DNA from: Deltaproteobacteria bacterium
GTDB lineage: Bacteria > Desulfobacterota > DSM-4660 > Desulfatiglandales > HGW-15
Direction of reading: 5' to 3'
DNA: 64,000 bases
NCBI GenBank assembly: GCA_019310525.1
Contig: JAFDEE010000019.1
Location: 1-64,000 of the forward strand
Shown: piece after piece, positions 1 to 64,000 of the stretch
How the letters are laid out: each line of letters opens with the position of its first letter
How positions within the stretch are numbered: the stretch's first letter is position 1
Position numbers and translations under genes: made by a program
The notes under the pieces: generated by a model
Seen by the model: only the letters and a program-made list of their open reading frames with translations
Database searches by the model: none
Told to the model about the DNA's origin: nothing

Positions 1-113
1 ATCCATACATTGAAGTATTTCGAGGATTAAAATTTGAGCCTGACGCAGCCTGTCACGCAGTAGCCGTGGCGGAGGCGGAAGATTGCGGAAATTGGCCATT
101 TATGGATGGACAC
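1..113. repeat. Repeat family B copy, cut by window edge
   Basis: The right part of a repeat seen again at 25699-25869, 40469-40611, 56507-56648 and 61539-61722. It ends in ATTTATGGATGGACAC, the family terminal inverted repeat, and carries the shared internal block from the 'gaagtatttcgagg' stretch to the 'gagcctgacgc' stretch. The left end lies outside the window, so its target duplication cannot be tested; the right flank begins TAACTA, in keeping with the TA-starting duplications of other copies. Confidence 0.85.
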
Positions 114-138
114 TAACTAACACCAGGGGACATAAGTG

Positions 139-987
139 ATGCCACAAAAAGATTTTCATGAATGGATTTCCGAAAAGGCCGAAGTGCTTACTCCCAGTGA
201 AGTGAGGTTGGCCACGCATCTGGTTGAACACCCGGAAAAGTGGGCCTTTGAATCGGCTTCTCAACTGGCCGCGCTTTTGGATGTGCATCGCTCCACCATT
301 GTTCGCTTCGCACAGAACCTGGGTCTTTCCGGTTTTCCCGAACTTCAGGCCATGGCGAGACAGGCCCTTTTAAATTCGTTTTCTCCTTCGATCAAGCTGA
401 GTCTGGCTATGGCCGATTACGGCCTGTCTGATCTGGTTCAGGAAATATTTGAAAGAGAGATACAGAACCTGCAAGAAACCTACCGGCATTTGGACGCTGA
501 GGCATTGGAGACCACCGCCAGGGGGCTGGCCCACGCCGGAAAAGTCGTCATTTTCGGCCGTCGGTTTTCTTATCCCATTGCCCTGTATTTGAGTCTGGCC
601 ATAAAAACCATGCGGGATCGAGTGAGACTGGCCCCGGACCCGGGCGGTTCTTCGATAGATCAGCTGTTCGACCTGACGCCCGAAGACTATGCCATAATTG
701 TATCCCTTCGAAGGCATTCCCCGGAAGTTCAAAGAGCACTCCGGTTCTTGGCCAAGGCCGGCATCCCCAGGTCATTGTTGACCGACGTAAGCCCTATGAC
801 CGGTCAGCAGGACGGAATGCGCGTAATCCGGGCCCATATCGGCAGCACTTCAGTGCTTGAATCCTATACGGCTCTTATCAGCGTCTGCCATACGATGCTG
901 TCCTTGGTCCATTGCTTCCTTCCTGAAAGCCAGAACCGCCTGGAAGCAGTGGAAAACGCTTGGAGCCGTTTTAATAAAAATAAGTAG
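139..987 (+). CDS. MurR/RpiR family transcriptional regulator
   Basis: A 282-residue two-domain regulator. The first ~75 residues form an RpiR-type helix-turn-helix; the stretch SASQLAALLDVHRSTIVRFAQNLGL is the recognition region. Residues ~125-255 form a SIS sugar-isomerase-like domain (KVVIFGRRFSYPIA, then a Ser-rich phosphosugar-type loop around IIVSLRRHSPE). Members of this family sense phosphosugars or other small phosphorylated ligands and bind DNA near their targets. I prefer ATG 139 over the in-frame GTG 136 because AGGGGA at 125-130 is 8 bases from the ATG. It sits alone between a family B repeat and the inverted repeat before the acyl-CoA synthetase. A role in regulating that synthetase is only possible from position. 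The ligand is unknown. Confidence 0.85.
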   Translation: MPQKDFHEWISEKAEVLTPSEVRLATHLVEHPEKWAFESASQLAALLDVHRSTIVRFAQNLGLSGFPELQAMARQALLNSFSPSIKLSLAMADYGLSDLVQEIFEREIQNLQETYRHLDAEALETTARGLAHAGKVVIFGRRFSYPIALYLSLAIKTMRDRVRLAPDPGGSSIDQLFDLTPEDYAIIVSLRRHSPEVQRALRFLAKAGIPRSLLTDVSPMTGQQDGMRVIRAHIGSTSVLESYTALISVCHTMLSLVHCFLPESQNRLEAVENAWSRFNKNK

Positions 988-1020
988 TCAATCACGTTGA
1001 TCAGGAGTGAGAAGTAAAGT

Positions 1021-1145
1021 AGACCACTATCGGCTGTAGCCGATAGGTTTAGGGGCCAAGAGTTCAGGATTCAAGGGTTCAAGCGAAAATCATTTTACCT
1101 CAAATTCCGATTTCTTACTCGGTCCCTGACCTACTAGGATTCTTT
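1021..1145 (+). repeat. Left arm of a long inverted repeat flanking the acyl-CoA synthetase
   Basis: This ~125-bp stretch matches, in inverse orientation, the sequence at 3144-3280. The best-conserved core (1050-1106) differs at only a few positions; it runs from the GGGGCCAAGAGTTCAGGATT stretch to ATCATTTTACCTCAAAT. Each copy also carries a small hairpin (CTATCGGCTGTAGCCGATAG here). The region holds no convincing gene. Confidence 0.8.
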
Positions 1146-1183
1146 GAATGAGATTTGAGGAATATTCTCCAGGAGCAGTATGC

Positions 1184-2767
1184 ATGAATATCGCCGCCAT
1201 TTTGAGCAAAGCCTTACGTTTGTTTCCGGAAAAAGAAGCCGTTGTTGATGGAGACCGGCGCCTTACCTACCGTCAGGCGGCCGAGCGGGTGAATCGATTG
1301 GCCGCCGCTCTGGCGGCCGCTGGTATTAAAAGCGGGGAATGTATCTCTATCGTGGCTCCCAACTGCCTTGAATTTTTTGAAACTTATTATGCAGGAGCGG
1401 TTTTGGGGGTGATAGTCAACCCTATCAACGTTCGTCTGCTGGGCCCGGAAATGGCCTTTATCCTCAACGACGCCCGCAGCCGGCTGGTGATCGCTGATCC
1501 GCGCTATGGGACCCAGATAATAAAGGCTCTTGAAAAGGCCGAATCCGTGGAAGGAGTGGTCTGGCTGACCGATGCGCCCCTGACTGTGAATAGGGTCCGG
1601 TCCTGGGCTTACGAGGCTTTTCTGGCCGAAGGCGGGATGGATTTCAGCCCGCCTGCGCCCCTTGGTGACGAGGCTCCCGCTCACCTGTATTACACTTCAG
1701 GGACAACCGGCCGGCCTAAAGGGGTCATTCTGACCCATCGCAACGTCACCGTCCACGCCTTGGCGGCCATTGCCGAGTTTAATTTGAATGACACCGACGT
1801 ATGGTACCATGTTGCCCCAATGTTCCACCTGGCCGACGCCTGGGCCACCTTTGCTCTGACCTGGGTCGGCGGACGGCATGTCATGCAGCCGGAATTCGAT
1901 GCCGGGCAAGTCCTTGCCACCATAGAAAAGGAGGGCATCACCCTGAGCAATCTCATCCCAACCATGCTCAACCTGATGGTAAATCACGACATGGCGGAAA
2001 AATTCAACTACTCGTCCCTCAGGGTCATTCTATCCGGCGGTGCCCCGATCGCTCCGGAGACGGTCCGCAGGATCATTTCCACCTTTAATTGCGACTATAT
2101 CCAGACCTACGGCCTGACCGAAACTTCGCCCTACTGTACGGTATCCGCTTTAAAGGCCCACTTAAAAGAATTGCCGTTGGAAAAACAACGCCAAATCATA
2201 AGCCGCACCGGTCGGGAGTTCATGGCAGTGGAACTGCGGGTGGTGGACGAACAAGGCCGGGACGTGCCAAGGGACGATCAAAGTGTGGGAGAGATCTGGG
2301 TCAGAGGCGACACCGTGACTCCAGGCTACCTGAACCGGCCGGAAGCCAATAAGGAAGCCTTTGAGGATGGATGGTTCAAAACCGGTGACCTGGCTGTTAT
2401 TGATGAGGAAGGATATGTGAACATCGTAGACCGGAAAAAGGATATCATTATTTCCGGGGGAGAAAACGTTTATTCGACCGAAGTGGAATATATCCTGATG
2501 GAGCATCCGGCCGTGCTGGAATGCGTGGTCATCGGGGTACCGGACCCGAAGTGGGGCGAAGCGGTCAAGGCGGTCGTAGTCCCCAAGCCCGGAGAGGACG
2601 TCGAAGAAACTGAACTGATTAGTTTTGTAAAGGAACACCTGGCCCATTACAAGGCCCCCAAAAGCGTTGATTTCGTTGATGCTCTGCCCAAAACGGGCTC
2701 CGGAAAACTGATGAAGCGGGCCGTTCGCGAATGGTATTGGAAAGGTGAAGAAAGACGTGTCCACTGA
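1184..2767 (+). CDS. AMP-forming acyl-CoA synthetase (fatty-acid CoA ligase family)
   Basis: A 527-residue adenylate-forming enzyme that should activate a carboxylic acid with ATP to an acyl-adenylate and then to the CoA thioester. The ATP/AMP signature YTSGTTGRPKGVILTHRN is near residues 169-186, YGLTET near 308, the hinge region GWFKTGDLAVIDEEGYVNI near 395, and the catalytic lysine motif PKTGSGKLMK near 501-510. Length is normal for the FadD/long-chain ligase branch. The in-frame ATG at 1148 is possible, but ATG 1184 has CAGGAG eight bases upstream and gives the family's usual N-terminus (MNIAAILSKALRLFPEKEAVVD without the extra 12 residues). The gene stands alone between inverted repeats at 1021-1145 and 3144-3280. 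The chain length of the substrate cannot be told from sequence alone. Confidence 0.9.
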   Translation: MNIAAILSKALRLFPEKEAVVDGDRRLTYRQAAERVNRLAAALAAAGIKSGECISIVAPNCLEFFETYYAGAVLGVIVNPINVRLLGPEMAFILNDARSRLVIADPRYGTQIIKALEKAESVEGVVWLTDAPLTVNRVRSWAYEAFLAEGGMDFSPPAPLGDEAPAHLYYTSGTTGRPKGVILTHRNVTVHALAAIAEFNLNDTDVWYHVAPMFHLADAWATFALTWVGGRHVMQPEFDAGQVLATIEKEGITLSNLIPTMLNLMVNHDMAEKFNYSSLRVILSGGAPIAPETVRRIISTFNCDYIQTYGLTETSPYCTVSALKAHLKELPLEKQRQIISRTGREFMAVELRVVDEQGRDVPRDDQSVGEIWVRGDTVTPGYLNRPEANKEAFEDGWFKTGDLAVIDEEGYVNIVDRKKDIIISGGENVYSTEVEYILMEHPAVLECVVIGVPDPKWGEAVKAVVVPKPGEDVEETELISFVKEHLAHYKAPKSVDFVDALPKTGSGKLMKRAVREWYWKGEERRVH

Positions 2768-2785
2768 TTCGTGTCCAGCCTTGAA

Positions 2786-3060
2786 CCCAAATTATGCGTG
2801 AACGCTTGCCCACCTCGCGCGCGGCCTGTCCAAGAAAGGGTAAAGGGATTTTCCCGGAGCGGCCTATTTTGGCTCTGAAGCAGCCTGCCTGCCGCAGGCA
2901 GGGAGAGCGGAAGAGCCAAAATAGGCAGTGAGCGGAGCCATGGACGGCGTAGCGAACGTAGCGGAGGGAACATCCTTTTACCCTTCACCCATCGGGTGCT
3001 CTCAAAATGCTTTAACATATTGTAATAAAGATCAATTTCATTTTTCACGCATAATTTGGG
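2786..3060 (+). mobile_element. MITE family A, complete copy with 5-bp target duplication
   Basis: A 275-bp element with perfect terminal inverted repeats (CCCAAATTATGCGTGAA at the left, TTCACGCATAATTTGGG at the right) flanked by TTGAA at 2781-2785 and 3061-3065. The interior is a large palindrome: arms CCTATTTTGGCTCT (2863-2876) and AGAGCCAAAATAGG (2912-2925) enclose CCTGCCTGCCGCAGGCAGG. It encodes no protein, so it would depend on a transposase elsewhere. It lies 18 bp after the acyl-CoA synthetase stop codon, where its RNA form could act as a strong hairpin. A second complete copy is at 4592-4846. Confidence 0.88.
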
Positions 3061-3143
3061 TTGAATTACCCTTTATTGTCCCATTCTGGGAACGGGATAA
3101 CCCTGCGCCTTCAGGCGAAGAGTTCAGTTCGATCGTTTTTTAA

Positions 3144-3280
3144 TCAGGGTTCAAGGATTCAAGGGGTCCAGGGGTCGAGTGAGAAAAAAGGATTTGAGGT
3201 AAAATGATTTTCGCTTGAACCCTTGAATCCTGAATTCTTGGCCCCCAAAGCTATCGGCTTCAGTCGATAGTAGGTTATTT
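3144..3280 (-). repeat. Right arm of the long inverted repeat flanking the acyl-CoA synthetase
   Basis: Read on the minus strand this matches 1021-1145, including the hairpin CTATCGGCTTCAGTCGATAG and the core around GGTAAAATGATTTTCGCTTG. The rest of the 3061-3431 stretch contains no open frame that resembles a known protein. Confidence 0.8.
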
Positions 3281-3431
3281 GGCCGTAGTCCCATGCAATC
3301 GTATCCATTTCCACACCTGGCCGGTTGACATGGCCTTCCTGCCTCTGTTAAACAAGACGCACACTTCGCCATAGGGTGAGAATATACCCGGGGGACAGCC
3401 TTGCTTTTATTCCCGGGAAAAGGGGAGGAAT

Positions 3432-4055
3432 ATGGGAATCATTCTCGGAAGCGGCGGGTTCACCCGCTTCCAGGTAGACGGAGAGTTACCCGAAGGATAT
3501 CTGGAGACCCTTCAGGAGAAGATTGCACGGTATGCATTCCGGGGTCTTGGAGAAGACTCAGACGAAGAAAGGGCCACGGGATGGGTTCAGATCCTGGATA
3601 TGTTCGAGAATGATTTCACCGGGATGGATTATTTGAAAGAGCCCTGTATCGCCCTGGCCTGGAGGGTGGACGTGAAGCGTGTTCCCCCCATCGCCCTGAG
3701 TCACTACTGCCGCGAGGCGGAAAAGAAGATCATGGCCTCGGAAAAGGTCGAATATCTCCCCAAAAGGCGCATCCAGGAAATCAGGGAAGCAGTCCGGATC
3801 AAGCTTCTGAAGAGGGCTATTCCCGTTTCCAGGACCTATGACATGATCTGGAACCTTCAGACGGGCATTGTTTTTTTCGGGGGGACGAGTAACAAGCTTT
3901 GTGATGAGTTTGCCGAGTTTTTCTTGAAATGCTTCGGGTTCCCGCTCAAGACGGTCTTCCCTTACTCCATGGCCTGCCGGGTCCTTGAACAGGAAGAAAG
4001 GGATCCATCGTTGCTGGATGCCCTGGAATACTCCATTCGCCTGGGGGGTGAGTGA
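3432..4055 (+). CDS. rdgC: RdgC-like recombination-associated protein
   Basis: A 207-residue protein whose central block resembles RdgC: VKRVPPIALSHYCREAEKKI (the 'VPxxVVRRELEERV'-like helix), then LPKRRIQEIREAVRIKLLKRAIPVSR and a beta stretch ending VFFGGTSNKLCDEFAEFFLKCFG. RdgC is a DNA-binding ring protein that modulates RecA-dependent recombination. At 207 residues it is shorter than the ~300-residue proteobacterial enzyme, as in short delta-proteobacterial versions. The start has GGGAGG seven bases upstream. It overlaps the next gene by 4 bases (GTGA), so the two are translationally coupled. Both are bracketed by two direct copies of MITE A. The call is by pattern only. Confidence 0.7.
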   Translation: MGIILGSGGFTRFQVDGELPEGYLETLQEKIARYAFRGLGEDSDEERATGWVQILDMFENDFTGMDYLKEPCIALAWRVDVKRVPPIALSHYCREAEKKIMASEKVEYLPKRRIQEIREAVRIKLLKRAIPVSRTYDMIWNLQTGIVFFGGTSNKLCDEFAEFFLKCFGFPLKTVFPYSMACRVLEQEERDPSLLDALEYSIRLGGE

Positions 4056-4582
4056 GCATGCAGCTTCTTGAAAGGGTGAAGAAGGCCGGGTTCCTGGGTC
4101 GGGAATTCCTTGCCTGGCTCTGGTTTAGGAGCGAGACCAACGGCGGGAGATTCGATTTTGGAGAAGAAAAGACCCTGGATCTCTGGTTCGACAAAAAGAT
4201 CGTTCTTGAGTCTGAAGAAGAGGAGGGGGTGGAAAAGGTTGTCTGCACCGGAGATCATCCCCATTTAAAAGAGGCCCGTTACGCGCTAAAGGAGAACAAG
4301 GAGATCACGGAAGCAGGGATCAGGCTGGTCATCGGGGATAATGAGTGGTCCTTTGTCCTGGACTCCACTTGGCTGAATTTCAAAAACTTCAAGACCCCCA
4401 AGACAATGGCCGACAAGGGCGAGGACCCGGACGGCCTGTTTTACGAGAAGTTTTTCCTCGTGGAGCAAGCCGTTTCGGCAATCGACACCCTTTTCGCCGC
4501 CTTCGTCAAGCTCCGCACTTCCCCTGAGTGGGAAACAAGCGAACTCCCCGCCCTTATGGGATGGATAAAGGGAGGGAGATAG
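4052..4582 (+). CDS. Unknown protein coupled to rdgC
   Basis: A 176-residue acidic soluble protein with no family I recognise. It begins MQLLERVKKAGFLGREFLAWLWFRSE, has a basic/aromatic N-terminal helix, an acidic middle (ESEEEEG), and a C-terminal helical part (LVEQAVSAIDTLFAAFVKLR). It has no signal peptide or membrane span. GTG at 4052 overlaps the rdgC stop; an ATG at 4058 is an equally good start. The 4-base overlap and the shared flanking MITEs suggest that it works with the RdgC-like protein, perhaps supplying the part missing from the short RdgC, but this is inference. Confidence 0.75.
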   Translation: MSMQLLERVKKAGFLGREFLAWLWFRSETNGGRFDFGEEKTLDLWFDKKIVLESEEEEGVEKVVCTGDHPHLKEARYALKENKEITEAGIRLVIGDNEWSFVLDSTWLNFKNFKTPKTMADKGEDPDGLFYEKFFLVEQAVSAIDTLFAAFVKLRTSPEWETSELPALMGWIKGGR

Positions 4583-4591
4583 ACTTATTAA

Positions 4592-4846
4592 CCCAAATTA
4601 TGCGTGAACGCCTGTTCAAGAAAGGGTAAAAGAATTTTCCCGAAGCGGCCTATTTTGGCTCTGGAGCAGCCTGCCTGCCGCAGGCAGGGAGAGCGGAAGA
4701 GCCAAAATAGGCAGTGAGCGGAGCCATGGACGGCGTAGCGAACGTAACGGAGGGAACATCCTTTTACCCTTCACCTATCGGGTGCTGTCAGAATACTTTA
4801 ACATATTGTAATAAAGAGCAATTTTATCATTAACGCATAGTTTGGG
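4592..4846 (+). mobile_element. MITE family A, second complete copy
   Basis: A 255-bp copy in the same orientation as 2786-3060, with CCCAAATTATGCGTGAA at the left and a slightly decayed right end (TTAACGCATAGTTTGGG). It is flanked by ATTAA at 4587-4591 and 4847-4851, a second independent 5-bp target duplication. The interior palindrome (CCTATTTTGGCTCT / AGAGCCAAAATAGG) is preserved. It starts 9 bp after the stop codon of the gene coupled to rdgC. Confidence 0.88.
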
Positions 4847-4900
4847 ATTAAAGGCCAGCAGCCCCCAATTCATCCCTCCCCGTTGTCACCCGTCATTACA

Positions 4901-5923
4901 TCATCCTTTACCGCCGCCGTGTCCACCACCATGACCGCCCCCATGACCACCGCCATGGCCGCCGCTGTTACCACCTCCGTGCCCTCCGCCATGGCCACTG
5001 CCGCCTTTTCCGGAGCCGTTGCCGGAACTATTGCCGGTGGAGGTCGTGGTGTCGGTGCTTGTCCCATGGCTTTTCCCATGACCGAATGAGTTTCCGGAGT
5101 GTCCTTTGAAGGGTGTATGTCCGAGACCGAGGGCCTTTCCATTAGAACCCCGGGCGCTTACCCCGTTCTGTCCAAAGGCCGGTCCGGACTGGTGATTCCT
5201 CTCCGTAGACATTGCAACTTCGGCATCTCCCTCAAGACTTTCTTCTGTTCCTCGGAAGGAGGCGAGATGGTGGTTCGTGGCTCCCTTCGTATGGCCCAGC
5301 CCCAGGAGTCCCGGATGTACCCCGAGTTCATGGGCGATCTGACCCCAACCCATTCCGGACTCCCTCATCTCTGCGATATCTGAAAGGGCTACCCCAACAG
5401 CTTCAGCGAAGGCCTCTTCCGCTGCAGCGTGTGCCTCATCGTAGGCCTCCTGAGCTGCTGCGATCTCGTCAGGGTCTCCAGAGGCTATAGCCGCATTCAG
5501 GGCTTCCTCGGCCTCCGCCTCAGCGTCCATGGCACTCTGGATTTCGGGGGAGGTGACATCCACGGCGGCCATTGCGAGATTTGCGGCATGGGCGGCCTGG
5601 GCCGGGTTGGTGAAGGCCGGAGTCTCTTGATCGATGTCGGAGTCTCCTGCAGAGGCCTCCTCGGTATCTCCAAACGAATCATCACCTTCCACCGTAGAGG
5701 TGCTCGCAGGGTCTTCTCCTGAAGGGACATCGGAGGCCGGGTTTTCCTCCGGGGATGAAGAATCGACCTGACTCACTATTTCACCCTGCTGATCGGTCGA
5801 TTCGGAAACCACGGTCTCATCCTCGGCCCAGGAATGGAACGGGAACAATGGTGTCGCCGTAAAAACCATGATGATTCCCAGAAAAAAGAACAACCTGTGA
5901 AATTCAACAAACGTCCGTTTCAT
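4901..5923 (-). CDS. Secreted Ala/Glu-rich protein with Gly/His repeat tail
   Basis: A 340-residue exported protein. The start (ATG 5923, GGAGGTG six bases upstream) gives a classic signal peptide: basic KRTFVEFHR, a long hydrophobic core, then HSWAED as the likely cleavage site. The mature part has an acidic Ser/Glu region, an alanine-rich probable coiled coil (DAEAEAEEALNAAIASGDPDE...), a compact motif IAEMRESGMGWGQIAHELGVHPG and then a low-complexity tail. The tail ends in repeated GGHGG units with many histidines, typical of metal-binding or surface-associated segments. The GMGWGQIAHELGVHPG motif looks like a conserved module rather than low-complexity sequence. No enzyme motif is visible. 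The role is unknown; metal binding by the tail is an inference. Confidence 0.8.
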   Translation of the reverse strand: MKRTFVEFHRLFFFLGIIMVFTATPLFPFHSWAEDETVVSESTDQQGEIVSQVDSSSPEENPASDVPSGEDPASTSTVEGDDSFGDTEEASAGDSDIDQETPAFTNPAQAAHAANLAMAAVDVTSPEIQSAMDAEAEAEEALNAAIASGDPDEIAAAQEAYDEAHAAAEEAFAEAVGVALSDIAEMRESGMGWGQIAHELGVHPGLLGLGHTKGATNHHLASFRGTEESLEGDAEVAMSTERNHQSGPAFGQNGVSARGSNGKALGLGHTPFKGHSGNSFGHGKSHGTSTDTTTSTGNSSGNGSGKGGSGHGGGHGGGNSGGHGGGHGGGHGGGHGGGKG

Positions 5924-5977
5924 TTTTACACCTCCATAAACCCCATAACGGGGCCTGCAATTCATGGAAAAAGGCGA

Positions 5978-7042
5978 TCATCTCCTGGAAGCGCCTTTTT
6001 TACCGGATGAAGCCTTTCGCTTTACGGGCAGGGCCGTAAAGAACTGTATGCTTTCGGGTTCTTTGAAAACTCTTCTCCCGATCCGAATGGTTTCAGGAAC
6101 ATCAAACCAGCTTACCATAAGACGATCCGGACTGATCCCCGGAAAATGATGAACCAGATACTTTTTGATGCTCTTGGCGCGCCTCTCCGCAAGTTCCTTG
6201 TTATTCAACTGGTAGGCTACGATATGAAGGCCGATTCCATGATTGTTGTTCATGATTTCGCCCAGGAGATTCAGAGAAGGCGTGGACCTTGATTGAATCT
6301 TTGCTGAAAAGGGGACGAACCGGATCTTTTGGATCGTAACCGTTCGGCAGCCTATAATGAAATTTCGATAGTCAAAATCTCCAAGCGCGTTAAGATAAGA
6401 TACGGCCTGCCGAGCCTTGGGTCCTGATGGATAGTAAGCGAGAAACTGCTTCCATGCGGTTTTTTCTTCCGGGGTCCTTTTAAGTCGCTTGAGAATCAGC
6501 CCGCGGTTGAACAGGGCCGAGGGGTTTTCGGGCCGGAGGTCGATTGCCCTTGAATATATTTTGAGGGCCTTGTGATATTCTCTTTTTTCAAAATAATTGT
6601 GTCCCAAATAAGTAAGGGCCTGTACGTGTCTTGGATTGAGCCGGAGGGCCTTTTCATAACATTGCCTCTCAAGGTCAGCCCTTTTGAGGGCTGAGGCGGC
6701 TACGCCGAGCCAAAAATGGTAATCCGGTTCGTCGGATTTCAGGTGCGCGGCCTTGTCCAGGTGTTCAAAGGCTTTCCGGGGATGTTCCAGTGCCAGGAGG
6801 TACCTCCCCAGGAAGTAATGAACCTCGGCGCTCTCAGGGTTGGTTTCCACCTCGCGCTGAAAGACCTTGAGCCCCTCGTGGTATTTTTTCTTTTCCAGGT
6901 AATAGTTGCCCTTTACGTTGTGTTTGATGCTGTTAAACCCGTCCCGAATGGCGTGCCGTACGGTGCATCCTGCCCCAAGGGTCAAAAGGACACACAGGCC
7001 GGGGATAACCACCCAGGTTCGAATGGAATGAAAAGCTTTCAA
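5978..7042 (-). CDS. TPR lipoprotein with OmpA-like C-terminal domain
   Basis: A 354-residue predicted lipoprotein. The N-terminus carries a lipobox (VVIPGLCVLLTLGAGC). Several tetratricopeptide repeats follow (for example AEVHYFLGRYLLALEHPRKAFEHLDKAAHL and VQALTYLGHNYFEKREYHKALKIYSRAIDL). The last ~110 residues resemble an OmpA-type peptidoglycan-binding fold (IVAYQLNNKELAERRAKSIKKYLVHHFPGISPDRLMVSWFDV). I chose the TTG at 7042 because it puts the lipobox at a normal distance from the start; the frame stays open to 7240 with an ATG there, but that would give an implausible 66-residue leader. It probably sits in the outer membrane and organises other envelope proteins. It lies just upstream of the secreted Gly/His protein on the same strand. 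Confidence 0.75.
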   Translation of the reverse strand: MKAFHSIRTWVVIPGLCVLLTLGAGCTVRHAIRDGFNSIKHNVKGNYYLEKKKYHEGLKVFQREVETNPESAEVHYFLGRYLLALEHPRKAFEHLDKAAHLKSDEPDYHFWLGVAASALKRADLERQCYEKALRLNPRHVQALTYLGHNYFEKREYHKALKIYSRAIDLRPENPSALFNRGLILKRLKRTPEEKTAWKQFLAYYPSGPKARQAVSYLNALGDFDYRNFIIGCRTVTIQKIRFVPFSAKIQSRSTPSLNLLGEIMNNNHGIGLHIVAYQLNNKELAERRAKSIKKYLVHHFPGISPDRLMVSWFDVPETIRIGRRVFKEPESIQFFTALPVKRKASSGKKGASRR

Positions 7043-7825
7043 GATCCTTATCCCTGCAAACAGAATAATTGCCGTTCCATAAGGGAAATGAAGCCCCACG
7101 GCCAAGCCCGTGGTCTTCTGCGAAGGCGGATAAAAGCCCCTCTCTGAGGCGGGCTGACTCAGCTTCAGCCCAATGGTCGTCGAGATACCCTCTTGTGTCA
7201 AGAGACTTGCAAAATCATTGCCTGTTTCATCCCAGCCCATGATCCTATTTATGATTTTTAGACGCTACATCCTTGAGGTATACTTGAAAGATGCACCTCA
7301 ACACATTGAAAATAATAAAGAATAATGTGTAAATTTGGTTTCGAATATCGCTTTTGATGCCTTCAGCTGAGACTGTGGGGACAGGTATCCTTTGGGGCCG
7401 GGATTGCATACCATAAAAGACTCTTGTGTTTAAATTTCCATACACTGTTTTTTGTTTGTCTTCGCAAGGGATACCCTGTAGCTTGCTACAGGGAGGAATG
7501 GTGGGGCGAACGCCCAAAGCGCTTTTACGCAAAGGCGGGTTTGGTTTCGTCGCAATTCCACTCAAAACACCCTGCTGCTTGCAGCGGGGAGCTTCATTTC
7601 CAGCCGATCCCTAAGCAGGGGAGAGTAAGGAGGTATGCGCCGGGAGGGGCATGGGACGGTAAGAACGGAAAGGAGACGTTTTACGTCCTATAGATTCCCC
7701 GAGTCTATGGGCCTTCATTCCAGAGCGCCGTCTGCTGGATTCCGGAAAGGAATTCATGTATCTTTCCTTCTGGGATGCCCGGAAGTCCTCCCGGGCCCCG
7801 AACACGGAAAAAATCGTGGAGTCCC
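7043..7825. other. Non-coding stretch between the lipoprotein and recC
   Basis: No gene is supported here. The part at 7459-7605 is a copy of repeat family D. The rest (7043-7458 and 7606-7825) shows no frame with family resemblance. Promoters for recC and for the lipoprotein presumably lie here, but none stands out. Confidence 0.5.
7459..7605 (+). repeat. Repeat family D (two-hairpin element)
   Basis: About 150 bp that match the reverse complement of 28190-28335. It opens with the perfect hairpin CCCTGTAGCTTGCTACAGGG and closes near a second one (CTGCTGCTTGCAGCGGGG). Between them lies a conserved stretch containing GCGCTTTTACGCAAAGGCGG. The paired hairpins and dispersed copies suggest a REP-like or MITE-like element. 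I could not define a target duplication. Confidence 0.75.
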
Positions 7826-10800
7826 ATGAACGGAGTCAGGATTTTTACTAGTAACCGGTTGGAAAACCTGGCGGAGCTTCTGGCTGAGGTATTGCGGGAA
7901 CCCTTGTCCTCGCCCTTTTCAGGAGAGATCGTCCTTGTCCAGAGCAAGGGTATGGAACGTTGGGTCTCCATGCAGTTGGCACGGTATCATGGGATCTGCG
8001 CCAATATTCGCTTCCCTTTCCCAAACGCCTTTGTTCGGGAAATGTTCAGAAGGGTGATCCCGGACCTCCCGGATCGCTCTCCCTTCGACCCGGATATCCT
8101 TAGCTGGCGGGTCATGAAATGCCTGCCGTCTCTGGCCGGCCGACCGGCTTTTCGCGGGCTTCGCAGGTACTTTGGAAAGGGGACCGAACCCCTCAGAATC
8201 TTCCAGCTTTCGGAGAGGATCGCGGACCTGTTTGATCAGTACCTGGTCTTTCGTCCCGACATGATAGAGCGGTGGGAACGGGGGCATGGCACCCACTGGC
8301 AGGCCGTGCTTTGGCGGGAACTGGTGAAGGGGAACGAGGGACGGCACAGGGCCGCTCTCGCCAAAGCGTTCCACGAGCGGCTCCGGGGGGGCGGGGACCG
8401 GACTTTCGAAGGACTCCCGGAAAGGGTCTCGGTTTTCGGGATCTCTTCCCTTCCTGAATTCCACATGCAGGTGCTGGCCTCCCTTTCAAGGACCATGGAG
8501 GTCAACCTATTTCTGATGAATCCATGCCGGGAGTACTGGGGGGACATCCTTTCCGACTGGGAAATGGAAAGGAGGAGGATGCGTATTCCCAAGGGGGTTG
8601 TTTCCGAGGCGGATCTTCACCTTGAAAAGGGAAACAGCCTGCTCGCCTCCCTGGGCACCGTGGGCCGCGAATTTTTTGACCTCCTCCAGGACCTTAACGG
8701 CGCGGAGAACACCGATTTCGTGGATCCCGGCCGGGAAAGCCTTCTTGCCTGTATCCAGTCCGACATCCTCAACCTCCGGGAGAGGGGAAGGGAAGGTGAA
8801 GAAAAAACCGTCCTTTCCCCGGAGGATCGTTCCCTTCGAATTCATTCCTGCCATGGTCCCATGAGGGAGATGGAAGTATTGCGGGACCAACTCCTGGACC
8901 TTTTCGAGAGGGATCCCGAACTATCCCCGGGAGATATCCTTGTAATGACCCCTGATATCGAGGCCTATGCCCCGTATATCCAGGCGGTCTTCGATGTGCC
9001 GAAGACAGATCCCACCTGGATTCCCTTCAGCATCTCGGATCGAAGCATGCGGTGCGAGAGCGGCATCATTGAGACCTTCATGTCCATCCTGGATCTCCGG
9101 GGCGGCCGATACGAAGCTTCCCGGGTTTTGGCGATCCTGGAGAACCCGGCCGTTCAGGGCAGGTTCGGTTTGACGGAAGAGGACCTCCGGCTCCTCCGGC
9201 GCTGGGTGAGGGATACGGGTATCCGCTGGGGAATCGACGAGGGGACGAGGGTGTCGCAGGGGCTTCCAGGGTTCCGGGACAATACCTGGGAGGCGGGACT
9301 GGAACGGCTCCTCCTCGGGTATGCCCTTCCGGGCGGCGAAGAGAAGATGTTCCACGGCATTCTACCGTACGACCTGGTGGAAGGGGAACAGGCAGGGGTG
9401 CTGGGGGCCCTTGTTGCCTTCTCAAGGGAACTCTTCGACCGTGTTCAAGACCTGGGACGGCCCAGGACTCCACGGGAGTGGTCAAGGACCTTGCTGGAAC
9501 TCCTGGATGTCTTTTTTATCGAAGGTGAAGGCTTTGATTCGGAACTCCAGGCCGTGCGGCGGATCCTCCGGGAATTTGGAGAATCGAGCTGCTTTGAGGG
9601 ATTTGAGTACGATGAGCCGGTGGATATCCCCCTCATCCGATGGAAGCTGGGCCATGTCTTCAAGAAACAGGGGTTCGGGAAGGGTTTTCTTGCTGGCGGT
9701 GTCACCTTTTGCGCCATGCTCCCCATGCGGAGCATTCCTTTTAAGGTGATATGCCTCGTGGGCATGAACGGAGATGCTTACCCCAGGCAACAGCGCCCCC
9801 TGGGGTTTGATCTCATGGCCAGGCATCCCCGCCGGGGAGATCGATCCCGCCGGGAGGACGACCGCTACCTCTTTCTGGAAGCCCTGCTTTCAGCCCGTAA
9901 AACCCTTTACATCAGCTATGTCGGCCAGGATATCCGTGACAATACCCCCCTTCCTCCATCCGTACTGGTCAACGAACTGCTGGAGTACGTGGAGCAAGGC
10001 TTTGAGGTCCCGGGCTCCTGTATCAGAGATCATCTCGTGATTCGGCACCGCCTTCAGGCCTTCAGCCCCGCCTATTTTGAGAAAGGTTCACGCCTGTTCA
10101 GTTATTCCCGGGAACATTGCATGGCCGCCAGGGCCCTTCTCACAACCCCCCTAAACCCTCCGGGATTTTTATCCGGGGAGTTGCCCGAGCCGGACAGTAC
10201 CTGGAAAACGGTGGAACTCGGCGATCTTTGTCGATTCTTCGCCAATCCCGCCGGATACCTGCTGGAAAAGCGGCTCGGTGTACGGCTGGAATATCGGAGC
10301 GTGACCCTGGAGGACAAGGAAATTTTTGAACTTCGGGGGCTTGATCGTTACCGGCTGGAACAGGACCTCTTGGAAAAAGGCCTGAAGGGGGAAAACCTCC
10401 TTGAGAGGCTTCCAAGGGTGAGGGCCGCGGGCCTTTTGCCCCATGGAAGCGTTGGTGAAACGGTTTTCAAGAGAACCGCGGGCGCGGTGGAGCGTTTCGT
10501 TCGGTGGATTCGTCCCTTCATGGGTGACGAACCGAGCCCCCCCCTGGATGTGGATCTGGTCCTGAACGGGTTTCGGATCACCGGTTCCATTCGGAACATC
10601 TACCCCCGAAGGCTTCTCCACTTTCGCCATGCCAGGCTTCGGGCAAAGGATTTTCTTGGGCTCTGGGTGAACCATGTGCTGCTTAACATCCTGGCCGGAG
10701 AAGACTGTCCCAAGACCAGCATGCTCGCGGGCGTCCGGACCGACAGAAAAGACGGGATCCATTGGGTGGCATGGGAATATGCGCCCCTGCGGAAGGGAGA

Positions 10801-11128
10801 GGCCGTTCTCACCCGTCTCCTGGAGATCTACTGGGAGGGGCTTCGCCGACCGATTCCATTTTTCCCCGAATCTTCCTTTCGGTACGGGGAAGAAATGTTG
10901 GATAAGAAAAACGACCGCATGAAGGCCCTGGAAGCAGCTTCCAAAAAATGGGAGGGGGGAGAGCGTCAGAGGGGTGAAAAAGAAGATGCAAGCTACCGGA
11001 TTTGCTTTAGGGGTGAGAGTCCTCTGGACGTGGAGTTTGAGAGACTGACCCGGGAAATCCTGGAACCTCTCTTTTCCCATAGAAGGAAGATGGAGATTTC
11101 CATTGCAGGCAAGGAAATGGGAATTTAA
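7826..11128 (+). CDS. recC: Exodeoxyribonuclease V gamma subunit RecC
   Basis: An 1100-residue RecC homologue, near the usual ~1120. It opens with the family signature MNGVRIFTSNRLENLAELLAEVLREPLSSPFSGEIVLVQSKGMERWVSMQLA and continues with the FPNAFV and SEADLHLEKGNSLLASLG regions typical of RecC. The ATG at 7826 is preferred over an in-frame ATG at 7775 because it yields the conserved N-terminus and has GGAG six bases upstream. RecC recognises Chi and splits the duplex within the RecBCD helicase-nuclease that resects double-strand breaks. The gene is followed by recB (17-bp gap) and recD (1-bp gap), so all three should be one transcript. Confidence 0.95.
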   Translation: MNGVRIFTSNRLENLAELLAEVLREPLSSPFSGEIVLVQSKGMERWVSMQLARYHGICANIRFPFPNAFVREMFRRVIPDLPDRSPFDPDILSWRVMKCLPSLAGRPAFRGLRRYFGKGTEPLRIFQLSERIADLFDQYLVFRPDMIERWERGHGTHWQAVLWRELVKGNEGRHRAALAKAFHERLRGGGDRTFEGLPERVSVFGISSLPEFHMQVLASLSRTMEVNLFLMNPCREYWGDILSDWEMERRRMRIPKGVVSEADLHLEKGNSLLASLGTVGREFFDLLQDLNGAENTDFVDPGRESLLACIQSDILNLRERGREGEEKTVLSPEDRSLRIHSCHGPMREMEVLRDQLLDLFERDPELSPGDILVMTPDIEAYAPYIQAVFDVPKTDPTWIPFSISDRSMRCESGIIETFMSILDLRGGRYEASRVLAILENPAVQGRFGLTEEDLRLLRRWVRDTGIRWGIDEGTRVSQGLPGFRDNTWEAGLERLLLGYALPGGEEKMFHGILPYDLVEGEQAGVLGALVAFSRELFDRVQDLGRPRTPREWSRTLLELLDVFFIEGEGFDSELQAVRRILREFGESSCFEGFEYDEPVDIPLIRWKLGHVFKKQGFGKGFLAGGVTFCAMLPMRSIPFKVICLVGMNGDAYPRQQRPLGFDLMARHPRRGDRSRREDDRYLFLEALLSARKTLYISYVGQDIRDNTPLPPSVLVNELLEYVEQGFEVPGSCIRDHLVIRHRLQAFSPAYFEKGSRLFSYSREHCMAARALLTTPLNPPGFLSGELPEPDSTWKTVELGDLCRFFANPAGYLLEKRLGVRLEYRSVTLEDKEIFELRGLDRYRLEQDLLEKGLKGENLLERLPRVRAAGLLPHGSVGETVFKRTAGAVERFVRWIRPFMGDEPSPPLDVDLVLNGFRITGSIRNIYPRRLLHFRHARLRAKDFLGLWVNHVLLNILAGEDCPKTSMLAGVRTDRKDGIHWVAWEYAPLRKGEAVLTRLLEIYWEGLRRPIPFFPESSFRYGEEMLDKKNDRMKALEAASKKWEGGERQRGEKEDASYRICFRGESPLDVEFERLTREILEPLFSHRRKMEISIAGKEMGI

Positions 11129-11145
11129 GAACGGAGACATCCCGC

Positions 11146-14100
11146 GTGAGAGATTTCAAGCCCTTTGATATTCTCCAGTGTCCTCTCGAGGGGACCCATC
11201 TGATCGAGGCGAGCGCCGGGACGGGAAAGACCTATACCATCGCGGGGCTCTTCCTGCGGCTTGTTCTTGAAAAAGGCCTTTCGGTCCAGCAGGTCCTGGT
11301 GGTGACCTTCACAGAGGCCGCAACGGCGGAGTTGAAGGAAAAGATAAGGAGTCGGCTTCGGGACGCCCTGTCGGCCTTGATCCAGGGGGGCGGGAGTGTG
11401 AGGGACGCTTTTATCAAGGCAATGGCCGACAAGTACCATGGACGGCCGGAGGCGCCGATCATGCTCAGGCAGGCCCTCAGGGATTTCGACAAGGCCGCCA
11501 TATTCACCATCCATGGATTTTGCAGGCGGATGCTTCAGGAAAACGCCTTTGAAAGCGGAACCCTTTTTGACACCGAACTTATAACCGACCAGGAAGATCT
11601 CAAGCGTGAAGTCGTTGAGGATTTCTGGCGAAGGCATTTCTATGGCGCATCTCCCCTTTTTGTATCCTATGCCCTTGGGAATGGTTTTTCCCCGGAAAAT
11701 CTCGCTTCCCTCATTTCCAACTGGGTTTCCCTGCCCTACGTGAGGATTATCCCCCGAATCGAGGTGCCGGACACGGCCCGGGAAGAAAAGGCCTTTAAGG
11801 CCGCCTTCACCAGGGCAAAAGAGATCTGGGGATCTTCCCGGGACGAGGTTTGGGAGATCCTTCTCCATGATCAAGGCCTCAACCGGGTGAAGTACGGCGG
11901 TAAAAGGGTCCGGGACCTGCTTGATCAAATGGACGCCTGGCTCTCCTTCGGCCCGGATCCCTTTATCTTCAAGGGTTTTGAAAAGTTCACAACGGAGGAG
12001 CTTGAGCGATCGGTCAAGAGGGGATATTCGCCGCCGAGACATCCCTTTTTCGATGCGGCCTCGCGATTGAGGATCGCCCGGCAGAGATTGGAGGACGGGT
12101 TCCAAAAGCGGCTGATCGCACTGAAGTCCGAGCTGTTTTCCTTCGTGAAAGAAGAACTGGAGAGAAGGAAGGCCCAGAGGAACGTCCAGTTCTTCGATGA
12201 CCTGCTGAGCAGCCTGTCAAGGGCTCTCCAGGGGGAAGCGGGAAACCGTTTCGCCCGCTTCCTGTCCCTCAAGTTCAAGACCGCCCTCATCGACGAATTC
12301 CAGGACACGGATCCCGTTCAGTACGATATCTTCAAGAAGATCTTCTCCTTTCCGGGAAATGGTCTTTTCCTCATCGGGGATCCCAAGCAGGCCATCTACG
12401 GGTTCAGGGGGGCGGATATCTTTACATACATGAAGGCGTCTCAGGAGGCAGCCTCACGATATACCCTGGAAAGAAACTGGCGGTCCGACCCGAAACTTGT
12501 AAAGGCCGTGAATACCCTCTTCGGAAGCTCGAAGCGGCCCTTTGTCTTTGAAACTATTCGTTTCCAGGAGATTTCCCCTGCCGAGCGGGAAGATCCCGAA
12601 CTCCTGAGCCTGGAAGGAGGCCGCCGACCACCTTTACAGGTCTGGTTCCTGAACCCGGTAACAGGGGAGGAAGCGAGGAAGCCCCTTTCCAAGGAGAAGG
12701 CCCGCGATTGGATCGCAAGGGCGGTCGCCGCCGAGATTTCAAGACTCCTCAGGCTGGGAAGGGAAGGGAAGGCCCTCATCGGCTCCCGTCCACTCGGAGA
12801 AAGGGACATCGCCGTCCTTGTCAGGCGGAACAGTGAAGCCCGGTTGGTAAAAGGTGCCTTGTCCCGACTGGGAATCCCGTCCGTGCTCTACGCCGGAGGC
12901 AACCTCTTTGAGACCCGGGAGGCCGAGGAGGTGGAGCGGGTGCTCACCGCCGTGGCGGATCCAAACAGTGAAGGACACCTGCGAGCCGCCCTCCTGACGG
13001 AAATTTTGGGCCTCAATGGGGATACCCTTGAAAGGATGGGGGAAGAAAACCTGGAAGAATGGATGGTAAGGTTCAGGGAATACCGCCTTGAGTGGAGTGA
13101 AAAAGGCTTCATGCGCATGTTCCGGCATCTTTTGATCCAGAACGGGGTGCTGGGACGTCTCATGGCTTATGAAGACGGGGAGCGCCGGATGACCAACCTG
13201 TTCCACCTCGCCGAAGTACTCCATCAGGCCGAAATGGAGAAGAAACTCCGGGCAAGCGGACTCCTGAAGTGGCTTAAGGAGCGGCGGGAAGGCGGCGGGT
13301 CGGACCGGGAAGAACACCCCTTACGTCTTGAAAGCGACGAAAACGCCGTCAAACTGGTGACCATCCACAAGAGCAAAGGACTCGAATACCCCGTGGTCTT
13401 CTGTCCCTTTCAATGGGATGGGAGCACGATAAAGAAAACCGCCGGGGCCTTGACCTTCCACGATCCCAGCCGACCTTTTGAATTTACATTGGATCTCGGT
13501 TCCGACCGGGCGGCCGACAACCGTGCTGCCGCTGAGAAGGAGGTCCTCGCCGAGAACCTGAGGCTCCTTTATGTGGCCGTCACCCGGGCCCGGTACCGGT
13601 GCTACCTTGTGTGGGGAGCCTTCAACGAGGCGGAGACCTCGGCCCCGGCCTATCTTTTCCATTTCAAGAAGAAAACGGATGAAGGGGACCCCGTTGGGGC
13701 GTTAAAGGCCGAGTTTCCCAAACTGGTGGGCGGACCCCTCCGAGAAGACCTTGAAACGCTTGAAAAAAAGTCAGACGGTAGTATCTGCCTTTTCGACGTA
13801 CCGGAAGATGTTCAGGGAGAACGTGTGAGCGAGGAGATGAGGACGGAACGGCCCCTGGAGTGCCGATCTTTTTCAGGAAGAATCGAACGCCGGTGGGGGC
13901 TTACCAGTTTTTCATCCATGGTCTCGGGCCGGGCATACGGGGAGGATTCCCAGGACCGGGATCCGGTAAAGGAAACGACTCCGGATAGAGAGGAGAAAAA
14001 GCGAGCAAAAGAAGGGGAAGAGAAAAAAGACATTTTCTCATTTCCTGCCGGAGCCCGATCTGGAACATTCTTCCATGATCTACTCGAACACCTTGACTAC

Positions 14101-14772
14101 TCCCGAACTTCGCCTGAAGGGATCCGTGCACTTGTTCTCGAAAAGCTGGCGGCTTACGGCTTTGATGCCGCGTGGGAGGAGACAGTGAGCTCGATGATCC
14201 GAAAGGTCCTATCTGTCTCCCTGGACGGAAAGGATTCCCGCTTCACCCTTTCCTCTGTCGGAAGAGAAGAGCGATTGAACGAACTCGAATTTTACTTTCC
14301 CTTGAAAACCGTTGATTCTCATAGGCTGCGGAATCTTTTAGAGGTGGGAGGTGCGGGGGAATTTCCGCCGAACTTCCCGGAGAACACGGGGAGGCTGGAG
14401 TTTTCTCCCGTCAAGGGATACATGAGGGGATTCATCGACCTTGTACTCAGACATGGAAGCCGCTTTTTCATCGTGGACTGGAAATCCAATCATCTCGGAG
14501 ACGAAATCGAGGATTACGGTCCCGAAGGCCTGTCCCGGGCCATGGAGGAGGGGATGTACACCCTCCAGTACCTGATATACACCCTTGCCCTGCACCAGTA
14601 CCTGGGTTTGAGGTTGCCCGGCTATGAGTATGAAAGGCACTTCGGCGGAATTTTCTACGTGTTCATCAGGGGGGTGGACCCCGAAAAAGGAGCGGAGTTC
14701 GGGGTATTCCGGGCCCGCCCTTCCCACTCCCTGGTAGAGGAGCTGCGCCGCGGCCTGATCGAAGAGGAATAA
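11146..14772 (+). CDS. recB: Exodeoxyribonuclease V beta subunit RecB
   Basis: A 1208-residue UvrD-type 3'-5' helicase with a C-terminal nuclease. Walker A is EASAGTGKTYT near residues 20-30. Walker B is ALIDEFQDTDP near 380, GDPKQAIYGFRGADIF follows, and the later helicase motifs include VKLVTIHKSKGLEYPVVF and LLYVAVTRAR near 810. The nuclease active site is seen as FIVDWKSNHLG near 1110, with a preceding acidic residue in GFIDLVLRHG. GTG is the start (ACGGAG lies upstream). RecB supplies one motor and the only nuclease of RecBCD. It sits between recC and recD with almost no spacing. Confidence 0.96.
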   Translation: MRDFKPFDILQCPLEGTHLIEASAGTGKTYTIAGLFLRLVLEKGLSVQQVLVVTFTEAATAELKEKIRSRLRDALSALIQGGGSVRDAFIKAMADKYHGRPEAPIMLRQALRDFDKAAIFTIHGFCRRMLQENAFESGTLFDTELITDQEDLKREVVEDFWRRHFYGASPLFVSYALGNGFSPENLASLISNWVSLPYVRIIPRIEVPDTAREEKAFKAAFTRAKEIWGSSRDEVWEILLHDQGLNRVKYGGKRVRDLLDQMDAWLSFGPDPFIFKGFEKFTTEELERSVKRGYSPPRHPFFDAASRLRIARQRLEDGFQKRLIALKSELFSFVKEELERRKAQRNVQFFDDLLSSLSRALQGEAGNRFARFLSLKFKTALIDEFQDTDPVQYDIFKKIFSFPGNGLFLIGDPKQAIYGFRGADIFTYMKASQEAASRYTLERNWRSDPKLVKAVNTLFGSSKRPFVFETIRFQEISPAEREDPELLSLEGGRRPPLQVWFLNPVTGEEARKPLSKEKARDWIARAVAAEISRLLRLGREGKALIGSRPLGERDIAVLVRRNSEARLVKGALSRLGIPSVLYAGGNLFETREAEEVERVLTAVADPNSEGHLRAALLTEILGLNGDTLERMGEENLEEWMVRFREYRLEWSEKGFMRMFRHLLIQNGVLGRLMAYEDGERRMTNLFHLAEVLHQAEMEKKLRASGLLKWLKERREGGGSDREEHPLRLESDENAVKLVTIHKSKGLEYPVVFCPFQWDGSTIKKTAGALTFHDPSRPFEFTLDLGSDRAADNRAAAEKEVLAENLRLLYVAVTRARYRCYLVWGAFNEAETSAPAYLFHFKKKTDEGDPVGALKAEFPKLVGGPLREDLETLEKKSDGSICLFDVPEDVQGERVSEEMRTERPLECRSFSGRIERRWGLTSFSSMVSGRAYGEDSQDRDPVKETTPDREEKKRAKEGEEKKDIFSFPAGARSGTFFHDLLEHLDYSRTSPEGIRALVLEKLAAYGFDAAWEETVSSMIRKVLSVSLDGKDSRFTLSSVGREERLNELEFYFPLKTVDSHRLRNLLEVGGAGEFPPNFPENTGRLEFSPVKGYMRGFIDLVLRHGSRFFIVDWKSNHLGDEIEDYGPEGLSRAMEEGMYTLQYLIYTLALHQYLGLRLPGYEYERHFGGIFYVFIRGVDPEKGAEFGVFRARPSHSLVEELRRGLIEEE

Positions 14773-14773
14773 C

Positions 14774-16645
14774 TTGAAACCCCTTGAAACCATAAACGAC
14801 CTGAAACCCACTCAATGGATCGAGGAGGGAATTATCTCCCATCTCGATCTGCAGTTTGCTTCCCTCATGGAACGGCTCTCAGGCGGCAAAGATCCTTGCC
14901 TTTTTCTGGCCGCCGCCCTTGCGAGCCGGGCGAGGGATCGAGGTGATGTCTGCCTGGACCTGGAAAGGGAGGCCGGAACAATACTCGGGGGCGGGGAGGG
15001 GGTTCAACCTGCCTTGCAGTGCCCGGACCATGAGACCTGGATGAAAAGGCTACTGGCATCTCCCGTTGTGGGGAGGCCGGGAGAGTTTAAGCCCCTGATC
15101 CTCGATGAGTGCTCCAGGCTATACCTTTACCGGTACTGGGAATACGAGGCAAAACTTGCCTCGTGGATCCGGGAGCGGGCACGGGAACCGGGCGGGACGT
15201 TCGATCCTGTTTCCCTGAAGGGTGTCCTCGACCGTCTCTTCCCGACAGAGAATCCCGGGGAGATCGATTGGCAGAAGATATCCGCCTTCGTGGCTTCAAG
15301 GAAGAAGTTCTGTGTCATCTCCGGTGGACCCGGTACGGGAAAAACCTCCACTGTTTCAAGGATCATCGGCCTTCTCCTCGAACTAAACGGCGCAAAAGAG
15401 TTGCGGATCGCACTGGCGGCCCCGACGGGTAAGGGCGCATCGCGCCTTGAGGAGGCCATTCGGAAAAGCAAGACACTACTTGATATTCCAGCCCCCATAA
15501 GGAAATCCATACCCGAGGAGGCCTCCACCATCCACAGGCTCCTTGGGAGTCGCCGCGATTCGCCCTATTTCAAACATAATGCAGAAAACCCCCTGCCCCA
15601 GGATATCGTTGTGGTGGACGAGGCCTCCATGGTGGACCTGGCCCTCATGTCCAAGCTCGTTCAGGCCCTCTCGCCCGAGGCACGCCTGATCCTTTTGGGA
15701 GACAAGGATCAACTCGCATCAGTGGAGGCAGGCGCGGTCCTTGGGGACATCTGCAATGCGGGAAGGGAGCACCGGTTCAGCATCGGCTTTGCACGTGAGC
15801 TGGAAAAGATCGCGGGATGCAGTGTCGGCGGGATACATGGTGGAGCGCCTCCAGAGGGCGGTATATCGGATTGCATCGTGGAACTCAGGAAGAGTTATCG
15901 TTTCGGTTCCGCCAGCGGCATCCAGGCATTGAGCAGAGCTGTGAAGGAAGGGGATGCCGAAGGAGCGGTTCGACTCCTGGAAGAGGGAAGTTTCGAGGAC
16001 TTGATTTGGAAAGACACCTCAGGCTATTCGAACCTGCCGGCCGCCATTACACCGCTTGTCCTTGAAGGGTTCAAGGACTGCTTTACCAAACGAGATCCTG
16101 ATGTGCTTTTCAATGCTTTCGAGAAATTCAGGATCCTGTGCGCCCTGAGGGAAGGTCCATTCGGTGTGAAAATGATCAACGCGGCCGTGGAGCGCACCCT
16201 TAAGAGGGCGGGTTTCATCCAGCAAGGCAGTAGTGAATGGTACCCCGGACGGCCGATTCTCGTTACACGAAACGATTACGCCCTGGGCCTTTATAACGGG
16301 GATACGGGTGTTGTGCTCCCCGACCCGGAAAAAGGCAATCGTTTAAGGGTCTTTTTCCAGGAATCAGGAGGACGATTACGAGCTATTCATCCCTCCAGAT
16401 TGCCCCAGCATGAAACGGTTTACGCCATGACCGTCCACAAGAGCCAGGGATCCGAGTTTGATCATGTACTGTTCCTGCTTCCTAGCCATGACTCCCCGAT
16501 CCTGACCAAGGAGTTGATCTACACCGCGATCACCAGGGCCAGAAAGAGAGTAGACGTTTGGGCCCCCAGAGAGATTTTCTCATCCGCCGTTTCAAGGCAG
16601 ATCGCGAGGACTTCCGGCCTCCGGGACACCCTCTGGGGAGAGTGA
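14774..16645 (+). CDS. recD: Exodeoxyribonuclease V alpha subunit RecD
   Basis: A 623-residue 5'-3' helicase. Walker A is SGGPGTGKTSTVSRI near 184, the DEAD-like motif is VVVDEASMVDLALM near 282, LGDKDQLASVEAGAVLGDI follows, and the C-terminal UvrD-like motif YAMTVHKSQGSEFDHVLF is near 553. The TTG start follows the recB stop by one base, with GAGG just upstream, so it is translationally coupled. This completes recCBD. No addA/addB genes are seen, consistent with a RecBCD-type repair system. The end of the operon lacks an obvious strong terminator. Confidence 0.95.
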   Translation: MKPLETINDLKPTQWIEEGIISHLDLQFASLMERLSGGKDPCLFLAAALASRARDRGDVCLDLEREAGTILGGGEGVQPALQCPDHETWMKRLLASPVVGRPGEFKPLILDECSRLYLYRYWEYEAKLASWIRERAREPGGTFDPVSLKGVLDRLFPTENPGEIDWQKISAFVASRKKFCVISGGPGTGKTSTVSRIIGLLLELNGAKELRIALAAPTGKGASRLEEAIRKSKTLLDIPAPIRKSIPEEASTIHRLLGSRRDSPYFKHNAENPLPQDIVVVDEASMVDLALMSKLVQALSPEARLILLGDKDQLASVEAGAVLGDICNAGREHRFSIGFARELEKIAGCSVGGIHGGAPPEGGISDCIVELRKSYRFGSASGIQALSRAVKEGDAEGAVRLLEEGSFEDLIWKDTSGYSNLPAAITPLVLEGFKDCFTKRDPDVLFNAFEKFRILCALREGPFGVKMINAAVERTLKRAGFIQQGSSEWYPGRPILVTRNDYALGLYNGDTGVVLPDPEKGNRLRVFFQESGGRLRAIHPSRLPQHETVYAMTVHKSQGSEFDHVLFLLPSHDSPILTKELIYTAITRARKRVDVWAPREIFSSAVSRQIARTSGLRDTLWGE

Positions 16646-16704
16646 ATATGCCCTTGAAAGCATAGGTTTTTCTTATTCCCCGAATGGAACAATAAACGCA
16701 AGTC

Positions 16705-17667
16705 ATGGAAGAACAACTCAGTCTGTTTGGTGATGAAAATACCCTTTTTAACGTTGCTGTCGGGCAACTTCTGGAAATGAATTTTGACGGGTGTTTAAAG
16801 ACCCTGGATCATTATAGGAGGATGTTTCCATGGGGCAGAAATGTTAACCGCGAAATGGAGTTGGCCGGGTTCTGGAAAGAGCGGATAAGGGATGTCGATT
16901 GGTCAATGATTGACCTACCCGGGGCAGGACGGCTTTATAAGGTCTGGACTGAATTCGAAGAGACATTTGATTATCCATGGAGACCCAAATCCCTGGAAGA
17001 ACAATTCCAGGTGAAATTTTTCAGCAAGGTAATAAATGGGCTGGGTGTGACCAGGCCGGATAAGGCACGTAAGCTTCCGAATGAAGTGCCGATTGGTTTG
17101 CTCTACCTGATCGCAGGGCGAGTGGATGAAGCCATACAATCATTACAAAGTCTGATCGCAACCGAGCCCGGAAACGCAACGGCATACGGATACCTGGGCG
17201 ATGCTTATGTCCTGAGAAGGGATCTTCGAACAGCCAGGATCTGCTACCGGGAGGCCTTTGTAATTGCGGCGGACCGGGTTGATCTGAAAAGGATACAAGA
17301 CAGGGAACTTAGGGAAAAACTGAATGAGGTGCTTGAGGATGAGAATGCAATCGATAATCCTCTTGGGTGGTTTCCGGTGACAGCCCAACTGGACGGGTTT
17401 TTTGAGCAGCGAATATTAAGGGATCTTGAAGAATTGAAGCAATGGCTTCAACAATATTTCATGCTTGCTAAAAATTATCATAAGAATGGAGACCGAGGTC
17501 TTGTGCCGCGGCTGTTTTACCATGCCATGGTGTTGTCTGACAACGCCTCTATAATGAGGTTTATCAAGAAGGTCGAACTGCCAGAACTCAGGCGGAACAT
17601 GAAAGAGTGGAATCCGAAACTTTTCAAGAAGTACATGTCCTGGCTTGAGAATAAACATAGCCGCTGA
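16705..17667 (+). CDS. TPR-containing protein of unknown function
   Basis: A 320-residue soluble protein. The middle (IGLLYLIAGRVDEAIQSLQSLIATEPGNATAYGYLGDAYVLRRDLRTARICYREAF) contains two clear tetratricopeptide repeats. The flanking parts are rich in Trp, Phe and charged residues and have no family I recognise. It has no signal peptide. The start is an ATG without a strong ribosome binding site. It lies 59 bp after recD on the same strand, but a link with DNA repair is not shown by the sequence. Confidence 0.7.
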   Translation: MEEQLSLFGDENTLFNVAVGQLLEMNFDGCLKTLDHYRRMFPWGRNVNREMELAGFWKERIRDVDWSMIDLPGAGRLYKVWTEFEETFDYPWRPKSLEEQFQVKFFSKVINGLGVTRPDKARKLPNEVPIGLLYLIAGRVDEAIQSLQSLIATEPGNATAYGYLGDAYVLRRDLRTARICYREAFVIAADRVDLKRIQDRELREKLNEVLEDENAIDNPLGWFPVTAQLDGFFEQRILRDLEELKQWLQQYFMLAKNYHKNGDRGLVPRLFYHAMVLSDNASIMRFIKKVELPELRRNMKEWNPKLFKKYMSWLENKHSR

Positions 17668-17777
17668 ACCTTGCAAACCTTGAGTTTGCAAGAGGTTAAA
17701 TGCATCTAACATCAAGAAGGTTGCTCGTCAGGATGCCCAAAGGGGAGGGATAAAATAATGAAAAATTTGTATTTATC

Positions 17778-18164
17778 GTGTGGACTGAGAAAAACAATTT
17801 AGGGGTCCCTATTATCGATGAACAACACAGGGGTATCGTTTCTACCATCAATTCGTTCCATTGCTTTATTCAAGAAGGTCACGGGGAAGAGGCACTGAAA
17901 CCTACCTTGATTATTCTGGAACAATACACAAGCATTCATTTTAGAACTGAAGAAGCATTAATGAAAGAAGCGGGTTACCCGGACTTGGAAGACCACATCT
18001 TGTTGCATCACGGACTAATGAAAAGGACAAAAGAAATTGTACGGGGGGCAGCTTCTTACAAGGAACCGGAAATTACGTTGAAATTCTTGAAAGAATGGTG
18101 GCTGGGGCACATTAACATGGAAGACAGAAAATATGCTCCATATGTAAAGGCAATATCAAGTTGA
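17778..18164 (+). CDS. Bacteriohemerythrin, start region probably frameshifted
   Basis: A 128-residue hemerythrin-like O2-binding di-iron protein. The iron ligands are present in order: H in IIDEQHRGIV, HFRTEEALM, HILLHHGLM (two His) and HINMEDRKY. The open frame begins at GTG 17778, but the strong ribosome binding site (AGGGGAGGGA, 17741-17750) faces an ATG at 17758 in another frame. Reading back in the hemerythrin frame gives KFVFIV before VWTE, as in normal family members. One extra A in the A-run after the ATG (17761-17765) would give MKKFVFIVWTE. So either this copy has a 1-base deletion or the sequence has an error there. Likely roles are oxygen sensing or scavenging. Confidence 0.8.
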   Translation: MWTEKNNLGVPIIDEQHRGIVSTINSFHCFIQEGHGEEALKPTLIILEQYTSIHFRTEEALMKEAGYPDLEDHILLHHGLMKRTKEIVRGAASYKEPEITLKFLKEWWLGHINMEDRKYAPYVKAISS

Positions 18165-18410
18165 TGAATAGGCTATCTCATGACAGCGATCAAAATTGAT
18201 TAGCATGAGGAAGCCTTATTACCACAGTCCTGTCCCTCAATCCATCCATCTCACCCCAATGAGACTCCCGCCTAGTCCATCCAACATATCCTTTTATCCC
18301 GGCCGGCACCGGCAGTGAATGGAAGGTTGACAAGGGCGGATTTTCAAGTTCATATAGGTCACCTTGATTAGAACGATCATCTGTATTCAGGCTGTTTCAA
18401 GGAGGAAACC

Positions 18411-19037
18411 ATGGGTGCCATTGGAAAATTGCACCTTTTGACGGATGTGGTTTTACAGTCCCGTTTCTCCCATGAGGAACTTGCCCGATTGGGAATCTCC
18501 GGGGGAGCGGACACCATTCAATTCAGGCAAAAAACCGGTTCCACGAGGGAAATGATCGAGGTGGCCCGTCGGATTAAGAGGATATGCGAGGAGAAGACGG
18601 TAAGTTTCATCGTCAATGACAGGATTGATGTAGCCATCGCCTCAGAGGCCGACGGGGTGCATCTGGGCAGGGAGGATTTTCCCATTCCCCTGGCCCGCAA
18701 GTTGCTCGGTCCCGGGAAGGTAATCGGAGGATCCGCATCCACCCTGGAAGAGGCCCTTGCCTGTGTCTCGGAGGGGGCTGATTATATCGGCTTCGGCCCG
18801 GTATATGATACGACCTCCAAGTTGGACGCAGGACCTGCAGGAGGAATCTCACTTCTCCAAAGTGTAGTGAAGAGAGTCCAGGTTCCGGTGATTGCCATTG
18901 GGGGTATTTCGGTCGAGAACGCCCGAGAAGTCATGAAGGCGGGGGCCGCAGGGATCGCAGTGATTTCAGCCATCTGTTGCCAGGAAGATCCGTTGCAGGC
19001 GACCCGGGCTCTAAAAAAGGCGATGGAATCAGGTTGA
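18411..19037 (+). CDS. thiE: Thiamine-phosphate synthase ThiE
   Basis: A 208-residue (beta/alpha)8 barrel. Motifs include DTIQFRQKTGSTREM, the catalytic FIVNDRIDVAIASEADGVHLGRED (about residues 65-88), YIGFGPVYDTTSK, and the phosphate-binding IAIGGISVENAREVMKAGAAGIAVISAI. ThiE joins hydroxymethylpyrimidine diphosphate and the thiazole phosphate to make thiamine phosphate in the cytoplasm. The ATG has AAGGAGG upstream. It leads a thiE-thiL pair followed by thiM. I looked for a TPP riboswitch in 18165-18410 and did not find its conserved core. Confidence 0.93.
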   Translation: MGAIGKLHLLTDVVLQSRFSHEELARLGISGGADTIQFRQKTGSTREMIEVARRIKRICEEKTVSFIVNDRIDVAIASEADGVHLGREDFPIPLARKLLGPGKVIGGSASTLEEALACVSEGADYIGFGPVYDTTSKLDAGPAGGISLLQSVVKRVQVPVIAIGGISVENAREVMKAGAAGIAVISAICCQEDPLQATRALKKAMESG

Positions 19038-19061
19038 CAGCCTTTTTGGGAGAACAGCTCC

Positions 19062-20087
19062 GTGGACAAGACCCTTAAAGACATCGGTGAATTCGGCCTC
19101 ATCGACCGGATTCAGACAATTATCGAGGGGGAATCTCCCGAATCGGCGGATCTTAGGCTCGGGATCGGAGACGACGCCGCCTCCTTCCGTCCAAAGGCGG
19201 GGTATGAAATCCTTGTGACCTGCGATTCCGTGGTGGAGGGTCGCCATTTTCTTCCCGAACACATCAGCCCCCTTGACCTGGGCCGACGCGCCATGTCCCT
19301 GAACATCAGCGATATCGGGGCCATGGGGGGGCGGCCCCTGTATGCGCTCATCTCCCTCGGGCTCCGGGGAGATTCAAAGGTTTCCTATATCGAGGAACTT
19401 TACCGCGGGTTTCTAAGGGAACTTACTCCTATGGGAGGTGCCATCATCGGGGGCAACCTCACCAAGGTCGAGAATGAGATATTCATTGATATCACCCTGA
19501 TCGGGGAGGTGGAAGAGGGAAGGGCCGTACGAAGATCCGGGGCCCGGGAAGGCGATGTCATACTCCTTACCGGCTATCCCGGAGAATCGGCCGCAGGACT
19601 CCATTACCTGCTTTCATCCAGGTCTCCTGGGGAACTGACAAGTCACCCCCTGGTTCGGCGATACAACACACCCACCCATCGCGCCCGGGAGGGCCGTGTC
19701 ATCGCCCTTACGGGTTTGGCAACGTCCATGATCGACACCAGTGACGGATTCCTGGGCGATCTCGGGCATATTTGCAAGGAAAGCCGGCTGGGGGCCTTGA
19801 TCCTTGAAGAAAGGCTGCCTGTGAGCGAAGATCTGAAAAATGCCGCCCGCCTTTTCAACATAGATCCTTTTGAATGGGTGCTGGGAAGCAGTGACGACTA
19901 CGAACTCATCATTACCTGTCCACCGGAGCACTTGGCCGACATCAAGGCGGCCTTGAGGGATGTGAGTGATGTTCCCATTCATGAGGTGGGAAGAATGCTG
20001 GCCGTGGAGGAAGGGATCAGGCTGCAGGCAGCGGACGGAAACTTCAAAAGCCTTTCGGAGGGTGGATGGGATCATTTTATTAAGTAG
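19062..20087 (+). CDS. thiL: Thiamine-monophosphate kinase ThiL
   Basis: A 341-residue AIR-synthase-fold kinase that phosphorylates thiamine phosphate to the active diphosphate. Family landmarks are LRLGIGDDAASFR (Asp pair near residue 31), VTCDSVVEGRHFLPE, LGRRAMSLNISDIGAMGG and the C-terminal WVLGSSDDYELIITC. GTG is the start, 24 bp after thiE. The stop TAG shares its final G with the first base of a family B repeat remnant (20087-20110), so the repeat probably inserted at the natural stop. Confidence 0.93.
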   Translation: MDKTLKDIGEFGLIDRIQTIIEGESPESADLRLGIGDDAASFRPKAGYEILVTCDSVVEGRHFLPEHISPLDLGRRAMSLNISDIGAMGGRPLYALISLGLRGDSKVSYIEELYRGFLRELTPMGGAIIGGNLTKVENEIFIDITLIGEVEEGRAVRRSGAREGDVILLTGYPGESAAGLHYLLSSRSPGELTSHPLVRRYNTPTHRAREGRVIALTGLATSMIDTSDGFLGDLGHICKESRLGALILEERLPVSEDLKNAARLFNIDPFEWVLGSSDDYELIITCPPEHLADIKAALRDVSDVPIHEVGRMLAVEEGIRLQAADGNFKSLSEGGWDHFIK

Positions 20088-20110
20088 TGTCCATCCATAA
20101 ATGCGGGCAC
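20087..20110. repeat. Collapsed family B repeat remnant
   Basis: Only the two ends remain: GTGTCCATCCATAAAT joined to a GGGCAC end. The flanks are TAAGTA on the left and TAAGCA on the right, a 5/6 match to the 6-bp target duplication of intact copies. The interior was lost by deletion. Confidence 0.7.
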
Positions 20111-20204
20111 TAAGCAGAGAAGGGCGATACCCCTTGAGATGGAGCACACCGGCTTGAGGGACGGGGGAAAGTCCACGGTAGTATGGCCCTTTCCATAATT
20201 TCAA

Positions 20205-20250
20205 ACCTAAACTGAGCGTTTCAAAATTTTGAAGAGATCCTTTTATTTAG
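20205..20250 (-). repeat. Repeat family C end
   Basis: ACCTAAACTGAGCGTTTCAA and the following AT-rich block match, in inverse orientation, the right end of the element at 40086-40300 (differences at only one or two positions). Only this end is recognised here. The rest of 20088-20349 holds no gene. Confidence 0.65.
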
Positions 20251-20349
20251 ATATATCAAAAGAGTACATGGTAGTGTCCGATAAGGTATAATAACCTCTA
20301 AGGTCAAGAGCATGGCGAGACCTTTGAAAAACGAGGATCGGGAGGAGTC

Positions 20350-21162
20350 ATGGATATGCAGGATCTTGGCAGGAAAGCGGCGGATAACTTGAAACGTATC
20401 AGGGAAGGGAGACCCCTGGTTCACAATATCACCAATTTCGTTGTGATGAACGTCACGGCAAATGCCCTCCTCTCCTGCGGCGCTTCCCCGGTGATGGCCC
20501 ATGCCCCCGAGGAAGTCGAGGAGATGGTTTCACTGGCCGGGGCATTGGTGCTCAACATAGGGACACTCACTCCTTACTGGATTGATTCCATGATCAAGGC
20601 CGGAAAAAAGGCCAATGATCTGGGAGTCCCCGTTGTGCTGGATCCTGTCGGCTCAGGGGCTACAAGCCTTCGCACCCGCTCGGCTGAAAAGATACTGAAG
20701 GAAGTAAAGATCAAAGTCATCCGGGGAAATCCTTCCGAAATCCTGTCACTGATGGGAGAAAGTTCCAAGACGAGGGGTGTTGATTCGATCCATGGCGTGG
20801 AAGACGTGGGAAAATTGGCGGAAGAGTTGGCGTCAGGATCGGATCTTACCATTGCCGTCACCGGGGCCGAGGATTTGGTGACCAATGGGAACCGCACCGT
20901 GAGGGTTTCAAACGGGCATCAACTCATGGGGCGCGTGACCGGCACGGGCTGCATGGCTTCGGCGATAATCGGAGCCTTTATAGCCGTCGATGGTGACGGC
21001 CTTGATGCTGCGGCCGGTGGATTGGCTTACTTTGGGCTTGCAGGAGAATGGGCGGCGCAAAGGGCCTCGGCTCCCGGAAGTTTCCAGGTGGCCCTTATGG
21101 ACGCCCTTTTTGAAATCACTGAAGACGAATTATTGACGGGGGCAAAGATTCGGGAGGCCTAA
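20350..21162 (+). CDS. thiM: Hydroxyethylthiazole kinase ThiM
   Basis: A 270-residue ribokinase-like enzyme that phosphorylates 4-methyl-5-hydroxyethylthiazole for thiamine salvage. Signature stretches are PLVHNITNFVVMNVTANALLSCGASPVMAHAPEEVEEM at the N-terminus, VVLDPVGSGATSLRT, and the anion-hole GRVTGTGCMASAIIGAF near residue 200. ATG 20350 has GGGAGGAG upstream. It lies 262 bp after thiL, a gap filled by two repeat remnants. Together thiE, thiL and thiM cover thiazole salvage and the final two steps to thiamine diphosphate. Confidence 0.94.
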   Translation: MDMQDLGRKAADNLKRIREGRPLVHNITNFVVMNVTANALLSCGASPVMAHAPEEVEEMVSLAGALVLNIGTLTPYWIDSMIKAGKKANDLGVPVVLDPVGSGATSLRTRSAEKILKEVKIKVIRGNPSEILSLMGESSKTRGVDSIHGVEDVGKLAEELASGSDLTIAVTGAEDLVTNGNRTVRVSNGHQLMGRVTGTGCMASAIIGAFIAVDGDGLDAAAGGLAYFGLAGEWAAQRASAPGSFQVALMDALFEITEDELLTGAKIREA

Positions 21163-21212
21163 GATAGTATCGCAAGTGCACCCGGTGGAATCGATGAGAA
21201 AAACGAGAGAGA

Positions 21213-21560
21213 TTGGAATTGGAATTGACTGGAGATGAATGGGGAAGGGACCCCTCTGTTCAGGCATTCAGGCGGATTTTCGGGAGGATGGAGGAGGCCC
21301 AGTTCAGGTTCCTGGAAAAATTGAATCTATCTCCAATTGATCCTCGACTCCGGAAATGGCGGGAGCAGGCCAGGTATCTTTTCGAAGGGGCCTGCAGGGA
21401 AGCCGACCGGATGGGAATCTTTCTTGATGAAGACCGGATGGCCTCTCTCTATGTACGATGCCTGCAAAACCGCCTGGAAAGATCTGGATTGGAGGTGCCT
21501 GAAGAATGCCTGTCCCCGGATCCTGATGTGGAAAAACTGGTAAGGAAGGTCGCCCCATGA
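21213..21560 (+). CDS. Small unknown protein downstream of thiM
   Basis: A 115-residue charged, mostly helical protein (AFRRIFGRMEEAQFRFLEKLNLSPIDPRLRKWREQARYLFE) with no signal peptide, membrane span or recognised motif. The start is uncertain: TTG at 21213 or 21219, with no ATG nearby in frame. It overlaps the next gene by 4 bases (ATGA), which supports its being real and co-translated with it. Confidence 0.6.
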   Translation: MELELTGDEWGRDPSVQAFRRIFGRMEEAQFRFLEKLNLSPIDPRLRKWREQARYLFEGACREADRMGIFLDEDRMASLYVRCLQNRLERSGLEVPEECLSPDPDVEKLVRKVAP

Positions 21561-21892
21561 TCCGATTGCGTTTGTTCGGCCGATGCCGAATCTACCACGA
21601 TCCCGTTACCCCTGTCCTTCGCAAACCGGCCGAGATCGGCTGGGAGGCCTGGTTCCGGGAGATTGATCTCGTGACTCCCAGGCGTTTAAAAGGAAAAGAG
21701 CTGCTCATGAGAACAAAGGGGTGGTGGACCGTTGATCCCATTGACGTTGCGAAAGTTGTCGAAACACATGGCCGCCTGGTGGTAGGGGAGGGAGGCGAAC
21801 TCATGGTGGAGCTTCCGGACGAAAAGGCGGCCGAGCAGCTCTCGCGCGAACTGGAAGAGCGTTTCGAACGCCAGATCCTGCTGGCACCTTGA
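21557..21892 (+). CDS. Small unknown protein
   Basis: A 111-residue soluble protein starting MIRLRLFGRCRIYHDPVTPVL and ending with a helical segment (DEKAAEQLSRELEERFERQILLAP). It has Trp-rich central strands (GWEAWFREIDLVTPRRL, KGWWTVD). I recognise no family. Its ATG overlaps the stop of the preceding gene (ATGA), so the two small proteins likely act together. Confidence 0.65.
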   Translation: MIRLRLFGRCRIYHDPVTPVLRKPAEIGWEAWFREIDLVTPRRLKGKELLMRTKGWWTVDPIDVAKVVETHGRLVVGEGGELMVELPDEKAAEQLSRELEERFERQILLAP

Positions 21893-22409
21893 GGGTGAAG
21901 ACCAAGGAGCCCTTCAGTTAGAGATCAAACAGCCCGAATCCCGGATGAACCTTATCCCTTTCTATCTTCAATCTATCACACGGCTTTTTACCCCGTCCCA
22001 TTTTTAAAACAATCTCAAAACGAAGGCTGCATATAATTTTTTTCTGACAAGAAAAAAAGCTTGACAGATTTTTTCATTATGAAATAGTATTAGCAAACGA
22101 ATTCTCTTTCAGAAAATCATCCCAACAACTCTGAATTGTTCTCCGGAAAGGCAGCGGAGAGAGTGTAGCCGGCGCGTCGGATTGTTTCTTTCCAAGCCAA
22201 ACAACCAGTTACCAGCCTGATTGAAATCAATAGAGGGAAGGGGCCTTGTCCCCTTCAAAAGTACTCATAAATCGAAATCTACGGTGAAAACCATATTTCT
22301 TGCGCAATCGCTCGTGGTTCCCCGGAGGGCGGGCAGGGTCGTCCTTGTATGCCGCGGCGGGGTGTGGTGAAATGAAACATTGTCACATTTTTCAAGAAGG
22401 AGGTGCCGA
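21893..22409. other. Intergenic leader before the TRAP transporter
   Basis: About 520 bp without a convincing gene. It contains a sigma-70-like promoter (22061-22090) and a long leader of ~320 bases before dctP. I did not recognise a riboswitch in that leader. AT-rich sequence at 22030-22090 stands out against the GC-rich surroundings. Confidence 0.5.
22061..22090 (+). promoter_or_regulatory. Candidate sigma-70 promoter for the TRAP operon
   Basis: A perfect -35 box TTGACA (22061-22066), an 18-base AT-rich spacer, and a -10-like TAGTAT (22085-22090, 4 of 6 matches). It is the best promoter-like pair upstream of dctP. Confidence 0.45.
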
Positions 22410-23459
22410 ATGAGATTTTCAAGGGATTTAATGAAACGGTCATTCCTTTGTGTCGTGGTTTTGGCCTTTCTGGCAGGAGGGATACTGGGGGCTACTCCGT
22501 GCGTTGCGAAAGAAATCAAGTGGCGCATGCAGTGCCTGTTTCCCGGAGGAGATTATTCCTATGAAATTCAAGCAAAAGGGCTTGTCAAGGCCCTCAACGA
22601 GGGGCTGAAAGGAAAGTTAAAGATCACCCTTTTTCAACCCGGCCAGATCATTCCGGCGGAAGAAATGTTCAACGGCCTTTCCATGGGTGTGTACGACGCT
22701 GCGTATACGGCTCCCGCCTGGGCGGCCCAGACCATCCCTGAGGCGATCGTGGCTTTTGGGCTTCCCATGGGCTGGCAGAACGCCGAGCAGGATCTGGAAT
22801 TTTTCGACAAGTTCGGGGGGTTGGATTATATCCGAAAGGCTTACGCAAAGCATAACATTTTCTTTGCGTATCCTATGCCGACCTCCCTTTTGCCCATCAT
22901 GGGAAATTTTCCCATCCACAAGATGTCCGACCTGAAAGGGAAAAAGGTTTGGTCTGAAGGCCCGACCGCTCTTTACGTGAAGGCAGCTGGAGGTAAACCC
23001 ATGGCCTTTCCGCCGGAAGATCTTTATATGGCCCTCAAGCTCGGGACCGTGGATGGATTCATCTATTCCACAGCCGAATTGAAGACCGCGAAGTACGCTG
23101 AAGTCGTTAAATACGTAAATCTTCCTCCGGTGATCTTCCCCCTGAACACGGATTTTATTTGCAACATGGATTCCTGGAAAAAATTACCCAAGGACGTTCA
23201 AGTAAAATTCATGGAAATCGTGCGAAAGGCCGCTCCTGAAATCTATGCGGCATATGCCAAGGCAAATCAGGACGGGATCGATTACGCGGTATCGAAGGGT
23301 GTGAAGATCGTAAATCTTAATAAGGCGGAAATGCCCAAAATGATCTCCGTGGCCAAGCAGGTATGGGATGAGACTGCAGCCCAGTCTCCTGAAACGGCCC
23401 AGTATGTGGAGATGCTGAAGAATTTCCTGAAAGCCAAGGGCATAGAAATCCCGAAATAG
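22410..23459 (+). CDS. dctP: TRAP transporter solute-binding protein (DctP family)
   Basis: A 349-residue periplasmic binding protein. ATG 22410 follows AAGGAGGTG; the upstream in-frame ATG at 22380 would spoil the signal peptide. The leader (MKRSFLCVVVLAFLAGGILG...CVA/KEIKW) is a Sec signal. The DctP pattern is clear: GLSMGVYDAAYTAPAW, DLKGKKVWSEGPTALYVKAAGG, MALKLGTVDGFIYS. In most DctP proteins the segment after LKGxK carries an Arg that binds the substrate carboxylate; here that segment reads KKVWSEG with no Arg, so the ligand may not be a simple carboxylate. It is followed by the two membrane subunits. Confidence 0.93.
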   Translation: MRFSRDLMKRSFLCVVVLAFLAGGILGATPCVAKEIKWRMQCLFPGGDYSYEIQAKGLVKALNEGLKGKLKITLFQPGQIIPAEEMFNGLSMGVYDAAYTAPAWAAQTIPEAIVAFGLPMGWQNAEQDLEFFDKFGGLDYIRKAYAKHNIFFAYPMPTSLLPIMGNFPIHKMSDLKGKKVWSEGPTALYVKAAGGKPMAFPPEDLYMALKLGTVDGFIYSTAELKTAKYAEVVKYVNLPPVIFPLNTDFICNMDSWKKLPKDVQVKFMEIVRKAAPEIYAAYAKANQDGIDYAVSKGVKIVNLNKAEMPKMISVAKQVWDETAAQSPETAQYVEMLKNFLKAKGIEIPK

Positions 23460-23482
23460 TCCGGGCCTGTGTCGGAGGAGAT

Positions 23483-24013
23483 ATGACCCTAAAACAGATC
23501 ACCTCGATTATTGACCGCTTTAATGAGGGGGTTGGGAACGTCATCTGCTGGGGTATCTTTATCGTCATGGTATTCCAGGTGGCGGACGTTATTCTCAGGG
23601 TTGTTTTCAACAGCCCCCAAATATGGGTCTGGGATGTGAACGGCCAGTTGATGATTTCCTTTGCCATTCTGGGTGGAGGTTATGTCTATCTTCATGAGGG
23701 CCATGTCAGGATGGATTTGATTTACGCCAAACTGACACCCAAAAAACGACTCATGGCTGAACTCATCTGCTTCCCGGTATTTCTGTTTCTCATGGTCCTC
23801 ATAATCTGGCAGGGCGGGAGAATGGCCTGGCATTCCTGGAGCATTCTGGAGCGGGGGAGGAACCTGATCTGGAAGCCGCCCCTTTACTTTGTCAAGAGTA
23901 TGCTTTTTCTCGGCGGGATCTTTCTTCTGCTCCAGGGAATATCCAATTTTGTGAAGCGGGTGGAAGAGGCCCGAGAAAGCGAGGATAACGGGGAAGACCA
24001 GCCGGAGACATGA
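23483..24013 (+). CDS. dctQ: TRAP transporter small permease (DctQ)
   Basis: A 176-residue inner-membrane protein with four hydrophobic spans (IICWGIFIVMVFQVADVILRVV; QLMISFAILGGGYVYL; ELICFPVFLFLMVLIIWQ; SMLFLGGIFLLLQGI). The motif VWDVNGQLMISFAILGGGYVYLHEGHVRMD is typical of DctQ. GGAGG lies five bases before the ATG. It partners DctM to form the sodium-driven transporter. It starts 23 bp after dctP. Confidence 0.9.
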   Translation: MTLKQITSIIDRFNEGVGNVICWGIFIVMVFQVADVILRVVFNSPQIWVWDVNGQLMISFAILGGGYVYLHEGHVRMDLIYAKLTPKKRLMAELICFPVFLFLMVLIIWQGGRMAWHSWSILERGRNLIWKPPLYFVKSMLFLGGIFLLLQGISNFVKRVEEARESEDNGEDQPET

Positions 24014-24027
24014 AAGAACATCCGTTT

Positions 24028-24067
24028 ACCCGGCGGGGACCTGAAAGGCCCCGGGATCCCGCCGGGT
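24028..24067 (+). terminator. Intercistronic hairpin between dctQ and dctM
   Basis: ACCCGGCGGG (24028-24037) and CCCGCCGGGT (24058-24067) form a 10-bp perfect stem with a GC-rich loop. It is followed by GCGGTCTTTTCC, only a short U-run. It lies in a 190-bp gap between dctQ and dctM and could attenuate transcription or stabilise the upstream mRNA. Confidence 0.5.
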
Positions 24068-24203
24068 GCGGTCTTTTCCATGAACACGAGTAGATTCCCT
24101 TAGAGAACAGGCAATTGTCTTCAACCATCCCTCCCCGGCTCCATGGTCCCTAGAGGACGATGGATTCGGAGAGCAGCTCTATGATCCAATTGAGGGACGA
24201 CTG

Positions 24204-25526
24204 ATGGATGTAGGTTTGATTACATTATTGTTGCTCGGCATGGTCTTTTTCCTCTTTGTGCTGGGATTTCCTATCTCTTTCACCTTGGCGGCCACGGGGG
24301 CCCTTTTCGCTGTTATTTTTCTCGGTCCCCGCTCCCTTTACATGGTGGCTACGTCCATGTATGGCGGGATCACCAGCCTGACGCTCATGGCCATACCCCT
24401 GTTCATCTTCATGGGCACACTCTTGAGTTTCACCGGCATCGCCGATGATATGTTCAAGGCCATCCACATCTGGTCTGGTGGAATCGCAGGTTCCCTGGCC
24501 ATGGGGGCGGTGGCCATCTCGGCCGTTTTCGCGGCCATGTGCGGGGTAAGCGGTGCGGCCACGGTAACCATGGGCACCATCGCCCTTCCTGCCATGCTGG
24601 AACGTAAATATGACAAAAACATCGCGGTTGGGGCGGTTGGAGCCGGCGCCCTGCTTGGCATCATGATCCCGCCGAGTGTCCTGGCCATCATCTATGCCAG
24701 TGTGGCCGGAATGTCCATCGGGAGACTTTATATCGGGATGATGCTTCCAGGAATCCTCATGGCCCTTTTCTATATCCTTTACATTTGGATTCGCTGTCTT
24801 ATACAGCCCCACATGGGACCCAAGATTCCCAAAGAAGATCGGGCGTCCCTGAAAGAAAAGCTCATTGCCCTGAAAGGGCTGAGCCTTCCCCTTTTCGTCC
24901 TTTTCCTCGTACTGGGAGGGATGTACACGGGGACGGCCACCCCCACGGAGGCGGCAGGCATCGGGGCGGCTGGGGTCGTGCTGTCGGGACTCCTGAAAGG
25001 CACATTGAATATGGAGGTAATCAAGAAGTCCCTGCTTGACGCCTTGAGACTGTCCTCCATGATCATGTGGCTGATCATGTCCATCACCCTGTTCTCACAG
25101 GTCTACAGTGCCATCGGCGCCGCTGATCTGATCCAGGAGATTGTTCGGCGTATGCCGGTACAGGGGATGGTGGTCATCGTGATGATGCAGTTGAGTATTT
25201 TCATTATGGGGATGTTCATGGATGATGTGGCCATCATCCTTATCGTCACGCCGCTCTACCTTCCCATCGTCAGGATGCTGGGTTTCAACGATTTGTGGTT
25301 TGCCGTGATGTTCATGATCCAGGTGAACATCGCATGGCTTACCCCTCCTTATGGATTCAATCTCTTCTACATGAGAGCAGTGACACCGCCTTCCGTCACG
25401 ATGGGGGACATTTACTTATCCGTATTCCCGTTCATAGGTCTCCAGCTTATTGTATTGCTGTTGGTGATGATCTTTCCGGGGGTGGCCCTGTGGCTGCCTA
25501 ACCTTGTCCTGGGAGGGGGGGGATAA
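24204..25526 (+). CDS. dctM: TRAP transporter large permease (DctM)
   Basis: A 440-residue membrane protein with about twelve hydrophobic spans. Family stretches include the N-terminal LGFPISFTLAATGALFAV, GVSGAATVTMGTIALPAMLERKYDKNIAVGAVGAGALLGIMIPPSVLAIIYA and FMDDVAIILIVTPLYLPI. DctM forms the translocation path of the Na+-coupled TRAP system. It begins 190 bp after dctQ, an unusually large gap containing a strong hairpin. No substrate can be read from the sequence; the neighbouring catabolic block suggests an amine or organic acid. Confidence 0.94.
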   Translation: MDVGLITLLLLGMVFFLFVLGFPISFTLAATGALFAVIFLGPRSLYMVATSMYGGITSLTLMAIPLFIFMGTLLSFTGIADDMFKAIHIWSGGIAGSLAMGAVAISAVFAAMCGVSGAATVTMGTIALPAMLERKYDKNIAVGAVGAGALLGIMIPPSVLAIIYASVAGMSIGRLYIGMMLPGILMALFYILYIWIRCLIQPHMGPKIPKEDRASLKEKLIALKGLSLPLFVLFLVLGGMYTGTATPTEAAGIGAAGVVLSGLLKGTLNMEVIKKSLLDALRLSSMIMWLIMSITLFSQVYSAIGAADLIQEIVRRMPVQGMVVIVMMQLSIFIMGMFMDDVAIILIVTPLYLPIVRMLGFNDLWFAVMFMIQVNIAWLTPPYGFNLFYMRAVTPPSVTMGDIYLSVFPFIGLQLIVLLLVMIFPGVALWLPNLVLGGGG

Positions 25527-25575
25527 AGAAGGCCGTATACCTTTCGGCAAAATGGATATATAATTTAAGTTTATT

Positions 25576-25683
25576 CCAAATTATGATTAAAGTATTCTGA
25601 CAGCACTTGATGGGTAAAGTGATGTTCCCTCCGCTACGTTCCCGCCAAACAGCCGGCGGGCAGGCGTTCATGAATTATTTTGG
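25576..25683 (-). repeat. Decayed MITE family A copy
   Basis: The ends CCAAATTATGATTAA and TTCATGAATTATTTTGG resemble family A terminal repeats. The interior keeps TGATGGGTAAAGTGATGTTC, CCTCCGCTACGTTC and a short GCCGGCGGGC hairpin, matching the inverse orientation of 2786-3060 with a large deletion. The target duplication is no longer clear. Confidence 0.6.
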
Positions 25684-25698
25684 TTTATGTCTTAATCA

Positions 25699-25869
25699 GT
25701 GCCCATCCATAAATAGGCAATTTTATTCAAGGTCAAGGAAGGCGAAGATTTTAACCGCCCCGCTAGGTATCCCAAGCGGGACAAGCATCCATACATTGAA
25801 GTATTTCGAGGATTAAAATCTGAGCCTGACGCTGAGATTGGAGAAAAGGGCCATTTTATGGATGGGCAC
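25699..25869 (+). mobile_element. Repeat family B, intact copy with TAATCA duplication
   Basis: A 171-bp element with ends GTGCCCATCCATAAAT and ATTTTATGGATGGGCAC. It is flanked on both sides by TAATCA (25693-25698 and 25870-25875), a 6-bp target duplication. It has a small extra insertion near 25758-25790 relative to the 143-bp copy. Internal AGATTTTAA and TTAAAATCT arms allow a long hairpin. It contains no open frame. Confidence 0.88.
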
Positions 25870-25956
25870 TAATCAGGGGATGTAGAGGTAAGTGTCGCCC
25901 CTGTTCCCCTGCAATCGCTTTCGAGGTATTCTCAATCTTAGGTGGAGAAATCAATT

Positions 25957-26454
25957 ATGGCCAAGAAGAGTCTACTCGAGGGAACCCGAATCCTCATTGT
26001 GGATGACGAGCCGGATGTCCTGGACACCTTGGAACAACTGCTCCCGATGTGTTACATCACCAAGGCCACAAACTTCAAAGATGCCGAAAAACTGTTGGAA
26101 AATCAGAGTTATGACCTGGTTATCCTGGACATAATGGGAGTGGACGGCTACAAGCTCCTGGAAATCGCCAGGAAGAGGAAAATGGTCACCGTCATGCTGA
26201 CGGCCCATGCCCTGAGCATTGAGGATACGGAGAAATCCTTTGACATGGGGGCGGCCTCCTACATTCCGAAAGACGAGATGGCCAATATAGCCACTTACCT
26301 GAACGATGTTCTGGAGGCACAGAAAAAGGGGAAGGGGTTCTGGTGGCGCTGGCTTGAAAGGTTCTCACCCTATTACGAGAAAAAATTCGGCCCTGACTGG
26401 GAAAAGATTCACGGCCTGTCTGAAAAAATAAGAAAGGCCCAGGAGGATCAATAA
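25957..26454 (+). CDS. Stand-alone response regulator receiver protein
   Basis: A 165-residue protein. Residues ~10-125 form a CheY-like receiver: the acidic pair in RILIVDDEPDV, the phosphorylated Asp in YDLVILDIMG (about residue 58), the Thr/Ser position in VTVMLTAHA and the Lys in YIPKDE. The C-terminal ~45 residues (KGFWWRWLERFSPYYEKKFGPDWEKIHGLSEKIRKAQ) are an aromatic, basic helix and not a DNA-binding domain. Start ATG 25957 is preferred over GTG 25942; GGAG lies upstream. It is convergent with the aldehyde oxidoreductase gene. The partner kinase is not adjacent. Confidence 0.85.
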   Translation: MAKKSLLEGTRILIVDDEPDVLDTLEQLLPMCYITKATNFKDAEKLLENQSYDLVILDIMGVDGYKLLEIARKRKMVTVMLTAHALSIEDTEKSFDMGAASYIPKDEMANIATYLNDVLEAQKKGKGFWWRWLERFSPYYEKKFGPDWEKIHGLSEKIRKAQEDQ

Positions 26455-26478
26455 CAGGCCTTTGGTTGAAAGTGTTGA

Positions 26479-28164
26479 TCAGAATTCCCCGAAAACCCGG
26501 TCCAGGTCTTCGTCATCCACGTCAAAGACCTCTCCGCTTGGAGAAAGCGGTTCCCATTTCATGAAATCCGGCAGGCGATCCTGGCCGGGGCCGAACCCGG
26601 CCCTGGTATTGAATTCCCTTTCGCGCCACAGAGCCTTCCTGCCGATTTCTTTGACCTCGTTCTCGCCCGGCACCTTCCCCGTCAACGAACCGATAAGACC
26701 CGAAAAGAGGGTGTATTCTGCGCGAAGCCCTGTAAACTGGCATAATCCAAGGCTGTCGGCCAGGGTGACGTTGATCTGGGCTTCCCTGGAGCGTGTCGTG
26801 TGTCCCTTGTTCGAAAAGGGTTCTTCGGAAACAAAGCCCGCGGTGTGATCGGCTCCCTGGGGACTCGTCGCATAGGTCACCCCGAGCCCTTTAAGAGGGC
26901 GGGCACTGTGCCCTGGGAGGGATTGCCCTTTGACGGCCGGGATGCGGGAAATGCCGAATGCCTTTCCTGTAACACACGCTCCTTGCCCGAGGATTCGACC
27001 CAAATACGTGCCCCCGCCGATTTCATCGATAAGGTCCAGCGCCCGCCGGCCGTCTCCGAAGGAGAAGAGATCCGTTTCGGTAAGTATCCCCAGGGTTGCG
27101 CCGATCTCGATAGTGTCGATGCCGTAGTCATCGCATCGCCGATCGATCATGGCGATGGTGTCCAGGTCGTCGATGTCCAGGTTGGACCCCATAAGAACCA
27201 GGGTTTCATATTCAAGGCCGGATGTGAGGTAACCTCCCTTTTCGTCATTGTAGACATTTGAACACCGAATAATGCAACCCCGCATGCAGGCATGACCCAT
27301 TCGGCCACCCCGATCGGCCACGAGTTCTTTCATGCGCGCCGCATTGATCCCATCTTTTTTTTCGTAGGACCCTCGGGTGAAATTACGGGTGGGAAGGCTT
27401 CCTCTTGCATGACTGACATCAATGAGTCCCGCCGTGCCGTTTTCTCTCCAGAAGGCCGTTCTTTTACTGGATTCAATGGCTTGGATGTATTCCTTCAAGG
27501 CCTTTGAAAAGGATTCTCCGTCAATGGGTTTTCGCACCTTCGCCCCTTCAGGGTCGAGCACGATGGCCTTCAACCCTCTGGACCCCATAACGGCGCCGAG
27601 CCCCCCCCTTCCGGCATGCCGGCAGGGACGACCTTCCGTGTCTGTGACGGCGATGGTCGCCGCGGACATTTTCATCTCGCCGCAGGGACCGATAGTAAGG
27701 AATACTTTGTTCTCTCCAAAACGCTTTTTCAGGACCTCTACGGTTTCGTAATTCCCCTTTCCCTGCAATCCCCGGCCATCCACGAGTTCAGCCGAATCGG
27801 ATCCGATGACCAGGACTTGAGGAACCGGGGCGGTGGAGATACCACTGATCACCAAGGCACCGATCCCAAATTGGCCCAGCAGGATCCCCGCCATGCCCCC
27901 TACGTTGGATTCCTTGATGCCTCCCGTGAGTGGGCTTTTCCCACCGATAGAGAGGCGGCTTGCCGAGGGAATCACTGTTCCGGCGAAGAGGCCGGGAGCG
28001 AGGATCAGCCTGTTTTGGGGGCCCAAGGGATGGCAGGTCGGTGGGACCTCGCGGGCCATAATCCAATCGATCATCGCCCGGCCCCCCAGCCATGCCACCT
28101 CTTCAGGAAGCTCATTCTTTTCGATGTGTTGTTGATCCAGTTGAACGTTCAATCGGTATCTCAC
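26479..28164 (-). CDS. Aldehyde:ferredoxin oxidoreductase (tungsten AOR family)
   Basis: A 561-residue AOR-family enzyme, slightly shorter than the usual ~600. The N-terminal domain has ASRLSIGGKSPLTGGIKESNVGGMAGILLGQFG, where the tungstopterin is bound. The later part has HACMRGCIIRCSNVY (Cys ligands of the [4Fe-4S] cluster) and GLEYETLVLMGSNLDIDDLDTIAMIDRRCDDYGIDTIEIG. Such enzymes oxidise aldehydes to acids with ferredoxin, or the reverse. GTG 28164 is chosen because GGGAGG lies eight bases upstream; the longer open frame to 28371 runs through repeat D and is spurious. It is last in the minus-strand catabolic block, where an aminotransferase could supply the aldehyde. Confidence 0.9.
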   Translation of the reverse strand: MRYRLNVQLDQQHIEKNELPEEVAWLGGRAMIDWIMAREVPPTCHPLGPQNRLILAPGLFAGTVIPSASRLSIGGKSPLTGGIKESNVGGMAGILLGQFGIGALVISGISTAPVPQVLVIGSDSAELVDGRGLQGKGNYETVEVLKKRFGENKVFLTIGPCGEMKMSAATIAVTDTEGRPCRHAGRGGLGAVMGSRGLKAIVLDPEGAKVRKPIDGESFSKALKEYIQAIESSKRTAFWRENGTAGLIDVSHARGSLPTRNFTRGSYEKKDGINAARMKELVADRGGRMGHACMRGCIIRCSNVYNDEKGGYLTSGLEYETLVLMGSNLDIDDLDTIAMIDRRCDDYGIDTIEIGATLGILTETDLFSFGDGRRALDLIDEIGGGTYLGRILGQGACVTGKAFGISRIPAVKGQSLPGHSARPLKGLGVTYATSPQGADHTAGFVSEEPFSNKGHTTRSREAQINVTLADSLGLCQFTGLRAEYTLFSGLIGSLTGKVPGENEVKEIGRKALWREREFNTRAGFGPGQDRLPDFMKWEPLSPSGEVFDVDDEDLDRVFGEF

Positions 28165-28189
28165 GAAGAAATCCTCCCTTATGGAAAAA

Positions 28190-28335
28190 AATGAAGCTCC
28201 CCGCTGCAAGCAGCGGGATATCTTGAGCTGAATTGCGACGGAGCCAAACCCGCCTTCGCGCAAAAGCGCTTCGGCGCGCTCACCCCGCCATTCCTCCCTG
28301 TAACAAGAACTACAGGGTATCCTGGCGAAGGCGAA
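28190..28335 (-). repeat. Repeat family D, second copy
   Basis: The reverse complement matches 7459-7605 along ~145 bp, including both hairpins (CCCGCTGCAAGCAGCGGG here, and CCCTGTA...TACAGGG with a larger loop). It lies between the aldehyde oxidoreductase and the PpsB-like gene, so it is probably transcribed with the operon. Confidence 0.75.
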
Positions 28336-28387
28336 TGAAAGACCGTGGGGGGGCCCTGCACGCCCCGTCAAGGATATCGACGATGTC

Positions 28388-29458
28388 CTACCCGAAGAGT
28401 CGCTTGATCATGAGTTCAGCTATGTGTTCCGGATCCTCAATCCCCGGGGGTTTTTCGATCTCCCCTTTTTCCCGGTGGAAACCCGCGATGGGCCTGGCCT
28501 GAAGAAAGAAAATGCTTTCAGGAAAGGGTTCGTTCATGGATACGGCCCATTCGATGTCCTGGGGTATATTGCCGAAGAGTCTTTCCACCTTTTCCGCCTG
28601 TTTTACAAGGGCGATGATCTCTTGGTCTTCCAGAGAGGGGAGGTTCTGAGCGGATTTGGAGATAGATTCGATTCGGATACCCTTGTCCCGGGAGACGACC
28701 TGGCTGAGTTTGGGGTGTACGACCCGCTCTTCGATTTCAAGGGTGGTGCGGTTCACGGTAAACCTGTCCGGCGTGACACTGGACTGGACCACGCTCTCTC
28801 CCAGACCCCAGCTCGCCTCGATCACACATTGATTTGGATTCCGTGTGACCGGATGTGCCGTAAACAGTACACCTGCCGATCGTGCCGGGATAAACTGGCA
28901 CACAACAACGCCGATCGCCTCCCTTTCAAGGGGGAGTCCACGTTGTGCCCTCATGGCAAGTGCCCTGGGTGAATAGGCGCTTGCCCAGCAGGCCACGAGT
29001 TTCTTCAACAACATGTCCCTTCCGGACACGTTCAGGAAAGAAGAAAAAAGCCCCGGCCGGCTCACGGTGCCACTCGATCGAACTGCTACAGGAACGGATT
29101 CGACCCCCGAAATCTCGGAAAGGCGGTCATAGCTTTTCAAAATTTGATTCCTGAGAATGGAAGGTAACGGGGTGGACTCAAAGAGTTCGAACAGACGATT
29201 TCCCGCCTCTTCGAAGGCCGCAAGATCCGTGAATTCGACGTTCCTGTAATGGGCCAGGCATTCACGAATCCGCCCGAGCAGGCCCGTTTCATTAACGAAA
29301 AAATCCCAGGCCTTGATCGTTAGGGCGAACCCGGATGGTACGGGTAACCCGGCCCTTTTCATTTCCGCAAGGCTCAGGGCTTTCTTTCCCGTCAGGGGGG
29401 CATGGACCTCCAAAAGGTCTTCAAACCATACCAGGAATTCTTCCTTCTGTACCGTCAA
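28388..29458 (-). CDS. PpsB-like subunit (PEP synthase ATP-binding domain)
   Basis: A 356-residue protein made only of the PEP-synthase/PPDK N-terminal ATP-grasp domain. Landmarks are GKKALSLAEMKRAGLPVPSGFALT, VAVRSSGTVS, ARSAGVLFTAHPVTRNPNQCVIEASWGLGESVVQSSVTPDRF and a C-terminal QDIEWAVSM...IFFLQARPI. It lacks both the phosphohistidine domain and the PEP-binding barrel of PEP synthase. Its length matches the ~40 kDa protein 2 of phenylphosphate synthase (PpsB), which makes the enzyme-bound phosphate from ATP. TTG 29458 overlaps the upstream gene (TTGA) and has GGAGG seven bases before it, so it is coupled to the PpsA-like gene. Confidence 0.85.
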   Translation of the reverse strand: MTVQKEEFLVWFEDLLEVHAPLTGKKALSLAEMKRAGLPVPSGFALTIKAWDFFVNETGLLGRIRECLAHYRNVEFTDLAAFEEAGNRLFELFESTPLPSILRNQILKSYDRLSEISGVESVPVAVRSSGTVSRPGLFSSFLNVSGRDMLLKKLVACWASAYSPRALAMRAQRGLPLEREAIGVVVCQFIPARSAGVLFTAHPVTRNPNQCVIEASWGLGESVVQSSVTPDRFTVNRTTLEIEERVVHPKLSQVVSRDKGIRIESISKSAQNLPSLEDQEIIALVKQAEKVERLFGNIPQDIEWAVSMNEPFPESIFFLQARPIAGFHREKGEIEKPPGIEDPEHIAELMIKRLFG

Positions 29459-31170
29459 GGGCCATCCTCCAGGATCCAAACGGCTCCCCTCTCACCGTCA
29501 ATGCGGATATGTTGTCCGTCCTTGAGCTTCTTGGTGGCTTCCCCTGTCTGGACCACGACCGGAATATCGTGCTCACGCCCCATAATGGCCGCATGGGATA
29601 AGCTGGCTCCGCTATCGAGCACGATCCCCCGAATCAGGGGGAAGAACGGTGTCCAACTGGAATAGGTGGTCACGGCGACCAAGATGTCTCCATCCTTGAT
29701 CTTGGCAATATCATTTTCGTCCAGGACGAGGCATGCCCGTCCTTGTCCCAGGCCGGGTGCTGCAGGATTCCCCACGAGATCCGCCTTCAGGTCCCTGGAG
29801 ATCAGGGTTCGTGAGCCCACCGTCAATTTCAACATGACATAGTCCCGGGCCGCCAGGACGTATTCCATCGCTTTTTGGGGGTCATCTGAAAGCCTTCCGA
29901 TCAGATGGGGTCGTTCGGTTCTAAGGGAATATTTACGGTAATAGGCTTTCCTTTCCTCGATGAGGGGGCGAAAATTGATTCTGAGGGAGAGAAGATTGCG
30001 TCTGAAATCGTCAGGAAGGAGAAATACGAAATCTTCCGGGTCATCCATGAGCCCCTCCCGGACCAGACGTTTCGCACAGGCAAGGGCCGCCCTGCGCATC
30101 AGGGCATGAGAGGTGTGTTCAAAGTAATAATTATGCCCTTCCGCAAATATCCCGGTCTGCTGGGTAAGTTCCATGAGTTTTCTTACCCAGGATCGCTCGG
30201 AAGGCGGGAATTTTGAAATGATCTCGGCCTCTGCATCCAGCCTGTCCCGGACGATCTCGGCGCGGGACGCCTCGTCTTCCATTCCCTGGGGCCGTTCGAA
30301 ACAGTGTCTGATCAAGGGAAACAATTGCTCCGGCCGCTCAATGATGCTGGGGGCATTGAATTCCATGACCCGGGGCATTCGCCAACCATGGGTCCTTACG
30401 AAATCATAGAACCCGTTTTCGCGGTGAAGCCATCGACGCCCCGCCTCGTTTTCTTCCAAGGCATTAAGCACTTCTCTATCCGGGGTGCCCTTGATCAACG
30501 GATCCAGTCCCTGTTCCGCGGCATCCATGGCGAGTTTCCAGAGGGTCCTGTTCACTTCCAGCATCTTGTTGTCGAATCCCCTGATGAGGCGATGCCACAA
30601 GGGGCTGGTATCGTTGATCCCGGCGTATTCCCGGCAAAGGTCTTCGAAAAGGGAGTAAAAGGCGAAGAGAGTATACAACATCCATGAGTGGAGTCCCCAG
30701 ACCCGGTAGTTGAAGTGGAACACCTGTTCGAAATGGTCGTAGAGTTCGGAAAGACCGGCCTGGTCCGGGTTGAAGGCCTTGAAACGGTCATAGCTTCGAT
30801 TCAGCTCAAGGATCACCTTGTCGTGAATCTCGTTATACCCGGTCACAAATGACTGAAGATGTTGCTTGAAACGCTCGCTCCGCGCCCTCTTTTCAGCTTC
30901 GTCCGTGACCAGTACGGGGCACATGTAAGCGCATCCGTCCACTTCGCGCCAATCTGTTCCCCGGCACGTCGGGAGGCCCATAGTTTCAGCGGCCCAAAGG
31001 TCCCCGTATCTCTGGTGATGGGTCCAACTCCAGATGAACAGCGGAGTCCAGGGGGGAATGGAATGGGCTGCATCAAGGTACCAGCAAGGATAAGCTTTCA
31101 GATCGTCTTCGTTTAGGACGAATGCATGGTAGCGCCTCTCAGGCATCCATTCTGGTTTCCATTCGACCAT
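29455..31170 (-). CDS. PpsA-like phosphohistidine subunit, paralogue 2
   Basis: A 571-residue protein. The last ~90 residues are the PEP-utiliser mobile domain with the phospho-accepting His in SGASLSHAAIMGREHDIPVVV. The first ~440 residues are a largely helical, Trp- and Tyr-rich domain (AYPCWYLDAAHSIPPWTPLFIWSW...) without PEP-synthase PEP-barrel motifs. That architecture and size fit the ~70 kDa phenylphosphate synthase subunit PpsA, in which this domain binds the acceptor. ATG 31170 is preferred (GGGAG eight bases away) over GTG 31179. It is translationally coupled to the PpsB-like gene. A closely related paralogue lies upstream at 31536-33254. The acceptor substrate is unknown. Confidence 0.8.
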   Translation of the reverse strand: MVEWKPEWMPERRYHAFVLNEDDLKAYPCWYLDAAHSIPPWTPLFIWSWTHHQRYGDLWAAETMGLPTCRGTDWREVDGCAYMCPVLVTDEAEKRARSERFKQHLQSFVTGYNEIHDKVILELNRSYDRFKAFNPDQAGLSELYDHFEQVFHFNYRVWGLHSWMLYTLFAFYSLFEDLCREYAGINDTSPLWHRLIRGFDNKMLEVNRTLWKLAMDAAEQGLDPLIKGTPDREVLNALEENEAGRRWLHRENGFYDFVRTHGWRMPRVMEFNAPSIIERPEQLFPLIRHCFERPQGMEDEASRAEIVRDRLDAEAEIISKFPPSERSWVRKLMELTQQTGIFAEGHNYYFEHTSHALMRRAALACAKRLVREGLMDDPEDFVFLLPDDFRRNLLSLRINFRPLIEERKAYYRKYSLRTERPHLIGRLSDDPQKAMEYVLAARDYVMLKLTVGSRTLISRDLKADLVGNPAAPGLGQGRACLVLDENDIAKIKDGDILVAVTTYSSWTPFFPLIRGIVLDSGASLSHAAIMGREHDIPVVVQTGEATKKLKDGQHIRIDGERGAVWILEDGP

Positions 31171-31535
31171 CGATGACACTCCCGGATGCTTCGATCCGCA
31201 GAAGGCTGAACCTATCCGTATGTACCGAAAAAAAGGGGAGTACAGGTTTCCTGTTTCGATCAGAGGTGGTTCAATATCTTTATCCCGGATTATGCAATTG
31301 CCAAGTTTGCCGAAGATGCAAGGCGTAAGGTGCCCCAGACTACTTCAGTACTTCGAGCGCCTTACAACGCAGCAGAATCGGCAATCCCGAAGGGTGACAA
31401 ATTTTGAATAGATTTGATGTTTCCTGACTCCACCTTTTAGGTGAATATAATCTGATCCGAAGAGATGCTCAACAGTCTATAATCATTAAATAAATGACTT
31501 CTTTCAAAATTTGTCATGCATAATCTGGGTTTATA
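31171..31535. other. Gap between the two PpsA-like genes
   Basis: About 365 bp with no supported gene. Its right end (31508-31531, TCATGCATAATCTGGGTTT) resembles a single family A terminal repeat, so part of it may be a decayed MITE. The AT-rich stretch 31440-31510 on the minus strand could hold a terminator or promoter, but I see no clear one. Confidence 0.4.
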
Positions 31536-33254
31536 TCATTCCACCTTAAAGACAAGGCCCTCCTTGGATTCGATCCTGATTCTGTCTCCGGTCTTTATTT
31601 TGTATGTCCCATCTCCCGTATTCGAAACCACGGGAACGTCATATTCCCTCCCCACGATACAGGCATGGCTCACGCTGCCGCCTCCATCGGTCACCACTCC
31701 CTTAAGTAACGGCCATACGGGACTCCAGCTCCCATGGGTGGCGGGGGCGACCAGTATTTCTCCGGGTTTCACGTCATTGATATCCGATGTATGGATCACT
31801 CTGCGGGCGATCCCTTCGACGGTACCCACGTTGCCGCAGTTTCCGAAAACGATGGCCCCGGTTTCGGGTCTTGGCTTCACAAAAGGACCTACGGTGATCT
31901 TGGTCACGACCGGGTCCCTGGGACCAAGGACATAGGGAAGGGTATCCTCGGGCTTGAGGTTCGGATCGGCGGACTCAATGGGAGGACGGTTTTCATACTC
32001 CGTCTGCTTGATCCATTCCTGTCGCCTCTCCTTTGCCAGATCACCAACCTCGTAGTTTTCAGGGTAGGCAATGAACATGCCGAGTTCATCAGGAATAAAG
32101 AAGAATATGTCATCAGGATCATCGAAGGTTCCGAACTCGACGAGTCTTTCACCGATCTTTCTGAAGACATAACGGTTCACTGCATGGCATTGTATCTCGT
32201 CTATCCAGTCATGGGCCTCGCTGTAAAAACTGGTCCTTTGCACGAGTCTCATCATAAGCTCGAAGTATTCCATGTCGGGATAACCGTTGGCCCTTGCCTT
32301 TCTCAGGACTTCTTCTTCCGCCTCTTTGCGGCGTTCTTCAAGACGCGGCCGAATCTCATCCAAGGGGAACACCATATCCGCTCCGCCGTCAAAAAGGAGG
32401 TATTGCTTCAACCATTTGAAAAGCGGGGCAGGATCCTCCCACCAAAGCGGATTGATGAATTCCATCATCCTCGGTTGCCGCCATCCGTAACCCTTGGTAA
32501 ACATGTAATCATTGTAATGTCGGTCCAGCCACTGCTTTCCTGCCTCGGTCTCTTTCAGCGTATCGATTGTTTCATCGGGAGGGGTTTTCCGAATGACATC
32601 GTCGACCTTGAGTTCAATGGCCTTGTTCCTGAGATCCCACATGGCACGGTCCATTTCAAAGAGGTAATTGTCATACCCCCTGATCAGGTCATGCCAGAGC
32701 CCGTCGGTTTCAAGTATTCCGACGTATTCCTTGCACATGTCTTCGAATTCCCAGTAAGCCCCGAACTGGCCGTACATAAAGTAGAAGTGCCACTCCCACA
32801 TCTTTTTGTTGACTTCCAGGGTTTCATAAAAGATCTTGTAGAGATCATAGACCGAGGCGTTTTGGAAATCAAATGCCTTTTCCTTCTCATATATGCTTTC
32901 CAGTTCCTGTTGGTGCCTGGCCCAGAGTTCATCCCACTTGGGAGCGAAAGTATTGACAATCCATTCCCTGTTGAGCCTTTTCCTTTCCTCTACTTCTTTC
33001 TGGTCTGGAATGGGCAGCCCGTTTTCAAGGGCACATCCGTCGATATCGATCATGATATGCCCCCTCGTACCCGGTGTAAAGGTTTCATTGCACCCGTAAT
33101 AGACCCCGTGAGCCTCGTTAAAGATCCAGCACCACATGAAAAGGGGGGCGAACGGCGGATAACTATGGGATTTATTGAGAAACATCACGGGATATTTTTT
33201 CAGATCCCTACGGGGGTAGAACTCCCTGGTGTGTAAACGCCACATCCATGCCAT
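31536..33254 (-). CDS. PpsA-like phosphohistidine subunit, paralogue 1
   Basis: A 572-residue paralogue of the protein at 29455-31170. The N-terminal region shows the same pattern (KKYPVMFLNKSHSYPPFAPLFMWCWIFNEAHG against AYPCWYLDAAHSIPPWTPLFIWSWTHHQRYG), as does the C-terminal phosphohistidine motif GGGSVSHACIVGREYDVPVVS. Both keep the His, so both should accept phosphate. The sequences differ widely between the ends, suggesting different acceptors or a heteromeric pair. The start ATG has AAGGAGG upstream. It follows the aminotransferase gene by 61 bp. One ATP-binding subunit (28388-29458) may serve both. Confidence 0.8.
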   Translation of the reverse strand: MAWMWRLHTREFYPRRDLKKYPVMFLNKSHSYPPFAPLFMWCWIFNEAHGVYYGCNETFTPGTRGHIMIDIDGCALENGLPIPDQKEVEERKRLNREWIVNTFAPKWDELWARHQQELESIYEKEKAFDFQNASVYDLYKIFYETLEVNKKMWEWHFYFMYGQFGAYWEFEDMCKEYVGILETDGLWHDLIRGYDNYLFEMDRAMWDLRNKAIELKVDDVIRKTPPDETIDTLKETEAGKQWLDRHYNDYMFTKGYGWRQPRMMEFINPLWWEDPAPLFKWLKQYLLFDGGADMVFPLDEIRPRLEERRKEAEEEVLRKARANGYPDMEYFELMMRLVQRTSFYSEAHDWIDEIQCHAVNRYVFRKIGERLVEFGTFDDPDDIFFFIPDELGMFIAYPENYEVGDLAKERRQEWIKQTEYENRPPIESADPNLKPEDTLPYVLGPRDPVVTKITVGPFVKPRPETGAIVFGNCGNVGTVEGIARRVIHTSDINDVKPGEILVAPATHGSWSPVWPLLKGVVTDGGGSVSHACIVGREYDVPVVSNTGDGTYKIKTGDRIRIESKEGLVFKVE

Positions 33255-33315
33255 GGCTCACTGACCTCCTTGGAAAAGGTTTTAAAGATATATCCTGAGA
33301 GTGGATCGGGAATCC

Positions 33316-34662
33316 TCAGGGCTTGAATTTCTTTACCGCCCGTTTGATACCTTCGAGTATTTCGTCAACCTCTTCCCTGGTCACGATGAGGGGCGGACCT
33401 ATTTGTATCCGACTTCCACCGGGACGGACAATAATGCCTTCCTCCAGTATGGCCTTCACCAGCCTTTTTTCAGCCTTGTTGGCGAAGGGTTCGCGGGTCT
33501 TTTGATCCTGGACCAACTCGAAGCCGAGGAACAGCCCCATCCCTTGAACCTGCCCTATGAAGGGGTATTCCTGCAGCTTTTCCAGTTCGTCGAGCATGTA
33601 GCGACCCATATTAGCGGAGTTCTCCACCAGGTTTTCATCGATCAAGATTTCGAGATTTTTCTTGGCAACGGCACAGGCGACGGGATGCGCGCCACAGGTA
33701 TGGAGATGGGGAAAGGGATCATCACAGAGCATCCCCTGGAAAATTTTGTCGGTGAAGGCAACCCCTGCTATTGGGAGTGAAGAGCTGATCATCCCTTTGG
33801 ACATGCAAAGGAGGTCCGGAGTGATATTCCAGTGCATGCAAGCAAAATTCTTCCCCGTTCTTCCAAAACCCGTCATGACTTCATCCAGGATCAGCAAGAC
33901 ATCGTGGGCATCACAGATCTCTCTTATCTTGGGGAAGTATTCAGGAGGGGGACAGATGGTTCCCGAGACCCCGTAAATGGGTTCGGCCACAAATGCGGCC
34001 ACCCGGTCCTTGCCCTCCTGCTCAATGGTTTCAGCAAGGGCTTCGGCACACTCCAGGTTGCAGCCCGGATAGTCCTTTCCAAAAGGACACCTGTAGCAAT
34101 AGCATTCCGATGTATAGAGGACATCCGGGTTGGGGCTGCCCACTTTATTGTGGAAACGGTCGATCCCCGTGGCCCACATGGAAAAAAGGTTGAGTCCGTG
34201 ATAGCTGAGCTTCCTGCTGATGATTTTGGTCTTTTCCCCATAACCCTTAGTCGCCCAGTAGTAGCGAGCGATCTTATAGGCCGCTTCGTTGGCCTCGGCC
34301 CCACTGTTCACGAAAAAGAAGCGGTCCAGTCCCGGTGGAGTGAATTTTGAAAGGGCTTGGGCATACTCAATGGCGGCGGTGTGGGCAACGCCTGACCAAG
34401 ACTCGGCATAACTAAGCCTGGACATCTGCTCCCGGGCCACTTCCGCCAATTCCTGGCGTCCGTAACCGCAATTTACGCAGACCGCGCCCGCCAACGCGTC
34501 GATATATTCTCTTCCATGGATATCCCTTATCCGGATCCCTTTGGCGGATTCCAGAATCAACGGGGTACCGTTTTCCGAAAAATCCCGAAGGGGGACCCCT
34601 CCATGCAGAAGGTGTTGTTTGTCCTCTTCGATCCACCCCCTGGCAAGTGTGAATTTACTCAT
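33316..34662 (-). CDS. Class III (omega-type) PLP aminotransferase
   Basis: A 448-residue PLP enzyme. Key elements are NSGAEANEAAYKIARYYWATKGYGEKTKIISRKLSYHG (cofactor phosphate site), LILDEVMTGFGRTG (Asp that contacts the pyridine nitrogen) and DLLCMSKGMISSSLPIAG (Schiff-base Lys). The class III family includes omega-amino acid:pyruvate and taurine:pyruvate aminotransferases, which turn an amine into an aldehyde and pyruvate into alanine. Next to it is alanine dehydrogenase, which would regenerate pyruvate and release ammonium, the arrangement known for taurine catabolism. No sulfoacetaldehyde enzyme is present, so taurine itself is not indicated. ATG 34662 is chosen because GGAGGG lies just upstream. 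Confidence 0.88.
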   Translation of the reverse strand: MSKFTLARGWIEEDKQHLLHGGVPLRDFSENGTPLILESAKGIRIRDIHGREYIDALAGAVCVNCGYGRQELAEVAREQMSRLSYAESWSGVAHTAAIEYAQALSKFTPPGLDRFFFVNSGAEANEAAYKIARYYWATKGYGEKTKIISRKLSYHGLNLFSMWATGIDRFHNKVGSPNPDVLYTSECYCYRCPFGKDYPGCNLECAEALAETIEQEGKDRVAAFVAEPIYGVSGTICPPPEYFPKIREICDAHDVLLILDEVMTGFGRTGKNFACMHWNITPDLLCMSKGMISSSLPIAGVAFTDKIFQGMLCDDPFPHLHTCGAHPVACAVAKKNLEILIDENLVENSANMGRYMLDELEKLQEYPFIGQVQGMGLFLGFELVQDQKTREPFANKAEKRLVKAILEEGIIVRPGGSRIQIGPPLIVTREEVDEILEGIKRAVKKFKP

Positions 34663-34695
34663 AACGCCCTCCAATAGAAAAAAGGTGATGATATT

Positions 34696-35802
34696 TCAGA
34701 TCTCAAATGGAGTGTATTCCAGCCCCAGGGCGTCGGCGACCGCCTTGTAATGGAGCTTTCCGCCGCATACGTTGATGCCCTTTCGAAGCGGCTCATCGAG
34801 GCGCACCGCTTCGGGAAATCCCTGGTTCGCCAATTTCAAAACATAAGGCAGGGTGGCATTGGTCAATGCGAAAGTAGAAGTTCTTGCCACGGCTCCCGGC
34901 ATGTTGGCCACCCCGTAATGGCAAATGCCGTCCACTTCGTATACCGGATCGTCGTGGTAGGTGGGCCTGATCGTCTCGACACACCCACCTTGATCCACCG
35001 CGACATCAACAATGACGGCCCCTGGCTTCATTGTTGAAAGCATTTCCCGGGTGATCAGGTGAGGTGCCTTGGCCCCTGGAATAAGTACCGCCCCGATGAC
35101 CAGATCAGCCACTTTGATTTGTTCTTCAATATTCTGTCGGTTTGACATCAGGGTAGTCACACGACACTGAAAGACATCGTCAAGATATCTCAGGCGTTCC
35201 AGACTGATGTCCAGGATGGACACCCGAGCTCCCATTCCGAGCGCCATTTTCGCGGCGTTGAGGCCGACCGTTCCACCCCCCACGATCACGACGTTCCCCG
35301 GAGCGACTCCGGGCACACCGCCCAACAAAACACCTCTTCCTCCATGCTCTTTCTGGAGGAAATAAGCCCCAACCTGCACCGCCACCCGTCCCGCAACTTC
35401 ACTCATGGGGGTAAGCAAGGGCAGGGATCCATCGGGTAACTGGACGGTCTCGTATGCAATCCCGATACACTTGCTTTTCAGGAGGGCCAGGGTGAGTTCC
35501 TTCGCTGGTGCCAGGTGGAGATAGGTGAAAAGAATTTGGTTCTCCTTCAGGAGATCCCATTCCTGTTCGAGGGGTTCTTTCACCTTCACAATCATCTCCG
35601 ACTCAGCATAGACCTCCTCGATCGTTTCCTTCAGTTCGGCTCCCGCCTTGATGAACTCATCATCTGAAAAACCACTCCCGGTTCCAGCTGTTTTTTGCAC
35701 TAAAACCCTGTGTCCGGCTTCCGTTAGGGCCCGAACACCCGAGGGTACCATCCCGACCCTGTTTTCAGCCTTTTTGATCTCTTTGGGTACACCTACGATC
35801 AT
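34696..35802 (-). CDS. ald: Alanine dehydrogenase
   Basis: A 368-residue NAD-dependent enzyme for alanine to pyruvate plus ammonium. The N-terminus [26 protein letters not shown], the substrate-binding [23 protein letters not shown], the Rossmann motif [24 protein letters not shown] and the late [26 protein letters not shown] are all typical. It lies 33 bp upstream of the aminotransferase on the same strand and should recycle the alanine made by it. Confidence 0.95.
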
Positions 35803-35963
35803 GGTAGACCTCTCCTTTCGATTGGATTTCTTTTATCGAGATTTCATGACCTATAGTTCGTTAATTCCATCACGGAGGATGTTGCGAATATGGAGGGAAG
35901 GGCTTCCTGCCGACATAGAGACCGTGGGTATGACATCGGGTAGGGGGACCATTGGAAAAACGC

Positions 35964-36443
35964 CTACTTGATGATCTCGTTTTCATCGGGCAACAGGATC
36001 CACTTGCGTTTGGCTTTCATCACCAGGAATGATTCGCTCGATCGGACACCTCCCAGCCTTGGGAGTTCCTCCGTAAGGAATTGATAAAGATCCGGCATTC
36101 CCCTCGTCAGGATGATTTCGGCGATGATATCGTATTGTCCGGTAACGGCCACCACCCAGTGAACCTGGGGAAGCTGTGAAATGGCCTCGATCTTCGCATC
36201 CAGTTCCTGGTGCCTTTCCAGACTTATACATACGAGGGCAAGGGTGACATCCTTGAGTTTGAAGGGGTTGAGAAGCCCGGCCACCCGCATGACTCCCGAA
36301 CTGACCAGGGCCTCGATCCGGCTCCTGACGGTAGGGGGTGTAATATCCAGCCTCTCCGCAATATTGCCGGAGGGCAGGCGCCCCTCCTTGATAAGAACGC
36401 GGATGAGTCGCTTGTCCAGGGCGTCCAGCTCATTTGCTTTCAT
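35964..36443 (-). CDS. Lrp/AsnC family transcriptional regulator
   Basis: A 159-residue regulator. The N-terminal helix-turn-helix reads LDKRLIRVLIKEGRLPSGNIAERLDITPPTVRSRIEALVSSGVMRVAG. A RAM/ACT-like effector domain follows, with VHWVVAVTGQYDIIAEI. These regulators sense amino acids and commonly control amino-acid catabolism, which fits its place directly upstream of ald and the aminotransferase. The intergenic stretches 35803-35963 and 36444-36730 would be the likely operators; I see no definite palindromic site. Confidence 0.92.
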   Translation of the reverse strand: MKANELDALDKRLIRVLIKEGRLPSGNIAERLDITPPTVRSRIEALVSSGVMRVAGLLNPFKLKDVTLALVCISLERHQELDAKIEAISQLPQVHWVVAVTGQYDIIAEIILTRGMPDLYQFLTEELPRLGGVRSSESFLVMKAKRKWILLPDENEIIK

Positions 36444-36730
36444 GAAGGGACCTTTTTAAATGCAAGAAAAATTTTTCAAATAAGAAAATGATATTGCTCT
36501 TAGTATTCCAATTTAAAAGATATTGTCAAGAATATTTTTCTATTGGTGTCGCTTGTGGCTGATTTTAATATTTCAAGCATACCCTCGGAGATGACAGGGG
36601 GATAGTGTTAAAGGACGGTCTTTTGCAGGTTAAGGAGAGCGAAAGTTCCCTTGGGGGGAGATAAGGAAGAGGGGGAAGGGGTCAACCCCGATCAGGCAGG
36701 ATTGACCCCATTTTTCCGTTTTACTGGTGT

Positions 36731-38476
36731 TTATCCCTTGATGATTCTCGGGATCATCATGTGGTGATGAGGACAAATGGAGGTCGGGTTCTGGTAGCAA
36801 CACCCCGCAAAGGCCTTGATATATTTTCTCATGTCTGCAAAGGACACGATCTCATCAACGAAGCCCCGGTTCGCACAATAGATGGGCCGGGATTTTTCGT
36901 AATAATCTTTTGCCAGTTTGTTCATCTTGTCTATGATGGGTTGCAAGGGACGACCGGCGTCCTTTTCCTTGACAAGCCTCCTGGCAAAAGAGGCGGCCGC
37001 CGCAGTCTCGCCGTGCATGACGTAGATCTCGGTCGTAGGGGTTCCAAGGGTGAAGGCGTTGTGGTTGTTCGCCGTGGGGCCTCCCATGATGTAATGGGCG
37101 GCGGCGGTTCCTTTTCTAAGGCAGATCATCATCATGGGAACGTCAGTCTGTTCAATGGAATAGATCAGGGACTGACCGAGACCCAGTAGTTCCGCCTTTT
37201 CCGCAATATCGCCCACATCGATTCCCGTGGTGTCCTGGAACCACACGATGGGAACGCGATCTCGACCGCACAGAGTCACGAATTCATTCATCTTGATGAG
37301 ACCCTGACGGTAGAGCTTGCCGCCGATGCCGGGGTAGGGCGCATATTCGGGGTAATTCGGCCCAAGGAAGCCCTGCCGGTTGCCGATGAAACCGATCAGG
37401 AAACCGTCAATCTTCGCCAGCCCGGTATAGACTTCGGGGCCGTAACCGGGCTTGAATTCCATGTGTTCGCTGTTATCAAAGATTCGGGCCAGGACTTCGT
37501 CGAAGTTGTAACTCCGTTTCTGGTTGAAGGCCACGATGGAATTGATGTCATCACCCGGGAACTTCGGCTCCTTGGGATCATCAACCCTGAAGAATTCGGG
37601 ATCATAGGCAGGCGCCATGTCCACGTGTCTTTTTACGGCGTCTAATACGGCGAATTCCGTATCGTAAACCTCCTTGAAAAAACCCGTCTCGTTGTAATGA
37701 ATGGGGACGCTTCCGGGCGGTACAGCTTTGTAGTGCCTGGTGGCTTCGATGAGGGCCTCAGCCCCTTCTTCGTCGAAGTAACCCTTGGGGCTCATGCCGC
37801 TCACGATACCACCGCCTCCGACAGCGATATTAGCATTCTTATGGGCGATAAGGATGGTCGGGCTGATCCCCTGGTAACCGCCCCCCGCGGGGTTGGTACC
37901 GTATATGCCTGCGATTACAGGCACACCCAGCTTTTCGAGCTCTGCATGCCGGAAAAAGGTGGTGCCGTTTCCCCTCCGGTTGGCATAGACCTCTTCCTGT
38001 TCAGTGAGCTTGACACCGCTGCAATTCACCAGCCAGACCAGGGGCACATGGAGTCTCTTGGCGATATCCGTCACCCGAAGCTGATTGTCGGCCTGCCCGG
38101 CGATCCAGGCCCCTGCCATGACCTTGTTATCAAAACCGATCACGACGCACCACTTTCCGTTGATCTGGGCAAGGCCGTCGATCACTCCTGTGGTGCCTTC
38201 TTCGTTGAACTGTGGGTTGTACAGGGTATGAAGCGGACACCAGGTACCGGGGTCCACCAGATATTCGATCCGCTCCCAGACAGTGGTCTGGCCGCGTTTC
38301 TTGATGACCTCGGCTGGAATACCGGCGTTCTTGACCTTTTCAATGGCCTCGGCCACCTCTTTCTCCACGGCGGCGATCTGTTCTCGGTTTTCTTTTGCGT
38401 CCGCTATCTGTTTTTCGGTAAGGGGTTTCCCAATGGGCTGCATATTTTGAAAATAAGGATGCATGGAACGGCTCAT
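36731..38476 (-). CDS. gcdA: Glutaconyl-CoA decarboxylase alpha (carboxyltransferase) subunit
   Basis: A 581-residue carboxyltransferase that moves the carboxyl of glutaconyl-CoA to the biotin of GcdC, giving crotonyl-CoA. It resembles GcdA of Clostridium symbiosum and Acidaminococcus over its full length: PYFQNMQPIGKPL, KWCVVIGFDNKVMAGAWIAGQADN, NPAGGGYQGISPTILIAHKNANIAVGGGGIVSGM, VTLCGRDRVPIVWFQDTTGIDVGDIAEKAELLGLGQSL, and the C-terminal YQNPTSICPHHHMMIPR. ATG 38476 is set by GGAGG five bases upstream. The decarboxylase is normally membrane-bound and Na+-pumping; its other subunits (gcdB, gcdC, gcdD) are not in the window. It follows the glutaryl-CoA dehydrogenase gene. Confidence 0.94.
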   Translation of the reverse strand: MSRSMHPYFQNMQPIGKPLTEKQIADAKENREQIAAVEKEVAEAIEKVKNAGIPAEVIKKRGQTTVWERIEYLVDPGTWCPLHTLYNPQFNEEGTTGVIDGLAQINGKWCVVIGFDNKVMAGAWIAGQADNQLRVTDIAKRLHVPLVWLVNCSGVKLTEQEEVYANRRGNGTTFFRHAELEKLGVPVIAGIYGTNPAGGGYQGISPTILIAHKNANIAVGGGGIVSGMSPKGYFDEEGAEALIEATRHYKAVPPGSVPIHYNETGFFKEVYDTEFAVLDAVKRHVDMAPAYDPEFFRVDDPKEPKFPGDDINSIVAFNQKRSYNFDEVLARIFDNSEHMEFKPGYGPEVYTGLAKIDGFLIGFIGNRQGFLGPNYPEYAPYPGIGGKLYRQGLIKMNEFVTLCGRDRVPIVWFQDTTGIDVGDIAEKAELLGLGQSLIYSIEQTDVPMMMICLRKGTAAAHYIMGGPTANNHNAFTLGTPTTEIYVMHGETAAAASFARRLVKEKDAGRPLQPIIDKMNKLAKDYYEKSRPIYCANRGFVDEIVSFADMRKYIKAFAGCCYQNPTSICPHHHMMIPRIIKG

Positions 38477-38628
38477 CTTTTCCTCCTCTGTATTTCCAAA
38501 TAGAGGCAACGGGCTCTTCAACCCTGTCATCACCGTCATTGGTTTGAATAGTGTAAGCCTTCCAGAGAGGGCCGGGAAGGTTTACGGCACTACCTCAAGG
38601 GAAAAGCGCCCGCCGCCTTTTTTGGCGA

Positions 38629-39792
38629 TTACCTGTTGGCTTTTCGAATTCCCAGTTGGTCCATTGCAACGATCATCTTGCAAACGTTGGCTGAACCTTC
38701 CACCATAAAGTAGGGCGGCGCATCCCTGAAGTATCGGGCCACCGGATATTCAGTGGAATACCCATAAGCGCCCAGAATCCTCATGGCATACTCGGCAGCC
38801 TTCATGGCCACCTCACCAGTGACGTACTTGGCCATGGCTACTTCCAGGGTGTTGCCCAGGTTCCCTTCATCCTTCTGGCAGGCGGCCTTGTAAACCATCA
38901 ACCGTGCGGCCTCGATCTGAGGGGCCAAGGACCCCACCATTTCCTGGATCATCTGGAATTTGCCGATGGGCTGGCCGAATTGCTCCCTCTCCATGGCGTA
39001 ACCGATGATGGAATCGTAGGCCGCCTGAGCAAGACCTACGCCCCCGGCGGCGGCCGACAACCTGGTTTGATTCAGGGACCCAAAAACGATTTTAGCTCCG
39101 TCTCCCGGATTGCCCAGGATATTCTCTTTCGGCACCTGTGCATCTTCGCAGTAAACTTCACCCGTTGGAGTGGAGCGGGTGCCCAGCTTGTCAAGATCCG
39201 TGGTCGTGATGCCGCTGAAATTCTTAGGTTCAATCACAAAGGCGGAAAGGCCTCTCCCCTTGGCTTCTTTGTCAGTGTAAGCATAATAGATCAGGACGTC
39301 CGCGACGCTCGCATTGGAAATCCATGTCTTGGCCCCGTTGATAAGCCAGTGATCGCCCTTGTCCTCGGCCGTAGATTTCATGGCCATGACATCCGAGCCT
39401 GCGTTGGGTTCAGTGATTCCAAATCCACCAATCCATTCCCCGCTGACCAGTTTCGGGATGTATTTCTTTTTCAGTTCGTCGCTGCCATACCGCAGAATCG
39501 TATAGGCGCATCCAAAGCACTGCATATTCATCTGCACCCGGAGTGAACTGGAGGCGCGGGCGATCTCTTCGGTTAGGATCATCCCTGCCAGCCATCCCAT
39601 CATGTTTCCGCCATATTCCTCGGGAATGACGGTACCGAAAAATCCGAGTTCACCCATGGGCTTGATGACTTCCTCATGGGGAAAATAGTGCTTTTCATCC
39701 CATTCGTCCGCAAAGGGCGCAATCTTCTCCGCTGCGAAATCGCGGGCCATGTCCCTCAACATTTGCAGTTCTTCACTCAAATTAAAATCCAT
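38629..39792 (-). CDS. Glutaryl-CoA dehydrogenase, non-decarboxylating type
   Basis: A 387-residue acyl-CoA dehydrogenase that closely resembles the Desulfococcus multivorans enzyme Gdh(Des) over its whole length (for example GDHWLINGAKTWISNASVADVLIYYAYTD and the end MVEGSANVCKMIVAMDQLGIRKANR). The catalytic Glu is about residue 365. The residue before it is Val, where decarboxylating glutaryl-CoA dehydrogenases have Tyr; that exchange is the published marker of the non-decarboxylating form. It should oxidise glutaryl-CoA to glutaconyl-CoA, passing electrons to ETF, with the next gene, gcdA, removing CO2 while pumping Na+. It heads the catabolic block. The 290 bp upstream to the family C repeat holds no gene. 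Confidence 0.92.
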   Translation of the reverse strand: MDFNLSEELQMLRDMARDFAAEKIAPFADEWDEKHYFPHEEVIKPMGELGFFGTVIPEEYGGNMMGWLAGMILTEEIARASSSLRVQMNMQCFGCAYTILRYGSDELKKKYIPKLVSGEWIGGFGITEPNAGSDVMAMKSTAEDKGDHWLINGAKTWISNASVADVLIYYAYTDKEAKGRGLSAFVIEPKNFSGITTTDLDKLGTRSTPTGEVYCEDAQVPKENILGNPGDGAKIVFGSLNQTRLSAAAGGVGLAQAAYDSIIGYAMEREQFGQPIGKFQMIQEMVGSLAPQIEAARLMVYKAACQKDEGNLGNTLEVAMAKYVTGEVAMKAAEYAMRILGAYGYSTEYPVARYFRDAPPYFMVEGSANVCKMIVAMDQLGIRKANR

Positions 39793-40085
39793 GAATCATC
39801 CTCCTTTGAATTTTTCCTTTGCCCGATGGGGCGGATTCGGGCGACATGATTGACAGGTATCAGACCGGGCAATCCCGCTTGGAAAGAGGAATGCCCTGAT
39901 TGTCCAACGACTTTGAAACGGGAGACACCGCCTCTCAATGGGTACAACATAACCCATCCAGGTGCAATCTTAAAGAGTGGTCTTGACGAAAAATAAGCGG
40001 CTTTTAGCAAAATTTTAATGGAGACATATAACCCATAGAAAAATGAATGGCAACAAAAATATTTACATTATAGCTATATTTTAAC

Positions 40086-40300
40086 TACCTAAATTGAGCG
40101 ATTTCCGAGTTTTCAGGAGACCTGCCCGAGGCAGGCAAGTGCAAGGTGCGCAGGCCCGCCAGAAAGCTGGCGGGCAGGGATTCAGGAATGAGCAATAAAC
40201 CAGGCGTACATATCAGTACGCCGCAATGACGGAATCCGATTTATGGATGGGCACTAAATAAAAGGATCTCATCAAAATTTTGAAACGCTCAGTTTAGGTA
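40086..40300. repeat. Repeat family C with inverted ends
   Basis: A ~215-bp element whose ends read TACCTAAATTGAGCGATTTC on the left and, inverted, TACCTAAACTGAGCGTTTCA on the right. It contains the hairpin GCCCGCCAGAAAGCTGGCGGGC and, near 40240-40255, the right end of a family B element (TTTATGGATGGGCAC), as if B had once inserted into C. The right end matches 20205-20250. The rest of the 39793-40652 gap is AT-rich and has no gene. Confidence 0.65.
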
Positions 40301-40468
40301 TTTATATTTTCCTGTTCTCAGGACTCTTGTTCGTGAAAAAACCTGAAGGAGAAATTTGACTTTTTAACTTGAAAAAGCTAGAAAACAAAAATATCTTGCC
40401 TGAGTTTATGGATCCCTTAGTTTGCGGAATATCACCTTTTCGTTACCCGGATCCGGAAATCTTAAATA

Positions 40469-40611
40469 GTGTCCATCCATAAATAGGCAATTTTGTTCAA
40501 GGTCAAGGAAGGCGAAGATTTTAACCACAGGAATACATTGAAGTATTTCGAGGATTAAAATCTGAGCCTGACGCAAGAGATTGGGCAAAAGGGCCATTTA
40601 TGGATGGGCAC
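40469..40611 (+). mobile_element. Repeat family B, intact copy with TAAATA duplication
   Basis: A 143-bp element with ends GTGTCCATCCATAAAT and ATTTATGGATGGGCAC, flanked by TAAATA on both sides (40463-40468 and 40612-40617). Internal inverted arms AGATTTTAA and TTAAAATCT surround a second short arm pair (AATAC/GTATT). It ends 41 bp before the selenoprotein start codon, so it may affect that gene's leader. Confidence 0.9.
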
Positions 40612-40652
40612 TAAATAAACAGCAGGAAAAGCGAAAGCAAAGGAGGTCTTGA

Positions 40653-41954
40653 ATGGATCCAATAACCTTAAACCCCAAAGAAAGCAAGCTCCGGGTGGCA
40701 CCGGAGTGGGCTGATGTCTGCTTCACTTGCGGAACCTGTGCTGGAGGTTGCCCGGTAACCGGCGTTGACGGCCTTGATCCAAGAAAGGCCGTTCGGATGG
40801 CGGCCCTGGGCTTGGATCAGGAATTGATCGATTCGCGGTTTCCCTGGGTATGTACACTCTGCGGCCGCTGTGAGTATGCCTGCCCCCAGGGGGTGGAGAT
40901 CTTAAAAATGATGCGCAGGGCCCGTACCCTGCGCGAGCGGGACAAAGTCCCAGGCCCCATCCACAAGGGCGTTGTTATGGACCTGGAAAAGGGAAACAAC
41001 CTGGGGATCCCCAAGGACGATTTTCTTTTTCTTTTGGCTGACTTGGCCAAAGAGATGGAGGACGAGGGATTTCCGGGATTTTACGTGCCGGTGGACAAAA
41101 AGGGGGCCAATATCCTCGTCACCATCAATTCAAAGGAACCTTTCGGCGAGCCGGATGATATGAAGTTCTGGTGGCGCATTTTTTACTGCGCCAAGGAGGA
41201 CTGGACGGTTCCTTCCGAAAACTGGGAAGGCGTCAACTGGGGGCTTTTCTCCGGCGACGACGAGGCAATGAAGACCTTTGTCGGGAGAATCGTTGATCAT
41301 TTGGAGCGATTGGAGTGTAAAACCTTACTCTTGCCTGAATGAGGGCACGCCTATTTTGCGACCAGGCTTGGTCTGCAAACGTGGTTTCCTGAAGTATTTG
41401 ACAAGTACCGTGTTGTTTCCGTTCATGACCTTCTCAAGGAGTATATCGAAACGGGCAGAATCAAGGTTGATAAAAGCATCCACACGGAACTGACCACTAT
41501 TCACGATCCTTGCAATTATGGCAGAAAGGGGCAGAAGGCCTTTGGTCATGGCTATTTTGAGGAACCCCGCTGGATCACGCAGCAGTGCTGTGAAAATTTC
41601 GTGGAGATGTATCCCAATCGGATGAACAATTATTGTTGCGGGGGGGGCGGCGGAGCATGGGCCATGCCCTACGACCAGGAAAGGATTTACTACGGCCGCG
41701 TCAAGGCAAAACAGATCATGGAAACCGGGGCAAAGCTGGTGATCGCCCCATGCCACAACTGCCGCGACCAGATCATGAAATCCCTGACCAAGGAGTACGA
41801 TCTGGGCATTGAAACCAAGTACCTCTGGGAGCTCGTGGCCGATTCCCTGGTGGTTGAACCTTGGAGCGAAGAGGAGATTGAGGCGGCCCACAAGTTGCGG
41901 GACGCGCAGTATGAAAGGGATGGCGTGGAATTGGATGAGGAAGACTGGGAATAA
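40653..41954 (+). CDS. HdrD/TmcB-like iron-sulfur protein with selenocysteine (Sec230)
   Basis: A predicted 433-residue protein read through an in-frame TGA at 41340-41342. The N-terminal ferredoxin has two [4Fe-4S] motifs, CFTCGTCAGGCP (from Cys23) and CTLCGRCEYACP (from Cys67). The C-terminal part is a heterodisulfide-reductase-type CCG domain: LLLPE(U)GHAYFATR, IHDPCNYGRK, NNYCCGGGGGAWAM, then APCHNC. In related proteins the first motif is PECGHA, so the TGA falls exactly where a cluster-ligand Cys is expected. A hairpin follows the TGA at the distance of a bacterial SECIS. A rho-independent terminator (41981-42016) lies right after the true stop. It probably reduces or oxidises a disulfide or passes electrons between soluble and membrane partners. 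Confidence 0.9.
41343..41383 (+). promoter_or_regulatory. Candidate SECIS hairpin of the HdrD-like selenoprotein
   Basis: Just after the TGA, TTTGCGACCA (41355-41364) pairs with TGGTC-T-GCAAA (41369-41379), leaving a GGCT loop and one bulged U on the 3' side. A lower helix CACG/CGTG (41346-41349 with 41380-41383) extends it. The loop G is 23 bases after the TGA. A short apical stem, GG-starting loop and bulged U are features of SelB-bound bacterial SECIS elements. Confidence 0.7.
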
Positions 41955-41980
41955 CCCCCGGAAACCCTTTTAACCGATCT

Positions 41981-42016
41981 AAAAAGCCCCGGGCCTATCA
42001 TTACCGGGGCTTTTTT
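41981..42016 (+). terminator. Rho-independent terminator, likely bidirectional
   Basis: AAAAAGCCCCGG and CCGGGGCTTTTTT form a strong GC stem with A-run and U-run tails around an 11-base loop. It is 26 bp after the selenoprotein stop and 92 bp from the end of the convergent ACT-domain gene, so it can serve both. Confidence 0.9.
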
Positions 42017-42107
42017 ATTGAAGAAAAATCACCGTACACTACTTGCCCTACGACTCAATGAGGGCGGGGAGGGGAGGCCAGTCTCCCACCGGAAAACACC
42101 AACGGGA

Positions 42108-43130
42108 TCAATCCTTCCTTACCAGGGCGGGGACTTCGAAGCAACTTTGTATCGCTTCAATTGCGTCCGCCAATTTATCGGAATCAACGACCGCCTTAAT
42201 GGACGCAATGGAACAATTGAGCCCTAGGAGCATCACTCCCTTGGCCTCAAGGGCGGTGAGTAGTTCGCTTGCAATTCCGTAACGGTCCCCGAAATGGGGC
42301 CCGGTCATGGATAAGCCGGCCACCGGATACAGGATTTCGACCGGGAAGGAAGAGGTAAATTTACGAGTGATATCCCCTGAGGAAGTCCCCTGCCTCCTGG
42401 AGAAGCACAGGGTGATGATATTTGATCCCTTCTCGGGGGGGACAAGGCGTGTGCCGAGAAAACTGAGATAAGTGCCGGTCCCGGAAAGTGACTTCAGGAG
42501 GGATGCGAACCAGCGGAGGTCTCCTGCGCCGATCTTTACCCGGCACATTTCCTGGCCATCGCGGTATCTGATCCCGTATACCTTGGGTTTGCTCTCCTGG
42601 TAGGAGGCGACGACTTCCCGGTAAAGGCTCTCTTTGCCTTTCTGGGCGAGGTTCCAATCTTGAGGTGTCCTATAGGCGCTGAATTGGAATGTTTTGAAGA
42701 GTCCGGTATTCGCTTTTTCCAATGCGTGGTTATGAAGCACTGCAGATACGGCAGCGGGCGAATTGGCTATTCCCAGAGGTTCCAGGCCCTCCCTTCCAAG
42801 GGCCTCCAGGAACAGTCCCACGATTTCCGGATCTCCCCTGTATGGAAAGATAGAAAGGATGATGCTCTCGGCCCTGTTGCATATCTCGGTCCCGGGAAAT
42901 TCCCGAACAATCCGAGAAAGGGCAGGGGCATCAGCATTGCTCACCGCTACGTTCAGGCTCCAGCGTTTATCTTCGGGCTGGCAGGAGAAAAAGGGAAGGT
43001 TGATCTTCTCCTCGGCGATCCTACGGCAAAACGCTGCCGGAAAGCCAAAGGAATCTCCGTCCGAAATCAAGGAGAACCAGATCACACCTTTCAGCACCTT
43101 GAACCCGCCGAGTTTTACTGGGGCCGCCAT
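42108..43130 (-). CDS. ACT-domain protein, aspartokinase-regulator-like
   Basis: A 340-residue protein with two regions like the ACT domains of aspartokinase: LEALGREGLEPLGIANSPAAVSAVLHNHALEKA and MTGPHFGDRYGIASELLTALEAKGVMLLGLNCSIASIKAVVDSDKLADAIEAIQSCFE. No kinase catalytic domain is present. ACT domains bind amino acids and control enzymes or regulators. It follows a lone receiver-domain gene by 24 bp on the same strand and comes last in the long minus-strand redox block. The start ATG 43130 has GGAG 11 bases upstream, rather far. Function is unknown; ligand sensing is inferred. Confidence 0.7.
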   Translation of the reverse strand: MAAPVKLGGFKVLKGVIWFSLISDGDSFGFPAAFCRRIAEEKINLPFFSCQPEDKRWSLNVAVSNADAPALSRIVREFPGTEICNRAESIILSIFPYRGDPEIVGLFLEALGREGLEPLGIANSPAAVSAVLHNHALEKANTGLFKTFQFSAYRTPQDWNLAQKGKESLYREVVASYQESKPKVYGIRYRDGQEMCRVKIGAGDLRWFASLLKSLSGTGTYLSFLGTRLVPPEKGSNIITLCFSRRQGTSSGDITRKFTSSFPVEILYPVAGLSMTGPHFGDRYGIASELLTALEAKGVMLLGLNCSIASIKAVVDSDKLADAIEAIQSCFEVPALVRKD

Positions 43131-43154
43131 GAAGTTCGTCGCTCCGGTGGGTTC

Positions 43155-43541
43155 TCAAGGAAGGAGATTGCTCACGACCTCCCACAGGCTCTCAGTATCG
43201 ATGGGCTTGGGGATATAATCGTCCGCTTCCGTGGCCATCCCGTCTGCATGGGAATACCGGGTGCTCGGTACGGCTTCCCCCACAGCGGTAAGGAGTATGA
43301 CCGGAATGTCTTTCGTATCTTCTTTAGCCTTCAGTTCCGCACAGAGTACATACCCGTCTTTTCTCGGCATCATGATGTCGAGTATGACGAGATCCGGCTT
43401 TCTCTGTTTGATCGATTCCTCGGCCTCTATGCCGTCATAGGCCATTCCGACCTCACAACCCTTGCTTTCGAGCATCAAGGCAACGGTCTCCACCAGATCA
43501 GGATCATCATCAACGACCAGGATGTATTTCTTATCGGACAT
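43155..43541 (-). CDS. Single-domain response regulator
   Basis: A 128-residue CheY-like receiver: DDDP at residues ~10-13, phospho-acceptor in PDLVILDIMMPRKDGY, the Thr in VILLTAVG and the Lys in YIPKPID. It has no output domain. ATG 43541 is set by GGAGG upstream; the longer frame to 43679 has no family support. It sits between metF and the ACT-domain gene. The two histidine kinases at 49861-53296 are possible partners. Confidence 0.9.
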   Translation of the reverse strand: MSDKKYILVVDDDPDLVETVALMLESKGCEVGMAYDGIEAEESIKQRKPDLVILDIMMPRKDGYVLCAELKAKEDTKDIPVILLTAVGEAVPSTRYSHADGMATEADDYIPKPIDTESLWEVVSNLLP

Positions 43542-43638
43542 GATGAAACCTCCTTCCGGAAATGAATTTTCAATCGGGGACTTGGAGATAAACCGGGTTT
43601 TTCCCACCCGGGGCTTCGAAGTGGAATTAATACCAATT

Positions 43639-44571
43639 TTATATGATTTGAGGCCTGGGGTAAAGTCCGCTGCGTTCAACGATTTCCGGGACCTTTTCTT
43701 CCCATTCGATGGCCATGATGTGGAAACCTCTCACACCATCGATTTCCTTGAGACGCTGGATTGATTCTATGCATATCTTCAGCCCCTCCTCGGGTTGCTT
43801 CTCTTTGGCTACCCCGGCCATCCTCTTTACCACTTCATCGGGTACATCCATTCCGGGGACTCGGTTTTTCATGTACTTGGCCATCCCCGCGGACTTCAAA
43901 GGGGTCACACCTGCAAGGATATAAACTTTTTCGTGAAGGCCGCGGTCCCTTACTTGTTTCATCCATTGCTCGAATTTGTCGAGATTATATATGCATTGAG
44001 TTTGGATGAATTCAGCCCCGGCAGCAACCTTTTTGGCAAGGCGGTGGACCCGGATCTCAAAAGGATCTGCAAAGGGATTGGCCGCGGCGCCTACGAACAT
44101 TGCCGGTGGACCTTCGATTTCGTCACCCCCCAGAAACCTTCCTTCATCTCTCATGAGCCTCACGGTCTGGATCAACTGCATCGAATCGATGTCAAAGACG
44201 TTTTGGCCCTTGGGCTGGTCTCCGAAGACCTGGTGGTCACCCGAAAGACAAAGAATATTCCGGATGCCGAATGAAGCGGCACCCAGGATATCGCTTTGAA
44301 GGGCAATGCGATTCCTGTCCCGGACGACCATCTGGAGAACCGGATCGATTCCCATGAGTTTCAGATGGATGCAGGCTGCAAGACTGCAGAGCCGGGTCAC
44401 TGATGTCTGGTTGTCCGTGATGTTGATGGCGTCTACGTGGTTTCTGATCTTTTCAGCTTTTTTCTTGATAACGTCCGGGTCGCTTCCCCTCGGGGGCCCG
44501 CATTCCGAAGTCACGGCGAGATGCCCTGCCGCTAGAATCCTCTCCAGCTTGCTTTCTGTCTTTGTACTCAT
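43639..44571 (-). CDS. metF: Methylenetetrahydrofolate reductase MetF, copy 1
   Basis: A 310-residue (beta/alpha)8 flavoprotein. Signature stretches include VTSECGPPRGSDPD (catalytic Glu region), VDAINITDNQTSVTRL, VRDRNRIALQSDILGAASFGIRNILCLSGDH, FVGAAANPFADPFE and IQTQCIYNLDKFEQWM. It interconverts methylene-THF and methyl-THF. Its ATG overlaps the metV stop by 4 bases (ATGA). In the arrangement hdrA-mvhD-metV-metF it is the substrate-facing end of a likely electron-bifurcating complex as described for Moorella. It has a close paralogue at 54342-55277 and a distant one at 48894-49769. Confidence 0.92.
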   Translation of the reverse strand: MSTKTESKLERILAAGHLAVTSECGPPRGSDPDVIKKKAEKIRNHVDAINITDNQTSVTRLCSLAACIHLKLMGIDPVLQMVVRDRNRIALQSDILGAASFGIRNILCLSGDHQVFGDQPKGQNVFDIDSMQLIQTVRLMRDEGRFLGGDEIEGPPAMFVGAAANPFADPFEIRVHRLAKKVAAGAEFIQTQCIYNLDKFEQWMKQVRDRGLHEKVYILAGVTPLKSAGMAKYMKNRVPGMDVPDEVVKRMAGVAKEKQPEEGLKICIESIQRLKEIDGVRGFHIMAIEWEEKVPEIVERSGLYPRPQII

Positions 44572-45236
44572 AGGCTCACATCCTCCCTGACGACTTTTCG
44601 AGGGCCACCGGCCCGATCAGTGGACCAATCCTTTACCGGAAGGAGGGTCTCGTAATCATCGAAACGCCCGAGTTCCTTCAACCGATCGATGATCAATTGC
44701 CAGGCGCAATCGATGTCTTTACTGATTTCACACTTCCCTTTGGTTGAACCGCCGCAGGGCCCATTCAGAAGACGCTTGGCGCACCTTGAAATTGGGCAGA
44801 TTCCAGCCGTGAGTCCAAGGATACACTGCCCACAGCCCTGACAGCGCTCACTCCAGACGCCTCTTTGTTCGGTCACGCCCATGAAACAGGTGTTGACTCC
44901 GGGAAAAACCGGGATGCCGAAATACTTCTCCGCCATGAATTGGACCCCGACACCGCAAGCCAGGGAGACCACCGCATCGTGATTTCCGATCTCCTCCCGG
45001 ATCTCTTCCAGGTATTCATGATCGCACTGGCGTTCGAGGGTAACCTCTTCGATTTTCACCTCTCTGCCCTGATTCATGAAATACATGCGGAGGGCAGAGG
45101 CAAGGACGGCGACTTCTCTTTTTCCTCCGGCCTCGCAAACGGTGACGCATTCGTTACATCCCGCGATGAGGATTCTTTCATGGTCCTTGATCGCCTCGAA
45201 AATTTCCTCGATCGGTTTTTTCTCGGCCACAATCAT
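44568..45236 (-). CDS. metV: MetV: zinc/iron-sulfur partner of MetF, copy 1
   Basis: A 222-residue cysteine-rich protein of the MetV (methylene-THF reductase C-terminal) family. It has AGCNECVTVCEAGGKREV near the N-terminus, DAVVSLACGVGVQFMAEKY, and a Cys cluster SERCQGCGQCILGLTAGICPISRCAKRLLNGPCGG near residues 135-180. MetV is required for MetF activity and links it to HdrA-type electron carriers. The start MIVAEKKPIEEIFEAIK (ATG 45236) matches that of the second copy, so I rejected the longer frame to 45269. It overlaps metF and lies 153 bp after mvhD. Confidence 0.9.
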   Translation of the reverse strand: MIVAEKKPIEEIFEAIKDHERILIAGCNECVTVCEAGGKREVAVLASALRMYFMNQGREVKIEEVTLERQCDHEYLEEIREEIGNHDAVVSLACGVGVQFMAEKYFGIPVFPGVNTCFMGVTEQRGVWSERCQGCGQCILGLTAGICPISRCAKRLLNGPCGGSTKGKCEISKDIDCAWQLIIDRLKELGRFDDYETLLPVKDWSTDRAGGPRKVVREDVSL

Positions 45237-45389
45237 GGGGAACAACCTCGCTTTCCAGATCCTTTCCAAGAGGATCCGTGATAAGGGGACCGGCTTTCGC
45301 CCCCGGTTAATGGTGATGAGCCCGACCCAACAGGTCTAAAACCTGATGGTTTTCTGCTGGCCCTGGGATCGATGAGCAGGCAGGATGCT

Positions 45390-45821
45390 CTAAGCCGCCG
45401 CCTTTTCCCTCGCCGTCTTTACAGGATTGGGGCCCAGGGAGGTGATCAATTCGTGCATCTCCCGCGTGATATCCACGAACCGTGGAGCTTCGCTCGAAGA
45501 GAGATTGTACATTTTGACCCTCTCCCCATCTACGCCGACGGTATCGAGGATATGCCGGGCCTGCTCCACCCTTTTCCGCGCCCTCAAATTGCCGCTGGTG
45601 AAATGGCACTCTCCCTCCCTGCAGCCCACGACATAAACACCGTCCACTCCCTTCTCAAATGCCCTCAGGATGTGGATCAAATCCACCTTCCCTGTGCAGG
45701 GAACGCTCACGATCCGGATACTGCTCGGGTACTGCAAACGCATGGAACCTGCCAGGTCCGCAGCGCTGTAACCTCAGAACTGGCAGCAAAAAGCCACGAT
45801 GATGGGTTCAAACCGCTCCAT
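45390..45821 (-). CDS. mvhD: MvhD-like selenoprotein (Sec16), copy 1
   Basis: A 143-residue electron-carrier subunit of the MvhD/FlpD/VhuD family. The start is [15 protein letters not shown](U)GYSAADLAGSMRLQYP, with the in-frame TGA at 45774-45776 where other members have the third Cys (FCCNWCSYGGADLAG pattern). Later ligands are in VVGCREGECHFTSGN. The ATG shares one base with the hdrA stop (TAATG) and follows GGAGG, so translation is coupled. MvhD carries a [2Fe-2S] cluster that passes electrons to HdrA. Selenocysteine at this site is known in methanogen VhuD. The ORF without the readthrough would start at 45743 and lose the first cluster motif. Confidence 0.9.
45744..45773 (-). promoter_or_regulatory. 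Candidate SECIS hairpin of mvhD copy 1
   Basis: On the minus strand, GGACCT and AGG-T-TCC pair around a GGC loop with one bulged U, 15-30 bases after the TGA. The identical 16-base hairpin occurs at the same distance in mvhD copy 2, and its loop and bulge resemble the candidate at 41343-41383. Confidence 0.6.
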
Positions 45822-48800
45822 TACATCACCTCCTCAAGAAGGGCGTCCAGTTTGCTCATGAGCTGATCATCTTCATACCAGTTCAGCTGGATCACCTTTG
45901 CGGGACACTCCGCCGCGCATGTGCCGCAACCGTGGCAGAGGGCCGCATCGATTTCACTAACCCCGTCCCTATTGATCCTCGGGACCCCGTAAGGGCATAC
46001 CCGAACGCATATGAGACAGGAGGCACAGTGCTCCTGGTCAACCTTTGCCGTGACGGCCGATAGCAGGATCTCTCCCTGGGAAAGGAATCTGGCCGCCCGG
46101 GATGCTGCCGCCATGGCCTGGGAAATGGATTCGGAGATCAGCTTGGGGGAATGGGCCGTTCCGCATACGTAAATCCCTTCATCGGCCATGTCCACGGGGC
46201 GCAATTTGACGTGGGCCTCCATGAGGTAGCCGTCACGGGTCCTTCCCAGCTTGAGAATGGAGGCGAGTTCTTCCGTATCTTCCGCACGCATTCCTGCGCT
46301 GAGAGCAAGAAGATCCGCATTAACCTCCACCTTTCTACCCAGGATCGGGTCATCAAAGGAAACGAGGATTCCTTCCTCTCCGGGTTCCACGATGGGAGGA
46401 TTCTCCTTGGAATAGCGAAAGAAAAGAACGCCCCGTTCCCTTGACTCTCTGTAATAGTCCTCGAGGATGCCGTACGTTCGTATATCCCGGTAAAGGATGA
46501 TTACTTCCGCTTCAGGATTTAGTTCCTTGATGTGGAGGGCATTCTTGACGGCGGTCTGACAGCAGACACGGGAACAGTTGGGGTACTCGTCAGTTCTTGA
46601 ACCCACGCACTGGATCATGACCACGCGATGAAGGTCATCGGCTCCCCTATCATCAAGGCGCTTTCCAAGCTCGATCTGGGTCACAACCCTTGGATCCTCA
46701 CCGTAATGGAATTCCCGGGGCCGGTATTCCCTGGCCCCGGTGGCCATGATGAGCACCCCGTGGTCGATCTTTCTTTCGTACATGCCAGGTCCGACGATGA
46801 TTTCCGTGGTGAAATTTCCCTTGAAACCGCTGAAACCTACCACCAGGGACTCCAACAACACCTGGATCTTTGGGTGTCGCTCGACCCTATCGACAAGTTC
46901 CAACAGGTGGTCCTGGATGTGTGCACCCTCAATGGTGCGAGTTAGTTCCCTGGCCAGGCCGCCAAGATGCGCTTCCTTCTCGATGAGCGCCACTTCAAAA
47001 CCCTGATCCGCAAGACCCAGGGCTGCAGTCATGCCGGATATTCCTCCCCCAAGCACGAGTCCCCGCTGATTTACCTTAATGGTCTCAGATTCCAAGGGCC
47101 TGAGGAAAGAAGCCCTGGCCACGGACATCCTCACGAGGTCTTTTGCCTTGTCCGTAGCAGATTGAGAATCGCCCCCGTGAACCCACGAATCCTGGTTACG
47201 GATATTGGCCATTTCAAAGAGATACTTGTTCAATCCGCAGGCCTGGAGGGTTTCCTGAAAGAGAGGCTCGTGGGTCTTGGGAGAGCAAGCGGCGACAACG
47301 ATCCTGTTCAGGTTTTCTTCCTTGATTACTTCCTTCATCTTGTCTTGGGTATCCTGGGCGCAGGAAAAGAGGTTTTCCTCGACATGGACCACACCAGGAA
47401 GAGTAGAGGTATATTCCACTACGGCGGGAACATCCACAACACCGCCGATATTGGTTCCGCAATTGCACACGAATACTCCGATCCTTGGTTCTTCCTGGGA
47501 AACATCCCTTTCCATCGGGATCTCTCGTTTTTTCCAATCCCGGCCTCTGGCCTCTTTCAGGTCGATGCCCGCCGCACATGCCGCGGCGCTTGCCTCAACG
47601 ACGGAGGAAGGAATATCTTTGGGGCCCGAATAGGCGCCACAGGCATAGATGCCTGGAACGGAGGTTTCAACCGGAGAAAAAGAGTGTACAGAGCAGAAAT
47701 TATTGGGATCAAGGGTGATTCCCAGGCGCCTGGAAAGCTCCAGGGTCTCTTTTGGGAGTTCAAGACCAACCGATAAGACCACCATGTCAAAGAGATCCCT
47801 GTGAATGACACCTTCCCCGTCACAGTACTGGAGCAGAAGATCATCGCCGCCTTCGATCGGATCGATGGTGTGGATCCTGGATCGCACGAACCGGATGCCG
47901 TATTCTTCGACGGCTTTGTTGTAGTAAATTTCGTAGTCTTTCCCAAATGTCCTCATGTCCATGTAAAAAATAGTGATATCCGGGGATCCGGGCCCATGTT
48001 CCTTTGCGATGATGGCTTGTTTCACCGCATACATACAGCAGACGGCGGAGCAGTAACCATGATCACAGCGGTTCACGTCTCTGGATCCGACACACTGAAT
48101 CCAGGCGATGCGTTTGGGCTCTTTCTGATCAGACGGACGCCTGAGTTCACCAAGGTAAGGACCCGTAGGACTGAGGATCCTCTCGAATTCAAGGCTTGTC
48201 AGCACGTTGGGATAATCCCCATAATGGTAGGTTTCATACAAGGTTGGATCAAAGGTCTTGAATCCAGGAGCAAGGATGATGGATCCTACCCGGAGGGTCA
48301 TCTTTTCTTCCGTGTCATCAAAGTTTACGGCGCCAGTCGGGCAGAACTTCTCGCATGCCCTGCACTTGCCTTTTTGGAAGTAGATACAGGTCTGCCTGTC
48401 GATAAGGTACTTGAGGGGAACAGCCTGGGAATAGGGGACATAGATGGCTTTCCGCTTTGAGAGGTTCTCATTGTATTCGCTGTCTGCTTTTTTGGGACAC
48501 TTTTCTTCGCAGGTGCCGCACGCAATGCATTTTTCGGGGTCCACGTACCTGGGGTGTCTGAGGACATCGACTTCAAACCGTCCTCTACTTCCTCTGAGAC
48601 CCGTTATCTCGGAAAGGGTAAACAGCTGGATGTTCAAATGCCGGCCGACCTCGACCAGTTTGGGCGACAGAATTCACATGGAACAGTCATTGGTGGGAAA
48701 GGTCTTGTCCAGTTGGGACATTACGCCTCCAATGGAAGGGGCCTTTTCCACCAGGTAAACGAAGTAGCCGGAATCGGCAAGATCCAGGGCGGATTGCATC

Positions 48801-48865
48801 CCGGCAATGCCTCCTCCAAGAACCAGCACGGATCCGGATATTTCCACGGATTCATTCTTAGGCAT
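45821..48865 (-). CDS. hdrA: HdrA-type flavoprotein with selenocysteine (Sec64)
   Basis: A predicted 1014-residue double-HdrA protein read through a TGA at 48674-48676. It opens [29 protein letters not shown] (FAD) and FPTNDCSM(U)[15 protein letters not shown]. The paralogue at 56648-61093 has Cys at this exact position (DCSMCIISPKLVE), which supports Sec. Ferredoxin motifs are [12 protein letters not shown] (about 113-123) and, near the end, [12 protein letters not shown] and [13 protein letters not shown] second FAD motif ([21 protein letters not shown]) shows the HdrA duplication. It should bifurcate or confurcate electrons between MvhD, ferredoxin and MetVF. The downstream ATG at 48637 is rejected as a start because it drops the FAD site. 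It begins 28 bp after metF copy 3. Confidence 0.92.
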
Positions 48866-48893
48866 GTTTTTCCCCTTTCACTATAAAAATGAA

Positions 48894-49769
48894 TTAAAGT
48901 TTTGCTTCGTCCAGGATCTGGGGCAGCTTGTCCTCCCATCCCATCGTGGATACCAAAATGCCGGCCAGGCCCATTTCTTTCAGGCGGGTGATTAGATCGG
49001 CCGCTATCCTGATGCATTCCTGGATTCGATCCGGGGCCTTCTGAATGGAAGAGATCATCTCGGAAGGGACCGATAATCCCCTGATATTTCGATCGATGTA
49101 TCGGGCCATTCCGGCCGATTTCAATACCAGAACTGTAGGAATGAGAGGGACTTTGCCGGTTTCCATACGCTTGAGGATCTGCTGAAACCGATGCAGGTCG
49201 AAGACCGGTCTCGTAACGACGAAATCGACCCCGAGTTCCAACTGCTTCTCAAGGTTTTCCAATTCGATATTGAAAAGCCCACCCGATGCCCCTGTGTCGA
49301 TCGTCGTTCCGACACAGAAACGGGGCACTCCCCGGAGTTCGATGCCGGCCAGGTCTTTTCCTTCCTGGAGTCGGTGGATTGTTTCAACGAGTTCGAGGTG
49401 GGAAAGATCGTTGACAACCCGGGTCTGCGGGTGATCACCGTAAGTGATATCGGCTCCACTGACCGCCATCACGTTTTTTATTCCAAGGGCCCCGGCTGAG
49501 AGGAGGTCAGCCTGGAGGGCCAGCCTGTTCCTGTCTCGGCAGGACACCTGGAATACGGGCTCGATGCCATGGTTCAGAAGAAAGGCGGAGGCGCCCAGGG
49601 AACTGGCCTTCAATACGGCGTTCGCCATCTCCGGAACAACGATGGCGTCAACTCTCCCTCTGACGAGTCCGGCATTCTCCATGAGGTTGGAAAAGTCTGC
49701 CCCCTTGGGCGGTTCGAATTCTCCCAGTACCACGAATTTCCCTTTCCTGAGTTTCTCTTGTAACGCCAT
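48894..49769 (-). CDS. MetF-like protein, divergent copy 3
   Basis: A 291-residue member of the methylene-THF reductase barrel family: VVLGEFEPPKGADFSNLM, VSCRDRNRLALQADLLSAGALGIKNVMAVSGADITYGDHPQ and VLKSAGMARYIDRNIRGLSVP. It differs from the two canonical copies: the DNQTS motif is replaced (DAIVVPEMANAV) and the ANPFADPFE region by TTIDTGASGGLFNIE. So it may bind a modified folate or act as an accessory subunit. It begins the downstream module (metF3-hdrA-mvhD-metV-metF) and follows the histidine kinase genes by ~90 bp. Confidence 0.82.
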   Translation of the reverse strand: MALQEKLRKGKFVVLGEFEPPKGADFSNLMENAGLVRGRVDAIVVPEMANAVLKASSLGASAFLLNHGIEPVFQVSCRDRNRLALQADLLSAGALGIKNVMAVSGADITYGDHPQTRVVNDLSHLELVETIHRLQEGKDLAGIELRGVPRFCVGTTIDTGASGGLFNIELENLEKQLELGVDFVVTRPVFDLHRFQQILKRMETGKVPLIPTVLVLKSAGMARYIDRNIRGLSVPSEMISSIQKAPDRIQECIRIAADLITRLKEMGLAGILVSTMGWEDKLPQILDEAKL

Positions 49770-49860
49770 AGGGCAATCCTCCCGAATGTTTGACGTGAAT
49801 GGGAATCCTTATGTCTTTCCCTGATGAACCCGTTTTACCACTGCTCGAAGCCTTGTTTTT

Positions 49861-51342
49861 TCAGGCTTCGGCTGGTAGAAAAATTCTGAAGGTCGTCCCT
49901 TTGTTCGGCACGCTATCGACTTCTATTTTCCCGTTGCAGGATTCCACGATGGTCTTGACGATCGAAAGCCCGAGGCCCGTTCCCGTGATCCTGCGCGTTT
50001 CGGGATGCTTGACCCTGTAAAATTTCTCAAATATCTTGGGAAGTTCTTCAGGTGCTATACCGATACCGGTGTCGGAAACAGTGATCTCCACCTGGTCCCT
50101 GAGTCTTCTCGCGCATACCTCGACCTTTCCCCCATGGGGGGAGTAATTGACCGCATTGCTGATGAGGTTATTGATGATCTCCTCGACATTTTTCGGATCG
50201 GCCTTGATCGTGCCGATGTCTTCGCATGTATATGACAGTTCGACCCCCTGGTTTCTCGCCCTTGATTCCATGAGTCCACAAGTCTCTTCAATCACCCGCT
50301 TCAGGTCGACTTCTACGGGAGGTCTTTCGAAAACCCCGTCCTCCAGTTTGGCGATATGAAGAAGATCGTTGATGAGATCGAGAAGGTTGTCGATTTTTTT
50401 CATGCTTCTTTCGATATAGTTCTTCTGTTTTTCCCGGAGGGGGCCAGCCAGCCCCTCCAGGAGTACACTGTTTAATTGGCGGATGGAGACAAGAGGACTT
50501 CGCAGCTCATGGGCTACCATGTTGACAAAATCCGTCTTCATTTGATCCAGGCGTTTGAAAAGGGTGATGTCCTCAATGACGGTAACCATTCCTACTACTG
50601 AATAATCTCCATCCTGATCCGCGGCAACCGCTGGAGCTGATACGGCACGAAGCACCCGGTCCCCCACCTGGAGTTCTTGAAGACGAAACTCACCTTTATG
50701 TTCATCGTGCTGTTGAACTTCTTGAAGGGTTCTTACAAGAGATTCATCCTTGATGATCTCCTGAATGGGAGCAGGAAAGTCGATCTTCTCCGGGATTTCG
50801 AGAAGCCTGAGAAGGGCCGGATTGTGCAATACGACTTCCATGTTGCGGTTGGTCACCAGCACGCCGTCGGCCATGCAGTTTATGATGGTTTTAAGACGGC
50901 TCTTCTCAAGACTCAAATCGTATAGATTTCGAAGATTTTCTTCTCGGAATAACCTTGTCTGGAGTTCCAACCTCCGTTTTTCCGCCGCCCGATGAATGGT
51001 GATTAAAAACTGGTCCACCTGAAAGGGTTTGGTAATGAAATCATAAGCGCCCTTTTTCATGCACTCAACGGCGGTGTCCACCGTGCCGTGACCCGTGATG
51101 ATGATTACCGGTACTTCAGGGTGGCGGTTTCGAATGATTTCGAGAGCTTCTTCACCTCCCATATTGGGCATTTTCAGGTCGAGCAGGACTATGTCAGGAG
51201 AATTCGAGGCCATGATATCCAGGGCCTTCAGTCCGTTTTCGGCGGTCTCCACTTGGTATCCTTTTCCGCCGAGCAGGCGGCGACAGCCTTCACGGATGGC
51301 CCTTTCATCGTCTACTACCAGTATCCGAATATCTTCATTCAT
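49861..51342 (-). CDS. Receiver-PAS-histidine kinase
   Basis: A 493-residue kinase with a receiver at its N-terminus (residues ~5-120: ILVVDDERAIREG, SPDIVLLDLKMP, VIIITGHG, FITKPF), then a PAS-like domain (INCMADGVLVTNRNMEVVLHNPALLRLL), a dimerisation/phosphorylation helix with His in VNMVAHELRSPLVSI, and an ATPase domain (NLISNAVNYSPHGG, DTGIGIAPEE, GTGLGLSIVKTIV). It overlaps the upstream kinase gene by 8 bases. ATG 51342 fits best (GGATG upstream). The upstream kinase may phosphorylate this receiver, making a relay. It has no DNA-binding output. Confidence 0.9.
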   Translation of the reverse strand: MNEDIRILVVDDERAIREGCRRLLGGKGYQVETAENGLKALDIMASNSPDIVLLDLKMPNMGGEEALEIIRNRHPEVPVIIITGHGTVDTAVECMKKGAYDFITKPFQVDQFLITIHRAAEKRRLELQTRLFREENLRNLYDLSLEKSRLKTIINCMADGVLVTNRNMEVVLHNPALLRLLEIPEKIDFPAPIQEIIKDESLVRTLQEVQQHDEHKGEFRLQELQVGDRVLRAVSAPAVAADQDGDYSVVGMVTVIEDITLFKRLDQMKTDFVNMVAHELRSPLVSIRQLNSVLLEGLAGPLREKQKNYIERSMKKIDNLLDLINDLLHIAKLEDGVFERPPVEVDLKRVIEETCGLMESRARNQGVELSYTCEDIGTIKADPKNVEEIINNLISNAVNYSPHGGKVEVCARRLRDQVEITVSDTGIGIAPEELPKIFEKFYRVKHPETRRITGTGLGLSIVKTIVESCNGKIEVDSVPNKGTTFRIFLPAEA

Positions 51343-53296
51343 GGCTTTCATCCAATCCGATAAAGATCTCTTCTTCTTCGCTCGGTGGGGCCGAGTATTC
51401 AAGGGGAAGTTCCACGAAGAAGGTCGTTCCGCCGCCGGGAGGACACTTGAAATACAGACTTCCTCCGTGAAGTTTGATGATATTTTGAGATATGCTCAGA
51501 CCCAGACCGGTTCCCTTCCCCACGGGTTTGGAAGAAAAGAAGATGTCAAATACTTTGTCACGGTATTTCTCAGGAATGCCCGGACCCGTATCGGAGACTT
51601 CCACCACGAACATGTTTCGGTTGTGTTCAAACCGGGCCGTGATGTCCAAGCGGCCTTTCCCTTGCATCGCATCCGCCGCATTGATGAAGAGATTCGTGAA
51701 GACCTGTTGTATCTGGTCCGCGTCCCCGGTCAGTTGCGGCATATCTTTCTCAATATCCGTTGTTACGGAAATATCGTGAAAGCTCGCCTTGCTGGTCAGG
51801 AGGCTGAGACATTTGGTTATGATGTCTTCCAGGCTGAAAGCGGTGGTTTTTCCCGAGGGTTTTCGACTGAATTCCAGCAGCTCGGAAACGATCTTCTTGC
51901 AACGCATGGTCTGATCGATGATTTCCTGTAAGTCAGCCTTATGCTGTGGATCATCCTTGACCACTTCTTTAAGAAGTTCGGTGTAAATGAGGATCGCGGA
52001 AAGGGGATTGTTGATTTCATGGGCCACACCGGCGGCCATCCTTCCGACGGAAGCGATTTTCTGGGACTGAAACAACTGAAGATTCGCCTCTTCGAGTTCT
52101 TTCCTCATTTTCAAAACTTCCCGCATGTCGGTAAAGATGCCGACGCTGCCTATCTCTTTACCGTCGATGGAAATGATAGAGGCGGAGAGGGTAACTGGAA
52201 TTCTTTCCCCGGTTTTGGAGGTAACCGTCATGCTGGTGGGATTTAATTTTCCAGGGGGACCGTACTGGTCACTCCTCATTTTTTTCATGTTTTCACGTGC
52301 GATATCGATGTCATAGAAGTTGCTCAAGTGTCCCTTGTTGATGATTTCCTCCGCAGAGTATCCTGTCAGCCTTTCCATTCCTTCATTAAAGATGAGAACT
52401 TTACCCTTGGTATCTACAACCACGATGCCGTCTACACTGCTCTGGATCACCATCTCGAAAAAAGTCTTTGCGCGCCTGACTTCCCGCTCCAGCTTCATTC
52501 TCTCCGTCACATCCCGGGAGACCTCCAGGATCTGTACGATATTTCCGGCATCGTCATAGATGGGAGCAATGGTCACGACGTCGAACCGGGTATCCCCCTT
52601 TTCATCCACGCGTTCTTTGTAAGTGCTGAACAACCCCTTTTCCCGTATCTCAGACAAGCGTTCTTCAAGGAAACAGGTTTTGCCTTCTTCCTGACAGGGT
52701 CTGTTCAGCCCGTAGCGTACATCGTAACAATACCTTCCAATAACTTCTCTACGCGAGTAACCGAACTCCTTCAAAAAGGTCCGGTTCACCGCGTGGATCC
52801 TTTTATCCATCCCTACGACCATGATGCGGTAGGGGAGGCTGTCCAGAATTTCCTGGACCTGCTTTTGTTCCCTACCCTGATATAGGTTGCGCCGCCTCTC
52901 CAGTTCCCATTGTTCGGTTTCGATTCGGACAAGCTCCCTGACAAGTTGGGCCGCCCGGCCGTCGATAACGGAGACCCCGGAGGGCCTGTTTTTATGAATA
53001 TCGAGGAGGCATTCCTCCGATCCCGTCAATTCAATGATCAGGTTCAGGCCCCTCAGTGCCAGGAATTCACGAAGATCCGTGGTGGTCGGGAGGTTTAAGG
53101 CACGTGCATAGACAACCCCCGGGGCCTTGCTATCCCTATCGTAGACTCCGAGTATTCTCATCCTGAGGTTTTGCAGTCGTCCGTGCTCGGGATTCAGCAG
53201 CCGGAGCAGATCCAGACAAGCCTTCCCTCCGCCTGCAATCCCGATATTGAGGCGGCCGTCATACTCTTTCGAAATGAAAGGTGCTATCTCATCCAC
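51335..53296 (-). CDS. Sensor histidine kinase with Rossmann-like N-terminal domain
   Basis: A 653-residue kinase. Residues ~15-125 look like a dinucleotide-binding fold: LNIGIAGGGKACLDLLRLL (GxGG), ILGVYDRDSKAPGVVYARAL, LNLIIELTGSEE. Two PAS domains follow (~150-270 with an unusual Cys-containing insert, RPCQEEGKTCFLEERL, and ~285-400). The catalytic core has His in GVAHEINNPLSAILIY and GKGTGLGLSISQNI. It has no membrane span, so it is cytoplasmic and could sense NAD(H) or redox state. GTG is the only fitting start. It is translationally coupled to the receiver-kinase gene and sits between the two hdrA/metVF modules. Confidence 0.88.
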   Translation of the reverse strand: MDEIAPFISKEYDGRLNIGIAGGGKACLDLLRLLNPEHGRLQNLRMRILGVYDRDSKAPGVVYARALNLPTTTDLREFLALRGLNLIIELTGSEECLLDIHKNRPSGVSVIDGRAAQLVRELVRIETEQWELERRRNLYQGREQKQVQEILDSLPYRIMVVGMDKRIHAVNRTFLKEFGYSRREVIGRYCYDVRYGLNRPCQEEGKTCFLEERLSEIREKGLFSTYKERVDEKGDTRFDVVTIAPIYDDAGNIVQILEVSRDVTERMKLEREVRRAKTFFEMVIQSSVDGIVVVDTKGKVLIFNEGMERLTGYSAEEIINKGHLSNFYDIDIARENMKKMRSDQYGPPGKLNPTSMTVTSKTGERIPVTLSASIISIDGKEIGSVGIFTDMREVLKMRKELEEANLQLFQSQKIASVGRMAAGVAHEINNPLSAILIYTELLKEVVKDDPQHKADLQEIIDQTMRCKKIVSELLEFSRKPSGKTTAFSLEDIITKCLSLLTSKASFHDISVTTDIEKDMPQLTGDADQIQQVFTNLFINAADAMQGKGRLDITARFEHNRNMFVVEVSDTGPGIPEKYRDKVFDIFFSSKPVGKGTGLGLSISQNIIKLHGGSLYFKCPPGGGTTFFVELPLEYSAPPSEEEEIFIGLDESHE

Positions 53297-53856
53297 GATT
53301 CTGGCAAGGGGGAAAAATCGATCCGCTGGAGATGACCTTTCCCGCCGGGAACCGCGCCAAGAGAGGATCTTGGTTCACATGTCCCTCATTGTTGATCAGG
53401 CGGTGAAGGGCACCGCAACAATAGGCGGCATTCGTTTCCGAAAGAAAAGGAAGCGCACGAAAAATCCCGGAAGAAGGTGAGATGCGAAATTCAAGTACCT
53501 GGAAAAAGAGAGATGAGCAGAAGCAAGCGAGTACGTGATCGAACTCCATGATCCAACCCCCGCCCTTGGAAAGAGGAAGGACCATGAAACAGAGCCCGTT
53601 TTAACCGGAGACCTGGGTGCCCGGAAACTCCTTATGATATCCTCGAACCCGGTTTAGTCCCAATAAGATGTTCACTCCGGAAAACAACGTCATCGTTCCG
53701 TAACGCTGTCTAGCCATAGGTTTTTGGTAGGGAATAACTCTATATTAATAGATTTTGGGGGGGGAGTTCAAGTAAAAACCGTGGAGGAGGATGGGAAAAT
53801 GTCTTTCCGGGCACCTCTGGGAAAATCTGGCGAGGGTAGGGAAGGGGACTCAGGGG
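53297..53856. other. Intergenic stretch upstream of the kinase genes
   Basis: About 560 bp without a supported gene. A 98-codon minus-strand frame (53289-53585) has no family resemblance and no ribosome binding site, and I left it out. Promoters for the kinase operon probably lie here; none is clear. An AT-rich G-run stretch sits near 53740-53765. Confidence 0.4.
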
Positions 53857-54138
53857 CTATTCCCTCGATTTCTTCTCTCCATGGCGGGTGGATTCGGCCA
53901 GGCGCTCGATCAGTTTTTTTTCAAGTTCTGAAAGGACCTCTTTCATGTTCCGGCTGATCGAAACGGGACCCGAGCGATTCCATCCCTTCCTGAATGCTTC
54001 CTCTTTCTTCCGGTTGAATTCTTCAAGGCTTTCGGCCATGTCGCTCCAGAAAAGTAGTTTTTGGAGGATATGGCGTTCCGGGGCGTTCAGGTCGGTAGAG
54101 GTGTCTATGGAGCGACCGTTTTCCAGGCGAATGATCAT
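53857..54138 (-). CDS. Small unknown protein downstream of metF copy 2
   Basis: A 93-residue charged helical protein (MIIRLENGRSIDTSTDLNAPERHILQKLLFWSDMAESLEEF...) ending in a Lys/Glu-rich tail. It has no Cys, membrane span or recognised motif. It lies 203 bp after metF on the same strand. It is plausible because of its length, codon pattern and position, but family support is lacking. Confidence 0.5.
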   Translation of the reverse strand: MIIRLENGRSIDTSTDLNAPERHILQKLLFWSDMAESLEEFNRKKEEAFRKGWNRSGPVSISRNMKEVLSELEKKLIERLAESTRHGEKKSRE

Positions 54139-54341
54139 GACAAGGAAATCTCCCGGTGAGAGTTGTTTCCCGAAGCGTCCCGATCCAATTCGGAAAGGTA
54201 CTATTTTTTCTGAGACTTCTATCAGGACCGCCCGCAGATCCCGGAAAAATCGGCACCGCGGGCGGTTTCAGTAATATCTGGCGAAATCTCTTGCGATGAA
54301 CATGAAAAAGGATTCTAGAAAAAGGCAGGGCTCCTATCGGG

Positions 54342-55277
54342 CTACTCGACCTTCGGCCTGGGCAACATCCCGGCTCTTTCCGCGATCTCCGGCACCTTGT
54401 GCTCCCATTCGATGGCCATGAGATGAACGCCTGCGATCCCTTCCATCTCCTTGAACTCCTCGATTTGTTCAATGGCGAACTTGATGCCCTCTTCGGCGAC
54501 TTTTCCCTTCCCGGCGCCTCGAAGTCTTTGAATGAGGGATTCGGGCACATCCATACCCGGGACGGATTTGGCCATATACTGGGCCATACCGACACTCTTC
54601 ATGGGCGTGATTCCTGCCAAGATATAACATTTCTCGTGGAGACCCATGTCCACGACGCGTTTCATGAATTCCCTGAATTTTTCCATGTTGTAGATACACT
54701 GGGTCTGAATGAAATCGGCCCCGGCGGCGATTTTCATGGCAAGGCGATGAACCCGGAATTCAAAGGGATCGGCGAAAGGATTGGAGGCCGCACCGATAAA
54801 GATTTTCGGTGGGACATCAATCTCCTCGTCGTTCATGAATTTCCCCTCATCACGCATTTTCTTGACCAGGGCGATCAATTGCATGGAGTCGATATCGTAA
54901 ACGTTTTTCGCCTGGGGATGGTTCCCGAAGGTCTGATGATCCCCGGAAAGGCACAGCATGTTTCTGATCCCCAGGGCATATGCCCCGAGAATATCGCTCT
55001 GCATCGCCAGCCGGTTTCTATCCCGGCAGACCATCTGAAAATTGGGTTCGACGCCTTCCTTTATAAGTAGGGCGGAGGCGGCCCAACTGGACATCCGGAC
55101 GACTGCGGTCTGATTGTCGGTAATGTTCACTGCATCGACCACACCCTTCAAGTGGGAAACCTTCTCTTTCAAGTGATCCACATTGGCGCCTTTCGGGGGC
55201 CCGCATTCCCCGGTGAAGGCGAAGTGTCCCGCTCTGAGCACTTTCTCGAGATTGCTTCCGGATTTAAGATCATTCAT
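54342..55277 (-). CDS. metF: Methylenetetrahydrofolate reductase MetF, copy 2
   Basis: A 311-residue copy closely similar to 43639-44571: TGECGPPKGANVDHLKE, VDAVNITDNQTAVVRMSS, CRDRNRLAMQSDILGAYALGIRNMLCLSGDHQTFG, FIGAASNPFADPFE, IQTQCIYNMEKFREFM. ATG 55277 overlaps the metV stop by 8 bases and has GGAGG upstream; the longer frame to 55397 has no support. It is the last gene of the upstream module hdrA-mvhD-metV-metF. Confidence 0.92.
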   Translation of the reverse strand: MNDLKSGSNLEKVLRAGHFAFTGECGPPKGANVDHLKEKVSHLKGVVDAVNITDNQTAVVRMSSWAASALLIKEGVEPNFQMVCRDRNRLAMQSDILGAYALGIRNMLCLSGDHQTFGNHPQAKNVYDIDSMQLIALVKKMRDEGKFMNDEEIDVPPKIFIGAASNPFADPFEFRVHRLAMKIAAGADFIQTQCIYNMEKFREFMKRVVDMGLHEKCYILAGITPMKSVGMAQYMAKSVPGMDVPESLIQRLRGAGKGKVAEEGIKFAIEQIEEFKEMEGIAGVHLMAIEWEHKVPEIAERAGMLPRPKVE

Positions 55278-55941
55278 ACACCAGTTCCTCCCTAACACTT
55301 CTGCGAGGGCCTCCGTCCCTGGCGGTGCGCCAGTCCTTAGCAGGCTTGATTTCCAGCAGATCACCCAAGCGGCCCTGCTCCATCTTTTTCCTGACAATCA
55401 TGTCCCAAATACAATCCACTTCCTTGGAGATCTCACACTTGCCCCCGGCGGAGCCCCCACAGGGCCCGTTGAGAAGGCTCTTGGAGCATCGGGCCACGGG
55501 GCACATTCCATCAAAGTAGTGAATCACGCAGTTCCCACAGCCTGCACATCTCTCCGCCCAGATCCCGTGCTGAACGGCTCCACCGAAAAACGTCGTATTG
55601 ACGGCCGGGAAGAATCGTTGTTCCGGGTATGCCTCCGAAAGAAACTGTGGGCCGACCCCGCATGCCATGGAAATTACGGCATCATACTCGCCGACCAGAT
55701 CCTTCAGTTGGGCCACATATTCCGGGTCGCATTGCCTTTCAATGGTTTTCTCTTCTACCTCCAGGGGCCGTCCTTCCCGTTTTCTGGCGATCCTTAGGAT
55801 AGAGGCAAGAATTCCGACCTCCTTGGCCCCCCCTACATTGCATACCGTTACGCATCCCTTGCAACCCACAATCAGTACCTTTTCAGACTCCTTAACCATA
55901 TCGAGGATTTCATTGATCGGTTTTCGATCGGCGACTATCAT
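55270..55941 (-). CDS. metV: MetV, copy 2
   Basis: A 223-residue MetV-family protein, start MIVADRKPINEILDMVK. It shares the N-terminal GCKGCVTVCNVGGAKEVG, DAVISMACGVGPQFL and the Cys cluster AERCAGCGNCVIHYFDGMCPVARCSKSLLNGPCGG with copy 1. It should form the MetVF core with the overlapping metF. It begins 11 bp after mvhD copy 2. Confidence 0.9.
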   Translation of the reverse strand: MIVADRKPINEILDMVKESEKVLIVGCKGCVTVCNVGGAKEVGILASILRIARKREGRPLEVEEKTIERQCDPEYVAQLKDLVGEYDAVISMACGVGPQFLSEAYPEQRFFPAVNTTFFGGAVQHGIWAERCAGCGNCVIHYFDGMCPVARCSKSLLNGPCGGSAGGKCEISKEVDCIWDMIVRKKMEQGRLGDLLEIKPAKDWRTARDGGPRRSVREELVYE

Positions 55942-55952
55942 TTCTCACCTCG

Positions 55953-56375
55953 TCATGCCGCAGCTTTTATTTTCAAAGGGCTGGGCCCAAGTTCCTTGAT
56001 TCGATTCACCATTTCGGTAGCGATTTCCGCAAACCTTGTCCCTTCACCTGCCGAGAGATTGAACATCTCGATCCGCTCGGGTTCGATGCCAATCTCCTCA
56101 AGTGTCTTTTTTACATACTGGACCCGCTTCTTGGCCTTTATGTTTCCGTTAATGAAGTGGCATTCACCTTCAAGACACCCGGCAACGTAAACGCCGTCTG
56201 CACCATCCTCAATAGCCTTGAGAAGATGGATAATGTCCACCCTTCCCGTACAGGGCACTTGGATGACCTTGACATTGCTTGGATAGGAAAGTCGCATGGA
56301 ACCTGCCAGGTCCGCAGCCGAGTAAGCTCAGTATTGGCAACAATAGGCCAGTATCTGGGGTTCGAATTCAGTCAT
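55953..56375 (-). CDS. mvhD: MvhD-like selenoprotein (Sec16), copy 2
   Basis: A predicted 140-residue protein starting MTEFEPQILAYCCQY(U)AYSAADLAGSMRLSYP. The in-frame TGA at 56328-56330 is at residue 16, the same place as in copy 1. Later Cys residues are in VAGCLEGECHFINGN. GGAGG lies upstream of the ATG. Without readthrough the frame begins at 56297 and loses the first metal site. It is separated from hdrA copy 2 by a 142-bp family B element that inserted at the hdrA stop codon. Confidence 0.9.
56298..56327 (-). promoter_or_regulatory. Candidate SECIS hairpin of mvhD copy 2
   Basis: The same 16-base hairpin as in copy 1 (GGACCT, GGC loop, AGG-T-TCC) lies 15-30 bases after the TGA, although the bases between TGA and hairpin differ. 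The hairpin also encodes the conserved residues DLAGS, so conservation alone does not prove an RNA role. Confidence 0.6.
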
Positions 56376-56506
56376 GTTTCCTCCCTGCTCGCTGTATCGT
56401 TGTTTCTGGAAGTGTGTCAAGCGATTCGACGAGTATTTTTTAGATTACTAAAACTTGTTGAAAAAATGAAACGTCTTTCATGCTGCAAACGACCCAAGGT
56501 TAGTCC

Positions 56507-56648
56507 GTGTCCATCCATAAATGGCCAATTTCCGCAATCTCCGCGTCAGGCTCAAATTTTAATCCTCAAAATACTTCAATGTATTCCTGCGGTTAAAATT
56601 TTCGCCTTCCTTGACCTTGCACAAATTTTCTCATTTATGGATGGACAC
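56507..56648 (-). mobile_element. Repeat family B copy inserted at the hdrA copy 2 stop
   Basis: A 142-bp element with ends GTGTCCATCCATAAAT and ATTTATGGATGGACAC. TAGTCC lies on both sides (56501-56506 and 56649-56654), the 6-bp target duplication. Removing the element and one duplicate restores hdrA ending GAC TAA in place of the present GAC TAG, where the G belongs to the element. It separates hdrA from mvhD in what was probably one operon. Confidence 0.92.
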
Positions 56649-59600
56649 TAGTCCGCTGCAACCTGGAAAAGGGCATCGGTCTTGGCGATAATCTGTTCAT
56701 CAGTAAAGTGCTGGAGGCTGATCGCCTTGCCGGGACATTCGGCTACGCAGGCACCGCAGCCCCTGCATTCCGCAGGATCAATGATTGCATATCCTTCCTC
56801 GCCGATTCTTGGAGCCCCATAAGGACATGTCCTTACGCAAGTCAAACACGCGGCGCAACGGTCGGAATTCACCGTCGCCACCACGCCCCCAACAAGGATT
56901 ACCTCCTTTGAAAGGATGGTCATGGTCCGAGCCACGGCGGCCTTGGCCTGGGTGATGGTTTCGTCAATAGGTTTTGGGTAATGGGCCAGTCCCGCCATGA
57001 AAAGCCCCTCAGAGGCAAAATCCACGGGCCTGAGCTTCATGTGGGCCTCAATGAGAAATCCCTCACCATTGATCGGTACTTTAAATAATTCAAATAATTC
57101 TTTGTTTTCATTTGGTAAAATAGCTGCGGCAAGAATCAGAAGGTCTGGAGACAGAGAAACAGGACGGCCCAGTACATGGTCTCTGACCCTGAGGGAAAGG
57201 GCCCCCTTTCCATCGCTCGTTACCTCCGGTAATGCCTCGAGATCGTACCTGATGAAAAGGACTCCGTTTTCTCTTGCCTTTCGATACAGGTCCTCCCTGA
57301 AGCCGTAAGAACGAAGATCCCTATAAAGGATGTAGACATTCATTTCGGGATTTATTTTCTTGAGCTCCAGGGCGCTCTCCAGGCTGTGGGTGCAACACAC
57401 CTTGCTGCAGTAAGGCCTTTCGGGAATCCTGGAACCGACGCATTGGATGAAGACCGCCGTCTTCGCCGCAGAGATCCGGCCGTCCCCCTTCATGATGGCT
57501 TCGTCAAGGTCCAGGTGTGTCAATACATTGGGGTGTTGGCCGTAAAGGTATTCAGCCGGTTTGTATTCTTTTCCACCTGTGGCCAGGATGGTTGAACCGT
57601 GTTCGATGATGGTGGTGGAACCCGAACCATTCCCGGAGATGAGGGTGGTGGTAAAATTACCGATGACGCCGGAGCTTTCCTTGACCTCCGTTTCCAGAAA
57701 GACCCGGATCCTGGGATGTTTTTCCACCTTTTGGATCAAGTCATTGAGGTATTTGGAGACTTCTTCGCCCCTCCAGGTCTTCCGGAGCCTTCTGGCAACC
57801 CCTCCAAGTTCGCCGGTCTTCTCAACCAGGTAGGCTTGGCAACCCTGTTCCGCCACGCCCAGGGCGGCTTCCATGCCGGCTACTCCTCCGCCCACGATTA
57901 ATGCAGCAGGTTTGACTTCAAGCGTTACCTGCTGGAGCGGTTCGATCAATGTCGCCTTGGCTACGGCCATACGGACCAGATCCTTGGCCTTCTGGGTGGC
58001 TTTTTCCGGTTCGTTCATGTGAACCCAGGTGTTTTGGTCCCTGATGTTGGCCATCTCAAAAAGGTACTTGTTCAATCCCGCGTCCCGGATCGTTTCCTGG
58101 AAAAGGGGCTCATGGGTGCGGGGCGAACAGGAGGCCACCACGACGCGGTTGATCCCTTTTTCCTTAATGACCTCTTTCATCTTGTCCTGGGTGTCCTGGG
58201 AGCAGGTGAAGAGGTTATCCTCCACGTGGACCACATTCGGCAGGGTTTTGGCGTATTCCCTCACAGCGGCTACGTCGGCGATACCTCCGATGTTGATGCC
58301 GCAATTACACACAAAGACCCCGACCCGGGGTTCCTGTCCGGAGACATCGAGTTCCGGGGGCAGCTCCTTTGTCCGGGTCAGGGAGCCCCTTGCCTCGGCA
58401 AGGTCTTGCGTTGCCGCAGCGGCGGAGGCGGATGCCTCCATCACCGATTGGGGAATGTCTTTGGGGGCCTGGAAAACACCGCAAACATAGATCCCTTCGC
58501 GGCTCGTGGCCACAGGCGTGAAACTTCCGGTCTCGGCATAATGGTGATGATTCAGGGTGATACCCAGACGTTCCGCCAGTTCACCTATCTCTTCGAGGGG
58601 AGAGAGCCCGACGGAGAGCACGACCATATCGAAGACTTCCTCTTGGGGTTCCCCGTCTTCCGTAGCATATTGAATCTTGAGGTTGCCGTCCTCGACCGGC
58701 GTGATGGAGTGGATTCTGGATCGGATGAAACGGACGCCGCTCTCCTGTTCGGCCCGGTTGTAGTATTTTTCGAAATCCTTCCCATAGGTCCTCATGTCCA
58801 TATAGAAGATGGCCGTATCCAGGGGACCGGGGCTGTGTTCCTTGGCGATCACCGCTTCCTTGATCGCGTACATACAACAGACAGCCGAGCAGTACCCGTG
58901 GTCACACCGATTGATATCCCGGGATCCCACGCACTGGAGCCACGCGATCTTTTGCGGTTCCTTGTGGTCCGAGGGTCTTACTAGGTGCCCCTCGAAAGGG
59001 CCCGATGCCGACAGGATCCGCTCGAATTCCAGGCTGGTGACCACATTGGGATGAGTTGCGTAGTTATAGGTCTCGTATTGTGTCGGATCGAAGGTCTTGA
59101 ATCCGGGTGCCAGTACGATGGCTCCCACCTCGACGGTGTGTTCCCTTGGTTGCATGGAATGATCGACGGCCCCGGCCAGACAGGCGGAAACACATTGGTA
59201 ACACTCGGAACAGATACCGCATTTCAGACAACGCAGGGCCTCGTTCCTTGCCTCTTCCTCGCTGAATCCGAGGGCCACTTCCTCGAAGTTGCCCTCCCTG
59301 TCTTTGACGGGCCTCACCCGCATGGGTGTTCTGGGGGAAAGGGCCTCTCCCTCAACATCGGGCTTCTCGTAGTTCCATTCGCGGGTCCTGCCTTCTGAAA
59401 GATCTTCACCGTTGAGGTAACGCCTGATGCTCTCTGCGGCCTCCTTTCCGCAGGCGACGGCTTCAACAACGGACTTGGGGCCATAGAGGGCGTCTCCCCC
59501 GGCAAAGACCCATTCGAGGGGGGTCTGCAGGGTCACGGGATCAGCATCCAATCCACCCCTGGGAGTCGTCCGGATGCCCTCCCTCTCGGCAAAGGAGAGG

Positions 59601-61093
59601 TCCGGGGCCTGTCCGATGGCAGTGATGACGGTTCCGGCCTCGAGGGTGATGAGGTCGGAATCATCATAGCGAGGATTAAATGCACCCTTTTCATCGAAGA
59701 CCGCCGTACACCGCTTGAATTCAACGGCTGCGACTCGTCCGTCCTTCTCAATGAAACGCTTGGGACCGAAGCTGTTTACGATTTTTACACCTTCCTCCAG
59801 GGCCTCTTCGATCTCGTAGTCCCAGGCAGGCATCTCTTCCCGCTTCTCCAGGCAAACCAGTGTAATATCCTCCGCACCCAGCCTTTTGGCCGAAAGGGCC
59901 ACGTCGATGGCAACGTTTCCACCACCGATCACGATGACTTTTTTGTTCAGCTGAATTTCCTGCTTGAGAGCCGTTTCCCTAAGAAATTCCACGCCCTCCA
60001 GGATTCCAGGAAGATCTTCACCCTCTACATTCAGTTTGCGGCTGAGATGAAGCCCGGTAGCCAAGAAGACAGCCTTGAATCCATCCTCCTTCAAGGTCTT
60101 CAGGGTGATATCTTCACCGAAACAGACTCCTGTTTTGATTTCCACCCCCAGGGACTCGATCACCTGGATTTCTGCAGCGATGATATCGCGGGGGAGGCGG
60201 TACTCAGGAATCCCTACGGCCATCATCCCTCCAGCCACCGGCAATTTTTCAAAAACCGTGACAGAAAACCCTTGCCGGGCCAAGGAATAGGCCGCGGTCA
60301 GCCCTGCTGGCCCCGCTCCGATAACGGCGATCTTTTCTTCTCTCGGCTCTTGAGCCTCGGGGATATAGCGGGTTTCCTCGGAAAGATCCAGATCCGCAAT
60401 GAAACGGTGGAGATACTGGATGGCGACGGGTTCATCTACATCGTTCCTGGTGCAGGCCCCTTCGCAGGGATGATGGCACACACGACCGCAGATCGCGGGG
60501 AACGGATGATCCTCCTTGAACAGTTCCAGTGCCTCCCGGTATTTCCCCTGGTTGATCAACGCGATATAACCCTGGATGCTGACATGGGCAGGGCAGGTGG
60601 CCTTACAAGGGGCCGTTCCCCTCTTTTCGATGGCATAGGCGCTGGGCATGGCCTGGGGATAGAGCTTGTAAGCCGCTTTTCGGGTCCGGAGTCCCTCATC
60701 AAAGAGATTCGGGACCTCGATGGGGCAGGCCTTGGCGCACTCATCACACGCCGTGCACTTGGCTATATCCACGAATCGCGGTCGTTCGAGGAGCTTGACC
60801 TTGAAGCGGCCGGGTTCGCCAGAAACCTCCAGCACCTCCGTCATGGTCCACAGGTCAATATTCAAATGTCTCCCGCATTCCACCAGCTTCGGGGATATGA
60901 TACACATGGAGCAGTCATTGGTGGGGAAGGTTTTGTCCAACTGGGCCATGACCCCACCGATAGCGGAATTTTTTTCCACCAGGTGAACGAGATATCCGGA
61001 ATCCGCCAAATCCAGTGAAGCCTGGATGCCGGCGATACCGGCGCCTATGACCATAACCGATCCAGTTGGTGTATCCTTTTTCATGGAATTCAT
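56648..61093 (-). CDS. hdrA: HdrA fused to a GltD/NfnB-like NAD(P)H module
   Basis: A 1481-residue flavoprotein. Residues ~1-150 are HdrA ([35 protein letters not shown] with Cys; ferredoxin CTACDECAKACP). A ~420-residue insert follows that matches glutamate-synthase small subunit/NfnB: CKATCPAHVSIQGYIALINQGKY, CGRVCHHPCEGACTRND, FAD site IAVIGAGPAGLTAAYSLA, NAD(P) site VIVIGGGNVAIDVALSAKRLGA and TAIGQAPDL. Then come CLKCGICSECYQC, HdrA-type segments ([19 protein letters not shown]), a second HdrA FAD site (LIVGGGVAGMEAALG) and two C-terminal ferredoxin motifs. It could link NAD(P)H directly to the HdrA flavin, MvhD and MetVF. ATG 61093 or 61084 are both possible starts. It leads the upstream module. 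Confidence 0.92.
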   Translation of the reverse strand: MNSMKKDTPTGSVMVIGAGIAGIQASLDLADSGYLVHLVEKNSAIGGVMAQLDKTFPTNDCSMCIISPKLVECGRHLNIDLWTMTEVLEVSGEPGRFKVKLLERPRFVDIAKCTACDECAKACPIEVPNLFDEGLRTRKAAYKLYPQAMPSAYAIEKRGTAPCKATCPAHVSIQGYIALINQGKYREALELFKEDHPFPAICGRVCHHPCEGACTRNDVDEPVAIQYLHRFIADLDLSEETRYIPEAQEPREEKIAVIGAGPAGLTAAYSLARQGFSVTVFEKLPVAGGMMAVGIPEYRLPRDIIAAEIQVIESLGVEIKTGVCFGEDITLKTLKEDGFKAVFLATGLHLSRKLNVEGEDLPGILEGVEFLRETALKQEIQLNKKVIVIGGGNVAIDVALSAKRLGAEDITLVCLEKREEMPAWDYEIEEALEEGVKIVNSFGPKRFIEKDGRVAAVEFKRCTAVFDEKGAFNPRYDDSDLITLEAGTVITAIGQAPDLSFAEREGIRTTPRGGLDADPVTLQTPLEWVFAGGDALYGPKSVVEAVACGKEAAESIRRYLNGEDLSEGRTREWNYEKPDVEGEALSPRTPMRVRPVKDREGNFEEVALGFSEEEARNEALRCLKCGICSECYQCVSACLAGAVDHSMQPREHTVEVGAIVLAPGFKTFDPTQYETYNYATHPNVVTSLEFERILSASGPFEGHLVRPSDHKEPQKIAWLQCVGSRDINRCDHGYCSAVCCMYAIKEAVIAKEHSPGPLDTAIFYMDMRTYGKDFEKYYNRAEQESGVRFIRSRIHSITPVEDGNLKIQYATEDGEPQEEVFDMVVLSVGLSPLEEIGELAERLGITLNHHHYAETGSFTPVATSREGIYVCGVFQAPKDIPQSVMEASASAAAATQDLAEARGSLTRTKELPPELDVSGQEPRVGVFVCNCGINIGGIADVAAVREYAKTLPNVVHVEDNLFTCSQDTQDKMKEVIKEKGINRVVVASCSPRTHEPLFQETIRDAGLNKYLFEMANIRDQNTWVHMNEPEKATQKAKDLVRMAVAKATLIEPLQQVTLEVKPAALIVGGGVAGMEAALGVAEQGCQAYLVEKTGELGGVARRLRKTWRGEEVSKYLNDLIQKVEKHPRIRVFLETEVKESSGVIGNFTTTLISGNGSGSTTIIEHGSTILATGGKEYKPAEYLYGQHPNVLTHLDLDEAIMKGDGRISAAKTAVFIQCVGSRIPERPYCSKVCCTHSLESALELKKINPEMNVYILYRDLRSYGFREDLYRKARENGVLFIRYDLEALPEVTSDGKGALSLRVRDHVLGRPVSLSPDLLILAAAILPNENKELFELFKVPINGEGFLIEAHMKLRPVDFASEGLFMAGLAHYPKPIDETITQAKAAVARTMTILSKEVILVGGVVATVNSDRCAACLTCVRTCPYGAPRIGEEGYAIIDPAECRGCGACVAECPGKAISLQHFTDEQIIAKTDALFQVAAD

Positions 61094-61538
61094 CGTCTCC
61101 TTACGGTTTCATTCCAAACAACTTGATTTTTTTGTGGATTTTTATCGATGAAACTCGTCTTACAGGCGTCGGTCCGAGGCAGGGCCGTAGTCCTATCCAT
61201 AACATTTTCGATTCTACTGCTTTCCGGTTCGGGACCATATTAGGGTAGGGGAGTTGTCCCTCGGGAATAATACCTACCGGAAAAATATGAGAAACAGAAC
61301 ATGCCATATTCAAATCAGGGGTGTCAAGGGAAATAAAGGTCTGACGAACAAGGAGCATTTTCCAGCGGATGGAATCCCCCCTTTAACCGGAAAAGCCGAT
61401 CATTTCCGCTAAGTTTTTCGTGAAGACGAAAGAAAAAGGGACGATTCTTTTTCCCCAAAAGCAGCAGGGGAGATATATGTCCCGGCTTTTTATAACGGAA
61501 TGTGTTAAGATTAACCCGATTTATAACGATCCTAGGGA
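61094..61538. other. Intergenic stretch between hdrA copy 2 and the family B repeat
   Basis: About 445 bp with no supported gene. It must contain the promoter of the ~19-kb minus-strand block, but I see no clear -35/-10 pair. On the minus strand an AT-rich patch lies about 40-60 bases before the hdrA start. Confidence 0.4.
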
Positions 61539-61722
61539 GTGCCCATCCATAAATAGGCAATTTTGTTCAAGGTCAAGGAAGGCGAAGATTTTAACCGCAG
61601 GAATACATTAAAGTATTTCGAGGATTAAAATCTGAGCCTGACGCAGCCTGTCCGCCGCTGTCTGGCGGGCTTGTCACGCCGTAGCCATAGCGAAGGCGGA
61701 AGATTGGGGAAAAGGGCCATTT
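61539..61722 (+). repeat. Family B copy lacking its right end
   Basis: It starts with GTGCCCATCCATAAAT and keeps the whole interior plus an extra ~35-bp insert (61641-61680), but stops at GGCCATTTATT; the expected TGGATGGGCAC end is absent. The ParB-like reading frame begins at that same junction, so one deletion probably removed both the repeat end and the gene's start. Confidence 0.8.
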
Positions 61723-61788
61723 ATTATCCAATCATCGCCAAGATCGATCGAACTCGAAAAGGTTGAACGGGAATCCGGACCCTATTGT

Positions 61789-62703
61789 ATGAGCTTTGAG
61801 CCGGATCTACATTCACTCTTACAATCGGTGAAGATGGTGGGCGTTTTGAATCCTCCGATCCTGCTGTCCAACGAGAGGGATCGTTATGATGTCGTGACCG
61901 GCTTCAGGAGACTCGAGGTCTTAAGGGAACTCAAACAAAAAAGGGCGCTTTGCGTGGTCCTACCTGATGGGGCCCGTTTTTCCCCACTTGATTGCTTCCG
62001 CATGGCGCTCTTTGAGAATCTGACGGTTAGGCGTTTCAACGAAGTTGAAAGATCCATGATACTAACAAGACTCCTATCCTGGGTGCCCCGGGATGAAGTC
62101 GTGTCTGGCTATATGCCTTTGCTGGGGCTTTCACCCCGTGAATCACTATTGGATTTTTATTTGTCGTTGGAGAGCTTTGAAAGGCCCATCCTGGTCCTCC
62201 TTTCTAAGGGTCTCCTTTCGATCCAAACGGCTCGCCAACTCTTTCGCTTCAATGAAAAAGATCGTTTAGCGGCGGCCAAGTGGATATCAAATTTAAAGTT
62301 AAACACGAATCAACAGGTCAAATTTATTGAATACATTGAAGATATTTCCATTAAACATCATATTTCTATATATGAGATTCTCGACAGGGAGCCTTTTGCA
62401 GGGCTGTTACAGGATGGTGCCCTGAAGAACATCCCTCAGCAGGCAAAAAGAGTCATGAGGCTTTTACGGGAAATGCGTTTTCCAAGGCTGTCACGGATTG
62501 AACGGTCTTTCAAGAAGAAACTTTCCCGGATCCCTCTACCCGAAGGTGTCAAGATAACGCCCCCATCCCATTTTGAAGCCAATGAATACAAGTTGGAAAT
62601 AGGGTTTGAGGACCTGCAAACGTTGAAGCGAAAGATCAAGGAATTTCTCGCCAACGAGGAGACCCTGGAGGACATGGAAAGGGAGTTAAGGGAGGATCCA
62701 TGA
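61789..62703 (+). CDS. ParB-like protein, probably 5'-truncated
   Basis: A 304-residue protein with a ParB/Spo0J N-terminal domain: LLQSVKMVGVLNPPILL, YDVVTGFRRLEVLRELK (the GxRR box) and ALFENLTVRRFNEVERSMILTRLL. Upstream of the first ATG the same frame stays open and reads SIELEKVERESGPYC, which looks like ParB's first strand, but has no ATG, GTG or TTG before it runs into the family B repeat. So the native start seems lost, or translation starts at ATG 61789 on a shortened protein. It overlaps the radical SAM gene by 4 bases (ATGA). The pair suggests a DNA-related role other than plasmid partition, as there is no ParA. Confidence 0.75.
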   Translation: MSFEPDLHSLLQSVKMVGVLNPPILLSNERDRYDVVTGFRRLEVLRELKQKRALCVVLPDGARFSPLDCFRMALFENLTVRRFNEVERSMILTRLLSWVPRDEVVSGYMPLLGLSPRESLLDFYLSLESFERPILVLLSKGLLSIQTARQLFRFNEKDRLAAAKWISNLKLNTNQQVKFIEYIEDISIKHHISIYEILDREPFAGLLQDGALKNIPQQAKRVMRLLREMRFPRLSRIERSFKKKLSRIPLPEGVKITPPSHFEANEYKLEIGFEDLQTLKRKIKEFLANEETLEDMERELREDP

Positions 62704-63806
62704 ATCCAAAGGGCCGATTAAAACAGGTCATGATAGGGGAGGGGGCTGAAGGATATGAACTCACGGAAAAAATCCTTTATCGTTTGAGAGGCGAACCCGG
62801 GATCAAGGTTATACGGAACGGCGATCCATATCCAACAGGGAACAATACAACTTTCCCGGCGCAGGGCAAGGAAACCTTGAGGCTTGAAAGGTTTCCAGGG
62901 GAGATGTTCAAACCATGCCCGGGAACGATTCAGTATATCTGCTGTGGTTATTGGATTCTTCATGGTGCCACAAATTGCCCGATGGATTGCAGCTATTGTA
63001 TTCTTCAATCCTATTTTGAAAAATCATCCCTATCCGTCTTTATCAACATTGAAAATGAATTGAATGAAATCTGCCGACAAATCGAGAACCATCCCAATAG
63101 GATTTTCAGGGTCGGTACCGGGGAGTTCGCCGACAGCCTGGCCCTAGATCCCCTCGTTGGGTGGACACAACTCCTTACCCCCAGGTTTTCACGCCTAAAA
63201 AACGCAGTTTTGGAGTTCAAAACAAAAACGGATCAAATCGCGGGATTGCTCTCTTCTCCTTACAGGGACAGAATTATCGTTTCCTGGTCCATGAACAGCC
63301 CGTTTATCGTTACGCGGGAGGAGGGCGGCACCTGTTCCCTTAGACGGAGGCTTGAAGCGGCCAAGAGATGCCAGCAAGAGGGTTACGTGATCGGATTCCA
63401 TTTTGATCCGATAATAGAACATCATCGTTGGCGGGACGGTTACAAGAGGACCATTGAGATGATGGATAAGTATATCGATCCCAGGGGAGTAATCTGGATC
63501 AGCCTGGGCACCATGAGATATATGCCCTCCCTGAAATCCATCATCAGGGCACGACATCCTGGATCCCATGTGCTGGACGGAGAATTCATCCCTGGACTGG
63601 ACGGAAAGATGCGCTATCTGAAAACCATCCGTATCGATATGTATGACTGGATGAAAAGGGAACTGGATCAGTGGAGCAGGGATCTGGGGGTCTACCTGTG
63701 CATGGAGAGCGATGAAGTCTGGAAAAGGAGCCTGGGTTGGAGCGTGAAAAATTCAGAGGGGCTCGCCCGATACCTGGATCAACGGGTAAAAATGTTCTTC
63801 CCTTGA
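62700..63806 (+). CDS. Radical SAM protein of the spore photoproduct lyase type
   Basis: A 368-residue protein with the radical SAM cluster motif TNCPMDCSYCILQSYF (CxxxCxxC) near residue 98, after CCGYWILHGA. The later region FRVGTGEFADSLALDPL, LEFKTKTDQIAGLLS and GVIWISLGTMRYMP follow the SplB-like layout. In true spore photoproduct lyase a Cys sits in the segment aligned with RVGTGEFADS; here it is absent, so classic thymine-dimer repair is doubtful. It is translationally coupled to the ParB-like gene. The substrate is unknown; a nucleic-acid or precursor modification is possible. Confidence 0.82.
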   Translation: MNPKGRLKQVMIGEGAEGYELTEKILYRLRGEPGIKVIRNGDPYPTGNNTTFPAQGKETLRLERFPGEMFKPCPGTIQYICCGYWILHGATNCPMDCSYCILQSYFEKSSLSVFINIENELNEICRQIENHPNRIFRVGTGEFADSLALDPLVGWTQLLTPRFSRLKNAVLEFKTKTDQIAGLLSSPYRDRIIVSWSMNSPFIVTREEGGTCSLRRRLEAAKRCQQEGYVIGFHFDPIIEHHRWRDGYKRTIEMMDKYIDPRGVIWISLGTMRYMPSLKSIIRARHPGSHVLDGEFIPGLDGKMRYLKTIRIDMYDWMKRELDQWSRDLGVYLCMESDEVWKRSLGWSVKNSEGLARYLDQRVKMFFP

Positions 63807-63912
63807 GAGGTCGTCACTGGGAGAAAGAAACCCCGTTGCGCTTTGATATTGTATTGTTTCGCAGTGTATGGTAAAGAGGTTAAACTTGAAAAATTATGGA
63901 GGAAAAGATCAC

Positions 63913-64000
63913 ATGCTTAAGGAAAAGGTCGAAGCCGCCCTGGAAAAGGTGCGACCCTCATTGCAGGCGGATGGGGGAGACGTTCAGCTCGTGGACGTTG
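63913..64000 (+). CDS. NifU-like (Nfu) protein, partial at window end
   Basis: The frame starts MLKEKVEAALEKVRPSLQADGGDVQLVDV and runs off the window. This is the typical beginning of a NifU C-terminal/Nfu domain, an iron-sulfur cluster carrier; the CxxC motif would lie further on. A purine-rich GGAGGAAAAG sits upstream of the ATG. Confidence 0.8.
   Translation, partial: MLKEKVEAALEKVRPSLQADGGDVQLVDV

Follow-up and report, generated by a model that had tools for sequence, protein, structure and literature searches.

The conservation of an in-frame TGA, a comparison of the SECIS hairpin behind it, and the presence of selA, selB, selD and tRNA-Sec in the genome together indicate that the gene at 40653-41954 encodes a selenoprotein, with the TGA read as selenocysteine (Sec). 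Its product is very probably a Sec-containing electron-transfer subunit of the HdrD type, for which a mechanism and a partnership with HdrA/MvhD are proposed below.

The frame comprises 433 residues, with a single TGA at 41340-41342 that corresponds to residue 230 in the motif PEUGHA, and is closed by a TAA at 41952-41954 (Table 1; the window is the whole stretch of 64,000 nucleotides analysed here). An earlier note on this DNA had described a frame open across the TGA, a downstream part that completes the domain with CCGGGGG and CHNC, and a normal stop followed by a terminator. Re-reading confirms its coordinates and description: both motifs lie downstream of the TGA, and the TAA is followed by a strong hairpin that a simple scan overlooked because its loop measures 11 nt. 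Standard annotation would cut this gene into two.

Table 1. Features of the selenoprotein gene and its neighbours (window positions)
Feature	Position	Strand	Basis or remark
Ribosome-binding site AAGGAGGT	40640..40647	+	read directly; 5 nt before ATG 40653
Selenoprotein gene, Sec at residue 230	40653..41954	+	HdrC-like 4Fe-4S dicluster domain and HdrB-like CCG region, fused
First 4Fe-4S motif, C23-x2-C26-x2-C29-x3-C33	40719..40751	+	invariant in 41 homologues
Second 4Fe-4S motif, C67-x2-C70-x2-C73-x3-C77	40851..40883	+	invariant in 41 homologues
UGA codon for Sec230 (PEUGHA)	41340..41342	+	translation and homologue alignment
Bacterial SECIS hairpin, stem UUUGCGACCA / UGGUC-U-GCAAA, loop GGCU, bulged U 41374	41355..41379	+	comparative folding
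Intact CCG domain (C287, C328, C329, C367, C370), predicted noncubane [4Fe-4S] site	41511..41762	+	Pfam CCG; invariance; EtfD alignment
Rho-independent terminator, hairpin and T-run	41981..42015	+	-20.6 kcal/mol, z -4.8
MetF (methylene-THF reductase)	43639..44571	-	PF02219
MetV-like protein	44568..45269	-	PF12225
MvhD/VhuD (FlpD), in-frame TGA 45774-45776 (CQFUGYSAADLAG)	45390..45821	-	family search and frame reading
HdrA, in-frame TGA 48674-48676 (CSMU), candidate electron-bifurcating partner	45821..48865	-	frame reading

The surroundings of the gene hold two further elements. A gene for a protein of 340 aa (42108-43130), which matches no Pfam or NCBIfam family, lies between the selenoprotein gene and a response regulator and recurs at several orthologue loci. 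Upstream, a palindromic repeat of about 157 nt (40462-40618) has a DNA fold z of -7.5 and stops 34 nt short of the start codon; its arms are found again at window positions 98, 20088, 56508 and 56633. The 15-nt arm has 96 exact copies in the genome, 48 on each strand, and none in a reversed control; the arms often pair up in inverted orientation, roughly 110-170 nt from each other. The repeat is a MITE- or REPIN-like family.

Conservation and decoding of the in-frame TGA

A scan in which each GTDB species was represented by a single genome yielded 80 orthologues from other genomes (63-91% identical), all of which carry TGA at the aligned codon. Relatives that lack the TGA have only TGC or TGT at this position, and an alignment of 41 diverse homologues, a check that the earlier note had proposed, shows Cys or Sec there and nothing else; more distant relatives likewise have TGA or a Cys codon. 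Relatives were found in 166 of the 395 genomes covered by a phylum-wide search, and nearly all of the best-scoring ones have the in-frame TGA. Sec and Cys have replaced each other at least six times in a tree built from 58 sequences, in which the branch of the window's own protein is entirely Sec. The notion of a gene broken by a nonsense mutation or an assembly error at the TGA has nothing in its favour except the stop codon itself and is refuted by this conservation: the same codon is kept in independent orthologues, the downstream frame is intact and conserved, and both a covarying SECIS and a complete Sec machinery accompany it. Its probability is negligible. A genome-wide reassignment of TGA, which would place Trp or Gly at residue 230, might be read from the in-frame TGAs of several window genes, but it is contradicted by normal TGA stops in several others (33316, 34696, 42108, 43155, 44568), by the existence of tRNA-Sec(UCA), selA and selB, and by relatives with Cys, never Trp or Gly, at this codon; this explanation is rejected as well, as extremely improbable.

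The SECIS hairpin begins 12 nt after the TGA and, as the earlier note had observed, has a loop starting with GG and a bulged U. Compared with synonymous-codon nulls, the hairpin region folds more stably in the Sec orthologues (85 distinct sequences, mean z -2.66, p<0.05 in 85% of them), but not in 16 Cys homologues, whose mean z is -0.10 and of which none reaches p<0.05. The window hairpin taken alone is not significant against dinucleotide shuffles (z between -0.2 and -1.6), and the case for the SECIS thus comes from comparison across orthologues. Of 97 orthologues, 73 have C-G and 24 have T-A at stem pair 24-31 and none has a mispair; in the tree this pair switches six times or more. Among the 85 distinct downstream sequences, its T-A state accompanies ACT (Thr, synonymous; 21) and AGT (Ser for Gly; 21). 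Five independent pairs on well-supported branches agree in direction, a number too small to reach p<0.05 in a sign test. For the Arg in the loop, 84 of 85 Sec genes use AGG or CGG, whereas Cys genes mostly have CGC, CGT or CGA. A search of Rfam returned no family for the hairpin.

Family searches located selA, selB and selD in the genome together with a tRNA-Sec with anticodon UCA (selC), the latter on the same contig as the window; all four genes to which the earlier note had pointed as a check are thus present. Conservation, covariation and machinery support the view that SelB, tRNA-Sec and the SECIS would direct the insertion of Sec at the UGA. The selD gene has an in-frame TGA of its own (genome contig C6:427-1350, L113). 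In-frame TGAs also lie in conserved redox motifs of the window's MvhD (CQFU) and HdrA (CSMU), so the window encodes at least three selenoproteins.

Protein architecture and family relations

Pfam recognizes a 4Fe-4S dicluster and a CCG domain in the protein, profile searches against the PDB match HdrC chains and EtfD, and an AF2 model (pLDDT 92) has a fold that matches EtfD (9ojn, E 7e-14, the best PDB match), HdrB and HdrC; a PHROGs search gave no match. Sequence, Pfam and fold thus all show an HdrC-like dicluster ferredoxin domain joined to an HdrB-like catalytic region in one chain, which is the arrangement of an HdrD-type (HdrC-HdrB fusion) protein. Methanogen HdrB and HdrD have two complete CCG motifs; here CCG-2 alone is complete, and residue 230 is all that is left of CCG-1, which makes the protein HdrD-like in build but not a canonical HdrD. 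Besides position 230, 13 Cys are invariant, eight for the two cubane clusters and five for the one CCG site, and the Cys of the CCG domain align with the ligands of EtfD cluster D2. Position 230 itself is invariant as Cys or Sec in the 41-row alignment, corresponds in alignments to C581 of EtfD, which ligates the linear Fe-S cluster there, and to the Cys in the ECGH of the DsrK that this genome encodes (a genuine DsrK, 747 bits). The selenoprotein family lacks conserved counterparts of the HdrB CCG-1 ligands C9, C41, C42 and one CxxC Cys, and by alignment residue 230 is the sole remaining Cys position of a first, degenerate CCG motif. The earlier note had placed the Sec in the CCG cluster motif; it does occupy a Cys position of a CCG domain, but of the degenerate preceding one and not of the intact motif. 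That residue 230 corresponds to HdrB C78 and not to C81 is based on one HMM alignment to EtfD, since in an hhalign comparison with four HdrBs the family aligned over its second CCG domain alone, which left the region of residue 230 uncovered.

The window gene is a new member of an already published selenoprotein family rather than a new kind, given its UGH motif and a homologue that stands in the published operon order. An Fe-S oxidoreductase (GlpC) selenoprotein family was reported in 2006 (PMC1794560), and a review lists an 'Fe-S oxidoreductase-like protein, PTHR43551, UGH' among selenoproteins (PMC13188914). The window protein, an Fe-S/CCG protein with UGH in its PEUGHA, shares with the GlpC family, compared by description, the Sec position, the motif and the distribution in Desulfobacterota. 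The published order glpC-hdrA-frhD-frhG is matched in Desulfogranum marinum (L068), where a homologue with 70% identity is followed by hdrA, mvhD/frhD and frhG; the position of frhA falls past the end of the sequence examined at that locus. In this genome, by contrast, the gene lies outside such an operon, and its orthologues are also found with Flx, HdrCB or MetFV genes. Likewise by description, it resembles HdrD4 of the sulfate reducer Desulfobacterium autotrophicum HRM2, a soluble HdrCB-fusion selenoprotein (PMC2702500).

DsrK, TmcB and HmcF share with the window protein the two 4Fe-4S motifs, the CCG domain and an ECGH Cys at the Sec position, but they have other partner genes, and this genome's DsrK has Cys. 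The earlier note's label, HdrD/TmcB-like, holds for fold and domains; filing the protein as TmcB, HmcF or DsrK is rejected, because its scores of 190, 225 and 162 bits fall far under the NCBIfam cut-offs of 735, 750 and 400. That these three are nonetheless its best NCBIfam matches, and that the genome's own UGH paralogue on contig C51 comes after a TmcC-like membrane gene, could indicate a cytoplasmic subunit of a membrane redox complex of the TmcB/HmcF type instead of a soluble HdrBC substitute. Against this stand the low HmcF and TmcB scores, the absence of a TmcC-like gene among the recorded neighbours of the window gene and in the recurring orthologue layouts, and the paralogue itself, which reaches twice the HmcF score (458 bits), lies on a separate branch and is nearer to HmcF/TmcB than the window protein is. 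Such a role in a membrane complex is improbable. The paralogue (34% identical, HmcF/TmcB-like) belongs to a one-strand cluster (L164, 3602-12423), in which genes for a TmcC-like membrane protein, Flx-like proteins, MvhD and an HdrA with a TGA precede it; the arm of the palindromic repeat has copies within this cluster and shortly before it.

Gene neighbourhood and candidate partners

Next to the selenoprotein gene, on the opposite strand, lies a cluster of HdrA, MvhD, MetV, MetF and a response regulator, in which the first four are 1.7-7 kb away. Genes for HdrA, MvhD, Flx, MetFV, HdrB or FrhG occur within about 6 kb at 36 of the 80 orthologue loci; the other 44 have no Hdr-type neighbour in the sequence examined, some being on short contigs. 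The recurring layouts are HdrA-MvhD-FlxC-FlxB-FlxA-gene, HycI-gene-HdrA-MvhD-FrhG, HdrA-HdrC-HdrB-gene and, at L050 and L054, HdrA-MvhD-MetV-MetF-response regulator-gene, the Flx names of the three Fe-S/flavin genes being assigned from gene order and domains only. In one HdrA-HdrC-HdrB-selenoprotein cluster (L006:1000-4431), the HdrA has a response-regulator receiver domain. Complexes of MetFV with HdrBCA and MvhD in acetogens (PMC9430772), and of Flx-Hdr with DsrC in sulfate reducers (PMC10553843), have been proposed or partly shown. This genome has about seven HdrA genes and encodes DsrC. The gene neighbours suggest that the protein works with HdrA and MvhD, in complexes that carry Flx, hydrogenase or MetFV modules. 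Since the selenoprotein gene stands alone on its strand in the window, the choice of the HdrA-MvhD-MetV-MetF cluster as its nearest candidate partner in this genome is a guess.

Proposed role of Sec230

Methanogen HdrBC and EtfD have the fold and the cluster motifs in common with the window protein. In HdrB, two noncubane clusters cleave a disulfide (PMC13083937), whereas the window protein has one complete site and a Sec at the other, such that one noncubane cluster and Sec230 would face each other. Electrons from the flavin of HdrA would pass through the two cubane clusters to the single noncubane [4Fe-4S] cluster, while Sec230 would sit where HdrB has a ligand of its other noncubane cluster, the one lost here. 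The selenolate of Sec230 may attack a disulfide substrate, with the remaining cluster donating electrons and the Se-S intermediate being resolved; the disulfide or trisulfide of DsrC would be a likely substrate, as would a disulfide of some other protein or of a small molecule. Within HdrA/MvhD complexes that have Flx (NADH), hydrogenase or MetFV modules, the subunit would stand in for HdrBC or work alongside it. Both electron direction and substrate may differ, as the relatives TmcB, HmcF and DsrK pass electrons from membrane complexes. The fuller form of this proposal, in which the selenolate fills in for the lost second noncubane cluster and the enzyme takes the place of HdrBC in interchangeable HdrA complexes, including the adjoining MetFV-HdrA-MvhD methylene-THF reductase, is put forward only tentatively.

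An equally tentative alternative is that Sec230 is no nucleophile but a permanent selenolate ligand that tunes the potential of an Fe-S cluster, for example of a remnant or linear cluster where the CCG-1 site once was, or of the noncubane cluster, to which it would be an extra ligand. This is consistent with the invariance of Cys at position 230 in all relatives, DsrK included, and with EtfD H583, which is a ligand of the noncubane cluster D2. The other CCG-1 ligands are, however, not conserved in the family, which makes a full second cluster unlikely, and bacterial selenocysteines are mostly found in redox-active positions.

The family has been known as 'Fe-S oxidoreductase' since 2006, its relations to operon partners being unclear. 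A Sec at the Cys that DsrK and EtfD have in common, together with HdrA neighbours that come with Flx, hydrogenase, HdrCB or MetFV, gives this family a testable role in energy-conserving electron transfer in sulfate reducers and syntrophs.
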